From NCBI RefSeq assembly GCF_029360725.1, contig NZ_JARKMY010000010.1, positions 310,001 through 374,000 of the forward strand: a stretch of 64,000 nucleotides of DNA, read 5' to 3'. Origin of the DNA: Chryseolinea sp. H1M3-3 (GTDB taxonomy: Bacteria > Bacteroidota > Bacteroidia > Cytophagales > Cyclobacteriaceae). Numbering within the stretch: the stretch's first letter is position 1; every line of letters starts with the position of its first letter. A program made the position numbers and the translations under genes. Below the pieces are notes generated by a model, which was not told where the DNA came from, did no database searches, and saw only the letters and a program-made list of their open reading frames with translations. This document shows positions 1 to 64,000 of the stretch, in pieces.

Positions 1-620
1 TAAACACCACTGTTGCTTCCTTTCTCGTAACGAAATTCAACATGCAGTTTAAAATCGTTAAAGGTTTGATCGCTTACTAAATTGGAGCCTGATTTCTTAC
101 TCCGCAGAATTCCATTTTCCACTACCCATTGATTTTCTCCAGTTGCATGCCATCCCTTAAGATCAACACCGTTGAAAAGTTTAATGGGTTTGCCCCAGGT
201 GGGTTCGTTTGTTCTTTTCAAACTTGGTGCGCGTTGAGCCGTCCAGTTGTAGGTTTTTCCGTCAACAAAAACCATGGTACCTTTTAACTGATCACCAACT
301 AATTCAAATTCAAAGTCCAGATTGCGTGTGCTTTCTTCCCATTGCGGCGGAATGGAGAAACTATATTTTCCGTTGTTTGAATTGATGACTGATATTGGTC
401 GGGCACTGCCTCCGGCGTAAACAAAGCGTCCTACCAATGTTTTGATTCCGGAGTGTTCTATCTCAAGCCAGGATGGAAGAGATTTTCCATTCGATTCAAT
501 AACCATATCCCAGCGGCCTTCAACTGCTTCAGCACTAGATGCTTTTATGGAATGACTCATGACCAACAGCAGCAATGCGCCGGTAAAAAAAAGATATCTG
601 TGCGTGTGTATTTTTTTCAT
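1..620 (-). CDS. Secreted DUF1080 (3-keto-disaccharide hydrolase family) protein, partial
   Basis: The reading frame is open from an ATG at 620 down to the left edge, so the C-terminus is missing. Residues 1-29 form a signal peptide (Lys-rich start, Leu-rich core). Residues 33-130 are a beta-rich N-terminal part. From about residue 145 the DUF1080 signature LFNGVDLKGW begins (148-157), followed by WVVENGILRS, the usual opening of the concanavalin-like sugar-binding fold. Family members act in the periplasm on 3-keto-glycosides or other oxidised sugars. Family assignment is firm; the substrate is not visible. The truncation is an edge effect, not a mutation. Confidence 0.8.
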   Translation of the reverse strand, partial: MKKIHTHRYLFFTGALLLLVMSHSIKASSAEAVEGRWDMVIESNGKSLPSWLEIEHSGIKTLVGRFVYAGGSARPISVINSNNGKYSFSIPPQWEESTRNLDFEFELVGDQLKGTMVFVDGKTYNWTAQRAPSLKRTNEPTWGKPIKLFNGVDLKGWHATGENQWVVENGILRSKKSGSNLVSDQTFNDFKLHVEFRYEKGSNSGV

Positions 621-828
621 AACTTTTAGAATTTGACGATGATGCAAGGCAATATGAGAAATAAAATTAAATGCAGCGCATTGGAATTTCCTGGTCGGTG
701 AAAAAAATAAATGAATAGAACGAATGGAACAGAATGTCGAACAAAAAAATTATTGCCTCATTATTTCTGTAAACGACATTAGTCTACCGCCACCTCCTAT
801 GGTCAGGTCCATGTCCTCTTTTCGATAC

Positions 829-2067
829 TCAGAATTTATGTACCACTAGTCCGCTTCTCAACTTGGGTTCAAACCAAGTAGTTTTGGGCGGCATGATTTT
901 ACCGCTGTCGGCAATGTCAATAAGTTGCTTCATGGAAACCGGGTAAAGCGCGAACGCAACAGCCATCTCACCGCTGTCGACCCGGCGTTCCAATTCCTTG
1001 AGTCCGCGCATACCACCAACGAAATCAATTCTTTTATCAGTGCGCAGGTCGTGGATATTGAGAAGCGGTTTTAAGACTTTCTCCGAAACGATGGTGACAT
1101 CAAGCACCCCAATAGCATCATGATCATCATACATACCCGGTTTTGCCTGGAGGGCGTACCACTCACCCGCCAGGTACATGCCAAATTCATGGAGGCGTGA
1201 GGGCCGATACGCTTCGGTTCCCTTCTTCGTGACAACAAAACCAGCGGTTAATCCGTCGAGGAATGATTTCGGCGTGTGGCCATTAAGATCTTTCACCACG
1301 CGATTGTAATCCAGGATCGCCAGTTGGTTATCAGGAAAATGAACGGCAAGGAAATAATTGTATGATTCCTCGCCGGTATGACCGGGATTTTCCTTTCTCA
1401 GATCATTGCCCACCAACGCAGCGGCTGCTGTACGGTGATGTCCATCGGCAACGTAGGTCGCTGGAATTTTTTCGAATGCATTGATAATGCTTTCTATTTG
1501 CTCAGCTTTATCGACCACCCAGAAACGGTGTTGGATATTATCGTCCGTTGTAAAAGAATAAACCGGTTTGGTTTGCTTGATGGTCTCAACAATATTATCA
1601 AGTGATTTATTGGCAGGGTAAGCAAAGAAGACGGGTTCTGCATTCATCATGGAAATACGCACATGATTTTTCCGGTCAGCTTCTTTGTCGGGACGGGTGA
1701 GTTCGTGTTTCTTAATACGTCCCGCCATATAATCGTCTACCGACGCACAAGCGACAATTCCATTTTGCGACCGTCCGTCCATGATCAACTCGTATATATA
1801 AAGACATTCTTCTTTGTCTTGAACAAATACACCCTCTTTTACCAGCTTTTGAAAATTATTTTTACCGGCTTCATACACATCCATGCTGTAATGGTCAGTT
1901 GCCGGAGGAAGCGTTATCTCTGGTTTGACAACATTCAAAAAGGACCATGGATTTCCCTTTGCCTCTTCACGAGCCTCCTCTGAATCCAACACATCGTACG
2001 GACGAGAGGCAACGCTTTTTACTTTTGACGCTACCGGCCGAAAGCCTTTGAATGCTTTGATTTTCAT
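829..2067 (-). CDS. DUF1015 family protein
   Basis: A 412-residue soluble protein with no signal peptide. It carries the family hallmark ADGHHRTAAA at residues 207-216 and an N-terminal SRPYDVLDSEEA segment, both typical of DUF1015 (PF06245). The length is normal for the family. In many Bacteroidota, DUF1015 genes sit beside serine-biosynthesis genes, and the fold is related to ParB/sulfiredoxin-like proteins; neither context nor a bound ligand is visible here. It is transcribed away from the sigma-factor gene that starts at 2283. Exact biochemical role is unknown. Confidence 0.85.
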   Translation of the reverse strand: MKIKAFKGFRPVASKVKSVASRPYDVLDSEEAREEAKGNPWSFLNVVKPEITLPPATDHYSMDVYEAGKNNFQKLVKEGVFVQDKEECLYIYELIMDGRSQNGIVACASVDDYMAGRIKKHELTRPDKEADRKNHVRISMMNAEPVFFAYPANKSLDNIVETIKQTKPVYSFTTDDNIQHRFWVVDKAEQIESIINAFEKIPATYVADGHHRTAAAALVGNDLRKENPGHTGEESYNYFLAVHFPDNQLAILDYNRVVKDLNGHTPKSFLDGLTAGFVVTKKGTEAYRPSRLHEFGMYLAGEWYALQAKPGMYDDHDAIGVLDVTIVSEKVLKPLLNIHDLRTDKRIDFVGGMRGLKELERRVDSGEMAVAFALYPVSMKQLIDIADSGKIMPPKTTWFEPKLRSGLVVHKF

Positions 2068-2282
2068 AAGTGGGTGATAAGTGAGTTTCTTATTATCGTT
2101 TAATTATGTGGCTGCAATAACGAAGTCTTGAAATTATTCTCCAAGAAATTGATAGAAGATATCCGCAATGTATGGCAAGAATAAAGATTATCGTTACGCA
2201 CTATAAATAAGAAAATTCAAAAAAAGGTGTGCATCTTGTCACATTCTGGGTAGCCTCATTTGTCATTGCTGGAAAAGCACCT

Positions 2283-3110
2283 ATGGACGCAGCGTATCGG
2301 AAGTTATTGACATACTCATATAATATTCTTGGCTCTTTTGAAGATGCAAAGGATGTCGTGCAGGATGTGATGGAGAAATACATTCACCTGGATAAAACCA
2401 AAATCGAAAACGAAGTACATTACCTCACCCGAATGGTTATCAATCATTCGATTAATTTTAAAAACAAGTTTGGCAAACAAGCCGCGTATGGTGTATGGTT
2501 GCCCGAGCCTGTCTCAACAGAAACAGCTGAAACACATTTGATACGCGAGCAGGTTGCACACTATACGCTACTGGTCCTTATGGAGACGCTGAATGCAAAG
2601 GAACGGGCGGTGTACATGCTTCGGGAGGCTTTCAATTATTCGCACGAAGAGATCGCAGCTGCTCTTGATATTACGTCCGATAGCGCCCGACAATTATACA
2701 GCCGGGCAAAGAAAAGTTTGAGTCAGTACGTGCCCACAGCCCAATACCATCATAGGGATAAACTGCCACAGTATATTGATGCCGTTGTTAATGCTGATAT
2801 GAAAACCCTGGAGAATCTTCTTGCTGGGGACATCAAAATCATGGCGGACGGTGGAAATAAAATCCGCGTGGTTAAAGATATTGAGATGGGGGCTGCGTCT
2901 ACTGCACAACTTGTCCAACATGTTTACGCGCTTTTCCTGGAAGACAAACAATACACGTTTACACAAATCAATCACCAGCCTGCTATTTGCTTCTGGCAGA
3001 ATAAACGTCTTTACAATTGTCAGGTGTTTTCATTTGATGAGGCTGGTAAGATGAAATTCATTTATTCCGTCGTTGATCCCGACAAATTAAAATCAATTAA
3101 GTTCATATAG
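2283..3110 (+). CDS. ECF41-type RNA polymerase sigma factor with SnoaL-like C-terminal domain
   Basis: A 275-residue sigma factor. Region 2 spans about residues 3-65 (LLTYSYNILGSFEDAKDVVQ), region 4 about 100-150 with a helix-turn-helix (YSHEEIAAALDITSDSARQ), and a C-terminal extension of about 120 residues is SnoaL/NTF2-like. The linker contains WLPEP, and the extension contains DGGNK, close to DGGGK; both are described hallmarks of ECF41 factors, whose C-terminal domain replaces an anti-sigma factor. I start at the internal ATG at 2283 because the reading frame upstream (from 2229) adds 18 residues that do not match the family. The oxidoreductase gene directly downstream fits the usual ECF41 neighbourhood. 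Confidence 0.85.
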   Translation: MDAAYRKLLTYSYNILGSFEDAKDVVQDVMEKYIHLDKTKIENEVHYLTRMVINHSINFKNKFGKQAAYGVWLPEPVSTETAETHLIREQVAHYTLLVLMETLNAKERAVYMLREAFNYSHEEIAAALDITSDSARQLYSRAKKSLSQYVPTAQYHHRDKLPQYIDAVVNADMKTLENLLAGDIKIMADGGNKIRVVKDIEMGAASTAQLVQHVYALFLEDKQYTFTQINHQPAICFWQNKRLYNCQVFSFDEAGKMKFIYSVVDPDKLKSIKFI

Positions 3111-3155
3111 TCTGTCACATTTGAACCATCCTTATCTGTCTTTAATCAAAAAAAC

Positions 3156-3740
3156 ATGAAGACATTATTAAGGATCGATTCAAGCATTCGACTTACGGAC
3201 TCGTTCAGCCGGGAAGTGGGAAATCATTTCGTATCCCGCTGGCAAGAAAAGCATCCAACGGGAAAAATTATCACCAGAGATTTACAAGTAAATCCGATTC
3301 CACATTTAACACAACAAACGGTTCAGGCTTTTTTTGGTGGTCAACCCACCGGCGATGAGCTTGAACTCTCCGATGTATTAATTAATGAAATCACAGTCAG
3401 TGACGAACTACTCATCACCTGCCCAATGTATAATTTTCAGATCCCCTCTACGCTAAAGGCGTATTTCGATCACGTGGTAAGAGTTAACAAAACCTTTCAG
3501 CATAAGCGTGGAGAATACGTGGGGCTTCTCAAAAACAAGAAGTGCTCCATCCTTGCTACGATGGGCGGAAAGAAAGAAGACATAAACCGGGAGACAGGTT
3601 TCGAAAGTTATCTTAGAAATATCCTCGGCTTTATTGGCATAACTGACACAGAAATATATTGCATTGATGGCACTGCGAACCCGGAGCACGCAACGGAAAG
3701 AATGGTAGAGATTAAAAACAAAATCATAAACTCAATTTAA
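3156..3740 (+). CDS. azoR: FMN-dependent NADH-azoreductase
   Basis: A 194-residue flavodoxin-fold enzyme that reduces quinones and azo compounds with NADH using FMN. The N-terminal phosphate-binding segment RIDSSIRLTDSFSREV and the flavin-contacting PMYNFQIPSTLKAYFDHVVR region (about residues 89-108) are typical of AzoR. The length matches the family. It lies 45 bases after the ECF41 sigma gene and 5 bases before an NTF2-like gene, so the three are probably cotranscribed. ECF41 factors often control an adjacent oxidoreductase, so this enzyme is the likely target; that link is inference. Confidence 0.85.
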   Translation: MKTLLRIDSSIRLTDSFSREVGNHFVSRWQEKHPTGKIITRDLQVNPIPHLTQQTVQAFFGGQPTGDELELSDVLINEITVSDELLITCPMYNFQIPSTLKAYFDHVVRVNKTFQHKRGEYVGLLKNKKCSILATMGGKKEDINRETGFESYLRNILGFIGITDTEIYCIDGTANPEHATERMVEIKNKIINSI

Positions 3741-3745
3741 ATACT

Positions 3746-4117
3746 ATGACTACACTGGAAGAAGTAAAGAAAACTGTCGCGGATTTTGTTCGCGCCGGTG
3801 ATACCAATGATGTTACCTTACTCGAACAGGTTCTGCATACCCATTTTCAAAATGTTCAGGATGGCTTCTTTGAAGAAAATGGTGTTTTCATTTTCTCGAA
3901 GGAAGATTATAAAACACTTGTAAAAACAAAACGATTTGGAGGAGCCGCAAGAAAGATTGAGTTTGGACAAATCGATATTTCAGGAAAGATTGCTCACGTG
4001 AAAGTTCGACTGGAAAGCAATTTCCTAATTTTCAACTCGATTCTGCTTTTGGGTTATGAAGATAAACGCTGGACTATCATACACAACATTCCGAAAATCG
4101 AGAAAAAAGGACAATGA
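3746..4117 (+). CDS. NTF2-like / putative lumazine-binding family protein
   Basis: A 123-residue single-domain protein of the NTF2-like fold: an N-terminal helix pair (VKKTVADFVRAGDTNDVTLLEQVLH) followed by an FQNVQDGFF strand and a curved sheet ending in GYEDKRWTIIHNI. This order matches the putative lumazine-binding/SnoaL-like group. It begins 5 bases after azoR and is therefore likely its operon partner. No catalytic residues can be assigned. The sigma factor two genes upstream carries the same type of fold at its C-terminus, which may or may not be meaningful. Confidence 0.75.
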   Translation: MTTLEEVKKTVADFVRAGDTNDVTLLEQVLHTHFQNVQDGFFEENGVFIFSKEDYKTLVKTKRFGGAARKIEFGQIDISGKIAHVKVRLESNFLIFNSILLLGYEDKRWTIIHNIPKIEKKGQ

Positions 4118-4678
4118 TTTATGGGATTAAAGGATGGACATGATTACGAAATCGCATATCATCCCTAACGGGATTAAGGATTTGGATAGAAAACATTTTT
4201 CTACCACTATCATCCCCAACGGATTTCGCAGTGCAGGAATGCAAGAGAAGTGACATTGTAATTTCCATACTCATTCGGCGTTCCATTCGTTACAGCATCG
4301 AGATCGATAAGATCCACAACCCGGTGCCGTAGGCATCAAATATCGGTAGCCCTAGTGTGTGGATTCTGGATGGGAATGCCGTAGGCATGATATATAACAG
4401 CAGCGAAATCGGTTAAACAACAATCATTTCCGTTCTACTGGACTAACAAATACAATTAATCCGAAAATTTGAATCTGAGTTGATCGTTGAACTGTCATAT
4501 GTCGAATGCAGGCATTGTATACTTATTTTCGAAGTCTATAAAAGACTTGAAAACGTATTGTACCTATTGTTGTTTGTGAATAGTCTATGTTGCAATGGAG
4601 CGGCGGCGACACTGGGGTACGTTTATTACAGTCTTACGAATTTAGCTGACCGAATAGTGACTAAAAAGGAATATCTAA
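4118..4678. repeat. Non-coding block with four short palindromic repeat units
   Basis: Two units of the form ATCCC-TAAC-GGGAT (perfect at 4161-4174, degenerate at 4212-4224) and two of the form ATGCC-GTA-GGCAT (4326-4336, perfect at 4376-4388) lie in a non-coding interval between convergent genes. Each has five-base arms and a 3-4 base centre, and each is flanked by AT-rich text such as ATATC. Spacing is irregular (about 50 bases within each pair, 150 between pairs), which excludes a CRISPR array. The units resemble dispersed intergenic palindromes common in Bacteroidota genomes. The rest of the interval holds nothing I can call. Confidence 0.6.
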
Positions 4679-5881
4679 TTATTCCTTAAACAAAACAGGC
4701 TGTGTCCAAGCCATTTCAAATTCCCCTGCTTTATATGGATTGGATTTTATTTTGTCAGAAATGATGCGCGCACGTACAAAGTTATAACGCGAGGTGAGCT
4801 TAAAGTTTCCGTTAGTACCATGGATACGCTCCAACACCGTGGATTGCCCGGAGCCTTTGATTACACCTACGAATTCAATAACATAGTTTACACCAGGCTC
4901 CGGTTTTACTTCAACGGACAACTCGTTATTCGACAACGTCACGCTGCTTAACGTAACTCCTGACGACGCGTAAAAATCACCTTCTTCCATGGCATTGATC
5001 AGTGCATTCGGGTCAAGCGTTGCGGCATAGACCATTACCCAACCACGACCCGCATTGCTGAAGGAAGGGCCAAACTGATGATAGTTGTGACTGTCATCGG
5101 TGGCCAGTCCGAGCAACAGTGGCTGACCCTTTTTCAAGTAAGCCACGTTGATCATATCCCACATCTGCTCGCTTCCGGGACGCGTTGAGTCACCTTCATT
5201 GTGTACCATGGGGTGACCGTTGTAAACTTCAAAAAATCGCTCGCCGTGCAAGTTCATCATATCCTGGGCAGTGATCGCATAATAAAAATTTGGATGATTG
5301 ATGTGAGGAAACATGGGGACTCCCGTTTCCTTTCGTTGCTTCAGGACAGCATCAACATTCCGTTGCATCGTTTCTACGACGCTCCCGCCACCCTGCGGCT
5401 GAATCTTTGCCTGCAGATTGATTCCTCCAAGGTGAACCGGTTTTCCTTCAAATTTATCCGTTATCTCTTCCGCAGGGATGATAAGAAAATTCTTGTCCTC
5501 CATTTTCTTTTTGTATTCAGGGTAGGTCTTCAATTTTACAAGTGTCCTTCCCGAATCAGTTTTATAAGTCACCCAGTCTTTCCCGAATTTTTCTAGGTAC
5601 TTGTTGAAAGCAGTTTCATACATGCCACTCTTGATAACTTTCACCCACTTCTCTTCGCGGGCCATTGTATTGTGATCAGAAAGCGCAACGAAATCGTAGT
5701 CACGTGATTTATACCAATCCAGCACCATTTCCGGGTATTCATCTCCGTCGCTCCAATACGTATGGGTGTGAAGATTTCCTTTGTACCATCTTTTTGTTTT
5801 CTGTTCTAGAGGTTCAGTCTGAGGTGCTAGCCAGTCAAACAAAAAACCCAACAGGATGAGGACGCATGTTTTGTAAGCCAT
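4679..5881 (-). CDS. Secreted PHP-domain metal-dependent phosphoesterase
   Basis: A 400-residue protein with an N-terminal hydrophobic signal (residues 4-18). The PHP metal site is clear: GNLHTHTYWSDGD (His38, His40), ALSDHN (His70), AEE near 137, FPHINHPNF and LATDDSH further on. These residues bind a bi- or trinuclear metal cluster that hydrolyses phosphoesters. A beta-rich tail of about 90 residues follows. It sits alone between non-coding DNA and a membrane-protein gene. The export signal suggests a periplasmic or surface location and a scavenging role; the substrate is unknown. Confidence 0.85.
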   Translation of the reverse strand: MAYKTCVLILLGFLFDWLAPQTEPLEQKTKRWYKGNLHTHTYWSDGDEYPEMVLDWYKSRDYDFVALSDHNTMAREEKWVKVIKSGMYETAFNKYLEKFGKDWVTYKTDSGRTLVKLKTYPEYKKKMEDKNFLIIPAEEITDKFEGKPVHLGGINLQAKIQPQGGGSVVETMQRNVDAVLKQRKETGVPMFPHINHPNFYYAITAQDMMNLHGERFFEVYNGHPMVHNEGDSTRPGSEQMWDMINVAYLKKGQPLLLGLATDDSHNYHQFGPSFSNAGRGWVMVYAATLDPNALINAMEEGDFYASSGVTLSSVTLSNNELSVEVKPEPGVNYVIEFVGVIKGSGQSTVLERIHGTNGNFKLTSRYNFVRARIISDKIKSNPYKAGEFEMAWTQPVLFKE

Positions 5882-6064
5882 GGAGCTAAAATAGGAAACT
5901 GTGGAGATCTATGCTGCATAAAGTTATTGTTAAGCCAGCATTAATCGACGGTGAGGTAATATATTCTTATGCGATATGGGATGCAAAAATTTTGACCGGT
6001 GGAGATCTTTTTTATCTGATTGTTGACGTCTCAAAATAAATCAGGATTAAAATGCATCTCGTCA

Positions 6065-6778
6065 TTATCCATGCATCAGCCACTCACAAAACGTTTCCCA
6101 AAAATCATACAGGTAGAACATATTCACGCTAAACTGATACAACAACACCAATAGCAAGGCGAGCGGGAAAACATTCAGACGCCTGTGCGATTGCCAATCC
6201 CAGATGCAAAGCGCAATCAGAATAGTATCGGCCAACGCAAATCCAAATAACATGACATTGGGATGACCATTGAGCAGCGGAAAATACTTTAGTGTGCCGG
6301 GAAAATAGATCGATATAATTCGATCCGTAGCAGGGGTAAAAAAAGGAAAAATGGTACATAACATGTAACGTGCATGGATGGTAGGCTTTTTTCGATAATA
6401 AATTGCGAGGCCATATAATATTACAAACACAATCAGCGCATTAAAAACCAGTGCTATAAAAGCATAGTCGAGCGCGGGTTGACTTTTAACCCGATAGCGT
6501 AGTAAATCGAACGTCGTGAGCACCAGGACGGGTACAAGTACATACGAAAATCTACCTATCCAGCGGTGCGCAATGTTCATTTTTTTCTTAATCAGCAGCG
6601 GTTGCGTGATCAGCATGAAGCACCATAAAAATAGCGTAATACCGTGCAGGTGCATCCGGTAATTTTCCTGCTCGAAGACTCGCGTGATGTACGTCAGCCA
6701 AAAGGCAGCACTTACAGTTACAAAGAAAACCAAAAAGAAAATATGACTTCTTTCAAAAATGGTTCGTTCCAGTTTCAT
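6065..6778 (-). CDS. Polytopic membrane protein, DUF2306-like
   Basis: A 237-residue integral membrane protein with about seven hydrophobic helices. Conserved-looking histidines lie at the membrane edge: MHLHG near residue 42, AHRWIGR near 69 and IHARYM near 134. The HRWIGR segment resembles the DUF2306 group of heme- or metal-associated membrane proteins, but the match is by eye. No operon partner is evident: the M14 peptidase gene upstream is 308 bases away. Function unknown. Confidence 0.7.
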   Translation of the reverse strand: MKLERTIFERSHIFFLVFFVTVSAAFWLTYITRVFEQENYRMHLHGITLFLWCFMLITQPLLIKKKMNIAHRWIGRFSYVLVPVLVLTTFDLLRYRVKSQPALDYAFIALVFNALIVFVILYGLAIYYRKKPTIHARYMLCTIFPFFTPATDRIISIYFPGTLKYFPLLNGHPNVMLFGFALADTILIALCIWDWQSHRRLNVFPLALLLVLLYQFSVNMFYLYDFWETFCEWLMHG

Positions 6779-7086
6779 GCGATATAGTCTTGATCAATTT
6801 ATCAACAATTGCTCAGCCATCCAACACATCTCTCTACAGTTTGATTTGTAGTAACACATTTAAGTCGGCGCATGTCGTCGAAAGAAGTATTACGATGATG
6901 CTTAGCACTAAATCATCGCTTAAATGATTCGAGAAAAAATAATGGTGATCGGACGGAAATTTGACTTATACCAATGCCATTATTTTCCTGTTCATCATTA
7001 TGTAGCTGAGCTGCTTCTGAAAACTTTTCGGTCGTAAACTTAGCCTTATCGCTCGTTGGTATGCTGTCACTGATCATTATAATCCC
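6779..7086. other. Intergenic, nothing recognised
   Basis: About 308 bases between two genes of the same orientation. No convincing reading frame, repeat or hairpin with a T-tract was seen. Confidence 0.5.
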
Positions 7087-8865
7087 TTATCGTTCCACTC
7101 CCACCGGGTATACCAAATACCTGTTATCATAGAAATCAGATCGCTCATAAAACCAGGCGTACACCTTCATTTTATCCTTCACAAATTCAGGATCTTCCTT
7201 TTTCTTCATCTCAAATTCCTTCCGCAGGTTCTCGTCTTGTTCAAGCATCCAACGAGCCAGGGGCTCGATGGCGTATTCCTCAATGTATTCCGTGCGACTA
7301 AAAATCTCCGGAAAAAATCCCCACGCTAAAAAGCTGTCAGGGCTTTCAGGTTCAAGCAGGTAGACTATTAAGTCGCCGAGCACCTGGTCGGTAGGGATGC
7401 GAATGGAACCAGGATAAAATGTTTCCTTGTGTTTCTTTGACTGAGCTTTAGCCGTCACGCTGAAATGGCCTTCAAATGGTTCGGTGGAAATTTTCGCATC
7501 CTTGAGATGATACAGGTCAACATCTACCGTTGTAGGCTCTGTTATCTTCTCGATCTGAATACCATGCTTCATCAGCCGTTCAATCACATTCTGATAGGTT
7601 GCTGGCACCCAATACGCTTTGGATCGCTTTGCGGCTATGGCGGGTTTATTGAAACGTCTGTACGGAATCTTTTGCGTTATGGGTTTGCCGGTCCAACGCA
7701 CATAGTCGGCAGCCGTTACCGATGATTTCTCCAATGTTGACGCTATGCCGAGAAATGTTACCGTGTCCGCCTTTTCCGGCGAGGCCCATGTTATGACCAC
7801 GTCATCACCGCGCAACTTCGCATCCGACTGGATGGCCTGTTTCAAAGAAGTGCTTTCCTTTCCAACAATTTGAAGCAGTGCTTCCAGGAAAACATAAGTA
7901 CCCAACACCCGTTGCTTGAAAGGTTTGAGTGAATGATTTTCCACAAGGATGGAAGGAATACGGCGTAGGTCGCCATAGTTGGTGGAGAATCTTGGGCTGT
8001 AAGGATATTCCATCATTCCCTGTGTGAAATCCCGGTCGTTGGTAGCAAACACCAACGGGCCGGGTATATGCCCGTAAGCCTTCAGCCCCTTGTCAATGGC
8101 TGGCCGAAATGTCCGTGTCAGCCATTGCCCAATGGCCGGGGAGTATTCGTTGTTCCCATACGTGATGTCGTACTGGTAGTCTGCGCCATCCGTCACGTGC
8201 AAGTCCACATAGAAGGAAGGGTTGTAATCATTCATCACTTTCACCAGCGTGCTGATTTCTTCCGAATCCAGCTTGGTATAGTCGCGGTTCAGGTTCAGGT
8301 TGCGCGCATTGGTACGCCATCCCATATTCACGGGACCTCGTTGATTCGGACGGTTGAAAGGAGATACCCGTTCATGACCATCAACGTTCAGTATAGGAAT
8401 AAACAAAAGATTTGCATTTTTTAACAGCGCGCGCTTGTTACCGAAGGCAATATCCCGAAGCAACATCATTCCCGCATCTTTTCCATCTATTTCGCCCGCA
8501 TGAATTCCAGCTTGAACAAGCAGTAGTGGTTTAGACGACGACTGCAAAGCAGCCTTATCAAATGTTTTATCCTGTGAGACGATAACCATTTGAATTTTTC
8601 GTCCATTTGCGCTTTGCCCTACCGTTATCATTTCCATCACCTCCGATGCTGCACAAAGTTTATCAAACCAGCCCATCGTTTCAACGTAAGATGGCGTCCT
8701 CACGAAGTCACTTTGTTCAGTGGGCGTTATCCATGGATTATTTTTGTCGGCAATCAATTCGAGGCTTTTTCCTTTCCAGGGAAGAATGGGCGGAAGAATC
8801 TTTTCTTGTTGTGCTATCGTGACGCACGGGAGAAAAAAGCAGAAGACCACGAATAAACGGTTCAT
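7087..8865 (-). CDS. Secreted M14-family zinc carboxypeptidase
   Basis: About 592 residues from the ATG at 8865, chosen because it gives a clean signal peptide (MNRLFVVFCFFLPCVTIAQ) while the longer frame adds 16 unlikely residues. The M14 zinc site is present: HAGE (His122, Glu125) and DLH (His223), with NARNLNLNRDY (186-196) shaping the substrate pocket and ILVENHS near the expected catalytic glutamate. The fold is followed by a C-terminal beta-rich extension of about 230 residues. Such enzymes trim C-terminal residues of peptides in the periplasm or outside the cell. Confidence 0.88.
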   Translation of the reverse strand: MNRLFVVFCFFLPCVTIAQQEKILPPILPWKGKSLELIADKNNPWITPTEQSDFVRTPSYVETMGWFDKLCAASEVMEMITVGQSANGRKIQMVIVSQDKTFDKAALQSSSKPLLLVQAGIHAGEIDGKDAGMMLLRDIAFGNKRALLKNANLLFIPILNVDGHERVSPFNRPNQRGPVNMGWRTNARNLNLNRDYTKLDSEEISTLVKVMNDYNPSFYVDLHVTDGADYQYDITYGNNEYSPAIGQWLTRTFRPAIDKGLKAYGHIPGPLVFATNDRDFTQGMMEYPYSPRFSTNYGDLRRIPSILVENHSLKPFKQRVLGTYVFLEALLQIVGKESTSLKQAIQSDAKLRGDDVVITWASPEKADTVTFLGIASTLEKSSVTAADYVRWTGKPITQKIPYRRFNKPAIAAKRSKAYWVPATYQNVIERLMKHGIQIEKITEPTTVDVDLYHLKDAKISTEPFEGHFSVTAKAQSKKHKETFYPGSIRIPTDQVLGDLIVYLLEPESPDSFLAWGFFPEIFSRTEYIEEYAIEPLARWMLEQDENLRKEFEMKKKEDPEFVKDKMKVYAWFYERSDFYDNRYLVYPVGVER

Positions 8866-9030
8866 ATGACAGGGTTTTGGAAAACAAAAATAATAAAAAT
8901 GAAATGGCTTCATCTCCAGTGGCGCAAATCTGTTCTGACGTGTGCAAAGGAGGTATCCATGAAGCGATGGATTTCACCAAGTTTGAAGGATCAATTATAC
9001 CCTTGTGTAAGATATTGCTTGTATTTGCGC

Positions 9031-9060
9031 TTGGCGGGATTAACAAATCTTATACCTTCG
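9031..9060 (+). promoter_or_regulatory. Bacteroidota-type promoter candidate
   Basis: TTGG at 9031-9034, an 18-base spacer, and TACCTTCG at 9053-9060 resemble the consensus TTTG-N19-20-TAnnTTTG. The start codon of the following gene is 18 bases beyond the -7 box. Confidence 0.45.
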
Positions 9061-9078
9061 TTCCGCTATTAAAATGTT

Positions 9079-10122
9079 ATGCGAATTTCTTTTTTGATCA
9101 CATATTTTCTTGTCAGCTTTCTTTTTGTTGTGACCAGCAATTTCGTCCAGGCACAGCAACAACGCCACGAAGCAGTCGGCCCCGAACCGGTGAATGGCCT
9201 GAACCGGTTAGGTGTTGAATATTTGAAAATTGACTTTACCCAGGACCAACGTGCGATGTTGGATGGTGTTGAGTTGGAATTGATCTTTTCTATTGATACC
9301 CTAGGCCAGGCGTTATTGGAGGATGTCAATGGAATCAATGACGCCGCCATTATCGATAGCTTGAGAAAGAAAACTGTTGAGGTCGGCAAATTTAAACCAG
9401 CTTATGCAGACGGTCAGCCTGTTGAAGGTTTTTATTCAATGCTGCTTCGGTATCCTACTTACGAAAAAATGAATGTTACACGCCGAGTGCCACCTATGAA
9501 CTATCGTCGTTTGAAACGTGAAGATTTCGAATCATTCGAACTCGGTGAACGCATGGATGTACTCATTGGTGGAATGATGAATGGTTTTGTCGGGAATGCG
9601 CAAGATTATCTTAGCGTTGGCGGTGGAATGAAAGTTGACCTCGCTTTCGCTGGCAAGCGTGGTTATGGATTTGGTTTCACCATGAGCTTCTTTGGTAACA
9701 ACCGGAGAAAAGATTTTGCGATCGATCCGACTCGTGAACAGCTTCGTGCTCCCCTAACATTGGTAATGGGTGCCCTTGCGAATAAAACCATATTAAGAAA
9801 ACCCAAATCTTCCATTTTGCTTCAGTTAGAGCCGGCTTATATGGAACTTACTATATCACCAAAGAACAATAACCAGGACAAGAACGATGTCAAATTCAGG
9901 GGATTTAGTCCTGGGGTTACGTTACACTATGTGCTGAAATTGGGAAGAGATCGTTTTACCGATTCTTATATGCCTGCAATCTTTAACCATTGCCTCAATT
10001 TGCATGCTGGAATTCGACCGGTATTTTATAATTCTCGTGAAGCCTCCGGGGTATTATATGAGGTGGGTATTTCATACAGGATGATATATCATTTCTTCGA
10101 GTCATATACATTAAAGGAATGA
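9079..10122 (+). CDS. Secreted protein with TonB-C-like domain and outer-membrane beta-barrel-like region
   Basis: A 347-residue protein with a signal peptide ending near AQA (residues 22-26). Residues about 45-130 resemble a TonB C-terminal domain: alternating strand pattern, then VGKFKPAYADGQPVEGFYSMLLRY, where the FxPA..dGxPV signature is typical of that fold. Residues about 160-347 have alternating polar and hydrophobic strands, glycine-rich turns and a terminal YHFFESYTLKE strand, suggesting an outer-membrane barrel. I do not recognise the whole architecture. It starts a cassette: the J-domain gene follows after 7 bases. Confidence 0.7.
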   Translation: MRISFLITYFLVSFLFVVTSNFVQAQQQRHEAVGPEPVNGLNRLGVEYLKIDFTQDQRAMLDGVELELIFSIDTLGQALLEDVNGINDAAIIDSLRKKTVEVGKFKPAYADGQPVEGFYSMLLRYPTYEKMNVTRRVPPMNYRRLKREDFESFELGERMDVLIGGMMNGFVGNAQDYLSVGGGMKVDLAFAGKRGYGFGFTMSFFGNNRRKDFAIDPTREQLRAPLTLVMGALANKTILRKPKSSILLQLEPAYMELTISPKNNNQDKNDVKFRGFSPGVTLHYVLKLGRDRFTDSYMPAIFNHCLNLHAGIRPVFYNSREASGVLYEVGISYRMIYHFFESYTLKE

Positions 10123-10129
10123 CGAATCA

Positions 10130-10444
10130 GTGAGTATGAATCCTTATGAAGTATTGGGCCTTACGCCTGCCGCATCGGATGCTGAAATTAAGGCGGCATA
10201 CCGGGAGCTTGTCAAGATATATCATCCAGATATAACCAACTCCCCAGATCCTGATCGCATCAGAAATTTAAATGAGGCATATGATATTTTGTCCGATCCA
10301 GTACGGAAGTATCATTATGACAGTAGATCAAAAATTGAACCTCCCATTCCGTATGAGGAAAGCCCCATCGAAGCTTACGGGAATACCTCAACCGAAAAAG
10401 AGAAGCGGGAAGAAAAAAGAGGGCAGCCGAAAATCTTAAGTTGA
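10130..10444 (+). CDS. Small J-domain (DnaJ-like) protein
   Basis: A 104-residue protein, probably starting at the second ATG (MNPYEVLG). Residues 3-68 form a full J domain with the catalytic HPD tripeptide (YHPDI) that stimulates DnaK ATPase, and the closing LNEAYDILSDPVRKYHYD helix. Zinc-finger and C-terminal DnaJ domains are absent; the tail of about 35 residues is charged and probably disordered. The gene sits 7 bases after a putative outer-membrane protein gene and its stop overlaps the start of a membrane-protein gene. Such a J protein may recruit DnaK to a specific client; the client is unknown. Confidence 0.9.
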   Translation: MSMNPYEVLGLTPAASDAEIKAAYRELVKIYHPDITNSPDPDRIRNLNEAYDILSDPVRKYHYDSRSKIEPPIPYEESPIEAYGNTSTEKEKREEKRGQPKILS

Positions 10445-10974
10445 TAAAGTTTGAATCGAGAATAAAAATCTTTTACCGTTTTTGCCGGATACTTTGTTTC
10501 CCGATTTCCCTATTTGCAGCACTCGTGGTTGGGGACATATTTTTACCGTCAAAGGAATATAAAGAAGTGGCTGAGACAGGTTGGCAACGACGTTTCGGAA
10601 GAGGGAAATTTCGTAATCATTACAGTCCTGGAGAGCTTGTGAGTTTTATGAAGACCAGGCATTTTACAATCGCCGTTCCTAACGAAATCCATGTCGGTTA
10701 CGACTATTTCGCAACAAACAAAGAACCGTTGACCATCATGGTGACGCCGATCTTTAAAGTACCATCAAAGGTATCGCTTATGCAAAATGGTCATCACTAC
10801 ACAGCACTGATTGAAAGAACGATTTATAGTAACCATTATGGAGTGCATTATTTGTTACTGGTCACGTCGTTGTTTGTCGTAATAAGAAAAGAATATTCTC
10901 ATTTTAATTTCTGTGTCTCGGTTTTTCCGCCATTGTTTTTGATTGCGGTTTATACGATAATGTTTGTCGTATAA
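10441..10974 (+). CDS. Membrane protein in J-domain cassette
   Basis: A 177-residue protein that appears to start at a TTG codon overlapping the stop of the J-domain gene (TTGA arrangement), which suggests coupled translation. A hydrophobic segment lies near residues 16-32; a soluble region of about 100 residues follows, with a GRGKFRNHYSPGELVSF stretch, and two more hydrophobic segments lie at about 133-147 and 155-177. This predicts two or three membrane spans with a periplasmic or cytoplasmic loop. No family recognised. Confidence 0.6.
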   Translation: MIKFESRIKIFYRFCRILCFPISLFAALVVGDIFLPSKEYKEVAETGWQRRFGRGKFRNHYSPGELVSFMKTRHFTIAVPNEIHVGYDYFATNKEPLTIMVTPIFKVPSKVSLMQNGHHYTALIERTIYSNHYGVHYLLLVTSLFVVIRKEYSHFNFCVSVFPPLFLIAVYTIMFVV

Positions 10975-11256
10975 ATTGGACTTTGGGTTCTGAACAAAGT
11001 TATTATTTGTTATCAAGAAAAATTCCGAAACATATCCGAATTTCTTTTTAACTTGATTCTGGCAATCAGTTTTGCGGTTCCATCAAAATCGCAACATCAC
11101 ACAAAATAAACGGCTGGTCAATAGCAGTCTTCTTCGATAGGAAAATTTGGAGCTTCTTTAGATTTTAAAGGCTATCGCCAACACTTTATTTCGGCAGTTA
11201 AGGATATAAAAAAATCTATTTCCTTTTATAAATAATTTAACCCTAAAGAATTTCTT

Positions 11257-11655
11257 ATGGAAACAATGACCCGAACGGCTTCTAACATCCAGGAGGAAAT
11301 TAGAAGCGCCAATCAACATTTTGAACAAAATTTTGCAAACGGAGACGCTAAGGGAATGGCCGCACTGTATACGAGTGACGGGATGCTCCTTCCCCCAGGA
11401 GCTACAATACAACAAGGCTCTAGTGCTATACAGAATTTCTGGCAAATGGTAATGGATACGGGCATTAAGAGCGCACACCTGGAGACATTAGAACTGGAGC
11501 AGGAAGGAGAAACAGCCATTGAAGTGGGGCAATATGAATTGAGTGGTGCAGAGGGCAAACGTATGGATCAAGGAAAATATATCGTCGTCTGGAAAAAACA
11601 AGTAGGCCAATGGAAACTCCACAAGGACATCTGGAATACAAGCCTAAGTTCTTGA
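11257..11655 (+). CDS. SnoaL/DUF4440-like protein
   Basis: A 132-residue NTF2-fold protein. The N-terminal helices (IRSANQHFEQNFANGDAKGMAALY) are followed by TSDGMLLPPG, a classic DUF4440/SnoaL opening, and the sheet ends in KYIVVWKKQVGQWKLHKDIWN. Such proteins are often small-molecule-binding or ketosteroid-isomerase-like; no signal peptide is present, so it is cytoplasmic. It is a single-gene unit ended by a hairpin terminator at 11681. Substrate unknown. Confidence 0.8.
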   Translation: METMTRTASNIQEEIRSANQHFEQNFANGDAKGMAALYTSDGMLLPPGATIQQGSSAIQNFWQMVMDTGIKSAHLETLELEQEGETAIEVGQYELSGAEGKRMDQGKYIVVWKKQVGQWKLHKDIWNTSLSS

Positions 11656-11680
11656 GTTTAGAAAATTCCATGCAAGTAAA

Positions 11681-11713
11681 AAAGCCGTTCATCAATAGGA
11701 CGGCTTTCTCTTT
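11681..11713 (+). terminator. Intrinsic terminator
   Basis: AAAGCCGT (11681-11688) pairs with ACGGCTTT (11700-11707) across an 11-base loop, followed by CTCTTT. It lies 26 bases after the SnoaL-like gene. Confidence 0.75.
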
Positions 11714-11861
11714 GCTGCTTAGCACCATATCAATTTAATGGATACCATACGGAGTATTGAACGTACATCGATACGTGATTGAACTTTTTATTATAACAAT
11801 TCCTATTCCTGCATGTTGTAAACAACATCAACGATCAATTTCACACTTAATATTTGTGACT

Positions 11862-12302
11862 ATGGAAACACGACAAGAATTAAAAGGAATGGCGACGGTA
11901 AGTTTCTGGGCGGATGATGTCAAGGCAGCACGCAAGTGGTACAATGAACTTTTAGGGGTGGCTCCATATTTCGAACGGCCTGATAGTGAAAATCCTGCAT
12001 ACATCGAATATAGATTTGGTGACTTTGCGGCGGAGTTAGGAATCATTGATCGGAAATTTGCACCAAAAGCAGCTCACCACGGCCCAGGAGGCGCGGTACT
12101 TTTCTGGCACGTCGAAGATGTGAAGGGCACATTACAAAGACTCCTCACGATGGGCTGTAAAGAGTATGAAGGACTCACGGAACGGGAAGCAGGATTTGTA
12201 ACTGCTTCTGTCATCGACCCGTTTGGTAACATTCTTGGTGTGATGTACAATCCGCATTACATTGAGATTCTGGAGTCATTAAAATTCCAAAGCGCGGGAT
12301 AA
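11862..12302 (+). CDS. VOC-family (glyoxalase/bleomycin-resistance fold) protein
   Basis: About 146 residues from the ATG at 11862, preferred over the longer frame because it starts right before the fold. It has the typical VOC pattern: VSFWADDVKAARKWYNELLGV, then YRFGDFAAELGI, a repeated half with AVLFWHVEDVKGTLQRLLTMG, and FGNILGVMYNP at the end. The fold pairs two beta-alpha-beta-beta-beta modules around a metal site. Substrate cannot be inferred. It is a single gene in the cytoplasm. Confidence 0.85.
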   Translation: METRQELKGMATVSFWADDVKAARKWYNELLGVAPYFERPDSENPAYIEYRFGDFAAELGIIDRKFAPKAAHHGPGGAVLFWHVEDVKGTLQRLLTMGCKEYEGLTEREAGFVTASVIDPFGNILGVMYNPHYIEILESLKFQSAG

Positions 12303-12444
12303 GAACAATTGTCTACCATCAACAGTTTGTCTTTATTTAGTTCACAGCGTTTACATTCTTTAAAGATCGATTATTTTCATCTGCATAATTTGAAACGAAC
12401 ATCGTTGATTCAGAGCCGCCTGTAAGTACATTTACTTGCTGTAC

Positions 12445-12475
12445 TTGCGTTCAAGATTCTGGCGGGTTAACTTTC
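12445..12475 (+). promoter_or_regulatory. Bacteroidota-type promoter candidate
   Basis: TTGC at 12445-12448, a 19-base spacer, and TAACTTTC at 12468-12475 match TTTG-N19-TAnnTTTG with two mismatches. The following ATG is only 4 bases beyond, so the transcript may be leaderless. Confidence 0.45.
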
Positions 12476-12478
12476 GCC

Positions 12479-12967
12479 ATGAAAGATCAACTCATCATTA
12501 AAATGGTCCTCGATGCTTGGAACCAATATTTAAAACGCACCGATGATCTCTTCCTTCAATTCACCGACCAAGATTTACTTAAACAGATTGCGCCGGGAAA
12601 GAACACTGCTAAATATCTGTTAGGTCATCTTACAGCAGTTCACGATCGCATGCTGCCATTGCTCGGACTAGGACAGCCTTTGCATCCTGCCATTCACGAA
12701 GATTTTGAACGACGACCAGACGGCGACCACGTTAACAAATATTCCACAGCCGACCTGCGCCGGCAATGGTCTGAGGTAAATACAGCATTAAATAACGCGA
12801 TGGCTACGTTGACCTTGGATCAATGGTTTGAGAGACACAATGCTGTATCACCCGAGGATTTTAATAAAGAACCGCACCGGAATAAATTGAATGTTATCAT
12901 CAACCGGACGAATCACGTTGCATGGCACTATGGCCAGCTTCTTTTAATTAAAAACAAAGAAGAATAA
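12479..12967 (+). CDS. DinB-family protein
   Basis: A 162-residue four-helix-bundle protein of the DinB/YfiT group. The metal-ligand histidines expected in the family are visible: LLGHLTAVHDRM (about residues 46-57) and NHVAWHYGQLLLI near the C-terminus. Members include thiol-dependent transferases and proteins of unknown function. The gene stands alone; the M16 gene that follows is convergent. A second, unrelated-looking DinB protein lies at 26074. Confidence 0.82.
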   Translation: MKDQLIIKMVLDAWNQYLKRTDDLFLQFTDQDLLKQIAPGKNTAKYLLGHLTAVHDRMLPLLGLGQPLHPAIHEDFERRPDGDHVNKYSTADLRRQWSEVNTALNNAMATLTLDQWFERHNAVSPEDFNKEPHRNKLNVIINRTNHVAWHYGQLLLIKNKEE

Positions 12968-13067
12968 AGCTAGCGCTCGGGAATAAATAATTCAAACTTA
13001 CTTATGATTGATCTATGAATAAGTAGATCATGTGGACGATCGTTGAGGTTCAACACATGCCTTTTCC

Positions 13068-14459
13068 TTACTTCACCTTCCTTGCCTCCTGATATGTTTT
13101 CATTTGCTTCTCTAACAACTTTTTATCCCCTACCAATACGAGTGTCATATCTTCATACTTAAAATGTTCTTTCGCAATAGCAGAAACTTTTTCCGGGGTG
13201 ACTGCATAGATATTTTTTACCCGGTTGGTGAGGTATTCGTCGCTTAGACCATGGGTTTCAATAAAGTTTAATTGTCCGATGATACCGCCAGGTGTAGAAT
13301 TCTGAAGGACAAAAACGCCAGCCATGTAGTTCTGTATTCCGGCAAGTTCTTCTTTTCCGGGCGCCTCTTTTTGAAGGGTGCTTACTTCCTTGGCGATCTC
13401 CTGCAACGCATCCCCTGTGTGCTCAGTTGTTATGTCAGCTTGTTCGTACCAGACCGAAGTGTTCTTATAATTTTGAATGGCACTGAATGGCGAATAGGTG
13501 TAGCCTTTATTTTCGCGAATGTTCGACGTAATGCGTGAGCCAAACGATCCTCCCAGCAACGAATTAGCCACTTGTAATGCAACGTAGTCGTCATGCTTTG
13601 GTGTTAGGGTCGGCAGGCCCAGAATGACTGTTGTCTGTGGTGCTGCGGGCCGGTCAATCATCGCTATCTCCGCCGACTTCGTTGGTGTCGCAGGCGGGTA
13701 ATTTATTTCGGGACCTTCCTTCCACCCTTTAAAGGCTTCTTCGATTGATTTTTGTGCGGCGCTTTCATCAAATTTCCCCACTACGTAAATCACACTGCGC
13801 TTGGCACCAAAATTCTTTTCATAAAAACTTTTCGCCATATCAATGGTGTAGGAGCTCAGCATTTCCTGCGTCGGAAAAGTCCGACCGTAAGGATGGTCCT
13901 TATAAATAATACTGTTGAATGACTCGATAGCCTGCGACTGAGGTTGTGCTTTTTGTACACTGAGCTGCCGCTTCAGATCGCTTTTAAGCCGTTCGATTTG
14001 CGAGGCCGGAAAAGCTGGATTCATCACAACATCAGCCATCACCTTAATAAGATCGGGAGCAAACTCCGAAAGCACAGCGCCGGATATTGTCGTGTTGTCC
14101 GGTCCTACACCGATGTTTATCTCTCCACCCATCGCTGCCACCTTTCTTGAAATCGTTTTGAAGTCCATAGTCGTCGTACCTTCCTTCATTAATTCGCCCG
14201 TAAGATCAGCCAGCCATACTTCATTGGGGCCTTCATTTACATTTCCGGTTTTGATGACGAGGCTAATATTCACCTTAGGAATAGATCCATATTGTACCAG
14301 GGTAGACTTCAATCCATTTTTCAGCACATTCACCTTCTTTGCGGGAAGTACAAAATCTTTGGGATTACCGCCTGGAGGTGGTGTCTGTTTCTGAGCGCTT
14401 GTAGCAAATGTGATAAATACAACGGGGAGGATGGTGAAAATAAGTTTTAACGTCTTCAT
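13068..14459 (-). CDS. M16 peptidase family protein, non-catalytic subunit
   Basis: A 463-residue exported protein (signal peptide ending near TSAQ). It has two M16-type halves, but the HxxEH zinc motif is replaced by LADLTGELM, so it should not be proteolytic alone. The C-terminal half holds IGQLNFIETHGL and the expected R/Y region (SNIRENKGYTYSPFSA) that in M16B pairs helps bind substrate. It overlaps the upstream catalytic M16 gene by one base (TAATG), so the two products very likely form a heterodimer. Confidence 0.88.
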   Translation of the reverse strand: MKTLKLIFTILPVVFITFATSAQKQTPPPGGNPKDFVLPAKKVNVLKNGLKSTLVQYGSIPKVNISLVIKTGNVNEGPNEVWLADLTGELMKEGTTTMDFKTISRKVAAMGGEINIGVGPDNTTISGAVLSEFAPDLIKVMADVVMNPAFPASQIERLKSDLKRQLSVQKAQPQSQAIESFNSIIYKDHPYGRTFPTQEMLSSYTIDMAKSFYEKNFGAKRSVIYVVGKFDESAAQKSIEEAFKGWKEGPEINYPPATPTKSAEIAMIDRPAAPQTTVILGLPTLTPKHDDYVALQVANSLLGGSFGSRITSNIRENKGYTYSPFSAIQNYKNTSVWYEQADITTEHTGDALQEIAKEVSTLQKEAPGKEELAGIQNYMAGVFVLQNSTPGGIIGQLNFIETHGLSDEYLTNRVKNIYAVTPEKVSAIAKEHFKYEDMTLVLVGDKKLLEKQMKTYQEARKVK

Positions 14460-15835
14460 TATTCTGCTGCTTTAGGGTCAACAATCAATATCGTTCTATT
14501 CGTTGGACGAAGGTATTCTTCCACAGTTCGTTTGATCACTTCTGGCGTGACCGCACGAAATTCTTCTTCAAGTGTATTGATGCGTGACGGATCGTCGTCA
14601 AACAAAGCGAAACATGCCAGCAAATCCGCACGCCCGATGCCATTCCCTCCTAAGGTGGAATACAGGTCTGAACGCAATTTTACAATCGCCAGCTCTGTAT
14701 CTTCTTTTGAGACCTTCGAGATTTCGTTTATAGCTTCGTCAAACTCAGCGACTATGGAATCTGCAGGAACCGTCGAATCATGAATAAGGTCGGCCATCCA
14801 TACCATAGGACCATTATAGTTAAACATGTTGCCGAGGTAATTGATGCCGCCACTCACATTTCCGGTATAGCCTTTCTCCTGGACAAGTTTGTTGTACAAC
14901 TTACTATCCTGACCTTGCAGCAGGATCTGATCAATCAGACCCATAGCATAATATTCAGGTGTGCCACGGTCGGGCATTTTATAAGCAATAGCAATGGCAG
15001 GTTTGTTGGCCAGCTTGTCCTCCTTGATTTTTCTTTTTTCGTTTTCCTGACGCGGTTCGGAAATGTCAGGCTTGGGCGGAAGCGTCGCTGATGGAATTGA
15101 ATCGAAATACTGCGCGACCCATTTTTTAGCATCTTCAATTTCAAAATCACCGACTACCGCAAGGGCCGCGTTGTTGGGTGCATAATACGTCTTAAAGAAA
15201 TTATCAACGTCTTCGAGTTTAGCTGAATCAAGATCTGCAAGATCGCCATAAAAATTATGAGCATTGAACCAGTTTTCATTGGCATACTGTGGCATGTCGA
15301 GCCATGGAAATCCGCCGTAAGGCCGATTGAGCACGTTTACCTTTACTTCATTTTTTACAACTCCCTGCTGGTTGGTAAGATTTTCCTGGGTAATAACCAG
15401 TCCTTTCATTCGATCAGCCTCCGCCCACAGGGCAGTCTCGAGTTTATGAGAAGGCATTACCTCAAAGTAGTTCGTGAAATCGAAACGAGTGGATCCATTC
15501 AGGATGCCACCATTTTGCTGCACCAGCTTAATAAACTCCATTTTACCAAGATTCTGTGAACCCTGAAACATCATGTGCTCAAACAAGTGCGCAAACCCTG
15601 TTCTGTCTTTAGGTTCAATCCTAAACCCAATGTTGTAATAAACCGCAACGGCTACGGTAGGGGCGGTTTTGTCTTGTGATAAAATTACTTTTAAACCGTT
15701 GTTTAACTTGTAATAAACAACAGGAACCTCGAAGGTATCCCCGGGTTTCTCGGTTTTATCATTGGAGCAGGCAAACAGAGCGACCGCCATCAGCAGACAC
15801 AAAAGTTTACGGGTAATTGAAGTATACGTATGCAT
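14459..15835 (-). CDS. M16 zinc metalloprotease, catalytic subunit (lipoprotein)
   Basis: About 458 residues from the ATG at 15835; an ATG 15 bases upstream is possible. The signal peptide ends in a lipobox (LMAVALFACSN), so the protein is probably anchored in a membrane facing the periplasm. The zinc motif HLFEH is present in GFAHLFEHMMFQGS, with the downstream glutamate supplied by the VKNEVKVNV region. A second M16 half follows. It is the first gene of a two-gene unit with the inactive partner at 13068; together they likely degrade peptides. Confidence 0.9.
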   Translation of the reverse strand: MHTYTSITRKLLCLLMAVALFACSNDKTEKPGDTFEVPVVYYKLNNGLKVILSQDKTAPTVAVAVYYNIGFRIEPKDRTGFAHLFEHMMFQGSQNLGKMEFIKLVQQNGGILNGSTRFDFTNYFEVMPSHKLETALWAEADRMKGLVITQENLTNQQGVVKNEVKVNVLNRPYGGFPWLDMPQYANENWFNAHNFYGDLADLDSAKLEDVDNFFKTYYAPNNAALAVVGDFEIEDAKKWVAQYFDSIPSATLPPKPDISEPRQENEKRKIKEDKLANKPAIAIAYKMPDRGTPEYYAMGLIDQILLQGQDSKLYNKLVQEKGYTGNVSGGINYLGNMFNYNGPMVWMADLIHDSTVPADSIVAEFDEAINEISKVSKEDTELAIVKLRSDLYSTLGGNGIGRADLLACFALFDDDPSRINTLEEEFRAVTPEVIKRTVEEYLRPTNRTILIVDPKAAE

Positions 15836-16179
15836 GATATATAATAACATTTATCGGATAAGAAAGCGGAAGCTAAGTTAAACGATAAATGGATGTGTAA
15901 AATATTGCAGGCCGATAATTTGTGGAATTACCTTATCCAGCCTTCCCAGAACGTCGAAGAGTGTACCCCAGAATGCGGTAAGGTGTTAGCGTGCTGAGTT
16001 CGACGTGTGGAGCTATGTCGCGAGCAGCTGGTTTATTAGTGGCGGCACGGACACGCCGTCGCACGCAGTTCATCAAGTAATATCCGCCGATGATCAGAGT
16101 TGTTACACGCAGGGAGGCTGTTTGCGTTTCTTTAGGTATCAGTTACAAAGTCCTAATTCACAATAAAATTTTAAACAAT
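15836..16179. other. Intergenic between divergent genes
   Basis: About 340 bases carrying the 5' regions of two divergent genes. GC-rich text with a GCGGCACGGACACGCCGTCGC stretch near 16043 could fold, but no coding frame or standard site was recognised. Confidence 0.4.
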
Positions 16180-16653
16180 ATGAAAAAGATCATCAGATTT
16201 TCATGGATCAATGCCCTGGTTGGCGTTGTCTTGTGTACCATTCTTTTTTCGTTTTCAAGCATCACCGGTGCACATAGCGTGCAGGTTTATCTCGACGACA
16301 AACTTATGATCGACCACTACGTGGACACCCGGGCGGATGCACCCACTTTGCGCGTAAATCCTACCGAAAACCATCGTGACGTTATCGTGAAGTACAGCGA
16401 ATGTGGGCGGACAGTGACGGGCCGAACGATCACCATTAAAGACGACAACAATAAAGTATTGAAGGATTGGAAATTTGAAGGTGCAGCCGCGGGTTTTGAA
16501 AAGCCGATGGCATGTTCGATGAAAGACATTGCAGCATTGCAGTCAAAGGGAGGAAGTGCTCTTAAGCTATACTACTCTTCCAATGAATTTCCTGAAGGCC
16601 AACAAATTGCCAAGCTGATTATCGAAAGTGATCCGAAAACGGCTTTAAAATAA
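16180..16653 (+). CDS. Secreted protein of unknown function
   Basis: 157 residues from the ATG at 16180, which yields a signal peptide (residues 1-29); the longer frame adds 30 residues without such structure. The mature part is beta-rich: HSVQVYLDDKLMIDHYVD, then a long middle with two cysteines (Cys near 75 and 112) that could form a disulfide, and LYYSSNEFPEGQQIAKLIIE at the end. I do not recognise the family. It is a single gene next to a two-component system that runs in the opposite direction. Confidence 0.7.
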   Translation: MKKIIRFSWINALVGVVLCTILFSFSSITGAHSVQVYLDDKLMIDHYVDTRADAPTLRVNPTENHRDVIVKYSECGRTVTGRTITIKDDNNKVLKDWKFEGAAAGFEKPMACSMKDIAALQSKGGSALKLYYSSNEFPEGQQIAKLIIESDPKTALK

Positions 16654-16661
16654 TGAATGAT

Positions 16662-16693
16662 CTCGTTCCCCTGTCTCGCGGCAGAGGAGCGAG
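16662..16693 (+). terminator. Possible terminator hairpin
   Basis: CTCG-T-TCC-C-CTG pairs with CAG-A-GGA-G-CGAG; the tail GTTTAAC is weak in T. It lies 9 bases after the secreted-protein gene and faces the convergent LytTR gene. Confidence 0.35.
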
Positions 16694-16733
16694 GTTTAAC
16701 TCCGACTATGGAATTAAAAAAAGAAAAATGAAA

Positions 16734-17453
16734 CTATCGTTTGAAAAGGCTGTTGCCTAAAATCTGCTGCATCAACTGTTCACGGAGATTCCGACTCATT
16801 GGAATACGGGCATTCTCCAGAATGATTTCATCACCTTCGATGGCCTTAATGTGGGGAACGGATATCAAAAAAGATTTGTGAACTTTTAAAAACTGATCTT
16901 TAGGTAACTGCTGCTCAAGACTTGTCAGCGTGATGTACGTAATTAATTTTCGATTCTGAACATGGATAACAGCATAGTTCTGAAGTCCTTCGACATAAGA
17001 GACGTCTCGGAAATATACCTTTTCAAACTTCCGGTCACAGCGAACAAAAAAATAGTCTACGGGTCCGGAATTATGGTGTAAGGCCGCAGTTTTCAATTGA
17101 AAGACATCCATCGCTTTTAAAGACGCTTTCAAAAATCTTTCAAAGGTGATAGGCTTAACGAGGTAATCGATTACATCAAGTGAATAACCTTCCAGCGCAT
17201 AATCAGAATAGGCTGTTGTGAGAATGGTTAACGGTGGATGTTTTAAGGTTTTAAGAAAATCAATACCAGTAACTTTAGGCATGTGAATATCCAAATATAT
17301 CAAATCCACCTTTTGTTCTTTTAAGCAAGTCGCGGCTCTCAATGCATTTTCACACGACGCAATGCAATGAAGAAATTCAATTTCCTGTACATGTTCTTCC
17401 AGACCTTTGCGTGCAATGGGTTCGTCATCGATGATAAGGCAGTTCAATTTCAT
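16734..17453 (-). CDS. LytTR-family response regulator
   Basis: A 239-residue regulator. The receiver domain (1-120) has the acidic pocket IIDDEP, phospho-acceptor Asp55 in LIYLDIHMP, and the conserved lysine in VKPI. The LytTR DNA-binding domain spans about 133-232 (VRCDRKFEKVYFRDVSYVEGL, then HKSFLISVPHI). It follows the histidine kinase gene by 35 bases in the same direction, so the two form one signalling pair. Target genes are not visible from sequence. Confidence 0.93.
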   Translation of the reverse strand: MKLNCLIIDDEPIARKGLEEHVQEIEFLHCIASCENALRAATCLKEQKVDLIYLDIHMPKVTGIDFLKTLKHPPLTILTTAYSDYALEGYSLDVIDYLVKPITFERFLKASLKAMDVFQLKTAALHHNSGPVDYFFVRCDRKFEKVYFRDVSYVEGLQNYAVIHVQNRKLITYITLTSLEQQLPKDQFLKVHKSFLISVPHIKAIEGDEIILENARIPMSRNLREQLMQQILGNSLFKR

Positions 17454-17488
17454 AATCAGCGGCTGTAAAGTTTTGGCCTGTGACGCAC

Positions 17489-18505
17489 TCAGGAAATTTG
17501 CAAAGAAAGATTAACCTCGTAACTATCCGGTGCGTCATCAATTACCAACTGATGACGATCCTTATATAATAATTCGAGCCGGCGTTTTGCATTTTTTAAT
17601 CCGATGCCTGCGTGACCTTTGGTCGCGGTTTTATTTTCTTTTGTATTCAGTACAGAGAATTTGAGATTGTTCTGATGCTTACCGATTGCTATCCGTACCT
17701 GATTTTTATGCGGATAATGTGATACATGTTTGAACGCATTTTCAACAAAGGGAATTAACAACAAAGGCGAAATAGTAAAACCTTTAAGATTATCATCCAC
17801 AATAAAAGAGATATTATAGTTTTCATCTTTACGTATCCGTTGTAACTCCACGTAATTCTCCAGATAGATAATTTCTTTCTCTATGGGTATTTCATGGCCA
17901 TTGCATTCATATAACTGATACCTGAGCATTTCAGAAAAAGCCGACAAAGATTCGCGCGCATGCGTGTTTTGTTTGTCAATTTGAAAATAAATGGTATTGA
18001 TAGAATTAAACACAAAGTGAGGGTTGATTTGTGCTTTCAGATATTCAAGTTCGGAACTTAGTTTCTCAACCTCCATTTTCCGGATAAGCTCTCGTTGAAA
18101 ATACCAGGCTTTACTCAATGCCAAAGCGACACTGAACGCGAGGTAAAATATGGCAATTGAAAAATTGTAGTAAGTACTATAAAACAATGAACTACGACTC
18201 TCATCGCCTAAAACATAAGCATATAAATATACATCGTGAGCATTCTTTAGAAACACATATAGTCCAAGGGCAGTGAATAGTAAAAAAGCATAGGCAATGA
18301 TTTTTTTCTGTTGTGCATACTTTGGAATCAGAACAAGTAAATTAACATAAATCAGTAGCGCCAGCAGCCCATTACGGATAACAACCTCCAAGGCGAATTG
18401 ATCGAATCCGGCGGCGTCGATCAAATTGATTTTTGTGAACATATGGAACCCAACGGTAGCAACCCAAAAAATCACGTGATCCATCTTGTACCTCCAGAAG
18501 TTCAT
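17489..18505 (-). CDS. LytS/YehU-type sensor histidine kinase
   Basis: A 338-residue membrane kinase. Four hydrophobic segments lie at about 11-24, 44-61, 69-86 and 112-131. The His_kinase domain has the motif INPHFVFNSIN with phospho-acceptor His163, and an ATP-binding domain with LLLIPFVENAFKHV (N box) and GIGLKNAKRRLELLY (G box). This is the standard architecture of the LytS family. No ligand-binding domain outside the membrane is present, so the signal is sensed in or at the membrane. The kinase phosphorylates the LytTR regulator at 16734. Confidence 0.92.
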   Translation of the reverse strand: MNFWRYKMDHVIFWVATVGFHMFTKINLIDAAGFDQFALEVVIRNGLLALLIYVNLLVLIPKYAQQKKIIAYAFLLFTALGLYVFLKNAHDVYLYAYVLGDESRSSLFYSTYYNFSIAIFYLAFSVALALSKAWYFQRELIRKMEVEKLSSELEYLKAQINPHFVFNSINTIYFQIDKQNTHARESLSAFSEMLRYQLYECNGHEIPIEKEIIYLENYVELQRIRKDENYNISFIVDDNLKGFTISPLLLIPFVENAFKHVSHYPHKNQVRIAIGKHQNNLKFSVLNTKENKTATKGHAGIGLKNAKRRLELLYKDRHQLVIDDAPDSYEVNLSLQIS

Positions 18506-18693
18506 AGATGGAATTTAAGGATTTTCACGCAGCTAAGCCTAAACAAAAACAGCATTTCGTCAAGGAAATTATACATTCTGTCATAAACAGGGACTGGATT
18601 AGGAGGCTTAGAGGATCAGTTGAGTACGGTGATTAACAAGTCTGAATTTTAGAGATGAATGACGGTCGCTATAGGAATTTCTATTGGTCGTAT

Positions 18694-18729
18694 AAAAAAG
18701 AAGTCTCACCAAAAGGCGAGAACTTCTTA
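18694..18729 (-). terminator. Intrinsic terminator of the rtcB-TPR unit
   Basis: On the minus strand AAGAAGT-T-CTCGCC pairs with GGTGAG-ACTTCTT, closed by a TTTT loop, and is followed by TTTTTATAC. The stop codon of the TPR gene is inside the 5' arm. Confidence 0.8.
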
Positions 18730-19251
18730 CAAGCTAAAAAATAACATTATTCTTTTTTTACGGCATCGCTTGATGCCGGCCACCAGGTTGCTTACCTCGT
18801 ACTCTGCCACTGAAGCAGACATTGCATCCCTGTACACCTTGATTGCCATACGCCAATCTTTACGCAATTCATATGCATAGGCCAGATTCTGGAGCAGTCC
18901 TACCCTATTGCCTTTGGTTTTAATCAACCCCGATTGCGAGCATGCAATGGCATCGCTGTAACGCGCTTGCCTGATGTATAAAGAACCCAGGTGAAGGTAT
19001 GGTGGCGCATAGGTTTCATCGAACAGCACCGCCATTTTCAAGTGGAGCTCTGCACGTGCCTCATCTTCTGTGTAGTAGAGGTATGCCCATCCGAGATCGT
19101 TGTGCAGTCTTCCATAGCCCGGTTCGTCATACAACAGGTTGTTTAACAATGCTAACCCTTCGTCTACAAGACCCTCGAGAATCATACGCTCAGCGTCCAC
19201 CAGGTATTTTTCTATCCAATTAATTTTCATCGTCATTTCAAGTTTAATCAT
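18727..19251 (-). CDS. Tetratricopeptide-repeat protein next to rtcB
   Basis: A 174-residue cytoplasmic protein made almost wholly of TPR helices: LVDEGLALLNNLLYDEPGYGRLHNDLGWAY, then AELHLKMAVLFDETYAPPYLHLGSLY, then YSDAIACSQSGLIKTKGNRVGLLQNLAYAY and WRMAIKVYRDAM. A short hydrophobic tail ends the protein. It begins 49 bases after rtcB in the same direction and ends in a shared terminator, so it is probably cotranscribed. A protein-interaction role in RNA repair is possible but unproven. Start could also be one of the ATGs five to seven codons in. Confidence 0.8.
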   Translation of the reverse strand: MIKLEMTMKINWIEKYLVDAERMILEGLVDEGLALLNNLLYDEPGYGRLHNDLGWAYLYYTEDEARAELHLKMAVLFDETYAPPYLHLGSLYIRQARYSDAIACSQSGLIKTKGNRVGLLQNLAYAYELRKDWRMAIKVYRDAMSASVAEYEVSNLVAGIKRCRKKRIMLFFSL

Positions 19252-19300
19252 TCAGGTGAAAGGTCTCGCTCAACCTGAATGTCGAACTCGAAACCTTCCA

Positions 19301-20716
19301 CTAATCTTCCGTGGCTGTCTTGTCACCACACATCCGCACAATCTTCGGAACAAATGTTCCAACTACTTCCACAAGATCACTTTGATAGTACATCACCTTC
19401 TCGATGTCTTTGTAGGCCATCGGCGCTTCGTCCAATCCACCACCGATCAGATCCACACCATGCTTTATCAATTCCTGCCTCACCATCTTGTTGGTGATGC
19501 TTTGCTTGGCAGCACTTCGTGACATCAATCGTCCCGCACCATGTGACGCAGACTGAAGTGAGTCGGCGCTACCTTTTCCTTTTACAATAAATCCCTGCGT
19601 AGTCATCGAGCCGGGAATGATGCCAAACACTCCTTTGCCCGCTGACGTCGCACCTTTGCGATGTACAATGACTTCGGTGCCATCACCAAAAGTTTCTTTC
19701 CATGCAAAGTTGTGGTGGTTCTCCACACGCAGCAGCGGCTGCTCTCCCAATGCACTGGCTATACGCTCATGAATCTGAAAATGATTTGCCGATGCATAAT
19801 CACCTGCGAGATTCATTGCAAGCCAATATTCCTGGCCGGCTTCAGTATTCAAGTCGAGCCAAGCGAGTTCCGCAGCTTCACGGGGAAGCAGGCATACTTG
19901 TTTTGCTACCCTCGTATAGTGTCTTGCTATCTCAGCACCGAGTCCGCGTGAACCGGAATGTGACAGCACTGCCAGGTAATTACCGGCAGCAAGGCCCCAC
20001 TCATTTTGTACCCCCAATTCAACCAACCCGAATTCAACGAAGTGGTTGCCACTTCCAGAAGATCCGATCTGCATGGCGGCTCTTCCCTGCAGCGGCCGTA
20101 GAACGGTGACCTCTTTGAAGAGACTGCTATCCAAAACTTCATGTTCCTTTGGACGCCTGAACGTTTCCGACCCAAAGCAGGTGTTGTCAAGGAGTATCTG
20201 CTTAAGGCTGCTTCGATTTCGGTCAAGGAAAATTTCATTCAATGGAAATACCGACAGGCTCATACGGCAGCCGATATCAACACCTACACCATACGGGATT
20301 ACCGCATTACGTGTAGCAAGCACTCCACCAATAGGCAATCCATATCCCTGATGCGCATCAGGCATCAACGCACCGCCTACTGTCACTGGCAGCTTCATGG
20401 CAATCTCCATTTGATTGCGTGCGCCTTCTTCAATTCCGCTGGCACCATAAGTACAATATGCGATGCGCGTTTTATTGAGCTCATGCACCAGGGACTTTTT
20501 TTCCGTAGGAATGAGTTCGAGGGCAACGTTACCCCAGATGGAATCGTTGATAAAATTCTTTGGAGCTGCCAACACATTGCGCAGCATGGAATAGATCTCT
20601 TCCTTTTCACTTCTGCGAAAATGTTTGAGAACAGTATTGATAGCGGTCCCAACGGCTCTTCCTTCCGGGTAACCGAGCTTCATGACATCTTTTCCGCTTA
20701 ATATTTTCCTTTTCAT
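19301..20716 (-). CDS. rtcB: RNA-splicing ligase RtcB
   Basis: A 471-residue RtcB-family GTP-dependent ligase that seals RNA 2',3'-cyclic phosphate or 3'-phosphate ends to 5'-OH ends. Key motifs are present: MPDAHQGYG (118-126), GVDIGCRM with Asp147 and Cys150 as Mn ligands, GSGNHFVEFG (221-230), LSHSGSRGLG (251-260), and SHGAGR with the guanylylated His392. An N-terminal extension of about 85 residues precedes the core. It lies downstream of a short leader ORF and terminator (20855-20985) and upstream of a TPR gene. No archease or RtcA gene is in the window. Confidence 0.95.
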   Translation of the reverse strand: MKRKILSGKDVMKLGYPEGRAVGTAINTVLKHFRRSEKEEIYSMLRNVLAAPKNFINDSIWGNVALELIPTEKKSLVHELNKTRIAYCTYGASGIEEGARNQMEIAMKLPVTVGGALMPDAHQGYGLPIGGVLATRNAVIPYGVGVDIGCRMSLSVFPLNEIFLDRNRSSLKQILLDNTCFGSETFRRPKEHEVLDSSLFKEVTVLRPLQGRAAMQIGSSGSGNHFVEFGLVELGVQNEWGLAAGNYLAVLSHSGSRGLGAEIARHYTRVAKQVCLLPREAAELAWLDLNTEAGQEYWLAMNLAGDYASANHFQIHERIASALGEQPLLRVENHHNFAWKETFGDGTEVIVHRKGATSAGKGVFGIIPGSMTTQGFIVKGKGSADSLQSASHGAGRLMSRSAAKQSITNKMVRQELIKHGVDLIGGGLDEAPMAYKDIEKVMYYQSDLVEVVGTFVPKIVRMCGDKTATED

Positions 20717-20723
20717 TGCTTTC

Positions 20724-20739
20724 CTTCTCGCGAGAGAAG
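20724..20739 (-). promoter_or_regulatory. Hairpin adjoining the rtcB ribosome binding region
   Basis: CTTCTC-TCGC-GAGAAG folds perfectly on the minus strand. The 3' arm runs directly into AAGGAAAGCAATG, so folding could occlude the Shine-Dalgarno-like AAGGAAAG. An effect on translation is inference. Confidence 0.45.
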
Positions 20740-20854
20740 TTTTTGTTTACTGCATGCTATGACGAGTTGCATCCGTTATGATGCTGGTGTCATCAAAGCA
20801 TAGTGATTCCACTCGCTTACGCGACCACTTTTTAAAACATTTATTATCGGGCTA

Positions 20855-20886
20855 TAAATAAAAAACCCGGACATTGCCCGGGCTTT
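20855..20886 (-). terminator. Intrinsic terminator between leader ORF and rtcB
   Basis: On the minus strand CCCGG (with an AAG flank) and CCGGG pair across GCAATGT, followed by TTTTTTATTTAT. It lies about 20 bases after the 25-codon ORF and about 140 bases before rtcB. Confidence 0.8.
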
Positions 20887-20907
20887 CAGTGTCGTATCAG
20901 AAATTGA

Positions 20908-20985
20908 TCAACTGAAAATCCGCGGGGTAAACAGAATATTACGATCCTGTTTGTGACTAAAATTATATGTTGTTTCCTTCAGCAT
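20908..20985 (-). CDS. 25-codon leader ORF or small protein
   Basis: ATG at 20985 to TGA at 20908 encodes 25 residues, beginning MLKETTYNF and ending FTPRIFS. It is not hydrophobic and has no signal peptide. The start codon is only 5 bases beyond a perfect -7 box, so the mRNA would be leaderless or nearly so. An intrinsic terminator follows 20 bases after the stop. The arrangement promoter-ORF-terminator-rtcB looks like an attenuator leader, but a free-standing small protein or sRNA gene is equally consistent. I do not recognise the peptide. Confidence 0.55.
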   Translation of the reverse strand: MLKETTYNFSHKQDRNILFTPRIFS

Positions 20986-20990
20986 GGGCA

Positions 20991-21022
20991 CAAAGGTAGC
21001 GAAGATTGTTTTTGAATTCAAA
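20991..21022 (-). promoter_or_regulatory. Canonical Bacteroidota promoter
   Basis: Reading the minus strand: TTTG (21022-21019), a 20-base spacer, then TACCTTTG (20998-20991). This is an exact match to TTTG-N19-20-TAnnTTTG, the consensus of the Bacteroidota primary sigma factor. It drives the 25-codon ORF at 20985. Confidence 0.85.
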
Positions 21023-21274
21023 GTCGTCTTACAAAAAAAAATTTAGTAAAGTTAATTCGCCAAAAATGTCTGCACGGTGATTAAAGGGATTGTGATTGAT
21101 AACTACATTTAAAAGATCGACAGTACGAGCGAGCACGTTGTAGAAAGTTTAACGTAGTTACCTTTCGTGCTATTAATCAAAATCAAACTTATCTACTGAA
21201 TGCTTCGCCTAAGCAGCGTACGTTACCGAATATGTAACGTACCTTCGCCGCTCACATCATAATAGAAACAAGAA

Positions 21275-21499
21275 ATGAGCAAGACAAAAATAACGATCAA
21301 CAATAATGGTTCTGTTAAACTCGACGGCGATTTTGAAATCGTTGATATGAATGGCAATGTCTATGGTTTACAGGGTAGGACCATCGTGTCTTTATGCCGT
21401 TGCGGGCGATCTGCCAATAAACCCTTTTGTGACGGATCGCACAAAGGTCATTTTGAACATGATGCAGTAGCATTTGATTTGCCACCGAAGAAGGGGTAG
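21275..21499 (+). CDS. CDGSH iron-sulfur domain protein
   Basis: A 74-residue protein carrying one CDGSH domain. The 2Fe-2S ligands Cys41, Cys43, Cys52 and His56 fit the pattern CxCxx(S/T)xxxPxCDG(S/T)H exactly. The first 38 residues form a small strand-rich part. Such proteins hold redox-active, often labile clusters in the cytoplasm. The gene stands alone between the divergent leader of rtcB and a repeat-rich spacer. Confidence 0.92.
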   Translation: MSKTKITINNNGSVKLDGDFEIVDMNGNVYGLQGRTIVSLCRCGRSANKPFCDGSHKGHFEHDAVAFDLPPKKG

Positions 21500-21610
21500 A
21501 TGGAAAGGTGACCGGTAAACGGGGTAATCGGGTAATCGGATGGAAAGGTGATCGGGTGATTGGGTAATCGGATCGAAACGGGGTTGGCGGGATGCAGGGG
21601 TTTGGGTGAG
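21499..21610. repeat. Imperfect G-rich tandem repeats
   Basis: GATGGAAAGGTGA occurs at 21499-21511 and 21539-21551, a 40-base period, and GGTAATCGG recurs at least three times between them. Further degenerate GGTGATCGG copies run to about 21625. The stretch is non-coding and strongly purine-biased on the plus strand. It follows the CDGSH gene directly. Confidence 0.65.
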
Positions 21611-21782
21611 AAAGGGTGATCGGTGAGGAATTACGCGGTAAGGCGGTTTGCTGAATGTGTGGGTATAAGAGGTGAGGGGTTAATGAGAAAGTTCTTTGAG
21701 AAAATTTAGCTGCCGGTTTTCAATTGAAAATGGGTCATTAATAGCGCCATGAGTTTCAGGAAGACATTTGAAACAAAAAGAC

Positions 21783-21790
21783 TATTTTTG
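21783..21790 (+). promoter_or_regulatory. -7 promoter box
   Basis: TATTTTTG matches TAnnTTTG exactly and is followed by CACCCGAA and the ATG at 21799, a spacing typical of Bacteroidota starts. No good -33 TTTG is present at 19-20 bases. Confidence 0.5.
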
Positions 21791-21798
21791 CACCCGAA

Positions 21799-22245
21799 AT
21801 GAAAAAGATAATTGAATCAAGGAAGCTTTTAGGGATCGATAAAGCTGCGGATCTAAAGGAATTAAAGGTTATTTACAGGAATTTCATGAAGGAATGGCAT
21901 CCGGATAAATTCCAGGATAATCATGATAAAAAAATAGAAGCCGAGGAGAAAAGCAAGGCATTTATTGAAGCATATCATTTTTTGGTTAGTGTGGCTCCCG
22001 AAACACATGAACAACAATTAGAACAATATAAAGACGTTGTAAACTCTTCCAGGATCGCGGACTTTCAATATAAAGATCAGACTTTACGCATAAACTTTCT
22101 TGACGGTAGCATCTATGAGTATTTCGGTTTACCCAAAAACATCTATATCAAATTAACCAATTCAGATGCACCGGACCGGTTTGCACGAAGGCATATATAT
22201 TATTCTTTCCTCTATCGGAAGGTAACAAAGGCAATGGCGGATTAG
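21799..22245 (+). CDS. J-domain protein fused to a KTSC domain
   Basis: A 148-residue protein with two parts. Residues 8-70 are J-domain-like, with the HPD tripeptide at 34-36 (EWHPDK) and a following helix SKAFIEAYHFLVS. Residues about 86-145 match the KTSC domain: SSRIADFQY, then RINFLDGSIYEYFGLPKNIY and the closing YYSFLYRKV. KTSC is a small fold of unknown function found in RNA-related and phage proteins. The J half suggests recruitment of DnaK. Confidence 0.82.
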   Translation: MKKIIESRKLLGIDKAADLKELKVIYRNFMKEWHPDKFQDNHDKKIEAEEKSKAFIEAYHFLVSVAPETHEQQLEQYKDVVNSSRIADFQYKDQTLRINFLDGSIYEYFGLPKNIYIKLTNSDAPDRFARRHIYYSFLYRKVTKAMAD

Positions 22246-22587
22246 GAATTGGCAAAGCCTGTTGTGGGAGAAAAATCTAACTTATGTATTGATTTAAAAA
22301 GATACATAACGCCTGGACTACACTAAACGCTGATGCTTGCTGAAAGACTGGTTAAGTTCGTTTGTAATGCTTTACTATTGCAGTCTCACAGTTCGGTATA
22401 TTTCGCAGATCGCCCAGCAACTTTGCGAGAGGTTTGATTATTAGCTTGATGAAAACTATTTATTTTTTAAAGAAAGTTAGACTTGAACTGCGAGCATAAG
22501 CGACGAACAACTCGTCATTTCTAGTGTATCACGGATAACCAATTTTATCGACCAGTGTTTGTATAGTATTACTAAACAAATATCATC
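22246..22587. other. Intergenic, nothing recognised
   Basis: About 340 bases between two genes in the same direction. No reading frame, palindrome or T-tailed hairpin stands out. Confidence 0.4.
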
Positions 22588-23178
22588 ATGCAAAAATCAA
22601 AAGTGTATGTATTCATCTTCGATGGATATTCTGATTGGGAACCGCCTTATGCGATGGCGGAGATAAGCAAATCGAATCGATATCAACTGCTGACGGTTGC
22701 TATGAATAACAAACCAATTAGGTCTGTTGGCGGACTTACCATCATTCCGGATTTACAATGGAATGAATTGGAGTGGAGTGATGCCGTGATGATCATTGTG
22801 CCCGGCGGAAACGCCTGGGAGGAAAAGAAACACAGGGAGATGATTCCGATGCTGAAAGACTACATTCAACAGAACGGAAAAGTTGCTGCGATCTGTAGCG
22901 CCACAACTTTATTGGGAGACATGGGCGTTCTTGATACTGTAAAGCATACCAGCAACGCTAAATTTTATTTACAACACTATGTGACTGATTATCAGGGTGG
23001 CGACAACTACATCGAAGAACCTGCCGTGAGCGATAAAAATATTATTACTGCAACGGGCACGGCACCCGTAGAATTTGCACGTGAAATTTTTAAAGCACTT
23101 TCTCTCATGAACGAATCCAAGATTGAGGAATGGTTTCAGTTATTTAAAAATGGTATTTGGGAAAAGTCGGACGCTTGA
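22588..23178 (+). CDS. DJ-1/PfpI-family protein (type 1 glutamine amidotransferase-like)
   Basis: A 196-residue cytoplasmic protein with the DJ-1/PfpI fold. The nucleophile-elbow Cys103 lies in AAICSATTLLG, and the partner glutamate is Glu18 (SDWEPPY). VPGGNAWEE near 71-79 is the second conserved loop. Family members act as proteases, glyoxalases, or stress chaperones; no feature here decides among them. A following 200-base stretch is non-coding. Confidence 0.88.
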   Translation: MQKSKVYVFIFDGYSDWEPPYAMAEISKSNRYQLLTVAMNNKPIRSVGGLTIIPDLQWNELEWSDAVMIIVPGGNAWEEKKHREMIPMLKDYIQQNGKVAAICSATTLLGDMGVLDTVKHTSNAKFYLQHYVTDYQGGDNYIEEPAVSDKNIITATGTAPVEFAREIFKALSLMNESKIEEWFQLFKNGIWEKSDA

Positions 23179-23378
23179 TTTTCCAGTCACGATTGCCCGC
23201 CGCTGTTTAATGACAAACGCCGGCAAGTTGGGTACTGTGCCATGGACAGGACGGCTAGACTCTTTATATAAGGCACTCAATAGCAATTTATCACGGCCTA
23301 GCGCCCGGCAATTCACACCGCCATCATTGATATTGCCAACATCTCCCGCTACCGTCCTTCGTGCTGCTTGAACACTGA

Positions 23379-23702
23379 TTACCTGCCTTCGTCGTGGCAG
23401 TGCATTGTGAGCTGTCGAGGGACTTCACGGAGGTAGTTTCTGCTTCTACAATGCCCTTGTACTGAAGGTGAAGCAGCAGAAGGTTTACAAACCGAACATG
23501 CGGTATATCCTTTAATTACATCATCCATCTTCATTGCGATTTTACTCTTGCTAAGGTATCGGCAGTCGTTCATGTGATATTTGCTTTCAGTATTTGTTAC
23601 ATAGACCGTTTGACTGAACGAGCAAATAGCGATCAACAGCAAGATGCAGATCAATACGCTCGCCCTTATCAAAAATTCCGAATGAAATGATTTAAGCCTC
23701 AT
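23379..23702 (-). CDS. Small exported protein with HxxxC...CxxC motif
   Basis: A 107-residue protein with an N-terminal hydrophobic segment (residues 12-30). The mature part opens TVYVTNTESKYHMNDCRYL and ends GYTACSVCKP. His43, Cys47, Cys69 and Cys72 form a compact Hx3C...Cx2C set reminiscent of zinc ribbons in Ada-like and nuclease-associated domains found across bacteria. A 35-residue low-complexity tail follows. It is probably a periplasmic metal-binding protein; no partner gene is adjacent. Confidence 0.65.
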   Translation of the reverse strand: MRLKSFHSEFLIRASVLICILLLIAICSFSQTVYVTNTESKYHMNDCRYLSKSKIAMKMDDVIKGYTACSVCKPSAASPSVQGHCRSRNYLREVPRQLTMHCHDEGR

Positions 23703-24168
23703 CGCGATAAGTTTTAACTGTGATTAAAAACGTGTTGCATTCTTGTGGGCTAGTGATCAGAATTGGATCGGGTGGGGCAAGGAGTATATCTAAATTAAAA
23801 AAAATGTCGCCTTGTTACAACGGCTGGTGTGAATGAATCGACAAAGCGCGGAGGATGCTGACCAGCATAAATATTTCAACGTTGGTTTAGTTTTTATGCC
23901 CACCCGAAATGATGGCATTTCGTCCGACGCCCATCACACGAAGCGGTTCACAACGTAGCCACTATTCTAGCGATGTATTCAAGTAAATATTGCACCTCGC
24001 GGACTCATCGTTTGGGTTGGTTCCTTTATATACCTGTGTAAGATTTGGTCGCAAACAGCATTGCCCGCAATGCGCAACATGATCAAATTTGCCCTGTAAA
24101 CTTGTTAGCAGATAGAATCTATCGTTGAAATAGTCATCTACGTTTTAGCTTCCATAATCTTTACCCAT
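23703..24168. other. Intergenic between divergent genes
   Basis: About 465 bases. A CGAAATGATGGCATTTCG hairpin (near 23906-23923) is the only structure noticed. No coding frame was supported. Confidence 0.4.
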
Positions 24169-24765
24169 ATGAAAAATACCATCCTAATTCGTACAAACGC
24201 AGCCAGGCTACTGGTCTTTGCATCGGCTTTTGTTTTTACTTTCTGCAGCAAAGATGATGAAGTAAGCAAGCCTCAGTTCGCTTTCTCAATAGATGGAACA
24301 GCGCAAAAGGTACAGGTCACCAGTGGTGTGCTTTTATCCCAAATTCAATATGACCATGAAGGTCGTGCGTTGTACATCACAGCCGTTGGCGAAAATAATA
24401 AAACACTGAGCGTTGGGGTATCTAATTGGGATTTTCAAAATCCACCAGACAACGGAATTCTCACCGGTGAGTATGACGCAACCTTTGATTTTGAAGATAC
24501 CCAGGAAGAAAACCCATTCGGTGATTGCCTTGCCGTTGAAGGTGCAGTACTGTGTGACGGTGGTCTAGTTACTTTGATGTTGGAAAACAATTCTTACTTC
24601 TCGGCTTTTGATGGCGCCACTGATGCAACGATCACTATTACCAAATGCGATGCGGGCAAACGCTTAGTATCGGGTACATTCTCTGCTAAAGTAGGTAGCT
24701 TCGATGGCGTTCAGCAGTATACTATTGCAGGTAGCTTTGATAACCTGACCTACCTTGTTCAGTAA
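24169..24765 (+). CDS. Lipoprotein of unknown function
   Basis: A 198-residue protein with a lipoprotein signal ending SAFVFTFCSKDDE; Cys26 is the predicted lipidation site and the acidic +2 to +5 residues fit surface export in Bacteroidota. The mature region is beta-rich (FAFSIDGTAQKVQV, LYITAVGENNKTLSVGV), with two more cysteines around 118 and 128 and a sandwich-like layout similar to DUF6252-type lipoproteins. No operon partner is evident: the next gene is convergent. Confidence 0.75.
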   Translation: MKNTILIRTNAARLLVFASAFVFTFCSKDDEVSKPQFAFSIDGTAQKVQVTSGVLLSQIQYDHEGRALYITAVGENNKTLSVGVSNWDFQNPPDNGILTGEYDATFDFEDTQEENPFGDCLAVEGAVLCDGGLVTLMLENNSYFSAFDGATDATITITKCDAGKRLVSGTFSAKVGSFDGVQQYTIAGSFDNLTYLVQ

Positions 24766-24844
24766 AACGAATTTAACTTCTCACTGTATCATCTTTATCG
24801 ACGTATGCATAACGACTAGCTGACCACGCATGGTCAATGGCAAC

Positions 24845-24858
24845 CATCATCGATGATG
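24845..24858. repeat. 14-base perfect palindrome
   Basis: CATCATCGATGATG lies between two convergent genes, flanked by a direct pair of CATGGTC. It may belong to a bidirectional terminator or be a binding site; neither is supported by a T-tract. Confidence 0.4.
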
Positions 24859-24927
24859 TGTACATGGTCTTGAAAATTCATTCGTCTAAAAAATTATTAG
24901 CGCCGGTAAGTCTTGTGGCTTCAAAAA

Positions 24928-25905
24928 TTATTCAAACAACTTAACTGCCTGCTTGAAATTCATAATGTTCGATGTAATTCCGAACGATAGGTTGGATAGC
25001 TCATGCTTGGCAAAATAAATGTTATAATAATCCTGACCGCTATAAAAACGGACGAAGAATGCAATCTCATCAAACCATGCCGGATAATATTTATAGTATA
25101 CGTCCACGATCAAACGATTTGAAGCTTCAAGTGGAGCCGCTCCATTCATTCGCCCAAAAATCCACCCAACTTTCATTTCCAGACTAGATCGTTGCAACCA
25201 CTGCATTAGCCGGGGCCTTTGGAGGTTTCTTTGTGGTCCCACAATTCCAACATGTGTAAAAACTCTGTAAGATCCATAACGATCTTTTAGTCCCTCACTG
25301 TACCAGGGACGGGGATAATACTCAAGGGAAGCCTTAATGCCGCGGATTGAAAAGTAATTCTTTGAAATAGACTTCGCACGATATGTATACACGCCGAACT
25401 CCAGGAAATCAGTTGAAAAATTGCCATCATTGAAATTGACTTCCCGCGTTGTGTCACTTACAAAAAAGGCACCGGATTGCCCGTTGGAATGATGTGCGTA
25501 CGAGCCATACCATAAAGCATTGTCGTAAAACAGTTTGCCGAGAAAGCTCTTTTTCCAGAATTTGAGCTCCTGAAAAAACGTAGCATACACACGATAACTT
25601 GGATTGCGGATGGGTAACGATTTTTCATTGAGCATCCGCAATTGAACTTGTGGATTGATCATCACGGCCCACAACTTCTGGTTGCGTGAAAAAAAATAGC
25701 TCGGTGAAAACTTAGCTTCCATTATCAAAGGTTCCATGTTGCCAATGCCCGACCCAAAAGTCATATAACTCTGTTCGCGGTTTGCATTCACCATTGTGAG
25801 AAATTTTTCATACGCCAGTGAATCGTCCTCCGGCATAGCATGCTGAGCGTATAGAATTGACGAACGTATGAGAAAAACTGAAACGACAAGGAGTATAATT
25901 CGCAT
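24928..25905 (-). CDS. Outer-membrane phospholipase A-like beta-barrel protein
   Basis: A 325-residue protein with a signal peptide (1-20). The active-site-like motif HHSNG (His138, Ser140, Asn141) and a following GNFST (Asn162) correspond to the HxSNG...N arrangement of OMPLA. The C-terminal YSGQDYYNIYF also resembles the OMPLA strand before its last barrel strands. Alternating hydrophobic/polar strands with aromatic ends fit an outer-membrane barrel. If active it would cleave phospholipids in the outer leaflet and be dimerisation-dependent. The match is by motif, not alignment. Confidence 0.7.
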   Translation of the reverse strand: MRIILLVVSVFLIRSSILYAQHAMPEDDSLAYEKFLTMVNANREQSYMTFGSGIGNMEPLIMEAKFSPSYFFSRNQKLWAVMINPQVQLRMLNEKSLPIRNPSYRVYATFFQELKFWKKSFLGKLFYDNALWYGSYAHHSNGQSGAFFVSDTTREVNFNDGNFSTDFLEFGVYTYRAKSISKNYFSIRGIKASLEYYPRPWYSEGLKDRYGSYRVFTHVGIVGPQRNLQRPRLMQWLQRSSLEMKVGWIFGRMNGAAPLEASNRLIVDVYYKYYPAWFDEIAFFVRFYSGQDYYNIYFAKHELSNLSFGITSNIMNFKQAVKLFE

Positions 25906-26073
25906 GGCTGAATTGATTCACTACCTCAACGCTGAAGCACGTCAAGTGTTCACCTTCCTGGGGGTAACCAGGTCGTTTATTCAAACGCCTTAAATACCCC
26001 AGGCCTTAGCCTGATATCAATGACTTCAGGTTTAGTGATGTTTGTTTAATTTTATAGTTTAAAAAATTTGGGC

Positions 26074-26547
26074 ATGGATATCATCAAACTGGTGGCTTAT
26101 AACAATTGGGCGAACCGCCGGATCGGCAAACAAATCGAATCATTGCCTCCGGAATTATTCCAAAAACAAATTGGTGGAAGTTTCGGCTCCATCAAAGCAA
26201 CGGTTGTTCATCTCCTGGAATCCGACTGGCTGTGGGTACAACGCTTCAAGCAAACGCCCGTCGCACAAGTACCCGGGTGGCAACTTCTTGAAGCTGCAGA
26301 TATTTACAGACATTGGAAACAGATACAGGAAGATATGGAAAACGCTGCCCAATCGCATGCCACTCATTTAGATAAAAGGATTGAATTCGTAACGCGAAAA
26401 GGCGTGCATTATGCCCTACCGTTTGAAGATCTAATCACTCACATCACTCACCATGGAGCCTATCACCGCGGACAATTAACGGATATGCTACGGGTTGTGG
26501 GAGCACAGCCAGTAAGTACAGATTATTTTATATTTTGTACGCAGTAG
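26074..26547 (+). CDS. DinB-family protein
   Basis: 157 residues from the ATG at 26074; a TTG two codons upstream is less likely. It is a four-helix bundle with the usual metal ligands: TVVHLLESDWLWVQR near residue 46-60 and LITHITHHGAYHRGQLTDML near 124-143. Family members use divalent metal and sometimes thiol cofactors. The gene is single and convergent with the next one. It is distinct in sequence from the DinB protein at 12479. Confidence 0.83.
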   Translation: MDIIKLVAYNNWANRRIGKQIESLPPELFQKQIGGSFGSIKATVVHLLESDWLWVQRFKQTPVAQVPGWQLLEAADIYRHWKQIQEDMENAAQSHATHLDKRIEFVTRKGVHYALPFEDLITHITHHGAYHRGQLTDMLRVVGAQPVSTDYFIFCTQ

Positions 26548-26621
26548 CGCGCGAGCGATTGCCTCGGTAATTCTATTCAACGCTGAAGGTTTAATTCAGC
26601 GCTGCTTTAGTATCCGGATCA

Positions 26622-27068
26622 TCATCGCTGTTTCTTCTCCAGAATTTTTCCGTTGGAATCGATGGATAAAGTTAAGTCTTCATCATCGGAAGATGCATCC
26701 ACGGTGTAGTAAGGTGATTTGTCGGGGGAAGTGACATAAAAGAAGTTGTCCAGTTCATATCCCGGAAAGTCTTCGGTAGCCGTCTTCATTACAGCGGCTG
26801 GCATTTTGCCTGGGAGGACACCGGCGGTTGTTTCAATCCATTTTCCGTCTAGACTTATCTCTATTCCCATTACAGCGGTATTGCTAATCACACTAGCGAC
26901 GTACTTACCACGTTTCTTATCAAGAACCCACATGGTGATCGGCTGATTGTTCGTTTGCTTTAAGGCTACTGATTTTACGTTGGCCGGAACTTCAGCTTCC
27001 TTAATTTGTTGTGCAGCACATGTAAAAGAAAGTGTGAGAAAAAACAGGACAGCGGGAATGAATTTCAT
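26622..27068 (-). CDS. PepSY-like (BLIP-like fold) exported protein
   Basis: A 148-residue protein with a signal peptide ending FTCAAQ. The mature part has two related halves: VPANVKSVALKQ with a following strand block and AAVMKTATEDFPGYELDNFFYVTSPDKSPYYTV, the pattern of the putative PepSY-like/BLIP-like domain common in Bacteroidota. It ends in LSIDSNGKILEKK. Such proteins are periplasmic and may inhibit peptidases or bind small ligands; no activity is shown here. Confidence 0.78.
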   Translation of the reverse strand: MKFIPAVLFFLTLSFTCAAQQIKEAEVPANVKSVALKQTNNQPITMWVLDKKRGKYVASVISNTAVMGIEISLDGKWIETTAGVLPGKMPAAVMKTATEDFPGYELDNFFYVTSPDKSPYYTVDASSDDEDLTLSIDSNGKILEKKQR

Positions 27069-27338
27069 GATAAAAATTTTTCATAATTGAACGGCAGCAG
27101 TACGGGATAGGTTGCGTGACTGATTCCGGTTTTCATGCAGTTCACATCTGACAATTAGATTAGCCAACGTCAACTTTACTCAGATACAGATGACACATGG
27201 AAGATCTAAGGCGAAAAAATCCGAACAATGGTTTGAAGTGCATTTGGCGGATGCCTGGCTAAACAAGTGGTGTCGCTTCGGTTTATTCTACATTTTTATA
27301 AATCTACTTACCTCGTCAGCGCAAAGCAATCCAGTGTT

Positions 27339-27569
27339 CTAGTTCGCCCAGGGATTTTTCTTTCGGTAGAGCGGTGCTGTTTTTGATTTTCTCTTCGGTG
27401 ACTTGCGCTGTTTTTTCTTCTTCTTTACGTTGGGTTTAGATTTAGTTGAATAACCATAGGCTGCCTGAGCCGATCCACTCCTGGAGTCCCTGCCCTGTGC
27501 AAAAAGATTGGTACAGGATATGGCAACTAATAAAACTGTCAGGAGGGTTACGAATTTGAGATTCTTCAT
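27339..27569 (-). CDS. Small exported basic protein
   Basis: 76 residues from the ATG at 27569, which gives a clean signal peptide (VTLLTVLLVAISCTNLFAQ); the longer frame adds 65 residues of no recognisable content. The mature part is very basic and disordered: PNVKKKKKQRKSPKRKSK, ending LYRKKNPWAN. It could bind nucleic acid, envelope polysaccharide or phosphate groups; none is shown. Cys in the signal (CTN) could alternatively be a lipobox. No family recognised. Confidence 0.6.
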   Translation of the reverse strand: MKNLKFVTLLTVLLVAISCTNLFAQGRDSRSGSAQAAYGYSTKSKPNVKKKKKQRKSPKRKSKTAPLYRKKNPWAN

Positions 27570-28105
27570 AAAGAAATTAAAGCAAACAAGCTGCGCTAAG
27601 CATTTAAGCTTGTAACGCTGGACAAAGGGATAAAAATATGCGAACTGTAATGAATTAAGAATTCTCCGATTAAATTTATTATCATAATTTACAACACCAG
27701 TCGCACGGTGGTATGACTTAGGTGGCCGGCAACGGAACTCCTCGGCGATTTCCCATCCATGCACATTTTCACGTGAGCTTTTAGCGGGATCGTGTTAATT
27801 GGTTTTTCACCCCTTGATTCCTGCCACCTTGAATAGCCATCAATATGGATGAATTTGAATTTAAGGACGGTGTCCCGTCAATGTCGTGAATAACATATAT
27901 TCCAATTTTTGACCTTTACGGCTGCCGCCCTCTTCCACCATTATTTTCTCATATTCCGTTGTCAGAACTTACCAGGGAAAGAAAAGATAGAATCGTAATC
28001 ATTTCGTGAAGTTTGGAATAAGTAACTAGTGTGGCATCAAGACATTAGCTACCATAGACTGAATACAAAATAACTTTAATAGTCACAACAAATTAAAATA
28101 CCGTT
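27570..28105. other. Intergenic between divergent genes
   Basis: About 535 bases. The part 27570-27764 can be read as an upstream extension of the minus-strand gene, but it lacks a signal peptide and is rejected. Nothing else is recognised. Confidence 0.4.
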
Positions 28106-28648
28106 ATGAAAAAAACCATCTTAACAATTTCAATGGTGTACTTATCAATGCTGCTTGTTCACGCACAAGGCAGTATGCCTTTATTGGAACTTAAACTTGC
28201 CGGTAACTGGCAAATTGATTCAGTGAGTTTCGGAAAACCCGTAGATATAAATAAGGACGGGGTAAAAAGCGCAAACGCCGTTAAAGAATACAGTGCTTGC
28301 TTACGCGTGCAGCAGCTTACGTTCGCTGGTGATTATACAGCAAACGGTGCCACAGGTACAGGCGTGGACGGATGCAAAGAGAAAGTTACAAAATATTCTA
28401 AATGGGCACTGGAAAGAAAAGTAGATGAAGATGAACAGAGAAAGTATGATAATGCCAAAGATAAAAAGTCTCTGAAAAAACCAGAAAAGAGAACCTTTCT
28501 GACATTAGCGTACGAGGACGATCCGGATGAAAAAGAGGAGTTTGAAGTGGTATCACTGACCAAAGATGTCTTGCAGGTGATGGGCTATGTTTCGTTTGAT
28601 GACTCAAGCGCACCTGCGATGATCTTCTGGAAAAAAGTTAAGAAATAA
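28106..28648 (+). CDS. Secreted lipocalin-like protein
   Basis: A 180-residue protein with a signal peptide ending LLVHAQ. The mature part begins LLELKLAGNWQIDSVSFGKP, the G-x-W start typical of lipocalin-like domains in Bacteroidota, and ends VLQVMGYVSFDDSSAPAMIFWKKV. A Lys/Asp/Glu-rich loop (about residues 105-135, KVDEDEQRKYDNAKDKK) interrupts the barrel. Two cysteines near 64 and 92 may pair. Ligand unknown; the neighbour downstream is a convergent permease. Confidence 0.68.
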   Translation: MKKTILTISMVYLSMLLVHAQGSMPLLELKLAGNWQIDSVSFGKPVDINKDGVKSANAVKEYSACLRVQQLTFAGDYTANGATGTGVDGCKEKVTKYSKWALERKVDEDEQRKYDNAKDKKSLKKPEKRTFLTLAYEDDPDEKEEFEVVSLTKDVLQVMGYVSFDDSSAPAMIFWKKVKK

Positions 28649-28923
28649 GGGCATCAATTGAAGTCGATGAATTGAGCAGATTACTTGCTTTAAGGGGTTG
28701 TTTGATTCACGATCTTATCCAATTGTTATTATAACTTCATCAAAGGCTCAGACTAATATTAATTTAGCACAAGCGCTATTTCTAGGTTGTCCACGTGGGC
28801 AATTTTATGGCATGAAAGAAATATTTGAATCCCCAATAAATAAGACCTTTTTTTAAGAAATGTCCCAAAAACGAATTGATTAAGAACCGCCGAGACCTTT
28901 ACAGTGCTGGACGGCGATCTAAC

Positions 28924-31305
28924 CTATTCTGTCCGTAAACTCTTAACTGGATTCATCAATGATGCTTTGATCGCCTGATAACTTACCGTGAGCAACGTAA
29001 TCAATATTGCACCAAAAACAGAAATCATAAATATCCACCAGGACACTTCGGTGCGGTATTCAAATTGCTTCAGCCAATTACTGATGAAGTAGTAAGCGAG
29101 TGGTACTGCCAGCAGGCTGGAGATAATTACCAACACCACGAAATCCTGCGAAAGCATCCTCCACAGATTTGTTACAGACGCGCCTAAGACCTTGCGGATA
29201 CCGATTTCTTTTGTTCGCTGCTCGGCAACAAACGAAGCCAATCCAAACAAACCGAGGCAGGATATAAAGACAGCAAGGATGGCAAAAAACGTGGCCAACT
29301 CACCAATACGTTTTTCGTTACCAAATTTGCGCGCATATTCTTCATCCACAAAAGTTGCGTCGAAGGGAAATGCCGGATTTACTTTTTTAAACACTTCTTC
29401 AATTTTGCTCAAAGCATCTTTTGCAGTGGCCTTGGGGTTGATCTTGAGTAGTAAAACATTTGATTGTTCATTGGTAAGGTGCCACATAGCCGCGCGAACT
29501 GGTTGATAAGGTGACTGCACCAATAAATCTTTGACCACGCCGATAACCGTATAGGGTTTTTCATCCCAATGAATAACTTTTCCGATCGGATCTTTGAACC
29601 CGATGAACTTAACAGCAGCTTCGTTCAAAATAAATGCACTTGAATCGGAAGCAAACTCCTCCGAAAAATCCCGACCTTCTATAATAGTCCAACCAATAGT
29701 CTTACCGTAATGCGTGCTCACAGCATTATTCGGAAAATCGACACCTTGCTCAGGGTCTTTGCCTTCCCAGTCAAAACCTCCATTGGTGTTCCATACAGAA
29801 GTTGTAGGACTGCCAGACTCAGCCATCTCAACAATGGCACCGGCATTTATCAATTCCGTCCGCATTGCATCAAAATGCTTATGGATTTCTTCTGTCACCT
29901 GAATACTAACCAAGCCATCCTTGCTATAACCGATTGGTCTGTTCTGTGCATGGTTGATTTGTTTGTATACCACCATTGTTCCAATAATCAATGTAGTGGA
30001 GATGGTGAACTGCAGCACCACCAATACTTTTCTAGGGATCGCAGCGAAACGTCCGACCCGAAACGTTCCCTTCAACACCTTTACAGGTTGAAAAGAAGAG
30101 AGAAACATGGCCGGATAAAAACCAGCGAACATTCCTGTCACGATGCTGAAGGTAAAACCAAATATCCAAAAGCCAGGATTTAACCATGGCAAACTTATTT
30201 TCTTATCTGCCACTGAATTAAAATACGGCAATATTAAAAACACCAAGAGCACTGAAAAAATAAATGCCAGCGCAGCAATCAGAATAGATTCGCTGAAAAA
30301 CTGCGCGACCAGTTGCCTACGCACAGATCCAATCGCCTTTCTTATTCCTACTTCTTTCGCTCTCTTTTCGGAACGGGCGGTGCTTAAATTCATGAAATTA
30401 ATACAGGCAAGTATTAACACAAAGACGCCAATGGTTGCAAATAACCAGACATTATCAATCCGACCTCCGGTGTTTATCCCGTTCTTAAAATCAGAATACA
30501 AATGCCACTTGCGCATAGGGTGCAGAAACACGGCCGGCTTATACCGCCGTTCATCATCGCCAACTTTGTTCAGCTTTACATCCTTTATTTTCACCGACAC
30601 CTTTTCCATATCTGCTTGTTCATCAATCATGGCAAAAGTGCGCGTATAATTGCTTCCCCACGGATTCTCCATTTTACGAATCCATTCATTCTGGCTCAGG
30701 TATAACGACCATGGGAGAATGAAAGTCATGTCTTTGAAAGATGTATTGAACGGCAGATCTTCATACACGCCAGTCACTTTTACATCTACCTCATTATCGA
30801 TTCGAAGTACTTTACCAATAGGGTCTTCGTTGTCGAAGTAGGTTTTAGCCACGGATTCAGATATCAGGATCGAATTCATTTCATTTAATCCTGTGCGGGA
30901 GCCCTGCAGCATTTTTAGACTCAGCATGTCGGGGGCTTCAGGCTCGAAATAACACCCTGGTTTTAGAAACATCTTGTCACCATAGGTAAGGGTATGATTA
31001 AAATTCCAGGAGGCCTGGAGAACGTACTTAAAATCATTTGCGTACAGGTTGCGAATTTCTTCAGCCATTTGCGCGGGATTGGCTTCTTGTGTTCCAATTT
31101 CTCCGTTCCAGGTCTGATGCTGCATCACCTGCGCAATGCGGTCGTAATGCTGATGGTATTTATCAAAACTTAACTCATCGTAGACCCACAACGCAATTAA
31201 GATTGCCACCCCCATACCGACCGCCAGCCCACCAATGTTGATAAGCGAAAAAATTTTGTTTTTGGAAAGATTTCTCCAGGCAATCTTTAAATAATTTTTG
31301 ATCAT
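28924..31305 (-). CDS. MacB/FtsX-type ABC transporter permease
   Basis: A 793-residue permease with an N-terminal span (IFSLINIGGLAVGMGVAIL), a large MacB-PCD periplasmic domain, a three-span FtsX block at about 280-420 (LACINFMNLSTARSEKRAKEVGIRKAIG), a second periplasmic domain, and a final FtsX block (LGLFGLASFVAEQRTKEIGIRKVLG). This is the full-length two-FtsX form common in Bacteroidota. No ATPase or membrane-fusion gene is adjacent, so it must work with a distant LolD-like ATPase. It likely exports peptides or moves lipoproteins or lipids. Confidence 0.92.
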   Translation of the reverse strand: MIKNYLKIAWRNLSKNKIFSLINIGGLAVGMGVAILIALWVYDELSFDKYHQHYDRIAQVMQHQTWNGEIGTQEANPAQMAEEIRNLYANDFKYVLQASWNFNHTLTYGDKMFLKPGCYFEPEAPDMLSLKMLQGSRTGLNEMNSILISESVAKTYFDNEDPIGKVLRIDNEVDVKVTGVYEDLPFNTSFKDMTFILPWSLYLSQNEWIRKMENPWGSNYTRTFAMIDEQADMEKVSVKIKDVKLNKVGDDERRYKPAVFLHPMRKWHLYSDFKNGINTGGRIDNVWLFATIGVFVLILACINFMNLSTARSEKRAKEVGIRKAIGSVRRQLVAQFFSESILIAALAFIFSVLLVFLILPYFNSVADKKISLPWLNPGFWIFGFTFSIVTGMFAGFYPAMFLSSFQPVKVLKGTFRVGRFAAIPRKVLVVLQFTISTTLIIGTMVVYKQINHAQNRPIGYSKDGLVSIQVTEEIHKHFDAMRTELINAGAIVEMAESGSPTTSVWNTNGGFDWEGKDPEQGVDFPNNAVSTHYGKTIGWTIIEGRDFSEEFASDSSAFILNEAAVKFIGFKDPIGKVIHWDEKPYTVIGVVKDLLVQSPYQPVRAAMWHLTNEQSNVLLLKINPKATAKDALSKIEEVFKKVNPAFPFDATFVDEEYARKFGNEKRIGELATFFAILAVFISCLGLFGLASFVAEQRTKEIGIRKVLGASVTNLWRMLSQDFVVLVIISSLLAVPLAYYFISNWLKQFEYRTEVSWWIFMISVFGAILITLLTVSYQAIKASLMNPVKSLRTE

Positions 31306-31574
31306 AACGAGGTTATTTTGGTTGCGGCCTTAGCAAAAGTTTCTTTATTGATGGATATACTGTCGATGTTGATAGAAGTTACCGGAAATTCGTTTAAATT
31401 TTTAAGCATCTCTCTATTTGAGGCAGATTTTGTGTACTAAACCAGTGGTAATATCTTAAGCCCTCCTAATAGATATGCGACCAATCTAAAAGGCTGCATC
31501 GTCGCCAAAAAATAATTATGGTATACGCTATGAGGTTAGATCTTTTCGCCACCGTAGCGGTGAATTTAAAAGTG

Positions 31575-31582
31575 TACTTTTG
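31575..31582 (+). promoter_or_regulatory. -7 promoter box
   Basis: TACTTTTG matches TAnnTTTG exactly, 20 bases before the ATG of the next gene. A good -33 element at the normal distance is missing. Confidence 0.4.
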
Positions 31583-31602
31583 CCAAACCTTAATGTCATC
31601 CT

Positions 31603-31875
31603 ATGTATTCAAAATTTTGGTTAATAATAAAAGATGATTCCAAAAGGACGTTTGAAGTATGCGGACAGGCATCGAGCGATAACGCGTTTACAAATAAAAC
31701 CTATGCGATGCAGCGGGCGGGGATGAACGTAAGCAGCGTCACACCGCCGGTAACAAATAAAACTTCCAGTAAAGGACTTATCAAGATTACCGGTTACACA
31801 CAAGAAGACGGACTGCATGAAAGGCTTCTGAATGAGTTCAGAACCATAACCATGCGGTCTGCTGACGAATGGTGA
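31603..31875 (+). CDS. Small conserved-looking cytoplasmic protein
   Basis: A 90-residue protein with no signal peptide. It starts YSKFWLIIKDDSKRTFEV and ends in an acidic helix (LHERLLNEFRTITMRSADEW). A short middle segment is Ser/Thr/Asn-rich (NVSSVTPPVTNKTSSKG). I know of similar small proteins in Cytophagales but cannot name a function. A perfect -7 promoter box precedes it. It stands between the permease at 28924 and a small membrane protein at 32058. Confidence 0.7.
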   Translation: MYSKFWLIIKDDSKRTFEVCGQASSDNAFTNKTYAMQRAGMNVSSVTPPVTNKTSSKGLIKITGYTQEDGLHERLLNEFRTITMRSADEW

Positions 31876-32057
31876 TGTATCGAATGTTTAGTCGTGGAAA
31901 CCAAATATATTTCTACCCATGCTGTATTCTTCATGGATGTTAATTTACCAGAGATATGTTTTCGTCATAATAGTATACTTTTTTGCATTCTAAAATGTTT
32001 CTGGAATTATGACCGCTTGCCGAAACACGCTCGTGTTGATTCTTTAAATTGACAAAC

Positions 32058-32243
32058 ATGAATAAAAAGTGGGGCCTCTTAATCATTGTCTTATTTACTG
32101 GCGTGGCTTTAATCGCGTCAACACCGGAACAGCGTCAGGCCGTTGCGCAGTATATCTTTATTTGTATCATCACCGGCATTGTACTTCGGTTTATTGGGTT
32201 AGCGATCGGTAAGCTGATTAGAAAGCTGATCAAAGAAGATTAG
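32058..32243 (+). CDS. Small membrane protein
   Basis: 61 residues from the ATG at 32058; the TTG three codons upstream is unlikely. Two hydrophobic helices (about 5-21 and 31-52) flank a short polar loop, and the C-terminus is basic (KLIRKLIKED), suggesting the tail stays inside. No family recognised. It lies alone, downstream of a 90-residue protein gene. Confidence 0.6.
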   Translation: MNKKWGLLIIVLFTGVALIASTPEQRQAVAQYIFICIITGIVLRFIGLAIGKLIRKLIKED

Positions 32244-32333
32244 AACATTGGAAGAAATTATCGCTAACGTGACGGCTGCCGCCCGAAGTACATGCCGTTT
32301 ACCAAGCAGCTTCCAGAACTCACGCTTATGAGC

Positions 32334-32367
32334 AAAAAAAAATGCCCGGGAATTTTCCCAAGGCACT
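32334..32367 (-). terminator. Intrinsic terminator
   Basis: On the minus strand GCCTTGGGAA pairs (one bulge) with TTCCCGGGC, followed by nine T-residues. It lies about 30 bases after the lipoprotein gene at 32396. Confidence 0.8.
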
Positions 32368-32395
32368 TTTATCGGTTAAGAGTTATTTAAGCGAA

Positions 32396-32893
32396 TTAGT
32401 TTTTATCGAAGTAAAGTGTTGCTTTGATGGTTGCATCGAAAACAAATCCAGTGTCGGGATCTTCAAATGAACCTTCCTTCTCAATATAAAGCTTCAATTT
32501 TGAGCCACTCAGTTCCTGGATCGTGTAAACACCTGACATATCAAGCTCTTGGGAATCATCCGGAATAGTTAAGGTCAACTTATTGTTATTTTGTGACCAG
32601 GTACCGATAATTTCGTCTCCATCCTCCGTATAAACCGCAGTTCCATTACTCTTGAATTCAACTTCCCCTGCAAAGGAATCATCGGTTTCATTTATTGGAG
32701 TAGGTACGCCTTCAACTAAAATTGTTAATTCAGTTTTGTTTCCACGCCAGTTACCTGCTACAGATCCGATACCATTATCATCGTCATCATCGCAAGCGGT
32801 AAAGACAGTAGCTGTAATCACAAACGCTGCTAAAAAACTCATACGGGTAGCTGCATTCAACACCTTGTGTTGAAAATCATTAATAAGGTTCAT
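32396..32893 (-). CDS. Lipocalin-like lipoprotein
   Basis: A 165-residue lipoprotein: the signal ends VFTACDDDDD, with Cys34 as lipidation site and an acidic run that in Bacteroidota often marks surface export. The mature part begins GSVAGNWRGNKTEL, with GxW as in lipocalin-like families, continues with strand-loop pairs (FKSNGTAVYTEDGDEIIGTWSQNNNKLTL) and ends in FDATIKATLYFDKN. The IGTWS motif near 110 is typical of DUF5004-like proteins. A terminator follows. Confidence 0.78.
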   Translation of the reverse strand: MNLINDFQHKVLNAATRMSFLAAFVITATVFTACDDDDDNGIGSVAGNWRGNKTELTILVEGVPTPINETDDSFAGEVEFKSNGTAVYTEDGDEIIGTWSQNNNKLTLTIPDDSQELDMSGVYTIQELSGSKLKLYIEKEGSFEDPDTGFVFDATIKATLYFDKN

Positions 32894-33217
32894 TGTGTTA
32901 TATGGGTAAATTTTAATTACACACCATAACGGGAGCCCAAGCGGACAAGTTTCAAAAAAAACCTATACGATGCCGCTATTTAGCTATAACTAAAGTTATA
33001 GCGCTAATGTAGTATTCTACAAAACCTTAATGTGCACTAACCGTATAGCAAAAATTGTCTCGGAGTAAAAGTGACTTCAACACTGCGAGGAGTGGAACAG
33101 GGCGAGATCCAAAGATTCGCCTTCCACCTGCTGATTGGTAATTAGAAATTCTGAATTAAATTTATCTGAGTGCATAGCGTTGGATAATAGTGTACGAAAT
33201 GAGGTAAATCATTTTTA
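32894..33217. other. Divergent intergenic with a perfect 20-base inverted repeat
   Basis: About 324 bases between divergent genes. GCTATAACT-AA-AGTTATAGC at 32983-33002 is a perfect inverted repeat with a two-base centre, a good shape for a dimeric repressor operator. It lies about 90 bases upstream of the lipoprotein gene. No regulator can be assigned. Confidence 0.5.
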
Positions 33218-34615
33218 ATGAATCGACTATTCATCGTCTCTTTAGGGTTGCTGTTAAGCTGCCATCCACCGTCATCAGCGCCGATAGGTGATTATTATGG
33301 CAGGTTGGAAATAGATGGTTTTACATACAGACTATACCTGAACTTATCCCAGTCGTCACTCACAGCGGTCTCACTCCGCGGAGAAGAAATTCCTCTTGAT
33401 ACATTATATTTTAAAAATGATTCACTGCATTTTAGCCGCGCAGATTTTTACTCGGAGTTTAATGGTTACTATGATGCAGAGGAAGGAGTGATCAGCGGTA
33501 ACTGGATTTCAGAAGACAGGCGTGTCTTTCCTTTGATCTTTGTGCCCGTTCAATCCGATACGATCGTCGGGTTTCGACCGCGAGCCACTAAAGAGTATAC
33601 TTATCAACTTCCTCCTTTAGAGAATGATGACATAGAGGTTTGTTCACTGAAAGAACAACAGCTTCGAACCGGTCCGCTAGATAGTCTCGTGCATGCTATC
33701 ATCGATGGAAAATATCATTATGTACATAGTCTGCTAGTTGCAAAAAATAATTGTCTGGTATTGGAAGAATACTTTTATGGCTTTAAGCGGAAAGCACATT
33801 TTGGAATACAATCGGCCACTAAAAGTTTTGTTTCCGCGCTAACGGGAATCGCCTTAGGAAAAGGTGAAATTAACAGCGCGCAGGCCTCGCTATGTGAATA
33901 CTTTCCGATCCATCAAGACCTGATTTGTAATGAACAAAACAAAAGCATCACAATGGATCAGGTGCTGAGCATGACCACCGGTTTGGCATGGGACGAAATC
34001 ACTTACGATTATGGACACGAAAAAAATACTGCCGAGATCGCCGCGAATCAGCCTGATCAGTTCAGGTATCTTTTATCACAACCAAAAAGTGAAGAGAAAG
34101 TGTTTGCCTACAATTCGTTAAATCATTTAATGATGAACCACGTGCTCCAAAAATCTACGGGACTGGACAACAAACGGGAAATGGAGGAACGATTGCTAAA
34201 ACCTCTCGGCATTAACAGCTATGACTTAGGGGCGGTAAACAACGGCATTATCGGTGATATTTTTCTCCGGCCACGGGATATGCTGAAGTTTGGTCTGCTC
34301 TATTTAAACAATGGCCAATGGCAGGGTAATCAAGTTGTACCTTCAGCATGGGTGAAGGAGTCTACCACAACAAAAATTCAATTGGCACCAGGTTTTGGTT
34401 ACGCCTATTTTTGGTGGACAAAGGAATTTCCCTGGAAAGGAAAAACTGTGGATAGTTATTTCGCCTGGGGATATGGAGGCCAATACATCTGGATAGTTCC
34501 TGAATTGCATTTGGTGGTTGTATTCAACGGCAGCAACTGGTCCACTGATCCCGCCAAATACTATTTTGAAATCATGGAGAAATACATTTTACCATCGTGC
34601 GAAAGCCTGAACTAA
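33218..34615 (+). CDS. Serine hydrolase (beta-lactamase/penicillin-binding fold) lipoprotein
   Basis: A 465-residue lipoprotein (lipobox LLLSC, Cys15). An N-terminal beta-rich part of about 115 residues precedes a class-C beta-lactamase-like domain. The nucleophile motif SxxK is SATK at 199-202, and the tyrosine motif is AYNS (Tyr298). Near the C-terminus WGYGGQYIWIVPE corresponds to the HGG/KTG-type strand. Family members are carboxypeptidases, esterases or amide hydrolases; the substrate is not decided. The gene stands alone and faces outward from the operator-like palindrome. Confidence 0.88.
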   Translation: MNRLFIVSLGLLLSCHPPSSAPIGDYYGRLEIDGFTYRLYLNLSQSSLTAVSLRGEEIPLDTLYFKNDSLHFSRADFYSEFNGYYDAEEGVISGNWISEDRRVFPLIFVPVQSDTIVGFRPRATKEYTYQLPPLENDDIEVCSLKEQQLRTGPLDSLVHAIIDGKYHYVHSLLVAKNNCLVLEEYFYGFKRKAHFGIQSATKSFVSALTGIALGKGEINSAQASLCEYFPIHQDLICNEQNKSITMDQVLSMTTGLAWDEITYDYGHEKNTAEIAANQPDQFRYLLSQPKSEEKVFAYNSLNHLMMNHVLQKSTGLDNKREMEERLLKPLGINSYDLGAVNNGIIGDIFLRPRDMLKFGLLYLNNGQWQGNQVVPSAWVKESTTTKIQLAPGFGYAYFWWTKEFPWKGKTVDSYFAWGYGGQYIWIVPELHLVVVFNGSNWSTDPAKYYFEIMEKYILPSCESLN

Positions 34616-34674
34616 CTCGACTGAAATTTAGAACGATTATGCTATAAATTAGTAACCAAAAGTGAGTGCCCTTG

Positions 34675-34944
34675 CTAGAGCAGATAAATAAACGATTGCG
34701 CGTTCATGCTGAATTTATTTCTAGTAAGGTTCTTTTCCTTTGTGAAATAGGAAATCACAGCCTCGGAATACTCACGCTTGCAAGGGAAAAATTTAGGTGT
34801 CTTATCAACCTTAGCGGCTTGCAAAAGGCCAGCTAGTATTTTGCGATCCCTGGCCCCGATCTGTTGATTTGGTTTTAGCTCCTTCTCGACGGCGCTAATT
34901 ACTTCATTAATTTCCTCTATTTGTTTGTCTGAAAATTTAGCCAT
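34675..34944 (-). CDS. Small protein of unknown function
   Basis: An 89-residue soluble protein beginning with helical KFSDKQIEEINEVISAVEKELK and continuing with a charged ARDRKILAGLLQAAKVDK stretch; the C-terminal part is mixed. The helical start and Lys/Glu balance look like a real protein rather than a shadow, but no family is recognised. It has no close partners: 60 bases separate it from a convergent hydrolase gene. Confidence 0.5.
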   Translation of the reverse strand: MAKFSDKQIEEINEVISAVEKELKPNQQIGARDRKILAGLLQAAKVDKTPKFFPCKREYSEAVISYFTKEKNLTRNKFSMNAQSFIYLL

Positions 34945-35983
34945 GGTTATTAATATCCATATTATTCGGCTGCAAGATGGATAAAATATGCTAATAATTT
35001 CAGAATAATGCCTTTTAATGAAGCGTAAAAGGCATTATGGGCATAAAGATGTTTTTGTATCGACACAAAGAATCCGATCAGAAAACAGGATTCATTTTTT
35101 TGAAATCAGCCCGTAATTGTGCACGTCTACTTGACAATTCGTCAGGATACGCTGAGCCGAATCGATACAACGGATGGGCTGTTCCATTCTGCTGCTGCGA
35201 GATAGCCTACCAGGTGGTACTGGCCGTTAATTTTGTCGAAATTTTCTTATCAAGCAGGTGGCCCCATCTGGGTCAATCCAGCTGTTGTTGAAAAACACAT
35301 TCTTAATGAAGGCGCAACATTGACGGAGAAAGTATTATCGAATATTCTTAAAGCCCGATGTTCATTGTTGATATGGCTATGGTTGCATTAGTACCTTTAT
35401 AGCGCCGTCTTCAATAGGATGAAGTTGCCTTTGCAACGGTACGCCTGACAGGGATAAATGACGTCATTTCAATACTTGTCGCCTTACAAAGGTCAAAACA
35501 ATCAGCCGGTATATGAATCCTTGGTGGTGTTACTGAAATTAAAGGCTTAATCAGGAAAAATCTTTATTGTAGGAGACCTTCTAAACATTCTTGTTCTGTC
35601 TCCACTTTCGGCGGCCTCTGAATGTTTCAGGGGTTAAGGGTTTGAGAATGTTTAATATGGTAACGGCGCTTCTCCCGTCGTTCGCACACAAACACGCCTC
35701 AAAAAAAGGTCGGATTTAGCACACATGGAAAAATTAACCTGTTGGTATATCCAGTTGCTGTAGTGGCCAGCGAACCCAGGGATAATTGTTGCACCCCGCC
35801 AAATGCATACGTTTGAACTGTACCCATTCGTTATTTCTCAAAATTGTTCGTCGGCGCAAAGCCATCCCAAGTGTGCCTCTTATCGATAATATCCGTAGCT
35901 CGCCGAAAAAAAATTTGCCCAAGGTTAACCGGCTCACACAATTTTTATTTTACATTAGCCATTCTCGACTAACCCCTAACATC
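34945..35983. other. Long non-coding region with possible decayed gene
   Basis: Over 1 kb without a supported gene. From 35206 to 35391 an open frame on the plus strand reads like protein (PIWVNPAVVEKHILNEG, then LTEKVLSNILKA) but has no start codon, suggesting a remnant. A 10-base inverted repeat TAAACATTCT/AGAATGTTTA (35582-35591, 35645-35654) also lies here. Otherwise nothing is recognised. Confidence 0.45.
35206..35391 (+). pseudogene. Possible protein-coding remnant
   Basis: An open frame of 61 codons without ATG, between in-frame stops. The middle reads GGPIWVNPAVVEKHILNEG and LTEKVLSNILKAR, compositionally protein-like, while flanks (LLIWLWLH) are not. No family is recognised, so this is a weak call. 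Confidence 0.25.
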
Positions 35984-36295
35984 ATGAAAAGTCTATTAGT
36001 TGCTGCTTTCACAATCTGTGTTTGTGCCTTTGCGCATGCACAACAATCCCAACCTCAGGAAGAGGCCAGTCTTGTTCAAACTGCACAAGAAGTATTACCT
36101 CCAGAACCTCCCGATCCTCTTTATTTACTTTCCGATGGCGAAGTGAATTTGGAAATAACCAAAGAGGATCTTGCAAAACTTAACATTACTGAAATCGAGT
36201 CCCTTGAGATCGTTATGGACGAAGCATCCTTAAAGGAATATGGAGAAAAGGGAAAGAATGGGGTGATGATTATTTCCTTAAGAAAGGAAAAATAG
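35984..36295 (+). CDS. Secreted TonB-receptor-plug-like mini-protein
   Basis: 103 residues from the ATG at 35984, which gives a signal peptide ending FAHAQ; the frame upstream adds 66 unrelated residues. A Pro/Glu-rich linker leads to a domain of about 50 residues: ITKEDLAKLNITEIESLEIV, then DEASLKEYGEKGKNGVMIISL. The last part closely resembles the end of the plug domain of SusC-type TonB-dependent receptors (I.VLKD.(S/A)A..YG..G.NGV..I). There is no barrel, so the plug-like unit stands alone. A paralogue is encoded at 42729-43064. A terminator follows at 36317. Confidence 0.75.
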   Translation: MKSLLVAAFTICVCAFAHAQQSQPQEEASLVQTAQEVLPPEPPDPLYLLSDGEVNLEITKEDLAKLNITEIESLEIVMDEASLKEYGEKGKNGVMIISLRKEK

Positions 36296-36316
36296 CAAAA
36301 TCATTCTAGGCGCAGT

Positions 36317-36360
36317 TATACAATGGAATTAATAATCCATTGTATACTATTTTATTATTT
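36317..36360 (+). terminator. Bidirectional intrinsic terminator
   Basis: TATACAATGGA (36317-36327) pairs perfectly with TCCATTGTATA (36336-36346), an 11-base stem, followed by CTATTTTATTATTT. It lies between the plug-like gene and the convergent AraC gene. Confidence 0.75.
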
Positions 36361-36377
36361 CCTACCGACAACTTGTA

Positions 36378-36938
36378 TTAGATATTTTCCAAGTTACTGT
36401 TACGTTTCTGTTTAAGCTTTTTGAAGAAAGACGGCGACAATCCTGTGACTTTTTTAAACTGATTCGATAAATGTGCTACACTGCTATAATGCAGTTTGTA
36501 AGCGATCTCAGTAAGATTAAGCTCGTTGTACAATAATAATTCCTTCACCCTCTCTATTTTGTTTTCGATGATAAATTGCTGAATCGTTATTCCCTTTACC
36601 TCCGAAAAAACATTCGACAAATAAGTATAGTCATAATCAAGCTTCTCACTCAGATAGTCGGAATAATTAAGCTTTGGCACTTCGTCACTGTAATGAATCA
36701 TTTCAATGATGAGATTTTTTATTCGCTCAATGAGGATGCTTTTCTTGTCATCCAAAAGTTCTAGACCCGACGAAAGCAGATTACGTTTTAGCTGCTCACG
36801 TTGAGTTGAAGTCATGTCGCCATAGACCTCTACCATCCCTAGTTCGACTACCTCATGCTGTAGCCCGAGCTTCTTCAGTTCTGCTTTCACCATCATCTTA
36901 CAGCGAAGGCTCACCATGTATTTAATGTACAGTTTCAC
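36378..36938 (-). CDS. AraC-family regulator with degenerate HMA-like N-terminal domain
   Basis: A 186-residue regulator. The C-terminal AraC domain (about 85-180) has the two helix-turn-helix units: VKELLLYNELNLTEIAYKLHYSSVAHLSNQFKKVTG. The N-terminal 70 residues resemble an HMA heavy-metal fold (YIKYMVSLRCKMMVKAELKKLGL, then VELGMVEVYG). In relatives the loop has two cysteines (CxxC); here only one (RCKM) remains, so metal binding is probably lost. It is single-gene, convergent with the plug-like gene and divergent from the small-protein cluster. Confidence 0.85.
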   Translation of the reverse strand: MKLYIKYMVSLRCKMMVKAELKKLGLQHEVVELGMVEVYGDMTSTQREQLKRNLLSSGLELLDDKKSILIERIKNLIIEMIHYSDEVPKLNYSDYLSEKLDYDYTYLSNVFSEVKGITIQQFIIENKIERVKELLLYNELNLTEIAYKLHYSSVAHLSNQFKKVTGLSPSFFKKLKQKRNSNLENI

Positions 36939-37187
36939 TTTAAAACGCGGTTAAAGGTGGTTGAGGCACATGGTATACCTGGATCATTTTTAACAATGGT
37001 AACCCAAATCAGTGAATAATGTAACATATTTGACTGCTTATGTAATTCCCCCCTGTCTAATAACCGTACATTCGTGTATAAAGATCATCTCTTTTTGAAA
37101 TATTCTCTCTATCAAACACATTTCAAAAGGCTTCTGATTTTCGATCGTTTATAATAACGGTCAGAATGCAAACAACACACAATTTAT

Positions 37188-37340
37188 ATGTCAGAGAAAA
37201 ACATCATTTTGAATCAGTGGCGCAATAGACATAGCGTTATGCCGCCACAACAGGCTGAGAGTACAAATCCTGTAATTAGATTTCTTACACACTACCTCGA
37301 ATTGCTTTCGAAGTTGTTCAGCAAATGGGTAACTCCTTAG
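37188..37340 (+). CDS. 50-residue small protein
   Basis: ATG at 37188 to TAG at 37340 encodes 50 residues, beginning MSEKNIILNQWRNRH and ending in an amphipathic hydrophobic helix (VIRFLTHYLELLSKLFSKWVTP). It is followed after 33 bases by a CsbD-like gene and belongs to a run of four very small genes ended by a terminator at 38038. No family recognised; the helical tail may associate with membranes. The call rests on position and on the intact frame. Confidence 0.45.
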   Translation: MSEKNIILNQWRNRHSVMPPQQAESTNPVIRFLTHYLELLSKLFSKWVTP

Positions 37341-37373
37341 GTTAATCACCACATACACAAAAACTACATCTGA

Positions 37374-37571
37374 ATGATAGCTGCAAACTTCATAAAATCT
37401 CCTAAGACAAATTGGGAGGCTCAAAAGGCAAAGTTGAAAATGAGATTCCCGAAACTAACGGATGAAGATTTGAATTTCGATGAGACTCATAAAGTTGAAA
37501 TGTTCAACCATCTGGAACCTAAGCTAGCATTAACTGCCAGCGAGCTCAAACTGATCATCGAGGCTCCTTAA
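37374..37571 (+). CDS. CsbD-like stress protein
   Basis: A 65-residue hydrophilic protein. The pattern NWEAQKAKLKMRFPKLTDEDLNF followed by KVEMFNHLEPKLALTASEL matches the CsbD family (general stress proteins such as YjbJ), in which W..QK.KLK..f..LTD.DL is the signature. CsbD proteins are abundant in stationary phase or osmotic stress. The exact function is unknown. It sits in a cluster of small genes with the BLUF photoreceptor gene downstream. Confidence 0.7.
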   Translation: MIAANFIKSPKTNWEAQKAKLKMRFPKLTDEDLNFDETHKVEMFNHLEPKLALTASELKLIIEAP

Positions 37572-37639
37572 CCTAATATAAGGTAACGCAGTGTGAAGGT
37601 TTTTGATTTTGGCACTCAACATCTGATAATGAACATCAA

Positions 37640-37837
37640 ATGAAAGATAGAAATAAGAGGGATAACCTCTATGCGGAAGGGACGATCATTACAGCAAAAG
37701 AGAATCCCGATTTAGAATTAGTAATTACAAAATATTGTCAACGGATTTATTATTGTGAATTGCCTGGTGAAACATCCGGTCAACGGTTCGCTTACTTTGA
37801 GCGAAACTTAATACCTCCAACGGCCAAAGAAATGTGA
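37640..37837 (+). CDS. Small conserved-looking protein
   Basis: A 65-residue protein with a strand-rich centre: YAEGTIITAKENPDLELVITKYCQRIYYCELPGE, ending AYFERNLIPPTA. The two cysteines are spaced seven apart. The layout resembles small proteins found in several Bacteroidota beside stress genes, but no name can be given. It follows the CsbD-like gene by 68 bases and precedes a 44-residue gene by 29 bases. Confidence 0.65.
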   Translation: MKDRNKRDNLYAEGTIITAKENPDLELVITKYCQRIYYCELPGETSGQRFAYFERNLIPPTAKEM

Positions 37838-37866
37838 CCTTCTATACAACATTAAACACCAACATT

Positions 37867-38001
37867 ATGAACCGAATAAAATTCTTAATAAAGCAACTCA
37901 TCGCTGTTTTTACGGGCGACATTACATCACTTGTTAAATATGCGCGCGTACCCAATCGCATTACTAACAAGAAGCACTACGACATTCGCGATGGCTTTTA
38001 G
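37867..38001 (+). CDS. 44-residue small protein
   Basis: ATG at 37867 to TAG at 38001 encodes 44 residues: a basic, partly amphipathic sequence MNRIKFLIKQLIAVFTGDI and a tail VPNRITNKKHYDIRDGF. It ends 36 bases before an intrinsic terminator, and starts 29 bases after the preceding small gene, so it closes a small-gene unit. The tail and context suggest a real gene; function unknown. Confidence 0.5.
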   Translation: MNRIKFLIKQLIAVFTGDITSLVKYARVPNRITNKKHYDIRDGF

Positions 38002-38037
38002 TCATCAACACTAATATTTGTTATAGTCCTTAATCCA

Positions 38038-38071
38038 TGCAAGTGAACATCGTTTCACTTGCATTTTTTTT
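38038..38071 (+). terminator. Intrinsic terminator of the small-gene cluster
   Basis: TGCAAGTGAA (38038-38047) pairs perfectly with TTCACTTGCA (38054-38063), loop CATCGT, followed by eight T-residues. Confidence 0.9.
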
Positions 38072-38339
38072 GTTAGGTATAGCCGGCTTCTGCCCATCCC
38101 CTGTCACGACACCGATGACTAAGAAAATTTATTTATTAGATTCGTATAATGGATTTTGACGTTCAAAGGCTTGGAAGCTTTAACATTATCTTTTCCATGT
38201 ACACTTTTATAAAGATTCAATTATAGCCATTTAAATATTTGTGATTGGCGATGGTTCTCCTATTTCAATAAGTATTAGATGCCGTATAGAAAACAAGTTG
38301 GGGATGTACCTGTTAAACGTAAACTAAAACCAATCAAGT

Positions 38340-38756
38340 ATGCTATCTCATCTAGTCTACGTAAGCAATCGGAAGCCAAACTGTACGGAGGAGGAAATTC
38401 AGAAAATTTTAGAATCGTGTAAAAAAAATAATCCCGCCTTAGGAATCACGGGTGTGCTGCTTTATTCCGGGAATAAATTTATTCAGTTGGTTGAAGGCGA
38501 AGCCAAGGTCATCATGGATCTATATGAAAAAATTAAAAAAGATCCTCGACATACAAGCCCGATGATGATCTCTTACGGACCCATAAAAGAAAAATCATTT
38601 CCAAGCTGGCATATGGGAACTAAAAATATTTCCAAAAATGCAATGGAGTATAAAACTGATATTACCAGCGAAGATAAAGCTGTGTTTAGCAGCATTCTGA
38701 ATGGCAAAGAAGAAAGCGGGCAAAAGGTACTGAATTTGTTAAAAAAGTTTTTTTGA
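38340..38756 (+). CDS. BLUF-domain blue-light photoreceptor
   Basis: A 138-residue protein that is almost only a BLUF (blue light using FAD) domain. The flavin-site residues match AppA numbering exactly: Tyr7, Asn31, Gln49, Trp90 and Met92 here correspond to Tyr21, Asn45, Gln63, Trp104, Met106. LVYVSN, GITGVLLYSGNKFIQLVEG and SWHMG mark the core. There is no fused output domain; a short helical tail (residues 105-138) ends in KKFF. Short BLUF proteins act through partner proteins. The nearest genes are the small-protein cluster upstream and an AraC gene downstream. Confidence 0.93.
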   Translation: MLSHLVYVSNRKPNCTEEEIQKILESCKKNNPALGITGVLLYSGNKFIQLVEGEAKVIMDLYEKIKKDPRHTSPMMISYGPIKEKSFPSWHMGTKNISKNAMEYKTDITSEDKAVFSSILNGKEESGQKVLNLLKKFF

Positions 38757-39119
38757 GAGCCAGCAGTAAGTTTTAACAATGTTCAGAGACAGAACTGAAT
38801 TGCCCCGTCCGTAAAGGCCGTCTTAACCATCTCATATTTTACCTGACATAATTTCAGGTTTGCCACTAAAACCTGACGCTAGCTAAGGGGTAGCTAAGGG
38901 TTAGCTCCGCTGTCAGAATAGTTACGAAAACCCCACAAACCGGAGTCAATAATTTGCTTGAAAAGCGGTTGGCGATCGTTTTGTAAAAGAACCGATGTAT
39001 ACCTGCTCCCAACCCAAAGCCACAATTACCGTACACATGCACATAAGATCAAAGGACGACCTTTCCATTTAGTTTATTAACTTAGTATAGCCTCTAACCA
39101 AAGCACCAGTTTGCCGAAT
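38757..39119. other. Intergenic with short direct repeats
   Basis: About 360 bases. TAGCTAAGGG occurs twice in tandem near 38880-38910 with a further partial copy. No reading frame is supported. Confidence 0.4.
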
Positions 39120-40004
39120 ATGATCTTCAACGTCTACGATAAACTCAAGGAAGACCGCACTATCAATAAGGTGATAGGCAGCGACTACATGATTCTGGAA
39201 TATAAATGTCCTATCGATGTGGAAAAGTTTCAGGTTTTACTGGACATGCATTTCATCACTTACGTCATTAGTGGAAAGAAAGACTGGATTGTTTCTGATA
39301 AAACATTCGAAGTAAATGAAGGTGATGCCATCTTTCTGCGAAAAGGAGTTTATACGACAAAGCAATATTTTGATGTTGATCATTGTATACTCACATTTTT
39401 TCTCAACGATGAGTTTATTTGTAATTTCCTGCGAGAGAATAAGAACATTGGTTTAACCCAAACGACTGCGCCTGTAACGGACCAAGCTTTTCCATTGGAC
39501 GTGGACGAATCTTTGAAGGCGTTGTTTTACAGCATATACAACTACCTGCAAATGGGTAGAGAAGTACCTCAAAATCTTGTTGAGATAAAGTTCAAAGAGT
39601 TGTTGTTTAACTTGATACTTAACCCAAGGCACAAAAAACTGGCGCAATTTTTCGCCACGTTAAATCAAACAAGCAAAACAGGTTTGCATGATATAATGAT
39701 GAAAAATTTTCAATACGATCTTCCCTTAGACGAATTTGCAAGACTGTGCGGCCGGAGCTTATCGGCGTTCAAACGGGATTTTAAAACAACTTACCGGCAG
39801 ACACCTGGAAAGTGGATTAATGATAAACGTCTTGAATACGCCAGCACGCTGCTGGTTAGTTCGGACCTCAACGTCAATGAAATTTGTTTTGAAAGCGGTT
39901 TTAGAAATTGCTCACATTTCAACAAAGCATTTAAGGACAAATATCAAATCACACCCAAACAGTTCCGCATGGCCCGCAAGGATGTTGATGTCGTTACCGG
40001 ATAA
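39120..40004 (+). CDS. AraC-family transcriptional regulator with cupin-like N-terminus
   Basis: About 294 residues from the ATG at 39120 (a TTG three codons upstream is less likely). The N-terminal half is beta-rich and cupin-like: FITYVISGKKDWIVSDKTFEVNEGDAIFLRKGVYTTK. The C-terminal AraC domain has two helix-turn-helix units: FQYDLPLDEFARLCGRSLSAFKRDFKTTY and SSDLNVNEICFESGFRNCSHFNKAFKDKY, followed by ITPKQFR. It lies 160 bases upstream of the acyl-CoA dehydrogenase gene in the same direction, so it may control that gene; this is positional inference. Confidence 0.88.
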   Translation: MIFNVYDKLKEDRTINKVIGSDYMILEYKCPIDVEKFQVLLDMHFITYVISGKKDWIVSDKTFEVNEGDAIFLRKGVYTTKQYFDVDHCILTFFLNDEFICNFLRENKNIGLTQTTAPVTDQAFPLDVDESLKALFYSIYNYLQMGREVPQNLVEIKFKELLFNLILNPRHKKLAQFFATLNQTSKTGLHDIMMKNFQYDLPLDEFARLCGRSLSAFKRDFKTTYRQTPGKWINDKRLEYASTLLVSSDLNVNEICFESGFRNCSHFNKAFKDKYQITPKQFRMARKDVDVVTG

Positions 40005-40166
40005 TTTCCCTAACACGATTCTTATTTAGAATCAAGAAGCCGTATCAGTGACACGACAAGCGTTCAATGAACTTGGACTTTAAAGCACATAACTTGAACT
40101 TTAGAGCACATCATATTTTCTAAGGATGGTGAATATTTGTGATCTCTCTATGATAAAAAAAATGAT

Positions 40167-41294
40167 ATGGAAACCATGACACAAACCCTAACAAATTGGA
40201 AGGAACTAACGCACGAACTTGGTAAATCTTTTGAGGCACGCGCTGAGCAGCACGATAAAGATGGTAAGTTCGTTTTTCAGAACTACGACGAATTAAAAAA
40301 GCATAAATATTTCTCAGCGGCCATTCCCGAAGAACTCGGCGGCGGTGGAGCGAGCCATTCTGAAATGTGTGATATCATTCGCATCATGGCGAAGTATTGT
40401 GGGTCTACTGCGCTCGCATTTTCCATGCATCAGCACCTTGTCGCTGCGGCGGTATGGAGATACAAGCACAAAGGCGAAGCAGTGGCCATGCTTCAAAAAG
40501 TTGCAAAAGATCAGTTGGTACTTGTCAGCACAGGTGCACGGGATTGGCTGGACTCCAATGGTGAGATGATAAAAACAGATGACGGCTATCTGCTGTCCGG
40601 TAAAAAGCATTTCGCCAGCCAGTCGATAGCAGGCGACTTGGCTGTTACGAGCGCACCCCATTTACATCCAGAAAATGGTTGGCAGGTGTTACATTTTGCA
40701 GTGCCCTTAAAGGCAAAAGGTGTGTCTGTCTTAGATGATTGGGACACGATGGGAATGCGTGCCACGGGCTCCCAAACTATTGTATTTGATCAGGTGCTGA
40801 TTCCGGAAACAGCGATAGTGCTGGCCCGGCCAAGAAACGGATATCATCCTGTGTGGGATATTGTTCTCACTGTAGCCATGCCACTGATCATGTCGGCTTA
40901 TGTTGGTATCGCAGAAAAAGCGAAGGAGTTGGCACTTTCAATTGGCAAAAAATATCAACGTCAACAGCCCCATCTTCCTTACATTATCGGCAAAATGAAC
41001 AACACTTTTTTGAGTGCCCGCGTACAGTGGGAAGCCATGACAAAACTTACCAATGACATTGACTTCAAACCATCTTCAGCCATAACAGTTGACATTGTAA
41101 GTCTCAAAACAAATGTTGCATCAGCCTGTATTGAAACAGTTCAGCAGGCAATGGAGGCTACTGGCGGACAAAGCTTTTATAGGAAAAATTTATTGGAGCG
41201 TCTGTTTCGTGACGTGCAAGGAGCACAGTTCCACCCTATTCCTAAGTGGGATCAATACGTTTTTACCGGAGAGCGATTAATACAGAACGTGTAG
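40167..41294 (+). CDS. Acyl-CoA dehydrogenase-family flavoprotein (ACAD C2/DszC-like type)
   Basis: A 375-residue protein with the three acyl-CoA dehydrogenase domains: N-terminal helices (IPEELGGGGASHSEMCDI), beta domain (LVSTGARDW, GYLLSGKKHFASQS, GMRATGSQTIVFDQVLIPE), and C-terminal helical bundle ending GGQSFYRKNLLERLFRDVQGAQFHPIPKW. The motif GMRATGS and lack of the usual catalytic Glu region suggest the C2/monooxygenase-like branch (DszC group), which may hydroxylate or desulfurise substrates. An AraC regulator is upstream and a strong terminator follows. Confidence 0.88.
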   Translation: METMTQTLTNWKELTHELGKSFEARAEQHDKDGKFVFQNYDELKKHKYFSAAIPEELGGGGASHSEMCDIIRIMAKYCGSTALAFSMHQHLVAAAVWRYKHKGEAVAMLQKVAKDQLVLVSTGARDWLDSNGEMIKTDDGYLLSGKKHFASQSIAGDLAVTSAPHLHPENGWQVLHFAVPLKAKGVSVLDDWDTMGMRATGSQTIVFDQVLIPETAIVLARPRNGYHPVWDIVLTVAMPLIMSAYVGIAEKAKELALSIGKKYQRQQPHLPYIIGKMNNTFLSARVQWEAMTKLTNDIDFKPSSAITVDIVSLKTNVASACIETVQQAMEATGGQSFYRKNLLERLFRDVQGAQFHPIPKWDQYVFTGERLIQNV

Positions 41295-41317
41295 CTTAAG
41301 TTTTTTTCAATTTATTG

Positions 41318-41352
41318 TATACCCCTTGCAAACGCCTGGGGTATATTTTTTT
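41318..41352 (+). terminator. Intrinsic terminator
   Basis: TATACCCC (41318-41325) pairs perfectly with GGGGTATA (41338-41345), followed by seven T-residues. It ends the acyl-CoA dehydrogenase unit. Confidence 0.85.
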
Positions 41353-41447
41353 ATCCACAGGATAGATGCTTAACGGTTAACGCAATTTACTACCAATAGG
41401 GTGATCCTTATGTTTAGCGTTTCGTGTAGTTTCGATTCTTCTTTTCT

Positions 41448-42422
41448 ATGAACTCAAAAATCTACCAACGAATCGCATTGCTTGCAACCTGTTTCATTTT
41501 TCTTTCTTTCTACACCGTTGATGTTACGACTACCCCGCCAAAGCGGGCACATCACGCCATGATCTATCATGAGAAAGAACAAAAAGTTTTCATGATTGGC
41601 GGTAGCACCCCGGAGCATGGTGGAAGCGATTTTATTTTTTATAATGATGTATGGAGTTTTGAGAGAACAAGGTGGACTCAAGATGGATTGTATGGTGATA
41701 AACGGAGCGGATTATCGCTTGCCTATGACCCTTTGACTAACCACATTGTCTCCATGGGCGGATTTTCTAACAATCAATCATTGTCTGATCTAAGAATCCT
41801 CCGCGGCGACAAATGGGTAACGCTCATGAATGATTCAGCAACAGCAACTACCGACGGCGGTTTTATCTACGACATTTTACGCGATAAATTCGTTGCTTTT
41901 GGAGGAAGCTTTTCCCGCGAAAAAATCAATTCTGATACATGGGAGTGGGATCGGCAATCATGGATAAAAAAGAATATAAAAAATCCTGACCCTCGAATGG
42001 CTTTCGCGATGGTGTATGACACAAAGCGTAAAAAGACTGTTTTGTTTGGCGGGATGGGTGACACACCCGATAAAATATTTGGAGACACCTGGGAATATGA
42101 CGGAGAAAGCTGGATTAAAGTGGCAACGGAGGGGCCATCCGCCAGAATGGCGATGGGTTATACTTACGATACAAAGAGGGGACTATTTTTAATATTCGGA
42201 GGCACCTCCGGTTCAGCTATCCTGGCAGACACCTGGGGATGGGATGGCATTGCCTGGCAAAAACTTGCAACGCATGGCCCGTCGCCACGGATGATGGGGT
42301 ATATGGCGTATGATCGAAAACGGGATAAGGCTGTACTGTTTGGTGGGAGATCAAAATGGCCAGTAGACATCAATGATACATGGGAATGGAATGGTACTAC
42401 CTGGACGGAAGTCAAGTCATAA
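41448..42422 (+). CDS. Secreted kelch-repeat protein
   Basis: A 324-residue protein with a signal peptide (1-22). It carries about five kelch-like repeats of about 50 residues, each with R(M/A)..AM.YD..R.K.VLFGG and a D(T/V)W.(W/F)(D/E)...W pattern, for example RMAFAMVYDTKRKKTVLFGG and KIFGDTWEYDGESW. The repeats predict a beta-propeller of five or six blades. Such propellers bind polysaccharides or proteins outside the cell. Neighbours give no clue to its partner. Confidence 0.85.
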   Translation: MNSKIYQRIALLATCFIFLSFYTVDVTTTPPKRAHHAMIYHEKEQKVFMIGGSTPEHGGSDFIFYNDVWSFERTRWTQDGLYGDKRSGLSLAYDPLTNHIVSMGGFSNNQSLSDLRILRGDKWVTLMNDSATATTDGGFIYDILRDKFVAFGGSFSREKINSDTWEWDRQSWIKKNIKNPDPRMAFAMVYDTKRKKTVLFGGMGDTPDKIFGDTWEYDGESWIKVATEGPSARMAMGYTYDTKRGLFLIFGGTSGSAILADTWGWDGIAWQKLATHGPSPRMMGYMAYDRKRDKAVLFGGRSKWPVDINDTWEWNGTTWTEVKS

Positions 42423-42728
42423 AGTTCTATTAAAGAATGAATTACTTTTTCTAACATTTTCAAATCTCCTCTCACGTTTCTCCTTGTAAAATCTTACGCT
42501 CAATGGCGCCTAAGAGCAGGATCCGTTGCTGACTTGCAATGGGATTTAAGTATGAGAACGAGACCATGTTTTGCAAAGACGCACTTTCCCAGGATGAACT
42601 TTATTGAACATTTCATCCCAATGGCTTATGCAAAATATCAATTCCTTATTGGGAAAGTAAACATGAAAACTTCAAAGATATTTGATTCTTAGAAGAATTA
42701 CCTTAGCTTTAGTCTATAACCCCCCTTT
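42423..42728. other. Intergenic, nothing firm
   Basis: About 305 bases. TACCTTAG at 42699-42706 is a near -7 box 22 bases before the next gene; its -33 partner is misplaced. Confidence 0.35.
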
Positions 42729-43064
42729 ATGAAGTATTTATTGATGGTTAGTGTTTGGGTCGGCACTTGTTTGCTGGCAGTGGCGCAGGATGATCCATCG
42801 GTTGTCACTTCTGATCCAACGACTTTGGAAAGCAGTGTCCTTGAATCAGATCAATTGTATGTGCGTTCTTATAAAAAAATCGCAAAGATTATTACCAAAG
42901 AAGAATTTGAGAAGATCAATACTGAAAGCATTCAATACATCAGTGTCATCAAAGATCCGTCTTCGCTTTATATTTACGGTGACAAAGGAAAAAATGGTGT
43001 TGTGCTGATCGTAATGAAAGACGATTCGGGCAGGCTATCAGGCAAAAAACGGAGACATAAATAA
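42729..43064 (+). CDS. Secreted TonB-receptor-plug-like mini-protein (paralogue)
   Basis: A 111-residue protein with a signal peptide ending LLAVAQ. The C-terminal part reads IITKEEFEKINTESIQYISVI, then KDPSSLYIYGDKGKNGVVLIV. It aligns closely with the protein at 35984 (shared ITKE..., D.(A/S)SL..YG(E/D)KGKNGV). As there, the fragment resembles the end of the plug domain of SusC/TonB-dependent receptors, with no barrel. A basic tail (SGKKRRHK) follows. The two paralogues are about 6.5 kb apart and not in tandem. Confidence 0.75.
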   Translation: MKYLLMVSVWVGTCLLAVAQDDPSVVTSDPTTLESSVLESDQLYVRSYKKIAKIITKEEFEKINTESIQYISVIKDPSSLYIYGDKGKNGVVLIVMKDDSGRLSGKKRRHK

Positions 43065-43081
43065 TCTAAAAGATAATTTCA

Positions 43082-43312
43082 TTACTCGTTATTTCGGTAC
43101 TCTGCATCCTCATAAAAATACTCATCGAAGGTTCTTCCGCTAAGATTGGTTGTGTCTTTTAAAACAGTAATCACCATCCATATCAGCCCAGCCGTTGTCA
43201 AAAGGAAAAGCCAAAACACGATAGCAAAAACCATCGGCAAACTGGCGGCCACAAGGTATATCAATAACATTCCAGTAACAATACTGATCGCGTTCTGTGA
43301 TTTATTTCCCAT
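43082..43312 (-). CDS. Small two-span membrane protein
   Basis: A 76-residue protein with two close hydrophobic helices (about 8-30 and 31-50: LLIYLVAASLPMVFAIVFWLFLLTTAGLIWMVITVL) and a charged tail rich in Asp, Glu and Tyr (FDEYFYEDAEYRNNE). The acidic aromatic tail is probably cytoplasmic. No family recognised; it is convergent with the plug-like gene. Confidence 0.65.
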   Translation of the reverse strand: MGNKSQNAISIVTGMLLIYLVAASLPMVFAIVFWLFLLTTAGLIWMVITVLKDTTNLSGRTFDEYFYEDAEYRNNE

Positions 43313-43447
43313 AAATAATTATTCGTTTTTTACATCAAGTGCAAAGTTTATGCCCTGTCGGTAGTCAACCATTTATGTTAAAAAATAGTGAATGATGAGG
43401 CAAGGCCTCCCCAGAGAGTAGCATCTAACACCTTAGACATCCACAGT

Positions 43448-43738
43448 TCAACTTTTTAAAAGGTCTTTCAACGCCGGATGATGCTGGGAGGTCATAAACT
43501 CCGTGATGGTGAACGCTGCAAGTTTATGAACGTAAAAAGGATCTTCACTGATAATTTGCTGTATCTCGTCCATTGAATCTCCTAGTGCGAGTATAATTCC
43601 GCCGGTGCGTGGCACCTTGCGCCCTGATGCGACAAAGACATTTTGTTTATAATACTTTCGCAAAAACTTTACATGATCATTCATGTGAGCATCAATTTGC
43701 TCTAAAGGGACGATATACTTAAGGTCGACAATGAACAT
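43448..43738 (-). CDS. YciI-like protein
   Basis: A 96-residue dimeric alpha-beta barrel-type protein of the YciI family. The central HMNDHVKFLRKYYKQNVFVASGRK and ALGDSMDEIQQIISEDPFYVHKLAAFTITEF pattern is typical (His near 18 and Asp/Pro in EDPFY). YciI proteins are small enzymes or accessory domains, sometimes acting on phenolic dioxygenated substrates; no substrate is seen. Probably monocistronic. Confidence 0.8.
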   Translation of the reverse strand: MFIVDLKYIVPLEQIDAHMNDHVKFLRKYYKQNVFVASGRKVPRTGGIILALGDSMDEIQQIISEDPFYVHKLAAFTITEFMTSQHHPALKDLLKS

Positions 43739-44011
43739 AATACAGTCTTCGATTACATGGCGTAATCTAAAAACTCTTCATGAATACTCAGAGACCCTCT
43801 GACTTATTTAGTTCGCCGCATCGCTCCGACCTCATCTCGTGATGGTGATAACAACTATTAAGCAAGGCAGTTTTAGTGAATCACCACATCGACCAAAAAA
43901 TCTTGAGATCGATTGAGATTGTTTAAGGCTTAATTTGTTACCCTTTTGATAAACTGTCGGGTTTTTTTAAACTAAATCGTTTATCTTCCCTTTACTATTT
44001 TTATTACGTCC

Positions 44012-44848
44012 ATGATAGCACCGCTAATAAATACGCAAGACATTCCATCCAAAAACGACACGATAATCATTGATGCACGCAGTGGCCCTGATGCATACTC
44101 ACGTTATCTTCAAAGTCATTTGGAAGGTGCCTTTCATGTCGACCTCGAACGTGATCTTTCCGAAAAACCGAAAGACCCTGCATATGGTGGCAGACACCCA
44201 TTGCCACCAATAAAAAGTTTTGTGGCATTGCTCGGCAACTTGGGGATCACGCCTTCAACCCGCGTCATTGCATACGATGACAAAAGTGGCGCCAATGCTG
44301 CGGCGCGTTTCTGGTGGATGCTGCGGGCACTTGGCCATGAGAGAGTTCAAGTAGTCAACGGTGGCCTGGATGCCCTGGTTCGCGCCGGACTGCCGATGAC
44401 AGAAAAAAAGCCTGAGGCTAAACGTGCATCTCCCTACCCGGCGAATGCATGGAACCTTCCAACGGTAACCATAGATGATGTTGGTGCCGCTGCTGCCGAC
44501 CCTGATTCGCTGGTCATCGACGTACGGGAGGCATACCGATACCGGGGAGAACGCGAACCCATTGACTTGGTTGCAGGACATATTCCTGGTGCTATTAATA
44601 TTCCTTACCTTAATAATTTGTCGGAGGATGGAACATTCCGCAGTGACGAACAGCTTGCTGAACTGTACAAGGAAGCTTTGGACAAACGTGATCCAAAAAA
44701 TGTGATTGTCCATTGCGGATCGGGTGTAACGGCATGTCATACGTTGTTGGCCTTGGAAGAAGCCGGAATCAAGGGAGCAAATTTGTATGTAGGCTCATGG
44801 AGTGAATGGTCAAGAAGGGATTTGCCTATCGGAACAGGTGATCAATAA
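44012..44848 (+). CDS. Thiosulfate/3-mercaptopyruvate sulfurtransferase (two rhodanese domains)
   Basis: A 278-residue protein with two rhodanese domains. The first (1-125) is inactive: its active loop is DDKSGANAA with Asp where Cys is expected. The second (140-278) has the catalytic Cys235 in CGSGVTACHTLL, the standard loop of the thiosulfate/mercaptopyruvate sulfurtransferase group. It transfers a sulfane sulfur from thiosulfate or 3-mercaptopyruvate to cyanide or other acceptors. It has no signal peptide. The GlcG-like gene downstream is in the same direction after 53 bases. Confidence 0.9.
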   Translation: MIAPLINTQDIPSKNDTIIIDARSGPDAYSRYLQSHLEGAFHVDLERDLSEKPKDPAYGGRHPLPPIKSFVALLGNLGITPSTRVIAYDDKSGANAAARFWWMLRALGHERVQVVNGGLDALVRAGLPMTEKKPEAKRASPYPANAWNLPTVTIDDVGAAAADPDSLVIDVREAYRYRGEREPIDLVAGHIPGAINIPYLNNLSEDGTFRSDEQLAELYKEALDKRDPKNVIVHCGSGVTACHTLLALEEAGIKGANLYVGSWSEWSRRDLPIGTGDQ

Positions 44849-44901
44849 TGGTGGTCACGCGACTTATAAACGATTTATAAATAAATGGTAGCCTTAAAAA
44901 A

Positions 44902-45399
44902 ATGGATATGAAAATCAAACTCGTTCTTATTCTAACCCTGATCTCTGTTTGCACTATGGCACAAAATCAACCTTCCACAGCACCTCCTGTACCGATGTAT
45001 GGTGAATCGATAACTTTAGAAAATGCCAGAAAAATTTTAAGTGCTGCCGAAGCATTCGCGAAAAGTAAGCAATGGCCGGTCGCAATTGCTATTGTTGATA
45101 TCGGGGGAAACCTGGTGGCTTTTGAAAGAATAGATAACACTCAAGTTGCTTCTATAGATATAGCAATCGCAAAGGCGAAGACAGCGAATAATTTTAAGAG
45201 AACCACAAAAGTTCTTGAGGACGCTGTTGCGGGCGGTGGGGCAGGACTCCGTGTACTATCAATCCCTGGGGCGTTGCCTTTAGAAGGTGGTGAGCCTATC
45301 TATGCGAACGGAAAAATTATCGGTGGCATTGGTGTGTCCGGCATGCAGTCGGGCCAAGATGCTGAGGTTGTGAAAGCAGGCCTGGCAGTGGTGAAGTGA
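44902..45399 (+). CDS. Exported GlcG/HbpS-family protein
   Basis: A 165-residue protein with a signal peptide ending VCTMAQ. The mature part matches GlcG/HbpS: ITLENARKILSAAEAFAKSKQWPVAIAIVDIGGNLVAFERIDNT, then SIDIAIAKAKTA and GGEPIYANGKIIGGIGVSG. These octameric proteins bind heme or small metabolites. It follows the sulfurtransferase gene by 53 bases and could be cotranscribed. Start could also be two codons in (ATG at 44908). Confidence 0.85.
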   Translation: MDMKIKLVLILTLISVCTMAQNQPSTAPPVPMYGESITLENARKILSAAEAFAKSKQWPVAIAIVDIGGNLVAFERIDNTQVASIDIAIAKAKTANNFKRTTKVLEDAVAGGGAGLRVLSIPGALPLEGGEPIYANGKIIGGIGVSGMQSGQDAEVVKAGLAVVK

Positions 45400-45423
45400 C
45401 CGACATTTTTTTAAAAGCAAATG

Positions 45424-45494
45424 GCCCGTACGTTTTAAACTTTACACATAAGTTTTTGATAACGAATTCCTTACCAAAACAAAAACGCACGGGC
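45424..45494. terminator. Long imperfect stem-loop between convergent genes
   Basis: GCCCGTACGTTTT (45424-45436) pairs with AAAACGCACGGGC (45482-45494) with one mismatch, and an inner pair AAACTT/AAGTTT (45437-45442, 45450-45455) sits in the loop. It may end transcription from both sides, though the loop is large for a simple terminator. Confidence 0.45.
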
Positions 45495-45533
45495 TAAAGG
45501 GCATCTATTCACCGACACGAAGGGCGAGCAATT

Positions 45534-46550
45534 TTAATTATTCACCAACTTTAATGCGCCTTCACTATAACGCTGACCGACGTTTGGATATTTGCTAACC
45601 ACAGCCTCAATGCGCTGCAAGTCCGGCTTGCTCAACACGATGTCGACGGCTGCTGCATTTTCCTCAAGATATTTCCTCCTTTTAGTGCCTGGAATTGGAA
45701 TCATATCAGGACCCTGCGCCAATACCCAGGCAAGCGCTAACTGCGATGGCGTACAATTTTTATCACGCGCAATCTCGGCAAAATCGTCAACCAACTGTTT
45801 ATTGTTAGCCCAATGTTCTTCATCAAACCTGGGAAGCGTCCGACGGAAGTCATCGGTTGGCAATTCAGATGCAGCGCTTACCGTGGCAGTGACCAGCCCT
45901 CTGGCTAGCGGGCTGTATGGAATGAAAGTAATTCCTAGTTCCCGGACCGTGTCAAGGATCCCGAACTCCGGATCTCTCGTGAGCAACGAATATTCCGTTT
46001 GCAATGCGGCAACCGGATGAACAGCATGCGCCTTTCGAATAGATACACCCGACGCTTCGGATAATCCGATATAACGTATTTTTCCTTGCTGCACCAAATC
46101 GTGCATAGCCCCCACGGTATCTTCAATCGGGATGTTGGGATCGACACGGTGGGCGTAGTACAAATCAATCGTATCGATCTTCAGGCGCTGCAAACTTTTA
46201 TCAACAGCAAGCTTCACATAGGCCGGTGAACAGTCTACATATGTTGCAGGAGTACCCGCAAAACTGCTGGAATAACCTTCACGAAGTCTGAATCCAAATT
46301 TTGTTGCTATAAATATTTTATCACGGTTGGGTACGAGAACCCTTGAAATCAATTCTTCATTATGTCCCCATCCATACATATCGGCAGTGTCCCAAAAATT
46401 AATTCCCAGATCGAGTGCGCGATGAAGGGTGGCGATAGATTCTTCATCGTTGCGTGGGCCATAGGCAAAGCTCATTCCCATACAACCAAGTCCAATAGCT
46501 GATAATTCTTCTCCTGTGTTTCCAAGCATCCGGTATTTCATATTCTTCAA
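45534..46550 (-). CDS. Aldo/keto reductase
   Basis: A 338-residue TIM-barrel oxidoreductase. The catalytic tetrad is in place: Asp54 and Tyr59 ([10 protein letters not shown]), Lys84 (IATKFG), His134 (YYAHRVDP). The NADPH-binding end is [18 protein letters not shown]. This is the typical YghZ/AKR-like group that reduces aldehydes or keto groups. Start could be three codons in (MKYRMLG). It is a single gene facing the GlcG-like gene. Confidence 0.92.
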
Positions 46551-47219
46551 AGAGGTTTAGTTAAAGATGAATGTAATGTATGAACAAGTCTATTGTAGTG
46601 AACGCGAAAGGTAAATGCTTGTTTACTATTAATCCCGATTCGTAAATGTCTTATGATGTAGATTTTTATTCCCAATATCTACGAAATGCAACAAATCTAT
46701 TCAACTTCATTTGACAAAAATCCTTTTATACGGCTTAAATTTTTAATTTTTTATTTATACCGCCTCGCCCTTTGTGTAAGCATAGATTTTGCAAAACATG
46801 AGGCGGAGCTTAAAATAAATATGTATGACAGTCGATAAAAAAATTATTTTGGCAATTGCAATTTATGCAGCGGCGATGGTTACGATTCTTCACAGCCTGC
46901 CACTGAATGTATAATGGCGAGGTAATATGTGAATGATTTGCTGTGAATCGCTCAGGTAGGTGCTGACAAGGCGTGCTACATCGGATTATATTTCCTATTC
47001 TACGATCACTGCAAGTTTATTTTGTAACCCACTATCTTCAAGGGGCACACGGGTAGCCATTCGTTCAGCCCGTTGTAATCACTCATAAAACAAATTTTGA
47101 TCAGCCTCTCTGAAAAAAAATGACCAGCGATGCTGCGTAGAAAAACTTTCAACCCTTTTGTGCTTAATTGCAGTCAAGGCAACACTTCCTACTTAACAAG
47201 CGACGAATTCTTTTAAGAC
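46551..47219. other. Long intergenic region
   Basis: About 670 bases. An inverted repeat CCGCCTC/GAGGCGG (46760-46766, 46800-46806) and a possible 29-residue membrane peptide (46825-46914) lie here. No larger reading frame is supported. Confidence 0.4.
46825..46914 (+). CDS. Possible 29-residue membrane peptide
   Basis: ATG at 46825 to TAA at 46914 encodes 29 residues, a charged start MTVDKK and one hydrophobic stretch (IILAIAIYAAAMVTIL). It follows an inverted repeat and lies in a long gene-free region. A chance hydrophobic frame is equally possible. Confidence 0.25.
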   Translation: MTVDKKIILAIAIYAAAMVTILHSLPLNV

Positions 47220-47438
47220 CTAATTCATTCTCCAGAGCAGCGAGTACAGCATTCGCAGTCGCAGCAGATATTGTTCTGCATTCAATTGGTTTAGCTGTCT
47301 ATAATAATTTTCTTTATAGAAGGGAAAGAAAATAAATTCTCTATCGGCGGAAAATTCTTTCTTCGTGTCATCGAAAGGGGCTGTTCTTTCCACACTTGTG
47401 TGGTCAAGTATCTGCTTTATTATTCTATGGTCAATCAT
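47220..47438 (-). CDS. Small protein, downstream member of a pair
   Basis: A 72-residue protein, moderately charged, starting MIDHRIIKQILDH and ending with an aromatic/basic helical tail (YLLRLRMLYSLLWRMN). It starts 15 bases after the 47454 gene in the same direction, so the two may be cotranscribed. No family recognised. Confidence 0.45.
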   Translation of the reverse strand: MIDHRIIKQILDHTSVERTAPFDDTKKEFSADREFIFFPFYKENYYRQLNQLNAEQYLLRLRMLYSLLWRMN

Positions 47439-47453
47439 AATCTTCGAACTTTA

Positions 47454-47642
47454 TTATAACTCCTCTCGTGGTGCTAAGGGTTGTCCTGATTTCTTGTCAG
47501 TGTCCTTTTTATTCGGCTGAGCATTGCTCTTTCCCATTTTGTCTTTCTGTTTATCTGGAGGCGCCGAAGGGTTCATTACTTGTGGTGGCGTTGGCGTTTC
47601 GACACCATGCTCGTTCGATCTATTTTCTTTAGCTTTTTTCAT
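47454..47642 (-). CDS. Small hydrophilic disordered protein
   Basis: A 62-residue protein almost lacking hydrophobic residues, rich in Lys, Pro, Asn, Gln (KKAKENRSNEHG, then PPDKQKDKMGKSNAQ and ending APREEL). It resembles the disordered stress-related small proteins common in Bacteroidota. The 47220 gene follows after 15 bases. Function unknown. Confidence 0.5.
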   Translation of the reverse strand: MKKAKENRSNEHGVETPTPPQVMNPSAPPDKQKDKMGKSNAQPNKKDTDKKSGQPLAPREEL

Positions 47643-48011
47643 GACATTTAATTTTATGTGGTTAATGATACATCATCATTTAAACGAGTGAGGCCAAAAA
47701 ACATGCCTATGGTAGGACATTCAGTAGGGCGCTGAAACATGATTTCTTGAAAAAAATGAGAAAATTTATCTACACCGATTGAGGAAGTACTCTTAATTCT
47801 TTTATGCTTGCACGTGTACAGCGTGGGAACCTTAAGAAGTTACCTTGACAACACTCAATTGATGCAATTCGAAACACAGAATTTTAGGAAAATAATTTTT
47901 TCACCGGATGCTTACAAAAATGCGCTCCACTCATGAGAGAGAGGAGCGCATTTAGTTTAGTCAAGGTGGTCAGTTTAAAATGCTACTGCTTTTAATCTAT
48001 TTAATCGAAAG
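47643..48011. other. Intergenic with terminator
   Basis: About 370 bases of AT-rich DNA; the only firm element is the terminator at 47914-47953. Confidence 0.4.
47914..47953 (-). terminator. Intrinsic terminator
   Basis: On the minus strand AATGCGCTCC pairs with GGAGCGCATT around a 12-base loop and is followed by TTTG. It lies about 60 bases after the matrixin-like gene. Confidence 0.75.
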
Positions 48012-49013
48012 TCAATTCCATGGCCAACTTCCCCATGCTTCACAATAATTTCCTTTATCATTTGGCCCCAGAAAATTTCTACGTTCACCGATGTATAAGG
48101 CATTCATTGTATTTACTGGCTGATACACATATCGTGTGGTACCATTTGTTGTAAAGGCCTGAAGAATTCCAAAATGTCCAAGGTTAAGTGTGTGACCAAA
48201 CTCATGCAAAATCACCGACTCCAGATCAATTTTTCCGGGCGCCGCACCCATGGACCAAGTAAATCCATCATTGAACCATACTTCAGTAAATGCTTTATCT
48301 TCCTTTCCCCTCGTCGTTTTTATCGGTTCACCAGTTTCAGGATTAATAAACACAAAGGAGAATGCAACGCCCAATACATTGGGTGATCCAAAAATAGCAT
48401 TAAAGATATCCGCCGGTAAAAATCCGATAACCGACACATCAGCCAACGGTTGCTCTGCTGGCGGACCACCGATGCCAAGGATGAGGCTGGGGTTTCCCAT
48501 CGATGATGCATAAGGTGTTTGGTCGATGTTTAAGGTTTTACACGTTCCTCCTGTTTCCCACTTGTTATACATCGCCTGATAAATTGGCGTTGCATTGAAG
48601 GTTCCGTTCGCAACAGAAAAAGGAGTAAAAGAAAGCCAATCCAAATCATTCAGGTCATCATCGCCGTTCCAATTACGGCGATCATCGTTGGTGACCCACC
48701 GCGAGGGTAGTGTACTTTCAAATTGTTTATCAACGGTCGTCACGGTAGTCGATGCATTTGCACTGTTGAGCATGCATACATGAACTTCCGAGATTTTGAA
48801 GTTTGATTTTGCGAATAATGTACTGTTAAGCGTCGCTGCCAAATCCTCTTCCATTCGTCCTGTGGATGCTCTGTTTTTGCTCTTCAGCGCATCAGGAATC
48901 GTAATGGCTGGTTTTTGGTTTTCTGCTAACGCTGGTACGTCTTTTAATTCTGGTTCGCTGCAGGAGCCGAATAGAAACATCCCGACCATGATTAATAGGA
49001 GTGTCTTTTTCAT
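48012..49013 (-). CDS. Matrixin-like zinc metalloprotease lipoprotein
   Basis: A 333-residue lipoprotein (lipobox FGSC, Cys18). The zinc motif HEFGHTLNLGH (His270, Glu271, His274, His280) is the metzincin HExxHxxGxxH, and NTMNALY (about 302-308) supplies the Met-turn; these assign it to matrixins (M10). A region of about 240 residues precedes the catalytic part and contains no recognised domain. The protein probably acts at the cell surface, cleaving an extracellular or host protein. It is a single gene ended by a terminator. Confidence 0.85.
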   Translation of the reverse strand: MKKTLLLIMVGMFLFGSCSEPELKDVPALAENQKPAITIPDALKSKNRASTGRMEEDLAATLNSTLFAKSNFKISEVHVCMLNSANASTTVTTVDKQFESTLPSRWVTNDDRRNWNGDDDLNDLDWLSFTPFSVANGTFNATPIYQAMYNKWETGGTCKTLNIDQTPYASSMGNPSLILGIGGPPAEQPLADVSVIGFLPADIFNAIFGSPNVLGVAFSFVFINPETGEPIKTTRGKEDKAFTEVWFNDGFTWSMGAAPGKIDLESVILHEFGHTLNLGHFGILQAFTTNGTTRYVYQPVNTMNALYIGERRNFLGPNDKGNYCEAWGSWPWN

Positions 49014-49425
49014 AATGTTTAGGTTAATTGTTAACGATTGTAAAAATTAATTGAACCTGACTACTTACCCAACAAAATATGTCGCTTTAAAGGAGAAGAA
49101 ATGGAACAGAATTCAGGGAGAACTTTGTACGGCCATGGCTGTTAGCGAGGGCTCCGGTGATTTTTATATCAGAATTAGCTGCGTGAACAAGAGCGGTTAT
49201 ATATCAGATTGGAAAAATTCGTGGCTTGATACTTCCTGAATTTTTTTCCCAGTTCAGGGGTGATGACGCGCCCTGAAAATTTTTCTTATTAGCCGACGAT
49301 CTGACATTTTTGAGCCATAAAAATGGCAGTTTCCATAGGTAAAAATGATGCGCACCACCGATACCTAAGGTTTTGCATAATTGTTGTTTAGCGAAAAATG
49401 TTCTTCAAATCAAAACACTAAGACC
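49014..49425. other. Intergenic upstream of the Hsp20 unit
   Basis: About 410 bases. A short ORF behind a good AAAGGAG (49091-49097) starts at 49101 and encodes only 14 residues. A hairpin TTCAGGG/CCCTGAA (49253-49278) followed by ATTTTTC could terminate a short transcript before the next gene. Confidence 0.4.
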
Positions 49426-49983
49426 ATGAACTGCGGATTTACACGAAGTGGTCTTTCTGCCAGGCGGAAGACCTTCACATTTATAAATCTCAAATCTTTT
49501 TCGGTATTGCTATTGGCGGTGGTGTCATTACTTGTTACTGCTTGCAATGAAAAAACAAATGGGCAGAACCCCAAAGGCAAAGAAACTACGATGGCCAAGG
49601 ATAGTTTGAAGGAGCCCAAGGTGAGCATTCAAGTGAACAAACACTACGATGATAAAGGCAATGTGATCGGTCTGGACTCTACCTATACTTCTTACTATTC
49701 GAATATTCAGGGTGATACTACACGCATGGACAGCCTGATGAATTCTTTCGATAAGTTTTTTAAACGAGACTACGCTTTGGACTTTAATAACCGGTTTAAC
49801 TCACTTTTCTTTAAAGACTCCATTCGCTATCCGGATTTTTTTCATAACGATTTCTTCATGAAACGTTATGAGTTAAACGATCACTATTTCAGGGACATGA
49901 TGTCAAGAATGGATTCAATCAAAAATCAATTTTATAAGCAACATAGCTTGAAGGAAAAAGATAAGGATTCAAATGATCTGTAA
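49426..49983 (+). CDS. Lipoprotein upstream of Hsp20
   Basis: About 185 residues from the ATG at 49426; the longer TTG frame adds 15 residues. The signal carries a lipobox LLVTAC. A charged mature part follows (KDSLKEPKVSIQVNKHYDDKGNVIGLDSTYTSYYSNI), then an Asp/Phe/Asn-rich part (SFDKFFKRDYALDFNNRFNSLFFKDSIRYPDFFHNDFFMKRYE) reminiscent of helical chaperone or client-like sequences. It is followed by the Hsp20 gene after 61 bases and may be coregulated. I do not recognise the family. Confidence 0.7.
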   Translation: MNCGFTRSGLSARRKTFTFINLKSFSVLLLAVVSLLVTACNEKTNGQNPKGKETTMAKDSLKEPKVSIQVNKHYDDKGNVIGLDSTYTSYYSNIQGDTTRMDSLMNSFDKFFKRDYALDFNNRFNSLFFKDSIRYPDFFHNDFFMKRYELNDHYFRDMMSRMDSIKNQFYKQHSLKEKDKDSNDL

Positions 49984-50033
49984 CCATAACTAGCGAGGCT
50001 TCAATACTTAAAATATATTTAACAAATCTAAAA

Positions 50034-50040
50034 AAGGAGG
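50034..50040 (+). promoter_or_regulatory. Strong Shine-Dalgarno of the Hsp20 gene
   Basis: AAGGAGG at 50034-50040, four bases before the ATG at 50045. Strong Shine-Dalgarno sequences are unusual in Bacteroidota, so this gene may be translated at high rate. Confidence 0.75.
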
Positions 50041-50044
50041 AATT

Positions 50045-50503
50045 ATGAAAAACTTAGTAAGAACAAATGGAAACTCATTTTCGTCCATTCCATCTTTGTT
50101 AAATGATTTTTTTACTGATGACTGGTTCAATTCATCGCTCGCCAACTGGAGACCGGCAGGGGCAACTCTTCCAGCTGTAAATGTGATGGAAACTAACGAA
50201 GACTTCCGAATTGAAGTGGCTGCTCCCGGTATGAAACGCGATGACTTTAAAGTTGAGTTGGACAATAATCTACTTGTAATTTCTTCCGAGCTGGAAGATA
50301 GCAAAGAGGAAGTTGACAAAAATGGAAAATACACCCGTAAAGAATTCAGTTATCAGTCATTCCAGCGCAGCTTTTCCCTGCCGGAAAATAAAGTCGAAGG
50401 AGGAAAAATTACAGCAAAATATAGCGATGGCATTTTGCATGTAACCGTTCCGAAAAAAGAAGAAGCTAAAGTTAAGCCTGCAAGACAAATAACTGTAGGT
50501 TAA
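50045..50503 (+). CDS. Hsp20/alpha-crystallin small heat-shock protein
   Basis: A 152-residue small heat-shock protein. The alpha-crystallin domain spans about residues 42-140: NVMETNEDFRIEVAAPGMKRDDFKVELDNNLLVISSE and the dimer loop, ending with LPENKVEGGKITAKYSDGILHVTVPKKE. The C-terminal IxI-like tail (ARQITVG) is shortened. N-terminal region has FNSSLANW. It holds unfolded proteins in an ATP-independent way. It follows the 49426 lipoprotein gene and has a strong ribosome binding site; a terminator follows. Confidence 0.95.
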   Translation: MKNLVRTNGNSFSSIPSLLNDFFTDDWFNSSLANWRPAGATLPAVNVMETNEDFRIEVAAPGMKRDDFKVELDNNLLVISSELEDSKEEVDKNGKYTRKEFSYQSFQRSFSLPENKVEGGKITAKYSDGILHVTVPKKEEAKVKPARQITVG

Positions 50504-50539
50504 GCAATGGACGCTTAGTCCGGTCTCATCGTTCATCAT

Positions 50540-50580
50540 GTTTCCCGGTTTCCTAATTTAAACCGGGAAACGTTTATTTT
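50540..50580 (+). terminator. Intrinsic terminator of the Hsp20 gene
   Basis: GTTTCCCGGTTT (50540-50551) and AAACCGGGAAAC (50560-50571) form a perfect 12-base stem, followed by GTTTATTTT. Confidence 0.9.
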
Positions 50581-50600
50581 AAAAAAAAATATACTACGCC

Positions 50601-50786
50601 ATGACCTATCTGGATTATTATAAAATAATACTAGGCAAAGTAAGTTTTGACCCTCAATTGTTTTCCAAAGAGTATCTTAAAGCGAAACAAATTTTGAAGT
50701 CGAATGAAGTTGGAGATCTTAACAGCTGGATTCAGGCAAAGGGTCTTTCAAGCCATCTTGGCAACCAAACATCATTAATTAGTTAG
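50601..50786 (+). CDS. Small conserved-looking protein after Hsp20
   Basis: A 61-residue protein: MTYLDYYKIILGKVSFDPQLFSKEYLKAKQILKSNEVGDLNSW and a tail. Aromatic-rich helices suggest a small soluble fold. Similar short proteins exist in Bacteroidota next to heat-shock genes, but no name can be given. It is preceded by the Hsp20 terminator and followed by two terminator-like hairpins (50792, 50873). Confidence 0.6.
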   Translation: MTYLDYYKIILGKVSFDPQLFSKEYLKAKQILKSNEVGDLNSWIQAKGLSSHLGNQTSLIS

Positions 50787-50791
50787 CACTT

Positions 50792-50827
50792 TCTACGCTT
50801 CTCCTAATACTTAAAGGAAAGCGTAGA
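50792..50827 (+). terminator. Terminator-like hairpin
   Basis: TCTACGCTT-TCCT pairs with AGGA-AAGCGTAGA across AATACTTAA, but the tail is only TTTATTC. Confidence 0.5.
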
Positions 50828-50872
50828 TTTATTCATACAAGCTTGGAATTATTGCCGAATTATAGTTGGTTA

Positions 50873-50900
50873 AGAGGTGTCGAACGCCACCTCTTTTTTT
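50873..50900 (+). terminator. Intrinsic terminator
   Basis: AGAGGTG and CACCTCT pair across TCGAACGC; eight T-residues follow. Confidence 0.8.
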
Positions 50901-50997
50901 GGTCTTAATCGACACCGATCGAAATCTGTTTAGGCTGCATATTTAATTCCATGAAAGATTAAATCGGTTTTCCGAACTGCGGTACATCATCGTTAAA

Positions 50998-51019
50998 ATG
51001 CCAATACATCTTTGGCATT
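50998..51019 (-). terminator. Terminator-like hairpin overlapping a stop codon
   Basis: On the minus strand AATGCCAA pairs with TTGGCATT across six bases, ending TTTTAACG. It overlaps the stop of the permease gene at 51018. Confidence 0.6.
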
Positions 51020-53438
51020 ATTCATACTTCAATGAATCTACCGGATTAGTTCTGGCTGTTTTCCATGAATGAAATGCTACTGTAAGAAATGCAAATACCA
51101 ATGCCATTACAGCAACCCATATGAAAGTTGAATAGTCAAGGGCAGTTTGGTATGCAAAGTTCGCCATCCAATAATCAATTACATAATAAGCAGGCGCGAT
51201 AACAAGGATAGCAGCGAAAATAACGAGATACATCACATCCTTATAAAGAAGATATATAATTCGCGGGATGCTCGCCCCATGAACTTTTCGGATACCGATC
51301 TCTTTGGTCCGTTGCGCTGCCGTAAATGCTGAAAGCCCTAACAATCCAAGAAGGGAAATGAAGATACAGATATAAGAAAGATTGGATAACAACTTATATT
51401 GTATTTCATCCGCCTTGTATTGTTCATTAAAGCGCTGATCTAAAAAGAAGTATTCGAACGGATGATTCGGATCGTACCCAGTCCATTTACGCTTAACGTA
51501 ATCCATCGTTTCCGGAAGATTTTCACTCGAAACTTTTAAATGAAGAAAGCCACCTTCTTCGGGCCTTTTGATGATCAGCAGGGGTTCAATTTTATTATGC
51601 AATGAACTATAATTGAAGTCCTTTACCATACCAATTATTCGCCCTTCCGTTTCTCCATGAAACCACTTCACTTTTTTCCCCACGGGGTCGTCGCCCCAGT
51701 TCATTAACTTCGCGGTGGCCTCATTGCAAATAAAGATATTTTCGACATCACCATTTGTGCCCGGTTCAAAATCCCGTCCGGCTACGATCTGAATACCCAT
51801 TGTTTTGAAATAATCATCACCAACGGAAATCATTGAGAAGGATTGTTGCTTCATACCATCTTCACCTTCAGCCCACATTACGGGTCCGCCAGCGCCCATA
51901 CCCATAACGTTATAAGATGTGGTGGCTGAAGAAATTCTTGGGTTTTGCAACAATTCATGTTTGATGGCAGTGATCTGGTTTTGAACGAGCGTATCCTGGA
52001 TCGGAAGGACAAGTATATTTTCTTTATTAAAACCAAGATCCTGATTGCGCATAAAATCAATTTGGTCTTGCATGAATAAGGTACAGACGACTACAAAAAT
52101 GGAAATAGAAAACTGCAACGTAGTCAAAACCTTTCGTAATGCTTGACCGGATGAGCCGCTCTTAAAAGTACCTTTTAATGCTTTGATCGTTGGAATGGAC
52201 GGAAGATGAAATGCTGGATACAAACCCGAGAGCAACCCTATGCCTATCGTAATAGCAAGCGAACCAAAAATGAGCAGGGGATTATTCACAAAATCGGCTG
52301 TAAGCTTGCGCCCAATCAATTCGTTAAAGGAAGACATATTCACAACAACCTGAACAATGGCAAAGGCTACGAGCATCGACATAAACGAAAGAAAAACAGA
52401 CTCGCCAAGAAACGAGACAATCAGAGAAACCCTTCCTGAGCCCAGCGTTTTCTTCATCGCGATTTCTGTTGCACGTTTAGCAGACTTGGCCGTTGACAGA
52501 TTCATGTAGTTAATGCAAGCCAACAGCATAATAAAAATACCAATGGCCGTAAATGCATATAAGTACGCTATGTTACCTAAAGGCTCATCGCCTTCAAGGT
52601 CCGAATGAAAATGAATGTCTGCTAATGGTTGAAGTATCGCAGCGTATGTGCCTCCTACCTTATCGCCAAACGACTTGTAGTATTTGTCGAAGATGGAGGG
52701 AAATTTGGCGTAAAAATTCTGGGGATCATAATTTTCAGGCATTAACACATACAGGTAAACATCAGGATTCCAAAAAGCTTCGGATCTTATCTGCCCGCCT
52801 TCTTCGAGCGTCCATGGGCGGGTTCGCGGCAATCCAGACAGCAGAATATCAAACTTGAGGTGTGTATTGGCAGGAAGATCTTTGATCACAGCTGTAACCC
52901 TCCAAAGCTCTTCACCAATGAACAACGATTTATTGAGAGCATTTTCGTCGCCAAAATATCTTTTTGCTGTTGACTCAGAAATAACTACGGAATTAAGAAG
53001 ATCAAGGCATGTTTGTGGATCACCCGCGATAAAATCGCTTTTAAAGACCTGGAAGTAGGTTGAATCTGCACGGACAACATCTTCTTCATAATAGGCAATA
53101 TCCTCACCGTTGCGTTCGTATTTCACCAGCACATGGTCCCAAGCATTAGCGCGTGTGAATGTCTGTATTTCAGGAAATTCTTCTTTGAGTATTTCACCTA
53201 ACTCACGCGCCGATCGGGCACCGCGAAATTCAACGCCAGTAGCCTTCAGGTGCCCTCCCACCCTGAAGATTCTTTCATGGTTTGCAAAATGTTTGTCATA
53301 CGTAAGATCATGCTGCAGGATGAGCAACAGGATAATACTGACAGCAATGCCAAGCGCCAGCCCAAGAATATTCAACACGGAAAAGAACTTGTCTTTTAAA
53401 AAGACACGAATGAAAAATTTTAGGTGGGTTCGTAGCAT
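51018..53438 (-). CDS. MacB/FtsX-type ABC transporter permease (second)
   Basis: About 806 residues from the ATG at 53438; an ATG nine codons upstream is possible. It has an N-terminal span (FFSVLNILGLALGIAVSIILLLIL), a MacB-PCD periplasmic domain, an FtsX block (LACINYMNLSTAKSAKRATEIAMKKTLGSG), a second periplasmic domain, and a last FtsX block (LGLLGLSAFTAAQRTKEIGIRKVHGA). No ATPase gene is adjacent. It shares the layout of the permease at 28924 but differs in sequence, so they are likely paralogues with separate substrates. Confidence 0.92.
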   Translation of the reverse strand: MLRTHLKFFIRVFLKDKFFSVLNILGLALGIAVSIILLLILQHDLTYDKHFANHERIFRVGGHLKATGVEFRGARSARELGEILKEEFPEIQTFTRANAWDHVLVKYERNGEDIAYYEEDVVRADSTYFQVFKSDFIAGDPQTCLDLLNSVVISESTAKRYFGDENALNKSLFIGEELWRVTAVIKDLPANTHLKFDILLSGLPRTRPWTLEEGGQIRSEAFWNPDVYLYVLMPENYDPQNFYAKFPSIFDKYYKSFGDKVGGTYAAILQPLADIHFHSDLEGDEPLGNIAYLYAFTAIGIFIMLLACINYMNLSTAKSAKRATEIAMKKTLGSGRVSLIVSFLGESVFLSFMSMLVAFAIVQVVVNMSSFNELIGRKLTADFVNNPLLIFGSLAITIGIGLLSGLYPAFHLPSIPTIKALKGTFKSGSSGQALRKVLTTLQFSISIFVVVCTLFMQDQIDFMRNQDLGFNKENILVLPIQDTLVQNQITAIKHELLQNPRISSATTSYNVMGMGAGGPVMWAEGEDGMKQQSFSMISVGDDYFKTMGIQIVAGRDFEPGTNGDVENIFICNEATAKLMNWGDDPVGKKVKWFHGETEGRIIGMVKDFNYSSLHNKIEPLLIIKRPEEGGFLHLKVSSENLPETMDYVKRKWTGYDPNHPFEYFFLDQRFNEQYKADEIQYKLLSNLSYICIFISLLGLLGLSAFTAAQRTKEIGIRKVHGASIPRIIYLLYKDVMYLVIFAAILVIAPAYYVIDYWMANFAYQTALDYSTFIWVAVMALVFAFLTVAFHSWKTARTNPVDSLKYE

Positions 53439-53974
53439 GGATATTGACGTTCGACTTTTCAGCAATTGTTAACTACTTTAGATTTCAAGAATGATGCCGT
53501 CAACACAAAAAGGCGTCAATCGACTCGAATCCTTGATTTTTTTGATCTTGACGTGGCCAGAATCGAACGTTACTGTTCGAAATCGTGAAAAAATATTAGC
53601 TGGCATAGACTAATTCAAAATCTTCAAGACCTTGCAAAAGACGGTAGAAATAGCGGAAGCCTTTTTCGTATGCTGTGATTAACCGGAAACCAGCCTTTCA
53701 TAACATCGGTATTTGATTACATAACACTATATTCTTCTAAGGCAAATCACCCTGAAAGTCGATGCTGTTCACTATGAACACCTCCAACATAAGCAATAGG
53801 CCAACCGTTACTATATAAGGGCGGCATTGCCGCTTTTAGTGCTAAAAAATAACATAGCCAATTTGGCAACGGAAAAGATACTCCCCACATACGCTCCCAA
53901 GACACCGTAGATTTACCTCCATTTTTTTTAAAAGAGGTTTGTTTTTATTTACCTTTAAAAACTCCTATCAAGTT
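53439..53974. other. Intergenic between permease and exopolysaccharide locus
   Basis: About 535 bases. A nine-base hairpin AAGGGCGGC/GCCGCTTTT (53817-53837) with an ATT loop lies about 140 bases before the export-lipoprotein gene. Nothing else is recognised. Confidence 0.4.
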
Positions 53975-54775
53975 ATGGTGCTAGCTCAAATCAAGCCTCG
54001 ATTAATAATTCTGCTATTATCGGCAAGTCTTTTTACTTTTTGCAGTTCCTGTGTAAATACAAAAAAAGCAATATACTTTAATAACATCCAGGATGCTGAG
54101 CTGGTAGTAGATGATGTGCCCTTGGAGCCTTTAATTAGGCCTAATGATCTGCTGAATATTACCGTCAGTAGCTTGAATCCGGAGGCTTCGGAAGTTTTTA
54201 ACAAACCGAGTATTTCCCAGGCTACATATGCCGGAATAACCCCTACTACCACGCAATCCACTGGATACCTTGTAAGCCAGGAAGGTTTTATTCAGTTCCC
54301 AATACTTGGCAATATTAAGGTGGAAGGCTTAACAAAAAAAGCGCTCAAAGATCAGTTAACGAAGACGCTTTTAGATAGAAAATTATTGGTTGATCCTGTA
54401 GTAGACATTCGTTATCTCAACTTTCGGGTGGCTGTTATGGGAGAGGTCGCTCACCCAACAGTCGTGACCGTTCCTAGCGAAAAGATCTCTTTGCTTGAAG
54501 CATTGGCTTTGGCTGGAGATTTAACAATATACGCGCGTCGTGATAACGTAATGTTGATTCGCGAAAATAATGGCAAACGTATTATTAAGCGCATTGATTT
54601 GAACTCAAGCTCCATACTCACCTCGCCTTATTATTATTTGCGATCAAATGATATTGTGTATGTGGAGCCGAACAAGTCGAGAGTGGCAAGTACTGGCCGA
54701 GCGACTCAATGGTTGCCGGTTGTTTTTAGTGTTTTGTCCTTCGGAATAATAGCGGTTGACCGGATTAACAGGTAA
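53975..54775 (+). CDS. Polysaccharide export lipoprotein (Wza-like)
   Basis: About 266 residues from the ATG at 53975. The signal has a lipobox (SASLFTFCSS). The polysaccharide-export domain (LIRPNDLLNITVSSLNPEASEVFN, then TGYLVSQEGFIQFPILGNIKVEGLTKKAL) is followed by an SLBB-like repeat (VDIRYLNFRVAVMGEVAHPTVVTVPSEKISLLEALALAGDLTIYA) and a C-terminal span (VVFSVLSFGIIAV). It forms the outer-membrane exit for polysaccharide. It precedes the Wzc-like kinase gene by 242 bases, starting the exopolysaccharide locus. Confidence 0.92.
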   Translation: MVLAQIKPRLIILLLSASLFTFCSSCVNTKKAIYFNNIQDAELVVDDVPLEPLIRPNDLLNITVSSLNPEASEVFNKPSISQATYAGITPTTTQSTGYLVSQEGFIQFPILGNIKVEGLTKKALKDQLTKTLLDRKLLVDPVVDIRYLNFRVAVMGEVAHPTVVTVPSEKISLLEALALAGDLTIYARRDNVMLIRENNGKRIIKRIDLNSSSILTSPYYYLRSNDIVYVEPNKSRVASTGRATQWLPVVFSVLSFGIIAVDRINR

Positions 54776-55017
54776 CTTTAAGCTTGCGAAAATTTTCTGG
54801 TGCTAGTTAACTGCAAGTGTTAAATTAGATTTATGTGAGTGAGCAAATTGTCCTATGTTGTTCAAAGCAGCATTATCAGCTCATGAGCGTTGTTGATTCT
54901 ATTCGTGAATGCTTCAAAAAGTGAGTTAGTGAAGGCTAACCGTATGGCCTGTACTATTCCGATGACGAAAATTGTGATATCGGGACGTATGGCAGCCCTC
55001 AGTTTTAAAGTACAAAT

Positions 55018-57303
55018 ATGAAAACATCAGCGAAGAAAGAGGATAATTTAATTATCATACTAATAAATAAATTCCTCCCCTATTGGCCATTGTTTTTGGT
55101 TCTGCTGGTAATTTGTTTGATCGTTGCCAGGGTTTACCTTCAATACACCACACCATTATTCGAGGCTTCGGCCAGTATTCTCATAGATGATGCCAAAAAA
55201 GGGTCGGATGAATCTAAACTCAGCGAATCCCTGGATTACCTGTCATCCAAAAAAATAGTTGAAAATGAAATTGAAGTATTGAAATCAAAGTCACTTGTTA
55301 AGCAGATAGTAAACAAATTGAATCTATATGCTCCGGTTTTTGAAGAAGGGAAGTTAAAAGCTAAGCTATTGTATGAGAACGGTCCGATCACCGTAGAATA
55401 TCAGCAAATTGACACATTAACTAAAAAAAGAGAGATTAATTTCAAATACAGTCGGGAGACGCAGGAGGTTATTATCGACGCAAAAGTTTACCCTACAAAT
55501 GAATGGGTTAAAGTCCAGTCTGACGTATTTAGGTTTACTCCCAATCCAAACTATAAATCATCAGATAAACCCCTGTTTTTTACTATAATGTCTCCCAGAA
55601 GCGTTGCGAACCAATTAGCCGGGAGACTAAACGTAGCTTCCGTCAGCAAACTTTCTTCAGTTGTACGGATTAGCATTATGGACCAATCACCTAAAAGAGC
55701 AGAAGATATACTGCGCGAACTTTTAAATGGGTATAACAGGCTCTTGACTGACGAGAAAAATGCACTGGCAGCACACACTTCAACCTTTGTAGAAGAAAGG
55801 TTAATGGATATAAAACAAGATCTGGATTCGATTGAGCAGAAAATTCAGCAGTATAAATCGTCGAACGGTGCACTCGATATAAGCTCACAGGGCCAACTCT
55901 TCTTAGAAAATGTAAGTTCGAATGATCAAAAGCTTTCGGAGATAAACATGCAATTGGCGGTATTAAAACATCTACGGGCTCAATTGCTGTCAAAAAATAA
56001 TGTGGGTGGAATTGTGCCTTCAACCTTAGGCGTTAGTGACCCTCTCCTGTCACAGTTGCTCAATAAACTTTATGATGCAGAAATGAATTATGAAAAGCTA
56101 AAAAAAACGACGGCAGAAAATAATCCTATACTCGTGAGTATTGTAGACGAGATCAATAAAATTAAACCAAGTATCTTAGAAAACATTGACAGTCAAACAA
56201 AGAGTTTACAAGCTAGTAAGAACAACTTATATGCAACGAACAACTCTTACTCCACAATCATGGAGGCGATACCGCAAAAAGAAAGGGACCTTGTAGATAT
56301 TAGCCGGGAGCACAGCACGAAAAGCAACATCTATAATTTCCTTTTACAACGACGTGAGGAAGCTGCACTTTCGTATTCTGGGAATACCCTTACAAATAAA
56401 GTAATAGACGAGCCAGAGTCGTCGACCGGTCCGGTTAGTCCTAATCATAAATTGATTTACGCATTCGCGGTTTTTTTTTCATTGGGAGCTGGCGCCGGAT
56501 TAATCCTGGGAAAGGAGTTGTTAAGCGGAAAGATCTTGTACCGCTATCAGATTGAAAATCTAACCAATTTTCCAGTTGTCAGTGAAATAAGTTATGAAAA
56601 GGAAAAAAAAGAACTCGTGATTTCCAACAGGAAAAATGGTGTCATTGCAGAACAGTTCCGGAAATTAAGGGCATCACTTTCTTACATTGGCATTGTCGGT
56701 AATAGAAAAAAATTACTCATAACCTCCGCCATTCCCGGAGAAGGAAAAAGTTTTATCTCGGCTAATTTAGGCTTGACCCTCGCATTAGGAGGGAAACGGG
56801 TGATCTTGCTGGAACTAGACTTGAGTAACCCTTCACTTAGCAACAAATTAGGAATTCCAAAAAAAGAAGGAATGACCAGCTTTTTAGAAGGTAAAAATAA
56901 TCTCCAGGATATTATTGTAAGAACGCCGGCCCATAAAAACCTTTTTATTATTCCTTCCGGAACGCTTCCTGAAAACCCAACGGAGCTAATCATGAATGGA
57001 CGAGTAGAAAAACTTTTTGAGTATCTGGAAGAAAACTTCGATTACATCATCGTTGATACGGCCCCCGTTTGTGCCTTATCAGACGCTTACATTCTATCTC
57101 CACTTTGTGATGCTACACTTTACATTGTGCGTCATAATTATACGCCAAAGGCGATTCTGGAGAGATTGGATGAGAATAACAAAATAAATGAATTAAAAAA
57201 TCTAACGATTTTATTTAACAGCATTCAATCAAGAGGCTTTAGTAAAAACACTTATGGATACGGTTATTCATACAGCTATGCGAATAAAGCCAAACTGACA
57301 TAG
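55018..57303 (+). CDS. Wzc-like polysaccharide co-polymerase / BY-kinase
   Basis: A 761-residue inner-membrane protein. TM1 is at about 16-36 and TM2 at about 489-509; between lie Wzz-type domains and coiled coils. The cytoplasmic BY-kinase has Walker A (SAIPGEGKS, about 571), Walker A-prime (VILLELDLSNPSLS, about 596) and Walker B (YIIVDTAPV). Its tail is tyrosine-rich (YGYGYSYSYA), giving autophosphorylation sites. In the Walker A-prime motif, Ser replaces the arginine usual after DxD-L. It controls chain length and export with the Wza-like protein. Confidence 0.93.
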   Translation: MKTSAKKEDNLIIILINKFLPYWPLFLVLLVICLIVARVYLQYTTPLFEASASILIDDAKKGSDESKLSESLDYLSSKKIVENEIEVLKSKSLVKQIVNKLNLYAPVFEEGKLKAKLLYENGPITVEYQQIDTLTKKREINFKYSRETQEVIIDAKVYPTNEWVKVQSDVFRFTPNPNYKSSDKPLFFTIMSPRSVANQLAGRLNVASVSKLSSVVRISIMDQSPKRAEDILRELLNGYNRLLTDEKNALAAHTSTFVEERLMDIKQDLDSIEQKIQQYKSSNGALDISSQGQLFLENVSSNDQKLSEINMQLAVLKHLRAQLLSKNNVGGIVPSTLGVSDPLLSQLLNKLYDAEMNYEKLKKTTAENNPILVSIVDEINKIKPSILENIDSQTKSLQASKNNLYATNNSYSTIMEAIPQKERDLVDISREHSTKSNIYNFLLQRREEAALSYSGNTLTNKVIDEPESSTGPVSPNHKLIYAFAVFFSLGAGAGLILGKELLSGKILYRYQIENLTNFPVVSEISYEKEKKELVISNRKNGVIAEQFRKLRASLSYIGIVGNRKKLLITSAIPGEGKSFISANLGLTLALGGKRVILLELDLSNPSLSNKLGIPKKEGMTSFLEGKNNLQDIIVRTPAHKNLFIIPSGTLPENPTELIMNGRVEKLFEYLEENFDYIIVDTAPVCALSDAYILSPLCDATLYIVRHNYTPKAILERLDENNKINELKNLTILFNSIQSRGFSKNTYGYGYSYSYANKAKLT

Positions 57304-57394
57304 TACAATTGAGCGCGGATTTTGCGCGAACAGGATAAAGTTTCGATCTCTTTGTGATGTCCCTTAAGGTGTGTATTATATTAAACCAATTGTC

Positions 57395-58771
57395 ATGATC
57401 GATCAAATTAGGAAACCTTATTCGTTTCTTAAAAACTATATAAATCAAGGGCATTCGCGCAGTGTAAATGCAAAAAAGAATATTCTTCTGTCGTTGGTTG
57501 TAAAAGGACTAACCATTGGCGTGAGCTTCCTGGTGGTACCCCTAACGTTATATTATTTGGACACAACCAACTATGGAATTTGGCTTACTTTAACATCATT
57601 TGTAAGCTGGCTTAGCTTTTTTGATATAGGTCTTGGTAATGGTTTAAGAAACAGATTTGCAGAAGCGCTATCTAAGGGCGACACAATACTCGCCCGGAGG
57701 TATGTGAGTACAACATATGCAATCCTTGGAATCATCATATTAGCTGTATTCATAGTTTTTATTTTTGTGAATCCATACATCAATTGGATATTTGTGTTCA
57801 ATGCACCACCTGAACTGGCGAAGGACTTGACGACAGTAGTGTTATTTGTATTTACTTTCTTTTGCCTTCAATTTCTTCTTAATCTCATTGGCGTGATACT
57901 TACGGCAGATCAGAAAACGGGGTTTAAAGACCTATTAGGATTAATTGCAAGTGTACTTTCGCTTATTGTCGTGTATCTCCTTTCGAAGACTACGCAGAGC
58001 TCACTATTACTTTATGGGATTACGTTTTCCGGATCTACGGCACTCGTATATCTTATTGTAAGCATAGTTTTATTTAACAGCAGCTATAAAATGTATGCGC
58101 CTCGTTGGAAATTTGTTTCGTTCACGTTTGCAAGGGATCTATTGAATCTGGGGGTACAATTTTTTATCATTCAGATTGTCGGTATAGTTATGTTCTCAAC
58201 AGACAATATCATTATCTCTCATTTGTTTGGGCCTGCCGAAGTTGGAGCTTACAACATTGCATTCAAATATTTTGGAATGTGTACGATGGCCTTTAGCATT
58301 CTCTGTGCACCCTTTTGGTCCGCATATACGGAAGCATATGCCAAAGGTGATTTTGATTGGATCCATAAAATAAATCATAACTTAAAAATTAGCTGGGTAT
58401 TTCTCGTTTTAGCAAGTGTAATATTGTTAATCATCTCACCCTATTTCTATTCGTTTTGGATTGGTGAAAAACTTACAATTCCATTTGTACTTTCACTTTC
58501 AATGTTTGTTTATGTAGTTACGATTAACTGGGGAGCCATCTTTGTTACATTCATTAATGGGGTTGGCAAAATCAGATTACAATTATACATATCGATTATT
58601 GCTGGCGTTCTGAATATACCTTTATCGATTTTGTTTGCAAAGACTTTTAATCTTGGACCAGCAGGAATTATTCTAGCAACAACTCTTTGCTTATCGTATG
58701 GACCAATCCTGGCTCCCATTCAGTACAAAAGAATAATCAGCAATACAGCAAAGGGAATATGGAACAAATGA
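57395..58771 (+). CDS. Polysaccharide flippase (Wzx/MATE-like)
   Basis: 458 residues from the ATG at 57395 (a GTG upstream is less likely). About 12-14 hydrophobic helices follow in the pattern of oligosaccharide flippases, beginning with VKGLTIGVSFLVVPLTLYYLDTTNYGIWL and ending with GPIL. It moves lipid-linked repeat units across the inner membrane. The next gene starts nine bases after its stop, so the locus is tightly packed here. Confidence 0.9.
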   Translation: MIDQIRKPYSFLKNYINQGHSRSVNAKKNILLSLVVKGLTIGVSFLVVPLTLYYLDTTNYGIWLTLTSFVSWLSFFDIGLGNGLRNRFAEALSKGDTILARRYVSTTYAILGIIILAVFIVFIFVNPYINWIFVFNAPPELAKDLTTVVLFVFTFFCLQFLLNLIGVILTADQKTGFKDLLGLIASVLSLIVVYLLSKTTQSSLLLYGITFSGSTALVYLIVSIVLFNSSYKMYAPRWKFVSFTFARDLLNLGVQFFIIQIVGIVMFSTDNIIISHLFGPAEVGAYNIAFKYFGMCTMAFSILCAPFWSAYTEAYAKGDFDWIHKINHNLKISWVFLVLASVILLIISPYFYSFWIGEKLTIPFVLSLSMFVYVVTINWGAIFVTFINGVGKIRLQLYISIIAGVLNIPLSILFAKTFNLGPAGIILATTLCLSYGPILAPIQYKRIISNTAKGIWNK

Positions 58772-58780
58772 TAACGTTAT

Positions 58781-59740
58781 ATGAATAACAAAAACAATAC
58801 TTGCCCCCTTTGTAAAGGAACCAACATTTCAAAACTCGAACGGATCCACGTTACAGATTTGAATAATATTTACCTCACCAATTATCAAATAGATACTTCC
58901 CATTTGTTTACCTCGGATACGATCGACTTCTGTATGTGTGAAGATTGTGCATTAAAGTTTTTTGAACCGTCGGCGATTGGCGACGAAGGTTTCTATGCTG
59001 CACTTCAAAAAATGGATCTTTACTATATGGAGGATAAGGAGGAGTACAACATCGCTGCAAATTATATCCTACCATCGCATGATATTCTGGATGTTGGTTG
59101 TGGTAAAGGGGCCTTTTCTAAAAAAGTTTTTTGCAATAGTTTTACCGGACTTGAATATAGCAACAGTGCAAAGAAGATGGGTGATCAGGATGGAGTAAAT
59201 ATCATCAACGAGTCTATCCAGGAGCATTCAATTCATAACAAAGACAAATACCATGCTGTTTGCACATTTCAAGTACTGGAGCATGTTGAAACAAACATCT
59301 TGTTTGATTTTATAAAAGCTATGGTTGATTGCATTAAGACGAATGGATTGCTGATCATCAGCGTGCCCAGTGACGACTCCTTCATTTCAAAGGGAGTTAA
59401 CAGTGCACTTAATATGCCCCCACATCATCAAACACGTTGGCCCGACCGAACACTAAAAGAAATTGCCCAAATATTTAACCTTGATATCGTAGATCTACAT
59501 CATGATAAACTTGCTGACAGGAATAAGGATGAATATTTATACCTAAACATCAATCATATACTCAGCAGAAATCATCAAATTGTTACCACAACGGTACCCA
59601 TTATGCAAAAAATAATTCAAAAGGCCTCGGTCAGTGCTGTTCATTTGATGGGTAACAAATTAAAAGACACACTTATTGATCGAATGAAACCTTATGGACA
59701 CTCGGTAACGGCAGTTTATAAAAAATCGTATGTTGGATAG
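58781..59740 (+). CDS. SAM-dependent methyltransferase with zinc-binding N-terminus
   Basis: A 319-residue enzyme. Its N-terminal 60 residues bear a zinc-ribbon-like CPLCKG and CMCEDC pair, and the class I SAM domain shows ILDVGCGKGAF and a later FQVLEHVE. This layout is found in sugar and nucleotide-sugar methyltransferases of surface polysaccharide loci. The flippase gene lies 9 bases upstream, and the glycosyltransferase gene overlaps its 3' end by 11 bases. Confidence 0.88.
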   Translation: MNNKNNTCPLCKGTNISKLERIHVTDLNNIYLTNYQIDTSHLFTSDTIDFCMCEDCALKFFEPSAIGDEGFYAALQKMDLYYMEDKEEYNIAANYILPSHDILDVGCGKGAFSKKVFCNSFTGLEYSNSAKKMGDQDGVNIINESIQEHSIHNKDKYHAVCTFQVLEHVETNILFDFIKAMVDCIKTNGLLIISVPSDDSFISKGVNSALNMPPHHQTRWPDRTLKEIAQIFNLDIVDLHHDKLADRNKDEYLYLNINHILSRNHQIVTTTVPIMQKIIQKASVSAVHLMGNKLKDTLIDRMKPYGHSVTAVYKKSYVG

Positions 59741-60995
59741 GCCTATCAAAGTTTTGTGGTTTACAAACACGCCTTCCTTAGCATCTGAGTTTTTGAATGT
59801 TCCGTCCATCGGAGGAGGTTGGATATATTCGTTGGAGGAAAAAATCAAAGAGGATCAAAACATTAACCTAGCCATAGCTTTCAAACACGGACAAGAAAAG
59901 TTAAACAAATTCACTAAAAAGAATTGCACGTATTACGCTATACCGAATTGTCATTCTAAAATCAAGAGACTGGCACAAAGGCATTTTGCTATCTTAGATG
60001 ACGACGAGCTTATAGATTATTGCCTTAAGATTATCCACGATTTTAAGCCAGACATTATCAATATTTTTGGCACCGAAGAAGGATTTGGATTGATCGTTGA
60101 TAAAATCAACTTACCTGTAGTCATTCATTTGCAAGGTATCTTGACCGTTTATAAGTTAAAATGGTTTGCTGCCAAAATAAACAAATTCGATCTGATAAGT
60201 TCTTCCGGGTTTAAAAGTCTGTTAACGGCAAACACATTATTTCACTTTTATAATTATTTCAAAAAAACCGCGTACAGAGAACAACAGATTTTTAAGCGTT
60301 GCAAATATTTTATGGGACGCACCGATTGGGACCGAAGAATTACGTCGGTATTGTCACCACAGTCAAAGTATTTTACCTGTAACGAAGTATTAAGAAAACC
60401 CTTTCGCGAAAATATTTGGAGTAAGAAACCTGGAAGCAAAAAAGTATTGATTTCTACCATTCAAAGTAATGTCTATAAGGGCTTAGAAACAATCTTAGAA
60501 ACGGCTGTTATTTTGAAAGAAGCAAACCAATTCAACTTCAATTGGATTGTAGCGGGAATATCACCTCAAGATGTTATTGTAAAAATCTTTGAAAGGAAAA
60601 CAGGATTAAGATTTAACGACTATGATGTGACCTTAGCCGGAAAAGTAGGTGTAGAGGATCTTGTTAAGCTGGAGCTTAACGCAGATATTTTTATTCATCC
60701 CTCTCATATCGATAATAGTCCTAACAGTTTATGCGAAGCTATGCTCCTTGGTATGCCCATCGTTGCAACATGCGCGGGTGGTAGCGGGTCGATGTTAATG
60801 GACGGAAAAGAAGGAATACTAATACAAGATGGTGATCCATATTCTTTGGCAGGTGCAACGCTGGAATTAATCAAGGATCCTGTTAAGGCCGCGGAATTCG
60901 GAAAAAATGCACGCGCACGGGCCATCGTCCGTCATGATTTGGACGTTATCGTTCGGAATGTCGTAGGTATCTATTCGGAAATACTTGGTGGGTAA
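59730..60995 (+). CDS. Glycosyltransferase family 4-like
   Basis: A 421-residue GT-B fold transferase. The N-terminal half has VLWFTNTPSLASEF and SIGGGWIYSLEE, and the C-terminal donor domain has the typical SNVYKGLETILETA, LAGKVGVEDLVKLELNADIFIHPSHIDNSPNSLCEAMLLGMPIVATCAGG and an E(7)E-like motif. It builds the repeat unit of the exopolysaccharide. Its start overlaps the methyltransferase gene by 11 bases, an arrangement that suggests coupled translation. Confidence 0.92.
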   Translation: MLDRPIKVLWFTNTPSLASEFLNVPSIGGGWIYSLEEKIKEDQNINLAIAFKHGQEKLNKFTKKNCTYYAIPNCHSKIKRLAQRHFAILDDDELIDYCLKIIHDFKPDIINIFGTEEGFGLIVDKINLPVVIHLQGILTVYKLKWFAAKINKFDLISSSGFKSLLTANTLFHFYNYFKKTAYREQQIFKRCKYFMGRTDWDRRITSVLSPQSKYFTCNEVLRKPFRENIWSKKPGSKKVLISTIQSNVYKGLETILETAVILKEANQFNFNWIVAGISPQDVIVKIFERKTGLRFNDYDVTLAGKVGVEDLVKLELNADIFIHPSHIDNSPNSLCEAMLLGMPIVATCAGGSGSMLMDGKEGILIQDGDPYSLAGATLELIKDPVKAAEFGKNARARAIVRHDLDVIVRNVVGIYSEILGG

Positions 60996-61065
60996 AGTAG
61001 TTCCTCAGATTTAACGTTGGTTATACTCACACACAATTACGGAAAAAATGAACTAGCTGTACAAG

Positions 61066-62358
61066 ATGGTGAATGATACTTTTTCAGCTGTGAATAAATT
61101 TGTAAAACAAATATTCATGGTCCTTTATCCGTTTCACCCAATATTGGCCTGGATGATTTATTCTGCTACAAAAAAGCCCATCAACTTTTTTTTAAGCATT
61201 TTATTAATTCCGATTGCGATGTATTTCATCATTGACTCCAACAGGAAGTTGCCAAGGTATTTAATCTACTTCATCATCTTTACCCTTTACCATTTATGCA
61301 GTGCGTTTATAAATGATACAATTCCGAAGGATACCACCAAGCTGTACTTTATCCTTACTGATCCCAATGTATTGGCTGTCCTCTTTTTTATAGCTGTTGA
61401 AAATACAAATTTTGACGGGAGATTTATGGACAAGATGAGTAACCGCATCTTTGTTATTGTGTTAGTCTCTCTTGTAGTAAGTCTTATTCAAATAAAAATA
61501 CCTACATTTTTTTTTAATACAAATACAGATGAAGACCTACTTTACATTGGAGAAAGTAGAAATTTTTCTATCTACAGTTGGACCGGCTTAAATTCCCTGG
61601 GTATTACATTTCCAATTTTGGTTTCCATTTTATTAAGTACGTACGAGTTAAAAAGACCAGCATTGCCTTTGGTGGCTCTTTGTGGAATTGTTGTTTCTTT
61701 TTTAACCCGGACCCGATATGTTATGTTATCCATGATCGTGGTGTTATCGCAATTATTCTTTAATACCAAAACTTCTATTAAGAAAAGAGTATCGTTGGTG
61801 TTGATGTTTGCAGCGGGTATATTTTTAATTGTGGCAGTGGGTTACAATATGGGATATGATATCAATGAAGTTATAAATACGAGGGTACTTGAGAAGAATT
61901 CAGATATGGCCTCGGCAAAAGCGAGAGTTTTATCTTATGAAGTTTTTCTGGTAGTGTTTCCTGATAGCCCTTGGTTTGGGGTTGGGCCTGAAACCAGAAA
62001 AGATGTGATTGATCTATTGGGAGGCGAAGCACCTATTATACACGTAGGGTACCTCTCCTATTTGTATTTTTATGGAATAGTAGGTTGCCTTCCACTTTTC
62101 CTTGCTGTATTTTTTTTATTAAGAAATGCATGGATGATTGGCAATCGATACAATTTTTGGGGCAGCTACTATGGTTTGTTAGCTTTTTGTGTAGCCAACA
62201 TTACCATGGTTTATTTTAATTTCAGTGAAATGGGGATCGTCCTTGCCGTAATTTATTTAAGGTACTTCAATCACAAATCCTCATTAATTTTAAATGATCA
62301 AATACCTTTGAGGGAAGAGCCTGAAGATAATATTAAAATAGAAATTCAAAATCAATAG
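61066..62358 (+). CDS. Wzy/O-antigen-polymerase-like membrane protein
   Basis: A 430-residue integral membrane protein with about ten hydrophobic helices and a large periplasmic loop around residues 280-330 (VFPDSPWFGVGPETRK, typical of the O-antigen ligase/polymerase family). This family joins repeat units in the periplasm. It is the only polymerase candidate in the visible part of the locus and lies 70 bases after the glycosyltransferase gene. Confidence 0.85.
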   Translation: MVNDTFSAVNKFVKQIFMVLYPFHPILAWMIYSATKKPINFFLSILLIPIAMYFIIDSNRKLPRYLIYFIIFTLYHLCSAFINDTIPKDTTKLYFILTDPNVLAVLFFIAVENTNFDGRFMDKMSNRIFVIVLVSLVVSLIQIKIPTFFFNTNTDEDLLYIGESRNFSIYSWTGLNSLGITFPILVSILLSTYELKRPALPLVALCGIVVSFLTRTRYVMLSMIVVLSQLFFNTKTSIKKRVSLVLMFAAGIFLIVAVGYNMGYDINEVINTRVLEKNSDMASAKARVLSYEVFLVVFPDSPWFGVGPETRKDVIDLLGGEAPIIHVGYLSYLYFYGIVGCLPLFLAVFFLLRNAWMIGNRYNFWGSYYGLLAFCVANITMVYFNFSEMGIVLAVIYLRYFNHKSSLILNDQIPLREEPEDNIKIEIQNQ

Positions 62359-62407
62359 TATTATTGTTCAATCTTTTATGCTTCCCCTATTTCTAAAATG
62401 TTTGTAG

Positions 62408-63025
62408 ATGAAAAAAAACTTATACACACGACTAACAGAAGATAACGGAAGTTGGTGGATTCATAAGATTGACAACTTTACGATGTCGTGCTACCAATTA
62501 TATTCAACAACTTTGATGAGGATCATTTCTTTTTTCAGAGGAGTATCGATAGATGTTGGTTGCCGTTTTTTTGGTTTGACTCACTTTCGACGTTTCCCTT
62601 CCTCAACTATACACGTTGGTAAAGACTGTGTTTTCAGATCAGATCAAACTTCAAATCTAATTGGTGTCAACCATCCATGTATTCTATCAACGCATTTTGA
62701 AAAATCTGAAATAAGGATTGGAGACCATTGCGGGTTCAGTGGCGTTACTATAGGCGCTGCCCGCGAAATAAGAATCGGCAACAATGTTCTATGCGGCGCT
62801 AATTGTGTAATTACCGATTTTGACTGGCACCTTGATCTCCGAAACACACCACCTGCACCTGTGATAATTCATGATAATGTTTGGATAGGGCTGAACACGG
62901 TAATACTTAAAGGCGTTGAAATAGGAGCGAATTCAGTCATTGGAGCAAACAGCCTGGTGGTTCACAATATTCCCTCAAATGTCATTGCAGCTGGAAATCC
63001 CTGCAAAGTAATTAAAGCCCGGTAA
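62408..63025 (+). CDS. Hexapeptide-repeat acyltransferase (LbH fold)
   Basis: A 205-residue protein. The N-terminal half is helical; from about residue 88 hexapeptide repeats form a left-handed beta-helix (IRIGDHCGFSGVTIGA, IRIGNNVLCGANCVITDFDWH, VWIGLNTVILKGVEIGANSVIGANSLVV). This is the WbbJ/maltose-acetyltransferase-like group that transfers acyl groups to sugars. The catalytic histidine lies in DFDWHLD. The next gene starts two bases after its stop. Confidence 0.9.
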   Translation: MKKNLYTRLTEDNGSWWIHKIDNFTMSCYQLYSTTLMRIISFFRGVSIDVGCRFFGLTHFRRFPSSTIHVGKDCVFRSDQTSNLIGVNHPCILSTHFEKSEIRIGDHCGFSGVTIGAAREIRIGNNVLCGANCVITDFDWHLDLRNTPPAPVIIHDNVWIGLNTVILKGVEIGANSVIGANSLVVHNIPSNVIAAGNPCKVIKAR

Positions 63026-63026
63026 A

Positions 63027-64000
63027 ATGAGCATCGTAATCTTTGGCGATCTTTTTACTTTTCCCGAAGGTAGCGCCGCTACTAACAGAGTATACACCTA
63101 TGCCAAAGGTTTTATTGCAAATGGAATATCTGTTCATGTAATTTGTCTCACTAATGTCGCGGATCCTAAACAAGGGGTTGTTGATAGCATTCATTACTAT
63201 CATCCCCTCGCACAAGAAACAAGAAGTAAGAATCTCCTAATTCGCCGTTGGAAAAGATTAAAGGAATTTTACGAAACTTATCTTCTGATCAAGAAAATCA
63301 ATCAGGCAGATAAGATTATAGCGGTTAATAGTTGGAGTAATGCCATTGTTATACACCTCTTTGGATATCTTTTTGCCAGATCGGTTCGTACCAAGTTTAT
63401 TATTGAATGCAGCGAGCATCCTTTAAGATTTTACCAATCAGGCTTCCTGAAAAAAAAACGCGGGCTCGCTAATTTTTTTATTGAATCATCTATTGCAGAC
63501 GGGATATTTTGTATATCACATTATTTAATGACCTTCTACACCGAACAACGCATCGATACGCGTAAATTATTTCTCGTACCCAGCACGGTAGATCCTGACA
63601 GATTTAATAAAGTTAAAAATAAACCTGTCGACTATGATTATATCGGTTATTTTGGATCATTAACATTTTCAAGAGATAACGTTGATCTGTTAATTGAAGC
63701 ATTCGCTGAGTTTAGTAAACTACATCCCAACGTCAATCTTATCCTTGGAGGGTTTTGTTCAGAGAGTGAAAGAAATGACATTGAAAAATTAATTTCAACA
63801 TTGAATATCAAAAGCAGGGTGTTGTTGTTAGATTATTTAACGCGAGAAGAAATTGTACAATATATAGCGCATGCAAATATACTCGTAATGGTTAGAAGTC
63901 ATGATTTCCAATCACAGGCCTCCTACCCTTCTAAGCTCACTGAATTTCTGGCCAGTGCCAGGCCTGTAATTTCAGTCAATGTCGGCGAGATCCCTTTATA
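63027..64000 (+). CDS. Glycosyltransferase family 4-like, partial
   Basis: The frame opens with ATG at 63027 and remains open to the right edge (324 codons), so the C-terminus is missing. The sequence begins IVIFGDLFTFPEGSAATNRVYTYAKGFIANG, with KLFLVPSTVDPDRFN and YPSKLTEFLASARPVISVNVGEIPL near the end, typical of GT4 donor domains. It is part of the exopolysaccharide locus, immediately after the acyltransferase gene. The truncation is an edge effect. Confidence 0.88.
   Translation, partial: MSIVIFGDLFTFPEGSAATNRVYTYAKGFIANGISVHVICLTNVADPKQGVVDSIHYYHPLAQETRSKNLLIRRWKRLKEFYETYLLIKKINQADKIIAVNSWSNAIVIHLFGYLFARSVRTKFIIECSEHPLRFYQSGFLKKKRGLANFFIESSIADGIFCISHYLMTFYTEQRIDTRKLFLVPSTVDPDRFNKVKNKPVDYDYIGYFGSLTFSRDNVDLLIEAFAEFSKLHPNVNLILGGFCSESERNDIEKLISTLNIKSRVLLLDYLTREEIVQYIAHANILVMVRSHDFQSQASYPSKLTEFLASARPVISVNVGEIPL

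Follow-up and report, generated by a model that had tools for sequence, protein, structure and literature searches.

A probable ribosome-mediated transcription attenuator upstream of the rtcB operon in Chryseolinea and its relatives

Attenuators of the trp type control amino-acid operons by means of a leader ORF, a pause hairpin and mutually exclusive 2:3 and 3:4 helices. For rtcB, to our knowledge, the sensing of RNA damage and the induction of the gene where RtcR is absent are unsettled in most phyla. In Salmonella, rtcBA depends on RtcR, a protein activator that binds 5' tRNA halves (PMC7790460), and in Anabaena the DNA-binding protein TrcR represses both rtcB and the trn tRNA array (PMC10272220). 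In Pseudomonas aeruginosa, armZ (PA5471), which has been described as coding for an RtcB-like RNA ligase, stands under the leader peptide PA5471.1 and is induced by loss of the tRNA CCA-adding enzyme (Cca); a 2025 review presents the attenuation mechanism as proposed and needing confirmation (PMC12057347, PMC13041342, PMC3516279). Within Bacteroidota, leader-peptide attenuation has been reported for amino-acid operons of F. psychrophilum (PMC9723704) and short ORFs for long 5' UTRs of B. thetaiotaomicron (PMC7366714); the term "rtcb" is absent from the main texts of both reports. The initial annotation of the locus described here knew of no such leader for rtcB. That statement stands for Bacteroidota, where none was found in the open-access literature, outside which most subscription journals lie, but it does not extend to the RtcB-like armZ under its PA5471.1 leader.

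The stretch analysed, hereafter the window, comprises 64,000 nt of Chryseolinea sp. H1M3-3 (GCF_029360725.1, contig NZ_JARKMY010000010.1, positions 310,001-374,000). A unit of promoter, short ORF and terminator upstream of rtcB is, with good confidence, a cis-acting ribosome-mediated transcription attenuator of the rtcB(-TPR) operon, and the repair enzyme is probably made mainly when ribosomes stall. The in silico evidence covers the parts, their conservation, the alternative folds and the association with the operon; from these we infer pausing, the direction of control and the signal.

The leader and its conservation among relatives

All features lie on the minus strand. The promoter is of Bacteroidota type, TTTG-N20-TACCTTTG (20991..21022; TTTG at 21022-21019, N20, TACCTTTG at 20998-20991), and is identified by its sequence pattern and by the alignment of 20 leaders. 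Five bases past it, the ATG at 20985-20983 opens a leader ORF of 25 codons plus TGA (20908..20985; stop at 20910-20908), which encodes MLKETTYNFSHKQDRNILFTPRIFS and is recognised by conservation of its frame; to judge from this short distance, the transcript is probably near-leaderless. Within the ORF lie an ACATAT motif (20965..20970), which includes the Tyr codon TAT at 20967-20965 and whose ATAT recurs in related leaders (class A, below), and a hairpin, P0 (20929..20952), detected by folding and covariation and proposed to be the pause hairpin. The final codons of the ORF, CCCCGCGGATTTTCAG (20912..20927), constitute region 2, the 5' arm of a predicted antiterminator in which they pair with region 3, CTGAAAGCCCGGGC (20876..20889). 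By alignment and predicted folds, region 3 is common to this antiterminator and to the intrinsic terminator (region 3:4, 20860..20887), the stem of which (20887-20861; 12 pairs, with a conserved core) begins 20 nt past the leader stop and carries T6 at 20865-20860. A spacer element follows (20794..20831), made up of a small hairpin, seen by eye, and then GGAATnnnTTTG, and was recognised in an alignment of 24 spacers. The rtcB gene (19301..20716), with its ATG at 20716, ~144 nt beyond the terminator, encodes an RNA ligase of 471 aa (Pfam RtcB, E 2.6e-84; PDB RtcB chains, E 4e-35). Its probable operon partner encodes a TPR protein (18727..19251; Pfam TPR_7, barely above the cut-off). TPR genes beside pairs of a release-factor homologue and RtcB have already been reported (PMC6514570).

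The initial annotation had read an exact promoter, a 25-codon ORF and an intrinsic terminator between 21022 and 20855, with rtcB about 140 bases further on, and all of them are found in those places. Taken one by one, the parts carry little weight. A single exact match to the promoter pattern is found in the 64-kb window, where shuffles lead one to expect 2.5, no better than chance alone; terminator-like sites in 5 kb number 7 against 4.7 expected, the leader terminator being the one with most pairs; and the fold of the leader has a z of -2.4 at the window site. The case therefore rests on conservation across relatives.

In a sister species (G004), the promoter-ORF-terminator unit is 81% identical, and the DNA upstream of the promoter differs. 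The unit recurs ahead of rtcB genes that are 64-84% identical to that of the window, and 20 distinct sequences (class A) were aligned. In four TPR-first genomes (L149, L150, L152, L153), the class A leader precedes the TPR-like gene and is absent directly before rtcB; the leader stays at the start of the operon even where gene order changes. Between the TPR-like gene of L149 and the TPR gene that lies after rtcB in the window, identity is 37% (E 4e-30). A covariance model search added L308 and the drifted L309, behind which the rtcB matches are incomplete, bringing class A to 26 distinct leaders before rtcB or TPR-rtcB operons in the RtcB clade of the window. The start codon is ATG in 25 of the 26 and CTG in L308, where P0 has, by eye, grown into a long stem and the frame to the PRIFS-stop is kept. 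Across the 20 aligned leaders, the T, the A and the TTTG of the -7 box are invariant, and two T's of the -33 box are conserved at 90% or more. At L148 (the rtcB of G091), a lone in-frame TAG stands at codon 127 of an otherwise intact rtcB, and the leader is still present.

The covariance model (R1) was built from 17 class A leaders and run on 295 family genomes, with filters that drop some weak matches. It scored at least 49 bits in 21 genomes, with exactly one match in each, and in all 21 the match and the first matched rtcB residue downstream of it are 50-664 nt apart; the leaders include 13 training sequences and 8 from outside the model. The next-best match, a terminator that follows an unrelated gene in G095, scores 42.5 bits. 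Matches of ~38 bits or less were taken as noise, although a few of those at ~30 bits turned out to be related leaders that precede RNA-repair operons (G062, G208 and G000:C1). A search of Rfam gave no match for the leader at the gathering score and nothing credible at a loose threshold.

The leader frame is open in 20/20 class A leaders, over 25-26 codons, and the alternative frames in 1 of 40 readings; gaps in the ORF alignment are exclusively of 3 nt, and length shifts by whole codons. Codon -4 is CGG 14 times and TGG 6 times, every Arg there being CGG (14/14), codon -2 is TTC (Phe) in all 20, and the stop is UGA in 18, TAA in one and TAG in one. Purifying selection on the peptide was assessed by BLOSUM score in 11 close pairs, which are non-independent and, at 25 codons, of low power: P ranged from 0.03 to 1, with one value below 0.05 and 10 above it. 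Since the frame is kept and selection on the peptide is not significant, the act of translation seems to outweigh its product; that the leader is translated is itself suggested by frame conservation only. The initial annotation had proposed to look in relatives for conservation of the frame, the stop and the terminator: all three are conserved, without clear purifying selection on the peptide. A peptide signal behind the conservation is disfavoured by the codon-level fixation and the close-pair tests. A switch by UGA read-through was also rejected, since in 14 of 20 leaders another stop follows in frame 1-23 codons later, and TAA and TAG stops occur as well.

ATAT is present in 24/24 class A leaders listed and, by eye, absent from L309. 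It falls within nt 14-28 after the ATG in 52 of 65 collected leaders (50 of these at nt 18-21), a rate biased by the finding of some of the 65 via ATAT itself. The motif is read as Thr-Tyr in class A, as His-Ile in class B (below) and in the third frame in one leader (L033), and therefore looks like a nucleotide signal. A position ~20 nt past a start codon is just outside the edge of an initiating ribosome. As candidate control codons, those for Tyr, His, Asn and Asp account for 75 of 300 (codons 3-12 of 30 leaders hand-picked from the 65) against a background of 15.6%, for which ATAT and AT-richness could suffice.

Alternative folds of the leader RNA

P0 shows covariation in 17 sequences, with double (compensatory) changes in 7 of 9 pairs and 86% of cells paired; the observed covariation values were reached by 0-2 of 500 shuffles. 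The core helix of regions 2 and 3 is 98% paired and nearly invariant, so covariation gives the antiterminator no support. By fold prediction, region 2 pairs with the entire 5' arm of the terminator, the core of which, CCCGG:CCGGG, is invariant in 20/20 class A leaders. Predicted energies for 20 leaders, compared without the U-tract, whose pairs would favour the terminator, run from -18.6 to -26.5 kcal/mol for the antiterminator (mean -22.4) and from -15.5 to -23.8 kcal/mol for the terminator state (mean -20.4). By prediction the antiterminator equals or exceeds the terminator state in stability in 17 of 20 leaders, with equality at the window, and the terminator state is the more stable in G004, L058 and L136. 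If region 2 is taken as covered by a terminating ribosome, the prediction still gives a terminator, at -10.0 kcal/mol. While region 4 is still missing from the transcript, the 5' arm of the terminator pairs with upstream sequence at a mean probability of 0.91 in the window and of 0.60-0.92 in 21 leaders, the second of its two terminators being used for L079. In these models, antiterminator and terminator appear to be mutually exclusive and of similar stability. Halves swapped between genomes were as good as native in 717 of 5000 cases with all 20 leaders and in 210 of 5000 with the 14 non-redundant ones, a faint hint of co-evolution between regions 2 and 3. The 3' arm of P0 was also considered as antiterminator in the window and rejected, since by eye no more than a few pairs could form.

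How might such a leader work? RNA polymerase would initiate at or beside the ATG, and P0 probably pauses it, giving a ribosome time to load. A ribosome reaching the stop codon would cover region 2, upon which the 3:4 terminator would form and transcription would end near 20855. Were translation instead delayed or halted before the last third of the ORF, region 2 would be free to pair with the terminator's 5' arm over its full length; with this antiterminator formed, the terminator could not form and rtcB would be transcribed. Since RtcB repairs broken RNAs, damage to tRNA or ribosomes would thereby induce its own repair, in line with the sensor suggested by the initial annotation.

Leaders of other sequence

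A scan for a mini-ORF, a segment complementary to the terminator 5' arm and a terminator was applied to rtcB upstream regions, of which 263 were collected, some present twice because two genome collections were used, and 262 scanned (L123 was left out). Its matches numbered 49 in the 262 regions, far beyond chance: 2620 dinucleotide shuffles gave 5 and 262 reverse complements 1. When TANNTTTG was also demanded, the figures were 39/262 against 0/262. Seven of the 49 were judged spurious (L074, L244, L094, L130, L212, L225, L287), and the leaders of L056-L058 are identical to those of L144, L146 and L141. In all but two of the 42 accepted matches, the distance from leader stop to terminator is 20-30 nt. 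Control genes at the same loci matched in 13 of 280 cases, 7 of them with promoter; six of these seven (L092, L095, L102, L114, L120, L121) are a same-strand gene directly before rtcB and are therefore probably rtcB operons. By group, the scan matched 8 of 20 regions of mostly ~50-56% paralogues, credibly 5 of 45 in a phylum sample, and 3 of 66 in (mainly) the ~57-62% clade, all three judged spurious. Six-kb upstream stretches of the latter clade hold candidate leaders further up in 4 of 20 (L327, L328, L331, L333), as do L320, L321 and L326.

The same design in a different sequence is seen ahead of some rtcB operons elsewhere in Bacteroidota: in L059, L079, class B and a Flavobacterium/Sphingobacterium type. 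Class B belongs to RtcB paralogues ~55% identical (L249-L254, L257-L260, L262, L263, L033 and L034, with L263 recovered by motif search only) and is absent in L255 and L256. Its ORFs have 10-19 codons, and GACCGGG or similar stands opposite its complement in the terminator. Most class B ORFs (L249-L263 upstreams) have a strong Shine-Dalgarno sequence, AAAGGAGG, before the ATG. Such strong sequences are unusual in Bacteroidota. The Flavobacterium/Sphingobacterium type places CTTCG in the ORF opposite CGAAG in the terminator, with the motif before the ATG as in class B. L059 carries two leaders in tandem; its rtcB match (L059:3001-4816) spans 1816 nt for 464 query residues and seems to contain an insertion or to be split. 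In-frame stops in rtcB paralogues were dismissed as C-terminal overshoots in the four examined (L035, L036, L037, L164).

The genome of the window itself has a second leader, L319 (G000:C1:1542721-1542867, minus strand), with MMLVQRHMLEQDFIGHTYEGNCFAWRLRTY, a CATAT motif and a terminator; the genes it precedes encode a 2OG-Fe(II) oxygenase and two RlaP RNA-repair proteins. In L321 and L326 the leader is followed by tRNA genes and then by SPFH, TPR and rtcB. Of the 20 six-kb stretches, 12 have same-strand tRNA genes no more than ~5 kb ahead of rtcB, and so have L321 and L326 (in all, L321, L326, L327, L328, L329, L330, L331, L333, L334, L335, L337, L338, L344 and L346); chance expectation is reckoned at ~0.05 per stretch from 34-67 tRNA matches per genome in eight family genomes. 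A tRNA-Tyr gene is present in 6 of the 12 tRNA-bearing six-kb stretches. In six loci (L321, L326, L327, L328, L331, L333) the candidate leader comes first, then the tRNA genes and then the rtcB operon; in L334, L338 and L346 the tRNA genes are nearer rtcB. Possibly they are spare or decoy tRNAs. A wider claim, which we put forward tentatively and at somewhat less than an even chance, is that leader attenuators sensing ribosome stalling run much of the RNA repair of Bacteroidota across the phylum (rtcB, RlaP, SPFH/TPR partners and spare tRNAs), marked by a frame-independent ATAT just downstream of the initiating ribosome.

The attenuator, its rivals and the known systems

Is the unit an attenuator or a stand-alone gene? 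The initial annotation had left the choice between the two, and the in silico evidence (conserved frame, stop and terminator, predicted antiterminator, position at the operon start, promoter-free spacers) favours attenuation. An sRNA or small-protein gene merely adjoining an rtcB that has its own promoter would account for the strong promoter and terminator, for the compactness of the unit (~130 nt) and for a spacer element between the terminator and the first gene. We regard such a gene as unlikely, since each genome has the unit once, invariably at the head of its rtcB operon, gene-order changes included, its peptide is weakly conserved with no clear selection, and the complementarity of regions 2 and 3 is also found in leaders of other sequence. 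Furthermore, the TANNTTTG promoter pattern is absent between terminator and first gene from 24/24 spacers. The spacer element (the small hairpin, by eye, and GGAATnnnTTTG(CC)) is present in most of these spacers and does not match TANNTTTG; it might hide a promoter of another kind.

Slightly less likely again is an attenuator worked by a factor, in which the fold is shifted by the binding of a broken RNA, or of a protein that might be RtcB, to P0 or to the ATAT region. An ATAT that keeps its place near nt 20 while its reading frame varies between leaders resembles a nucleotide signal, and P0 is a constraint at the RNA level, as this would predict, but the class A frame is kept in 26/26 (from CTG in L308; L308 and L309 by eye), and the fixed distance from stop to terminator would be of no consequence unless ribosomes finish there. 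A third rival, arrest by the nascent peptide at the conserved PRIFS end, as in TnaC/ErmCL, seems very improbable: the C-terminal PRIFS or similar of class A and the UGA stop in 18/20 speak for it, whereas the end of the ORF is kept codon by codon, in the manner of an RNA arm, other leader classes have different ends, and a ribosome stalled at PRIFS would mask region 2 and so favour termination.

If ribosome-mediated attenuation is the right reading, the leader needs no regulator protein, translation itself being the damage meter, and rtcB induction in Bacteroidota becomes testable by one reporter. It would be a further, apparently separate answer beside RtcR, TrcR and PA5471.1. The leader resembles trp-type attenuators in its ORF, its proposed pause hairpin and its exclusive 2:3/3:4 helices, and differs from them in having no single-codon run, in its target, RNA repair, and in the overlap of region 2 with the end of the ORF. 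As far as the cited accounts go, RtcR likewise turns on rtcB when tRNAs are broken, but as a protein activator without a leader, and TrcR likewise ties rtcB and extra tRNA genes to translation stress, but as a DNA-binding repressor. By the same accounts, PA5471.1-armZ is the known case nearest in function, and the likeness is one of design. Both have a constitutive promoter, a short leader ORF (13 aa in PA5471.1), a segment 3:4 terminator and an RtcB-family gene downstream (by Pfam and PDB matches in the window), and the read-through upon ribosome stalling described for armZ is what we propose for the window leader. Differently from the latter, PA5471.1 belongs to another phylum, its control codons are Gln3/Phe4, and ArmZ acts on a drug-pump repressor.
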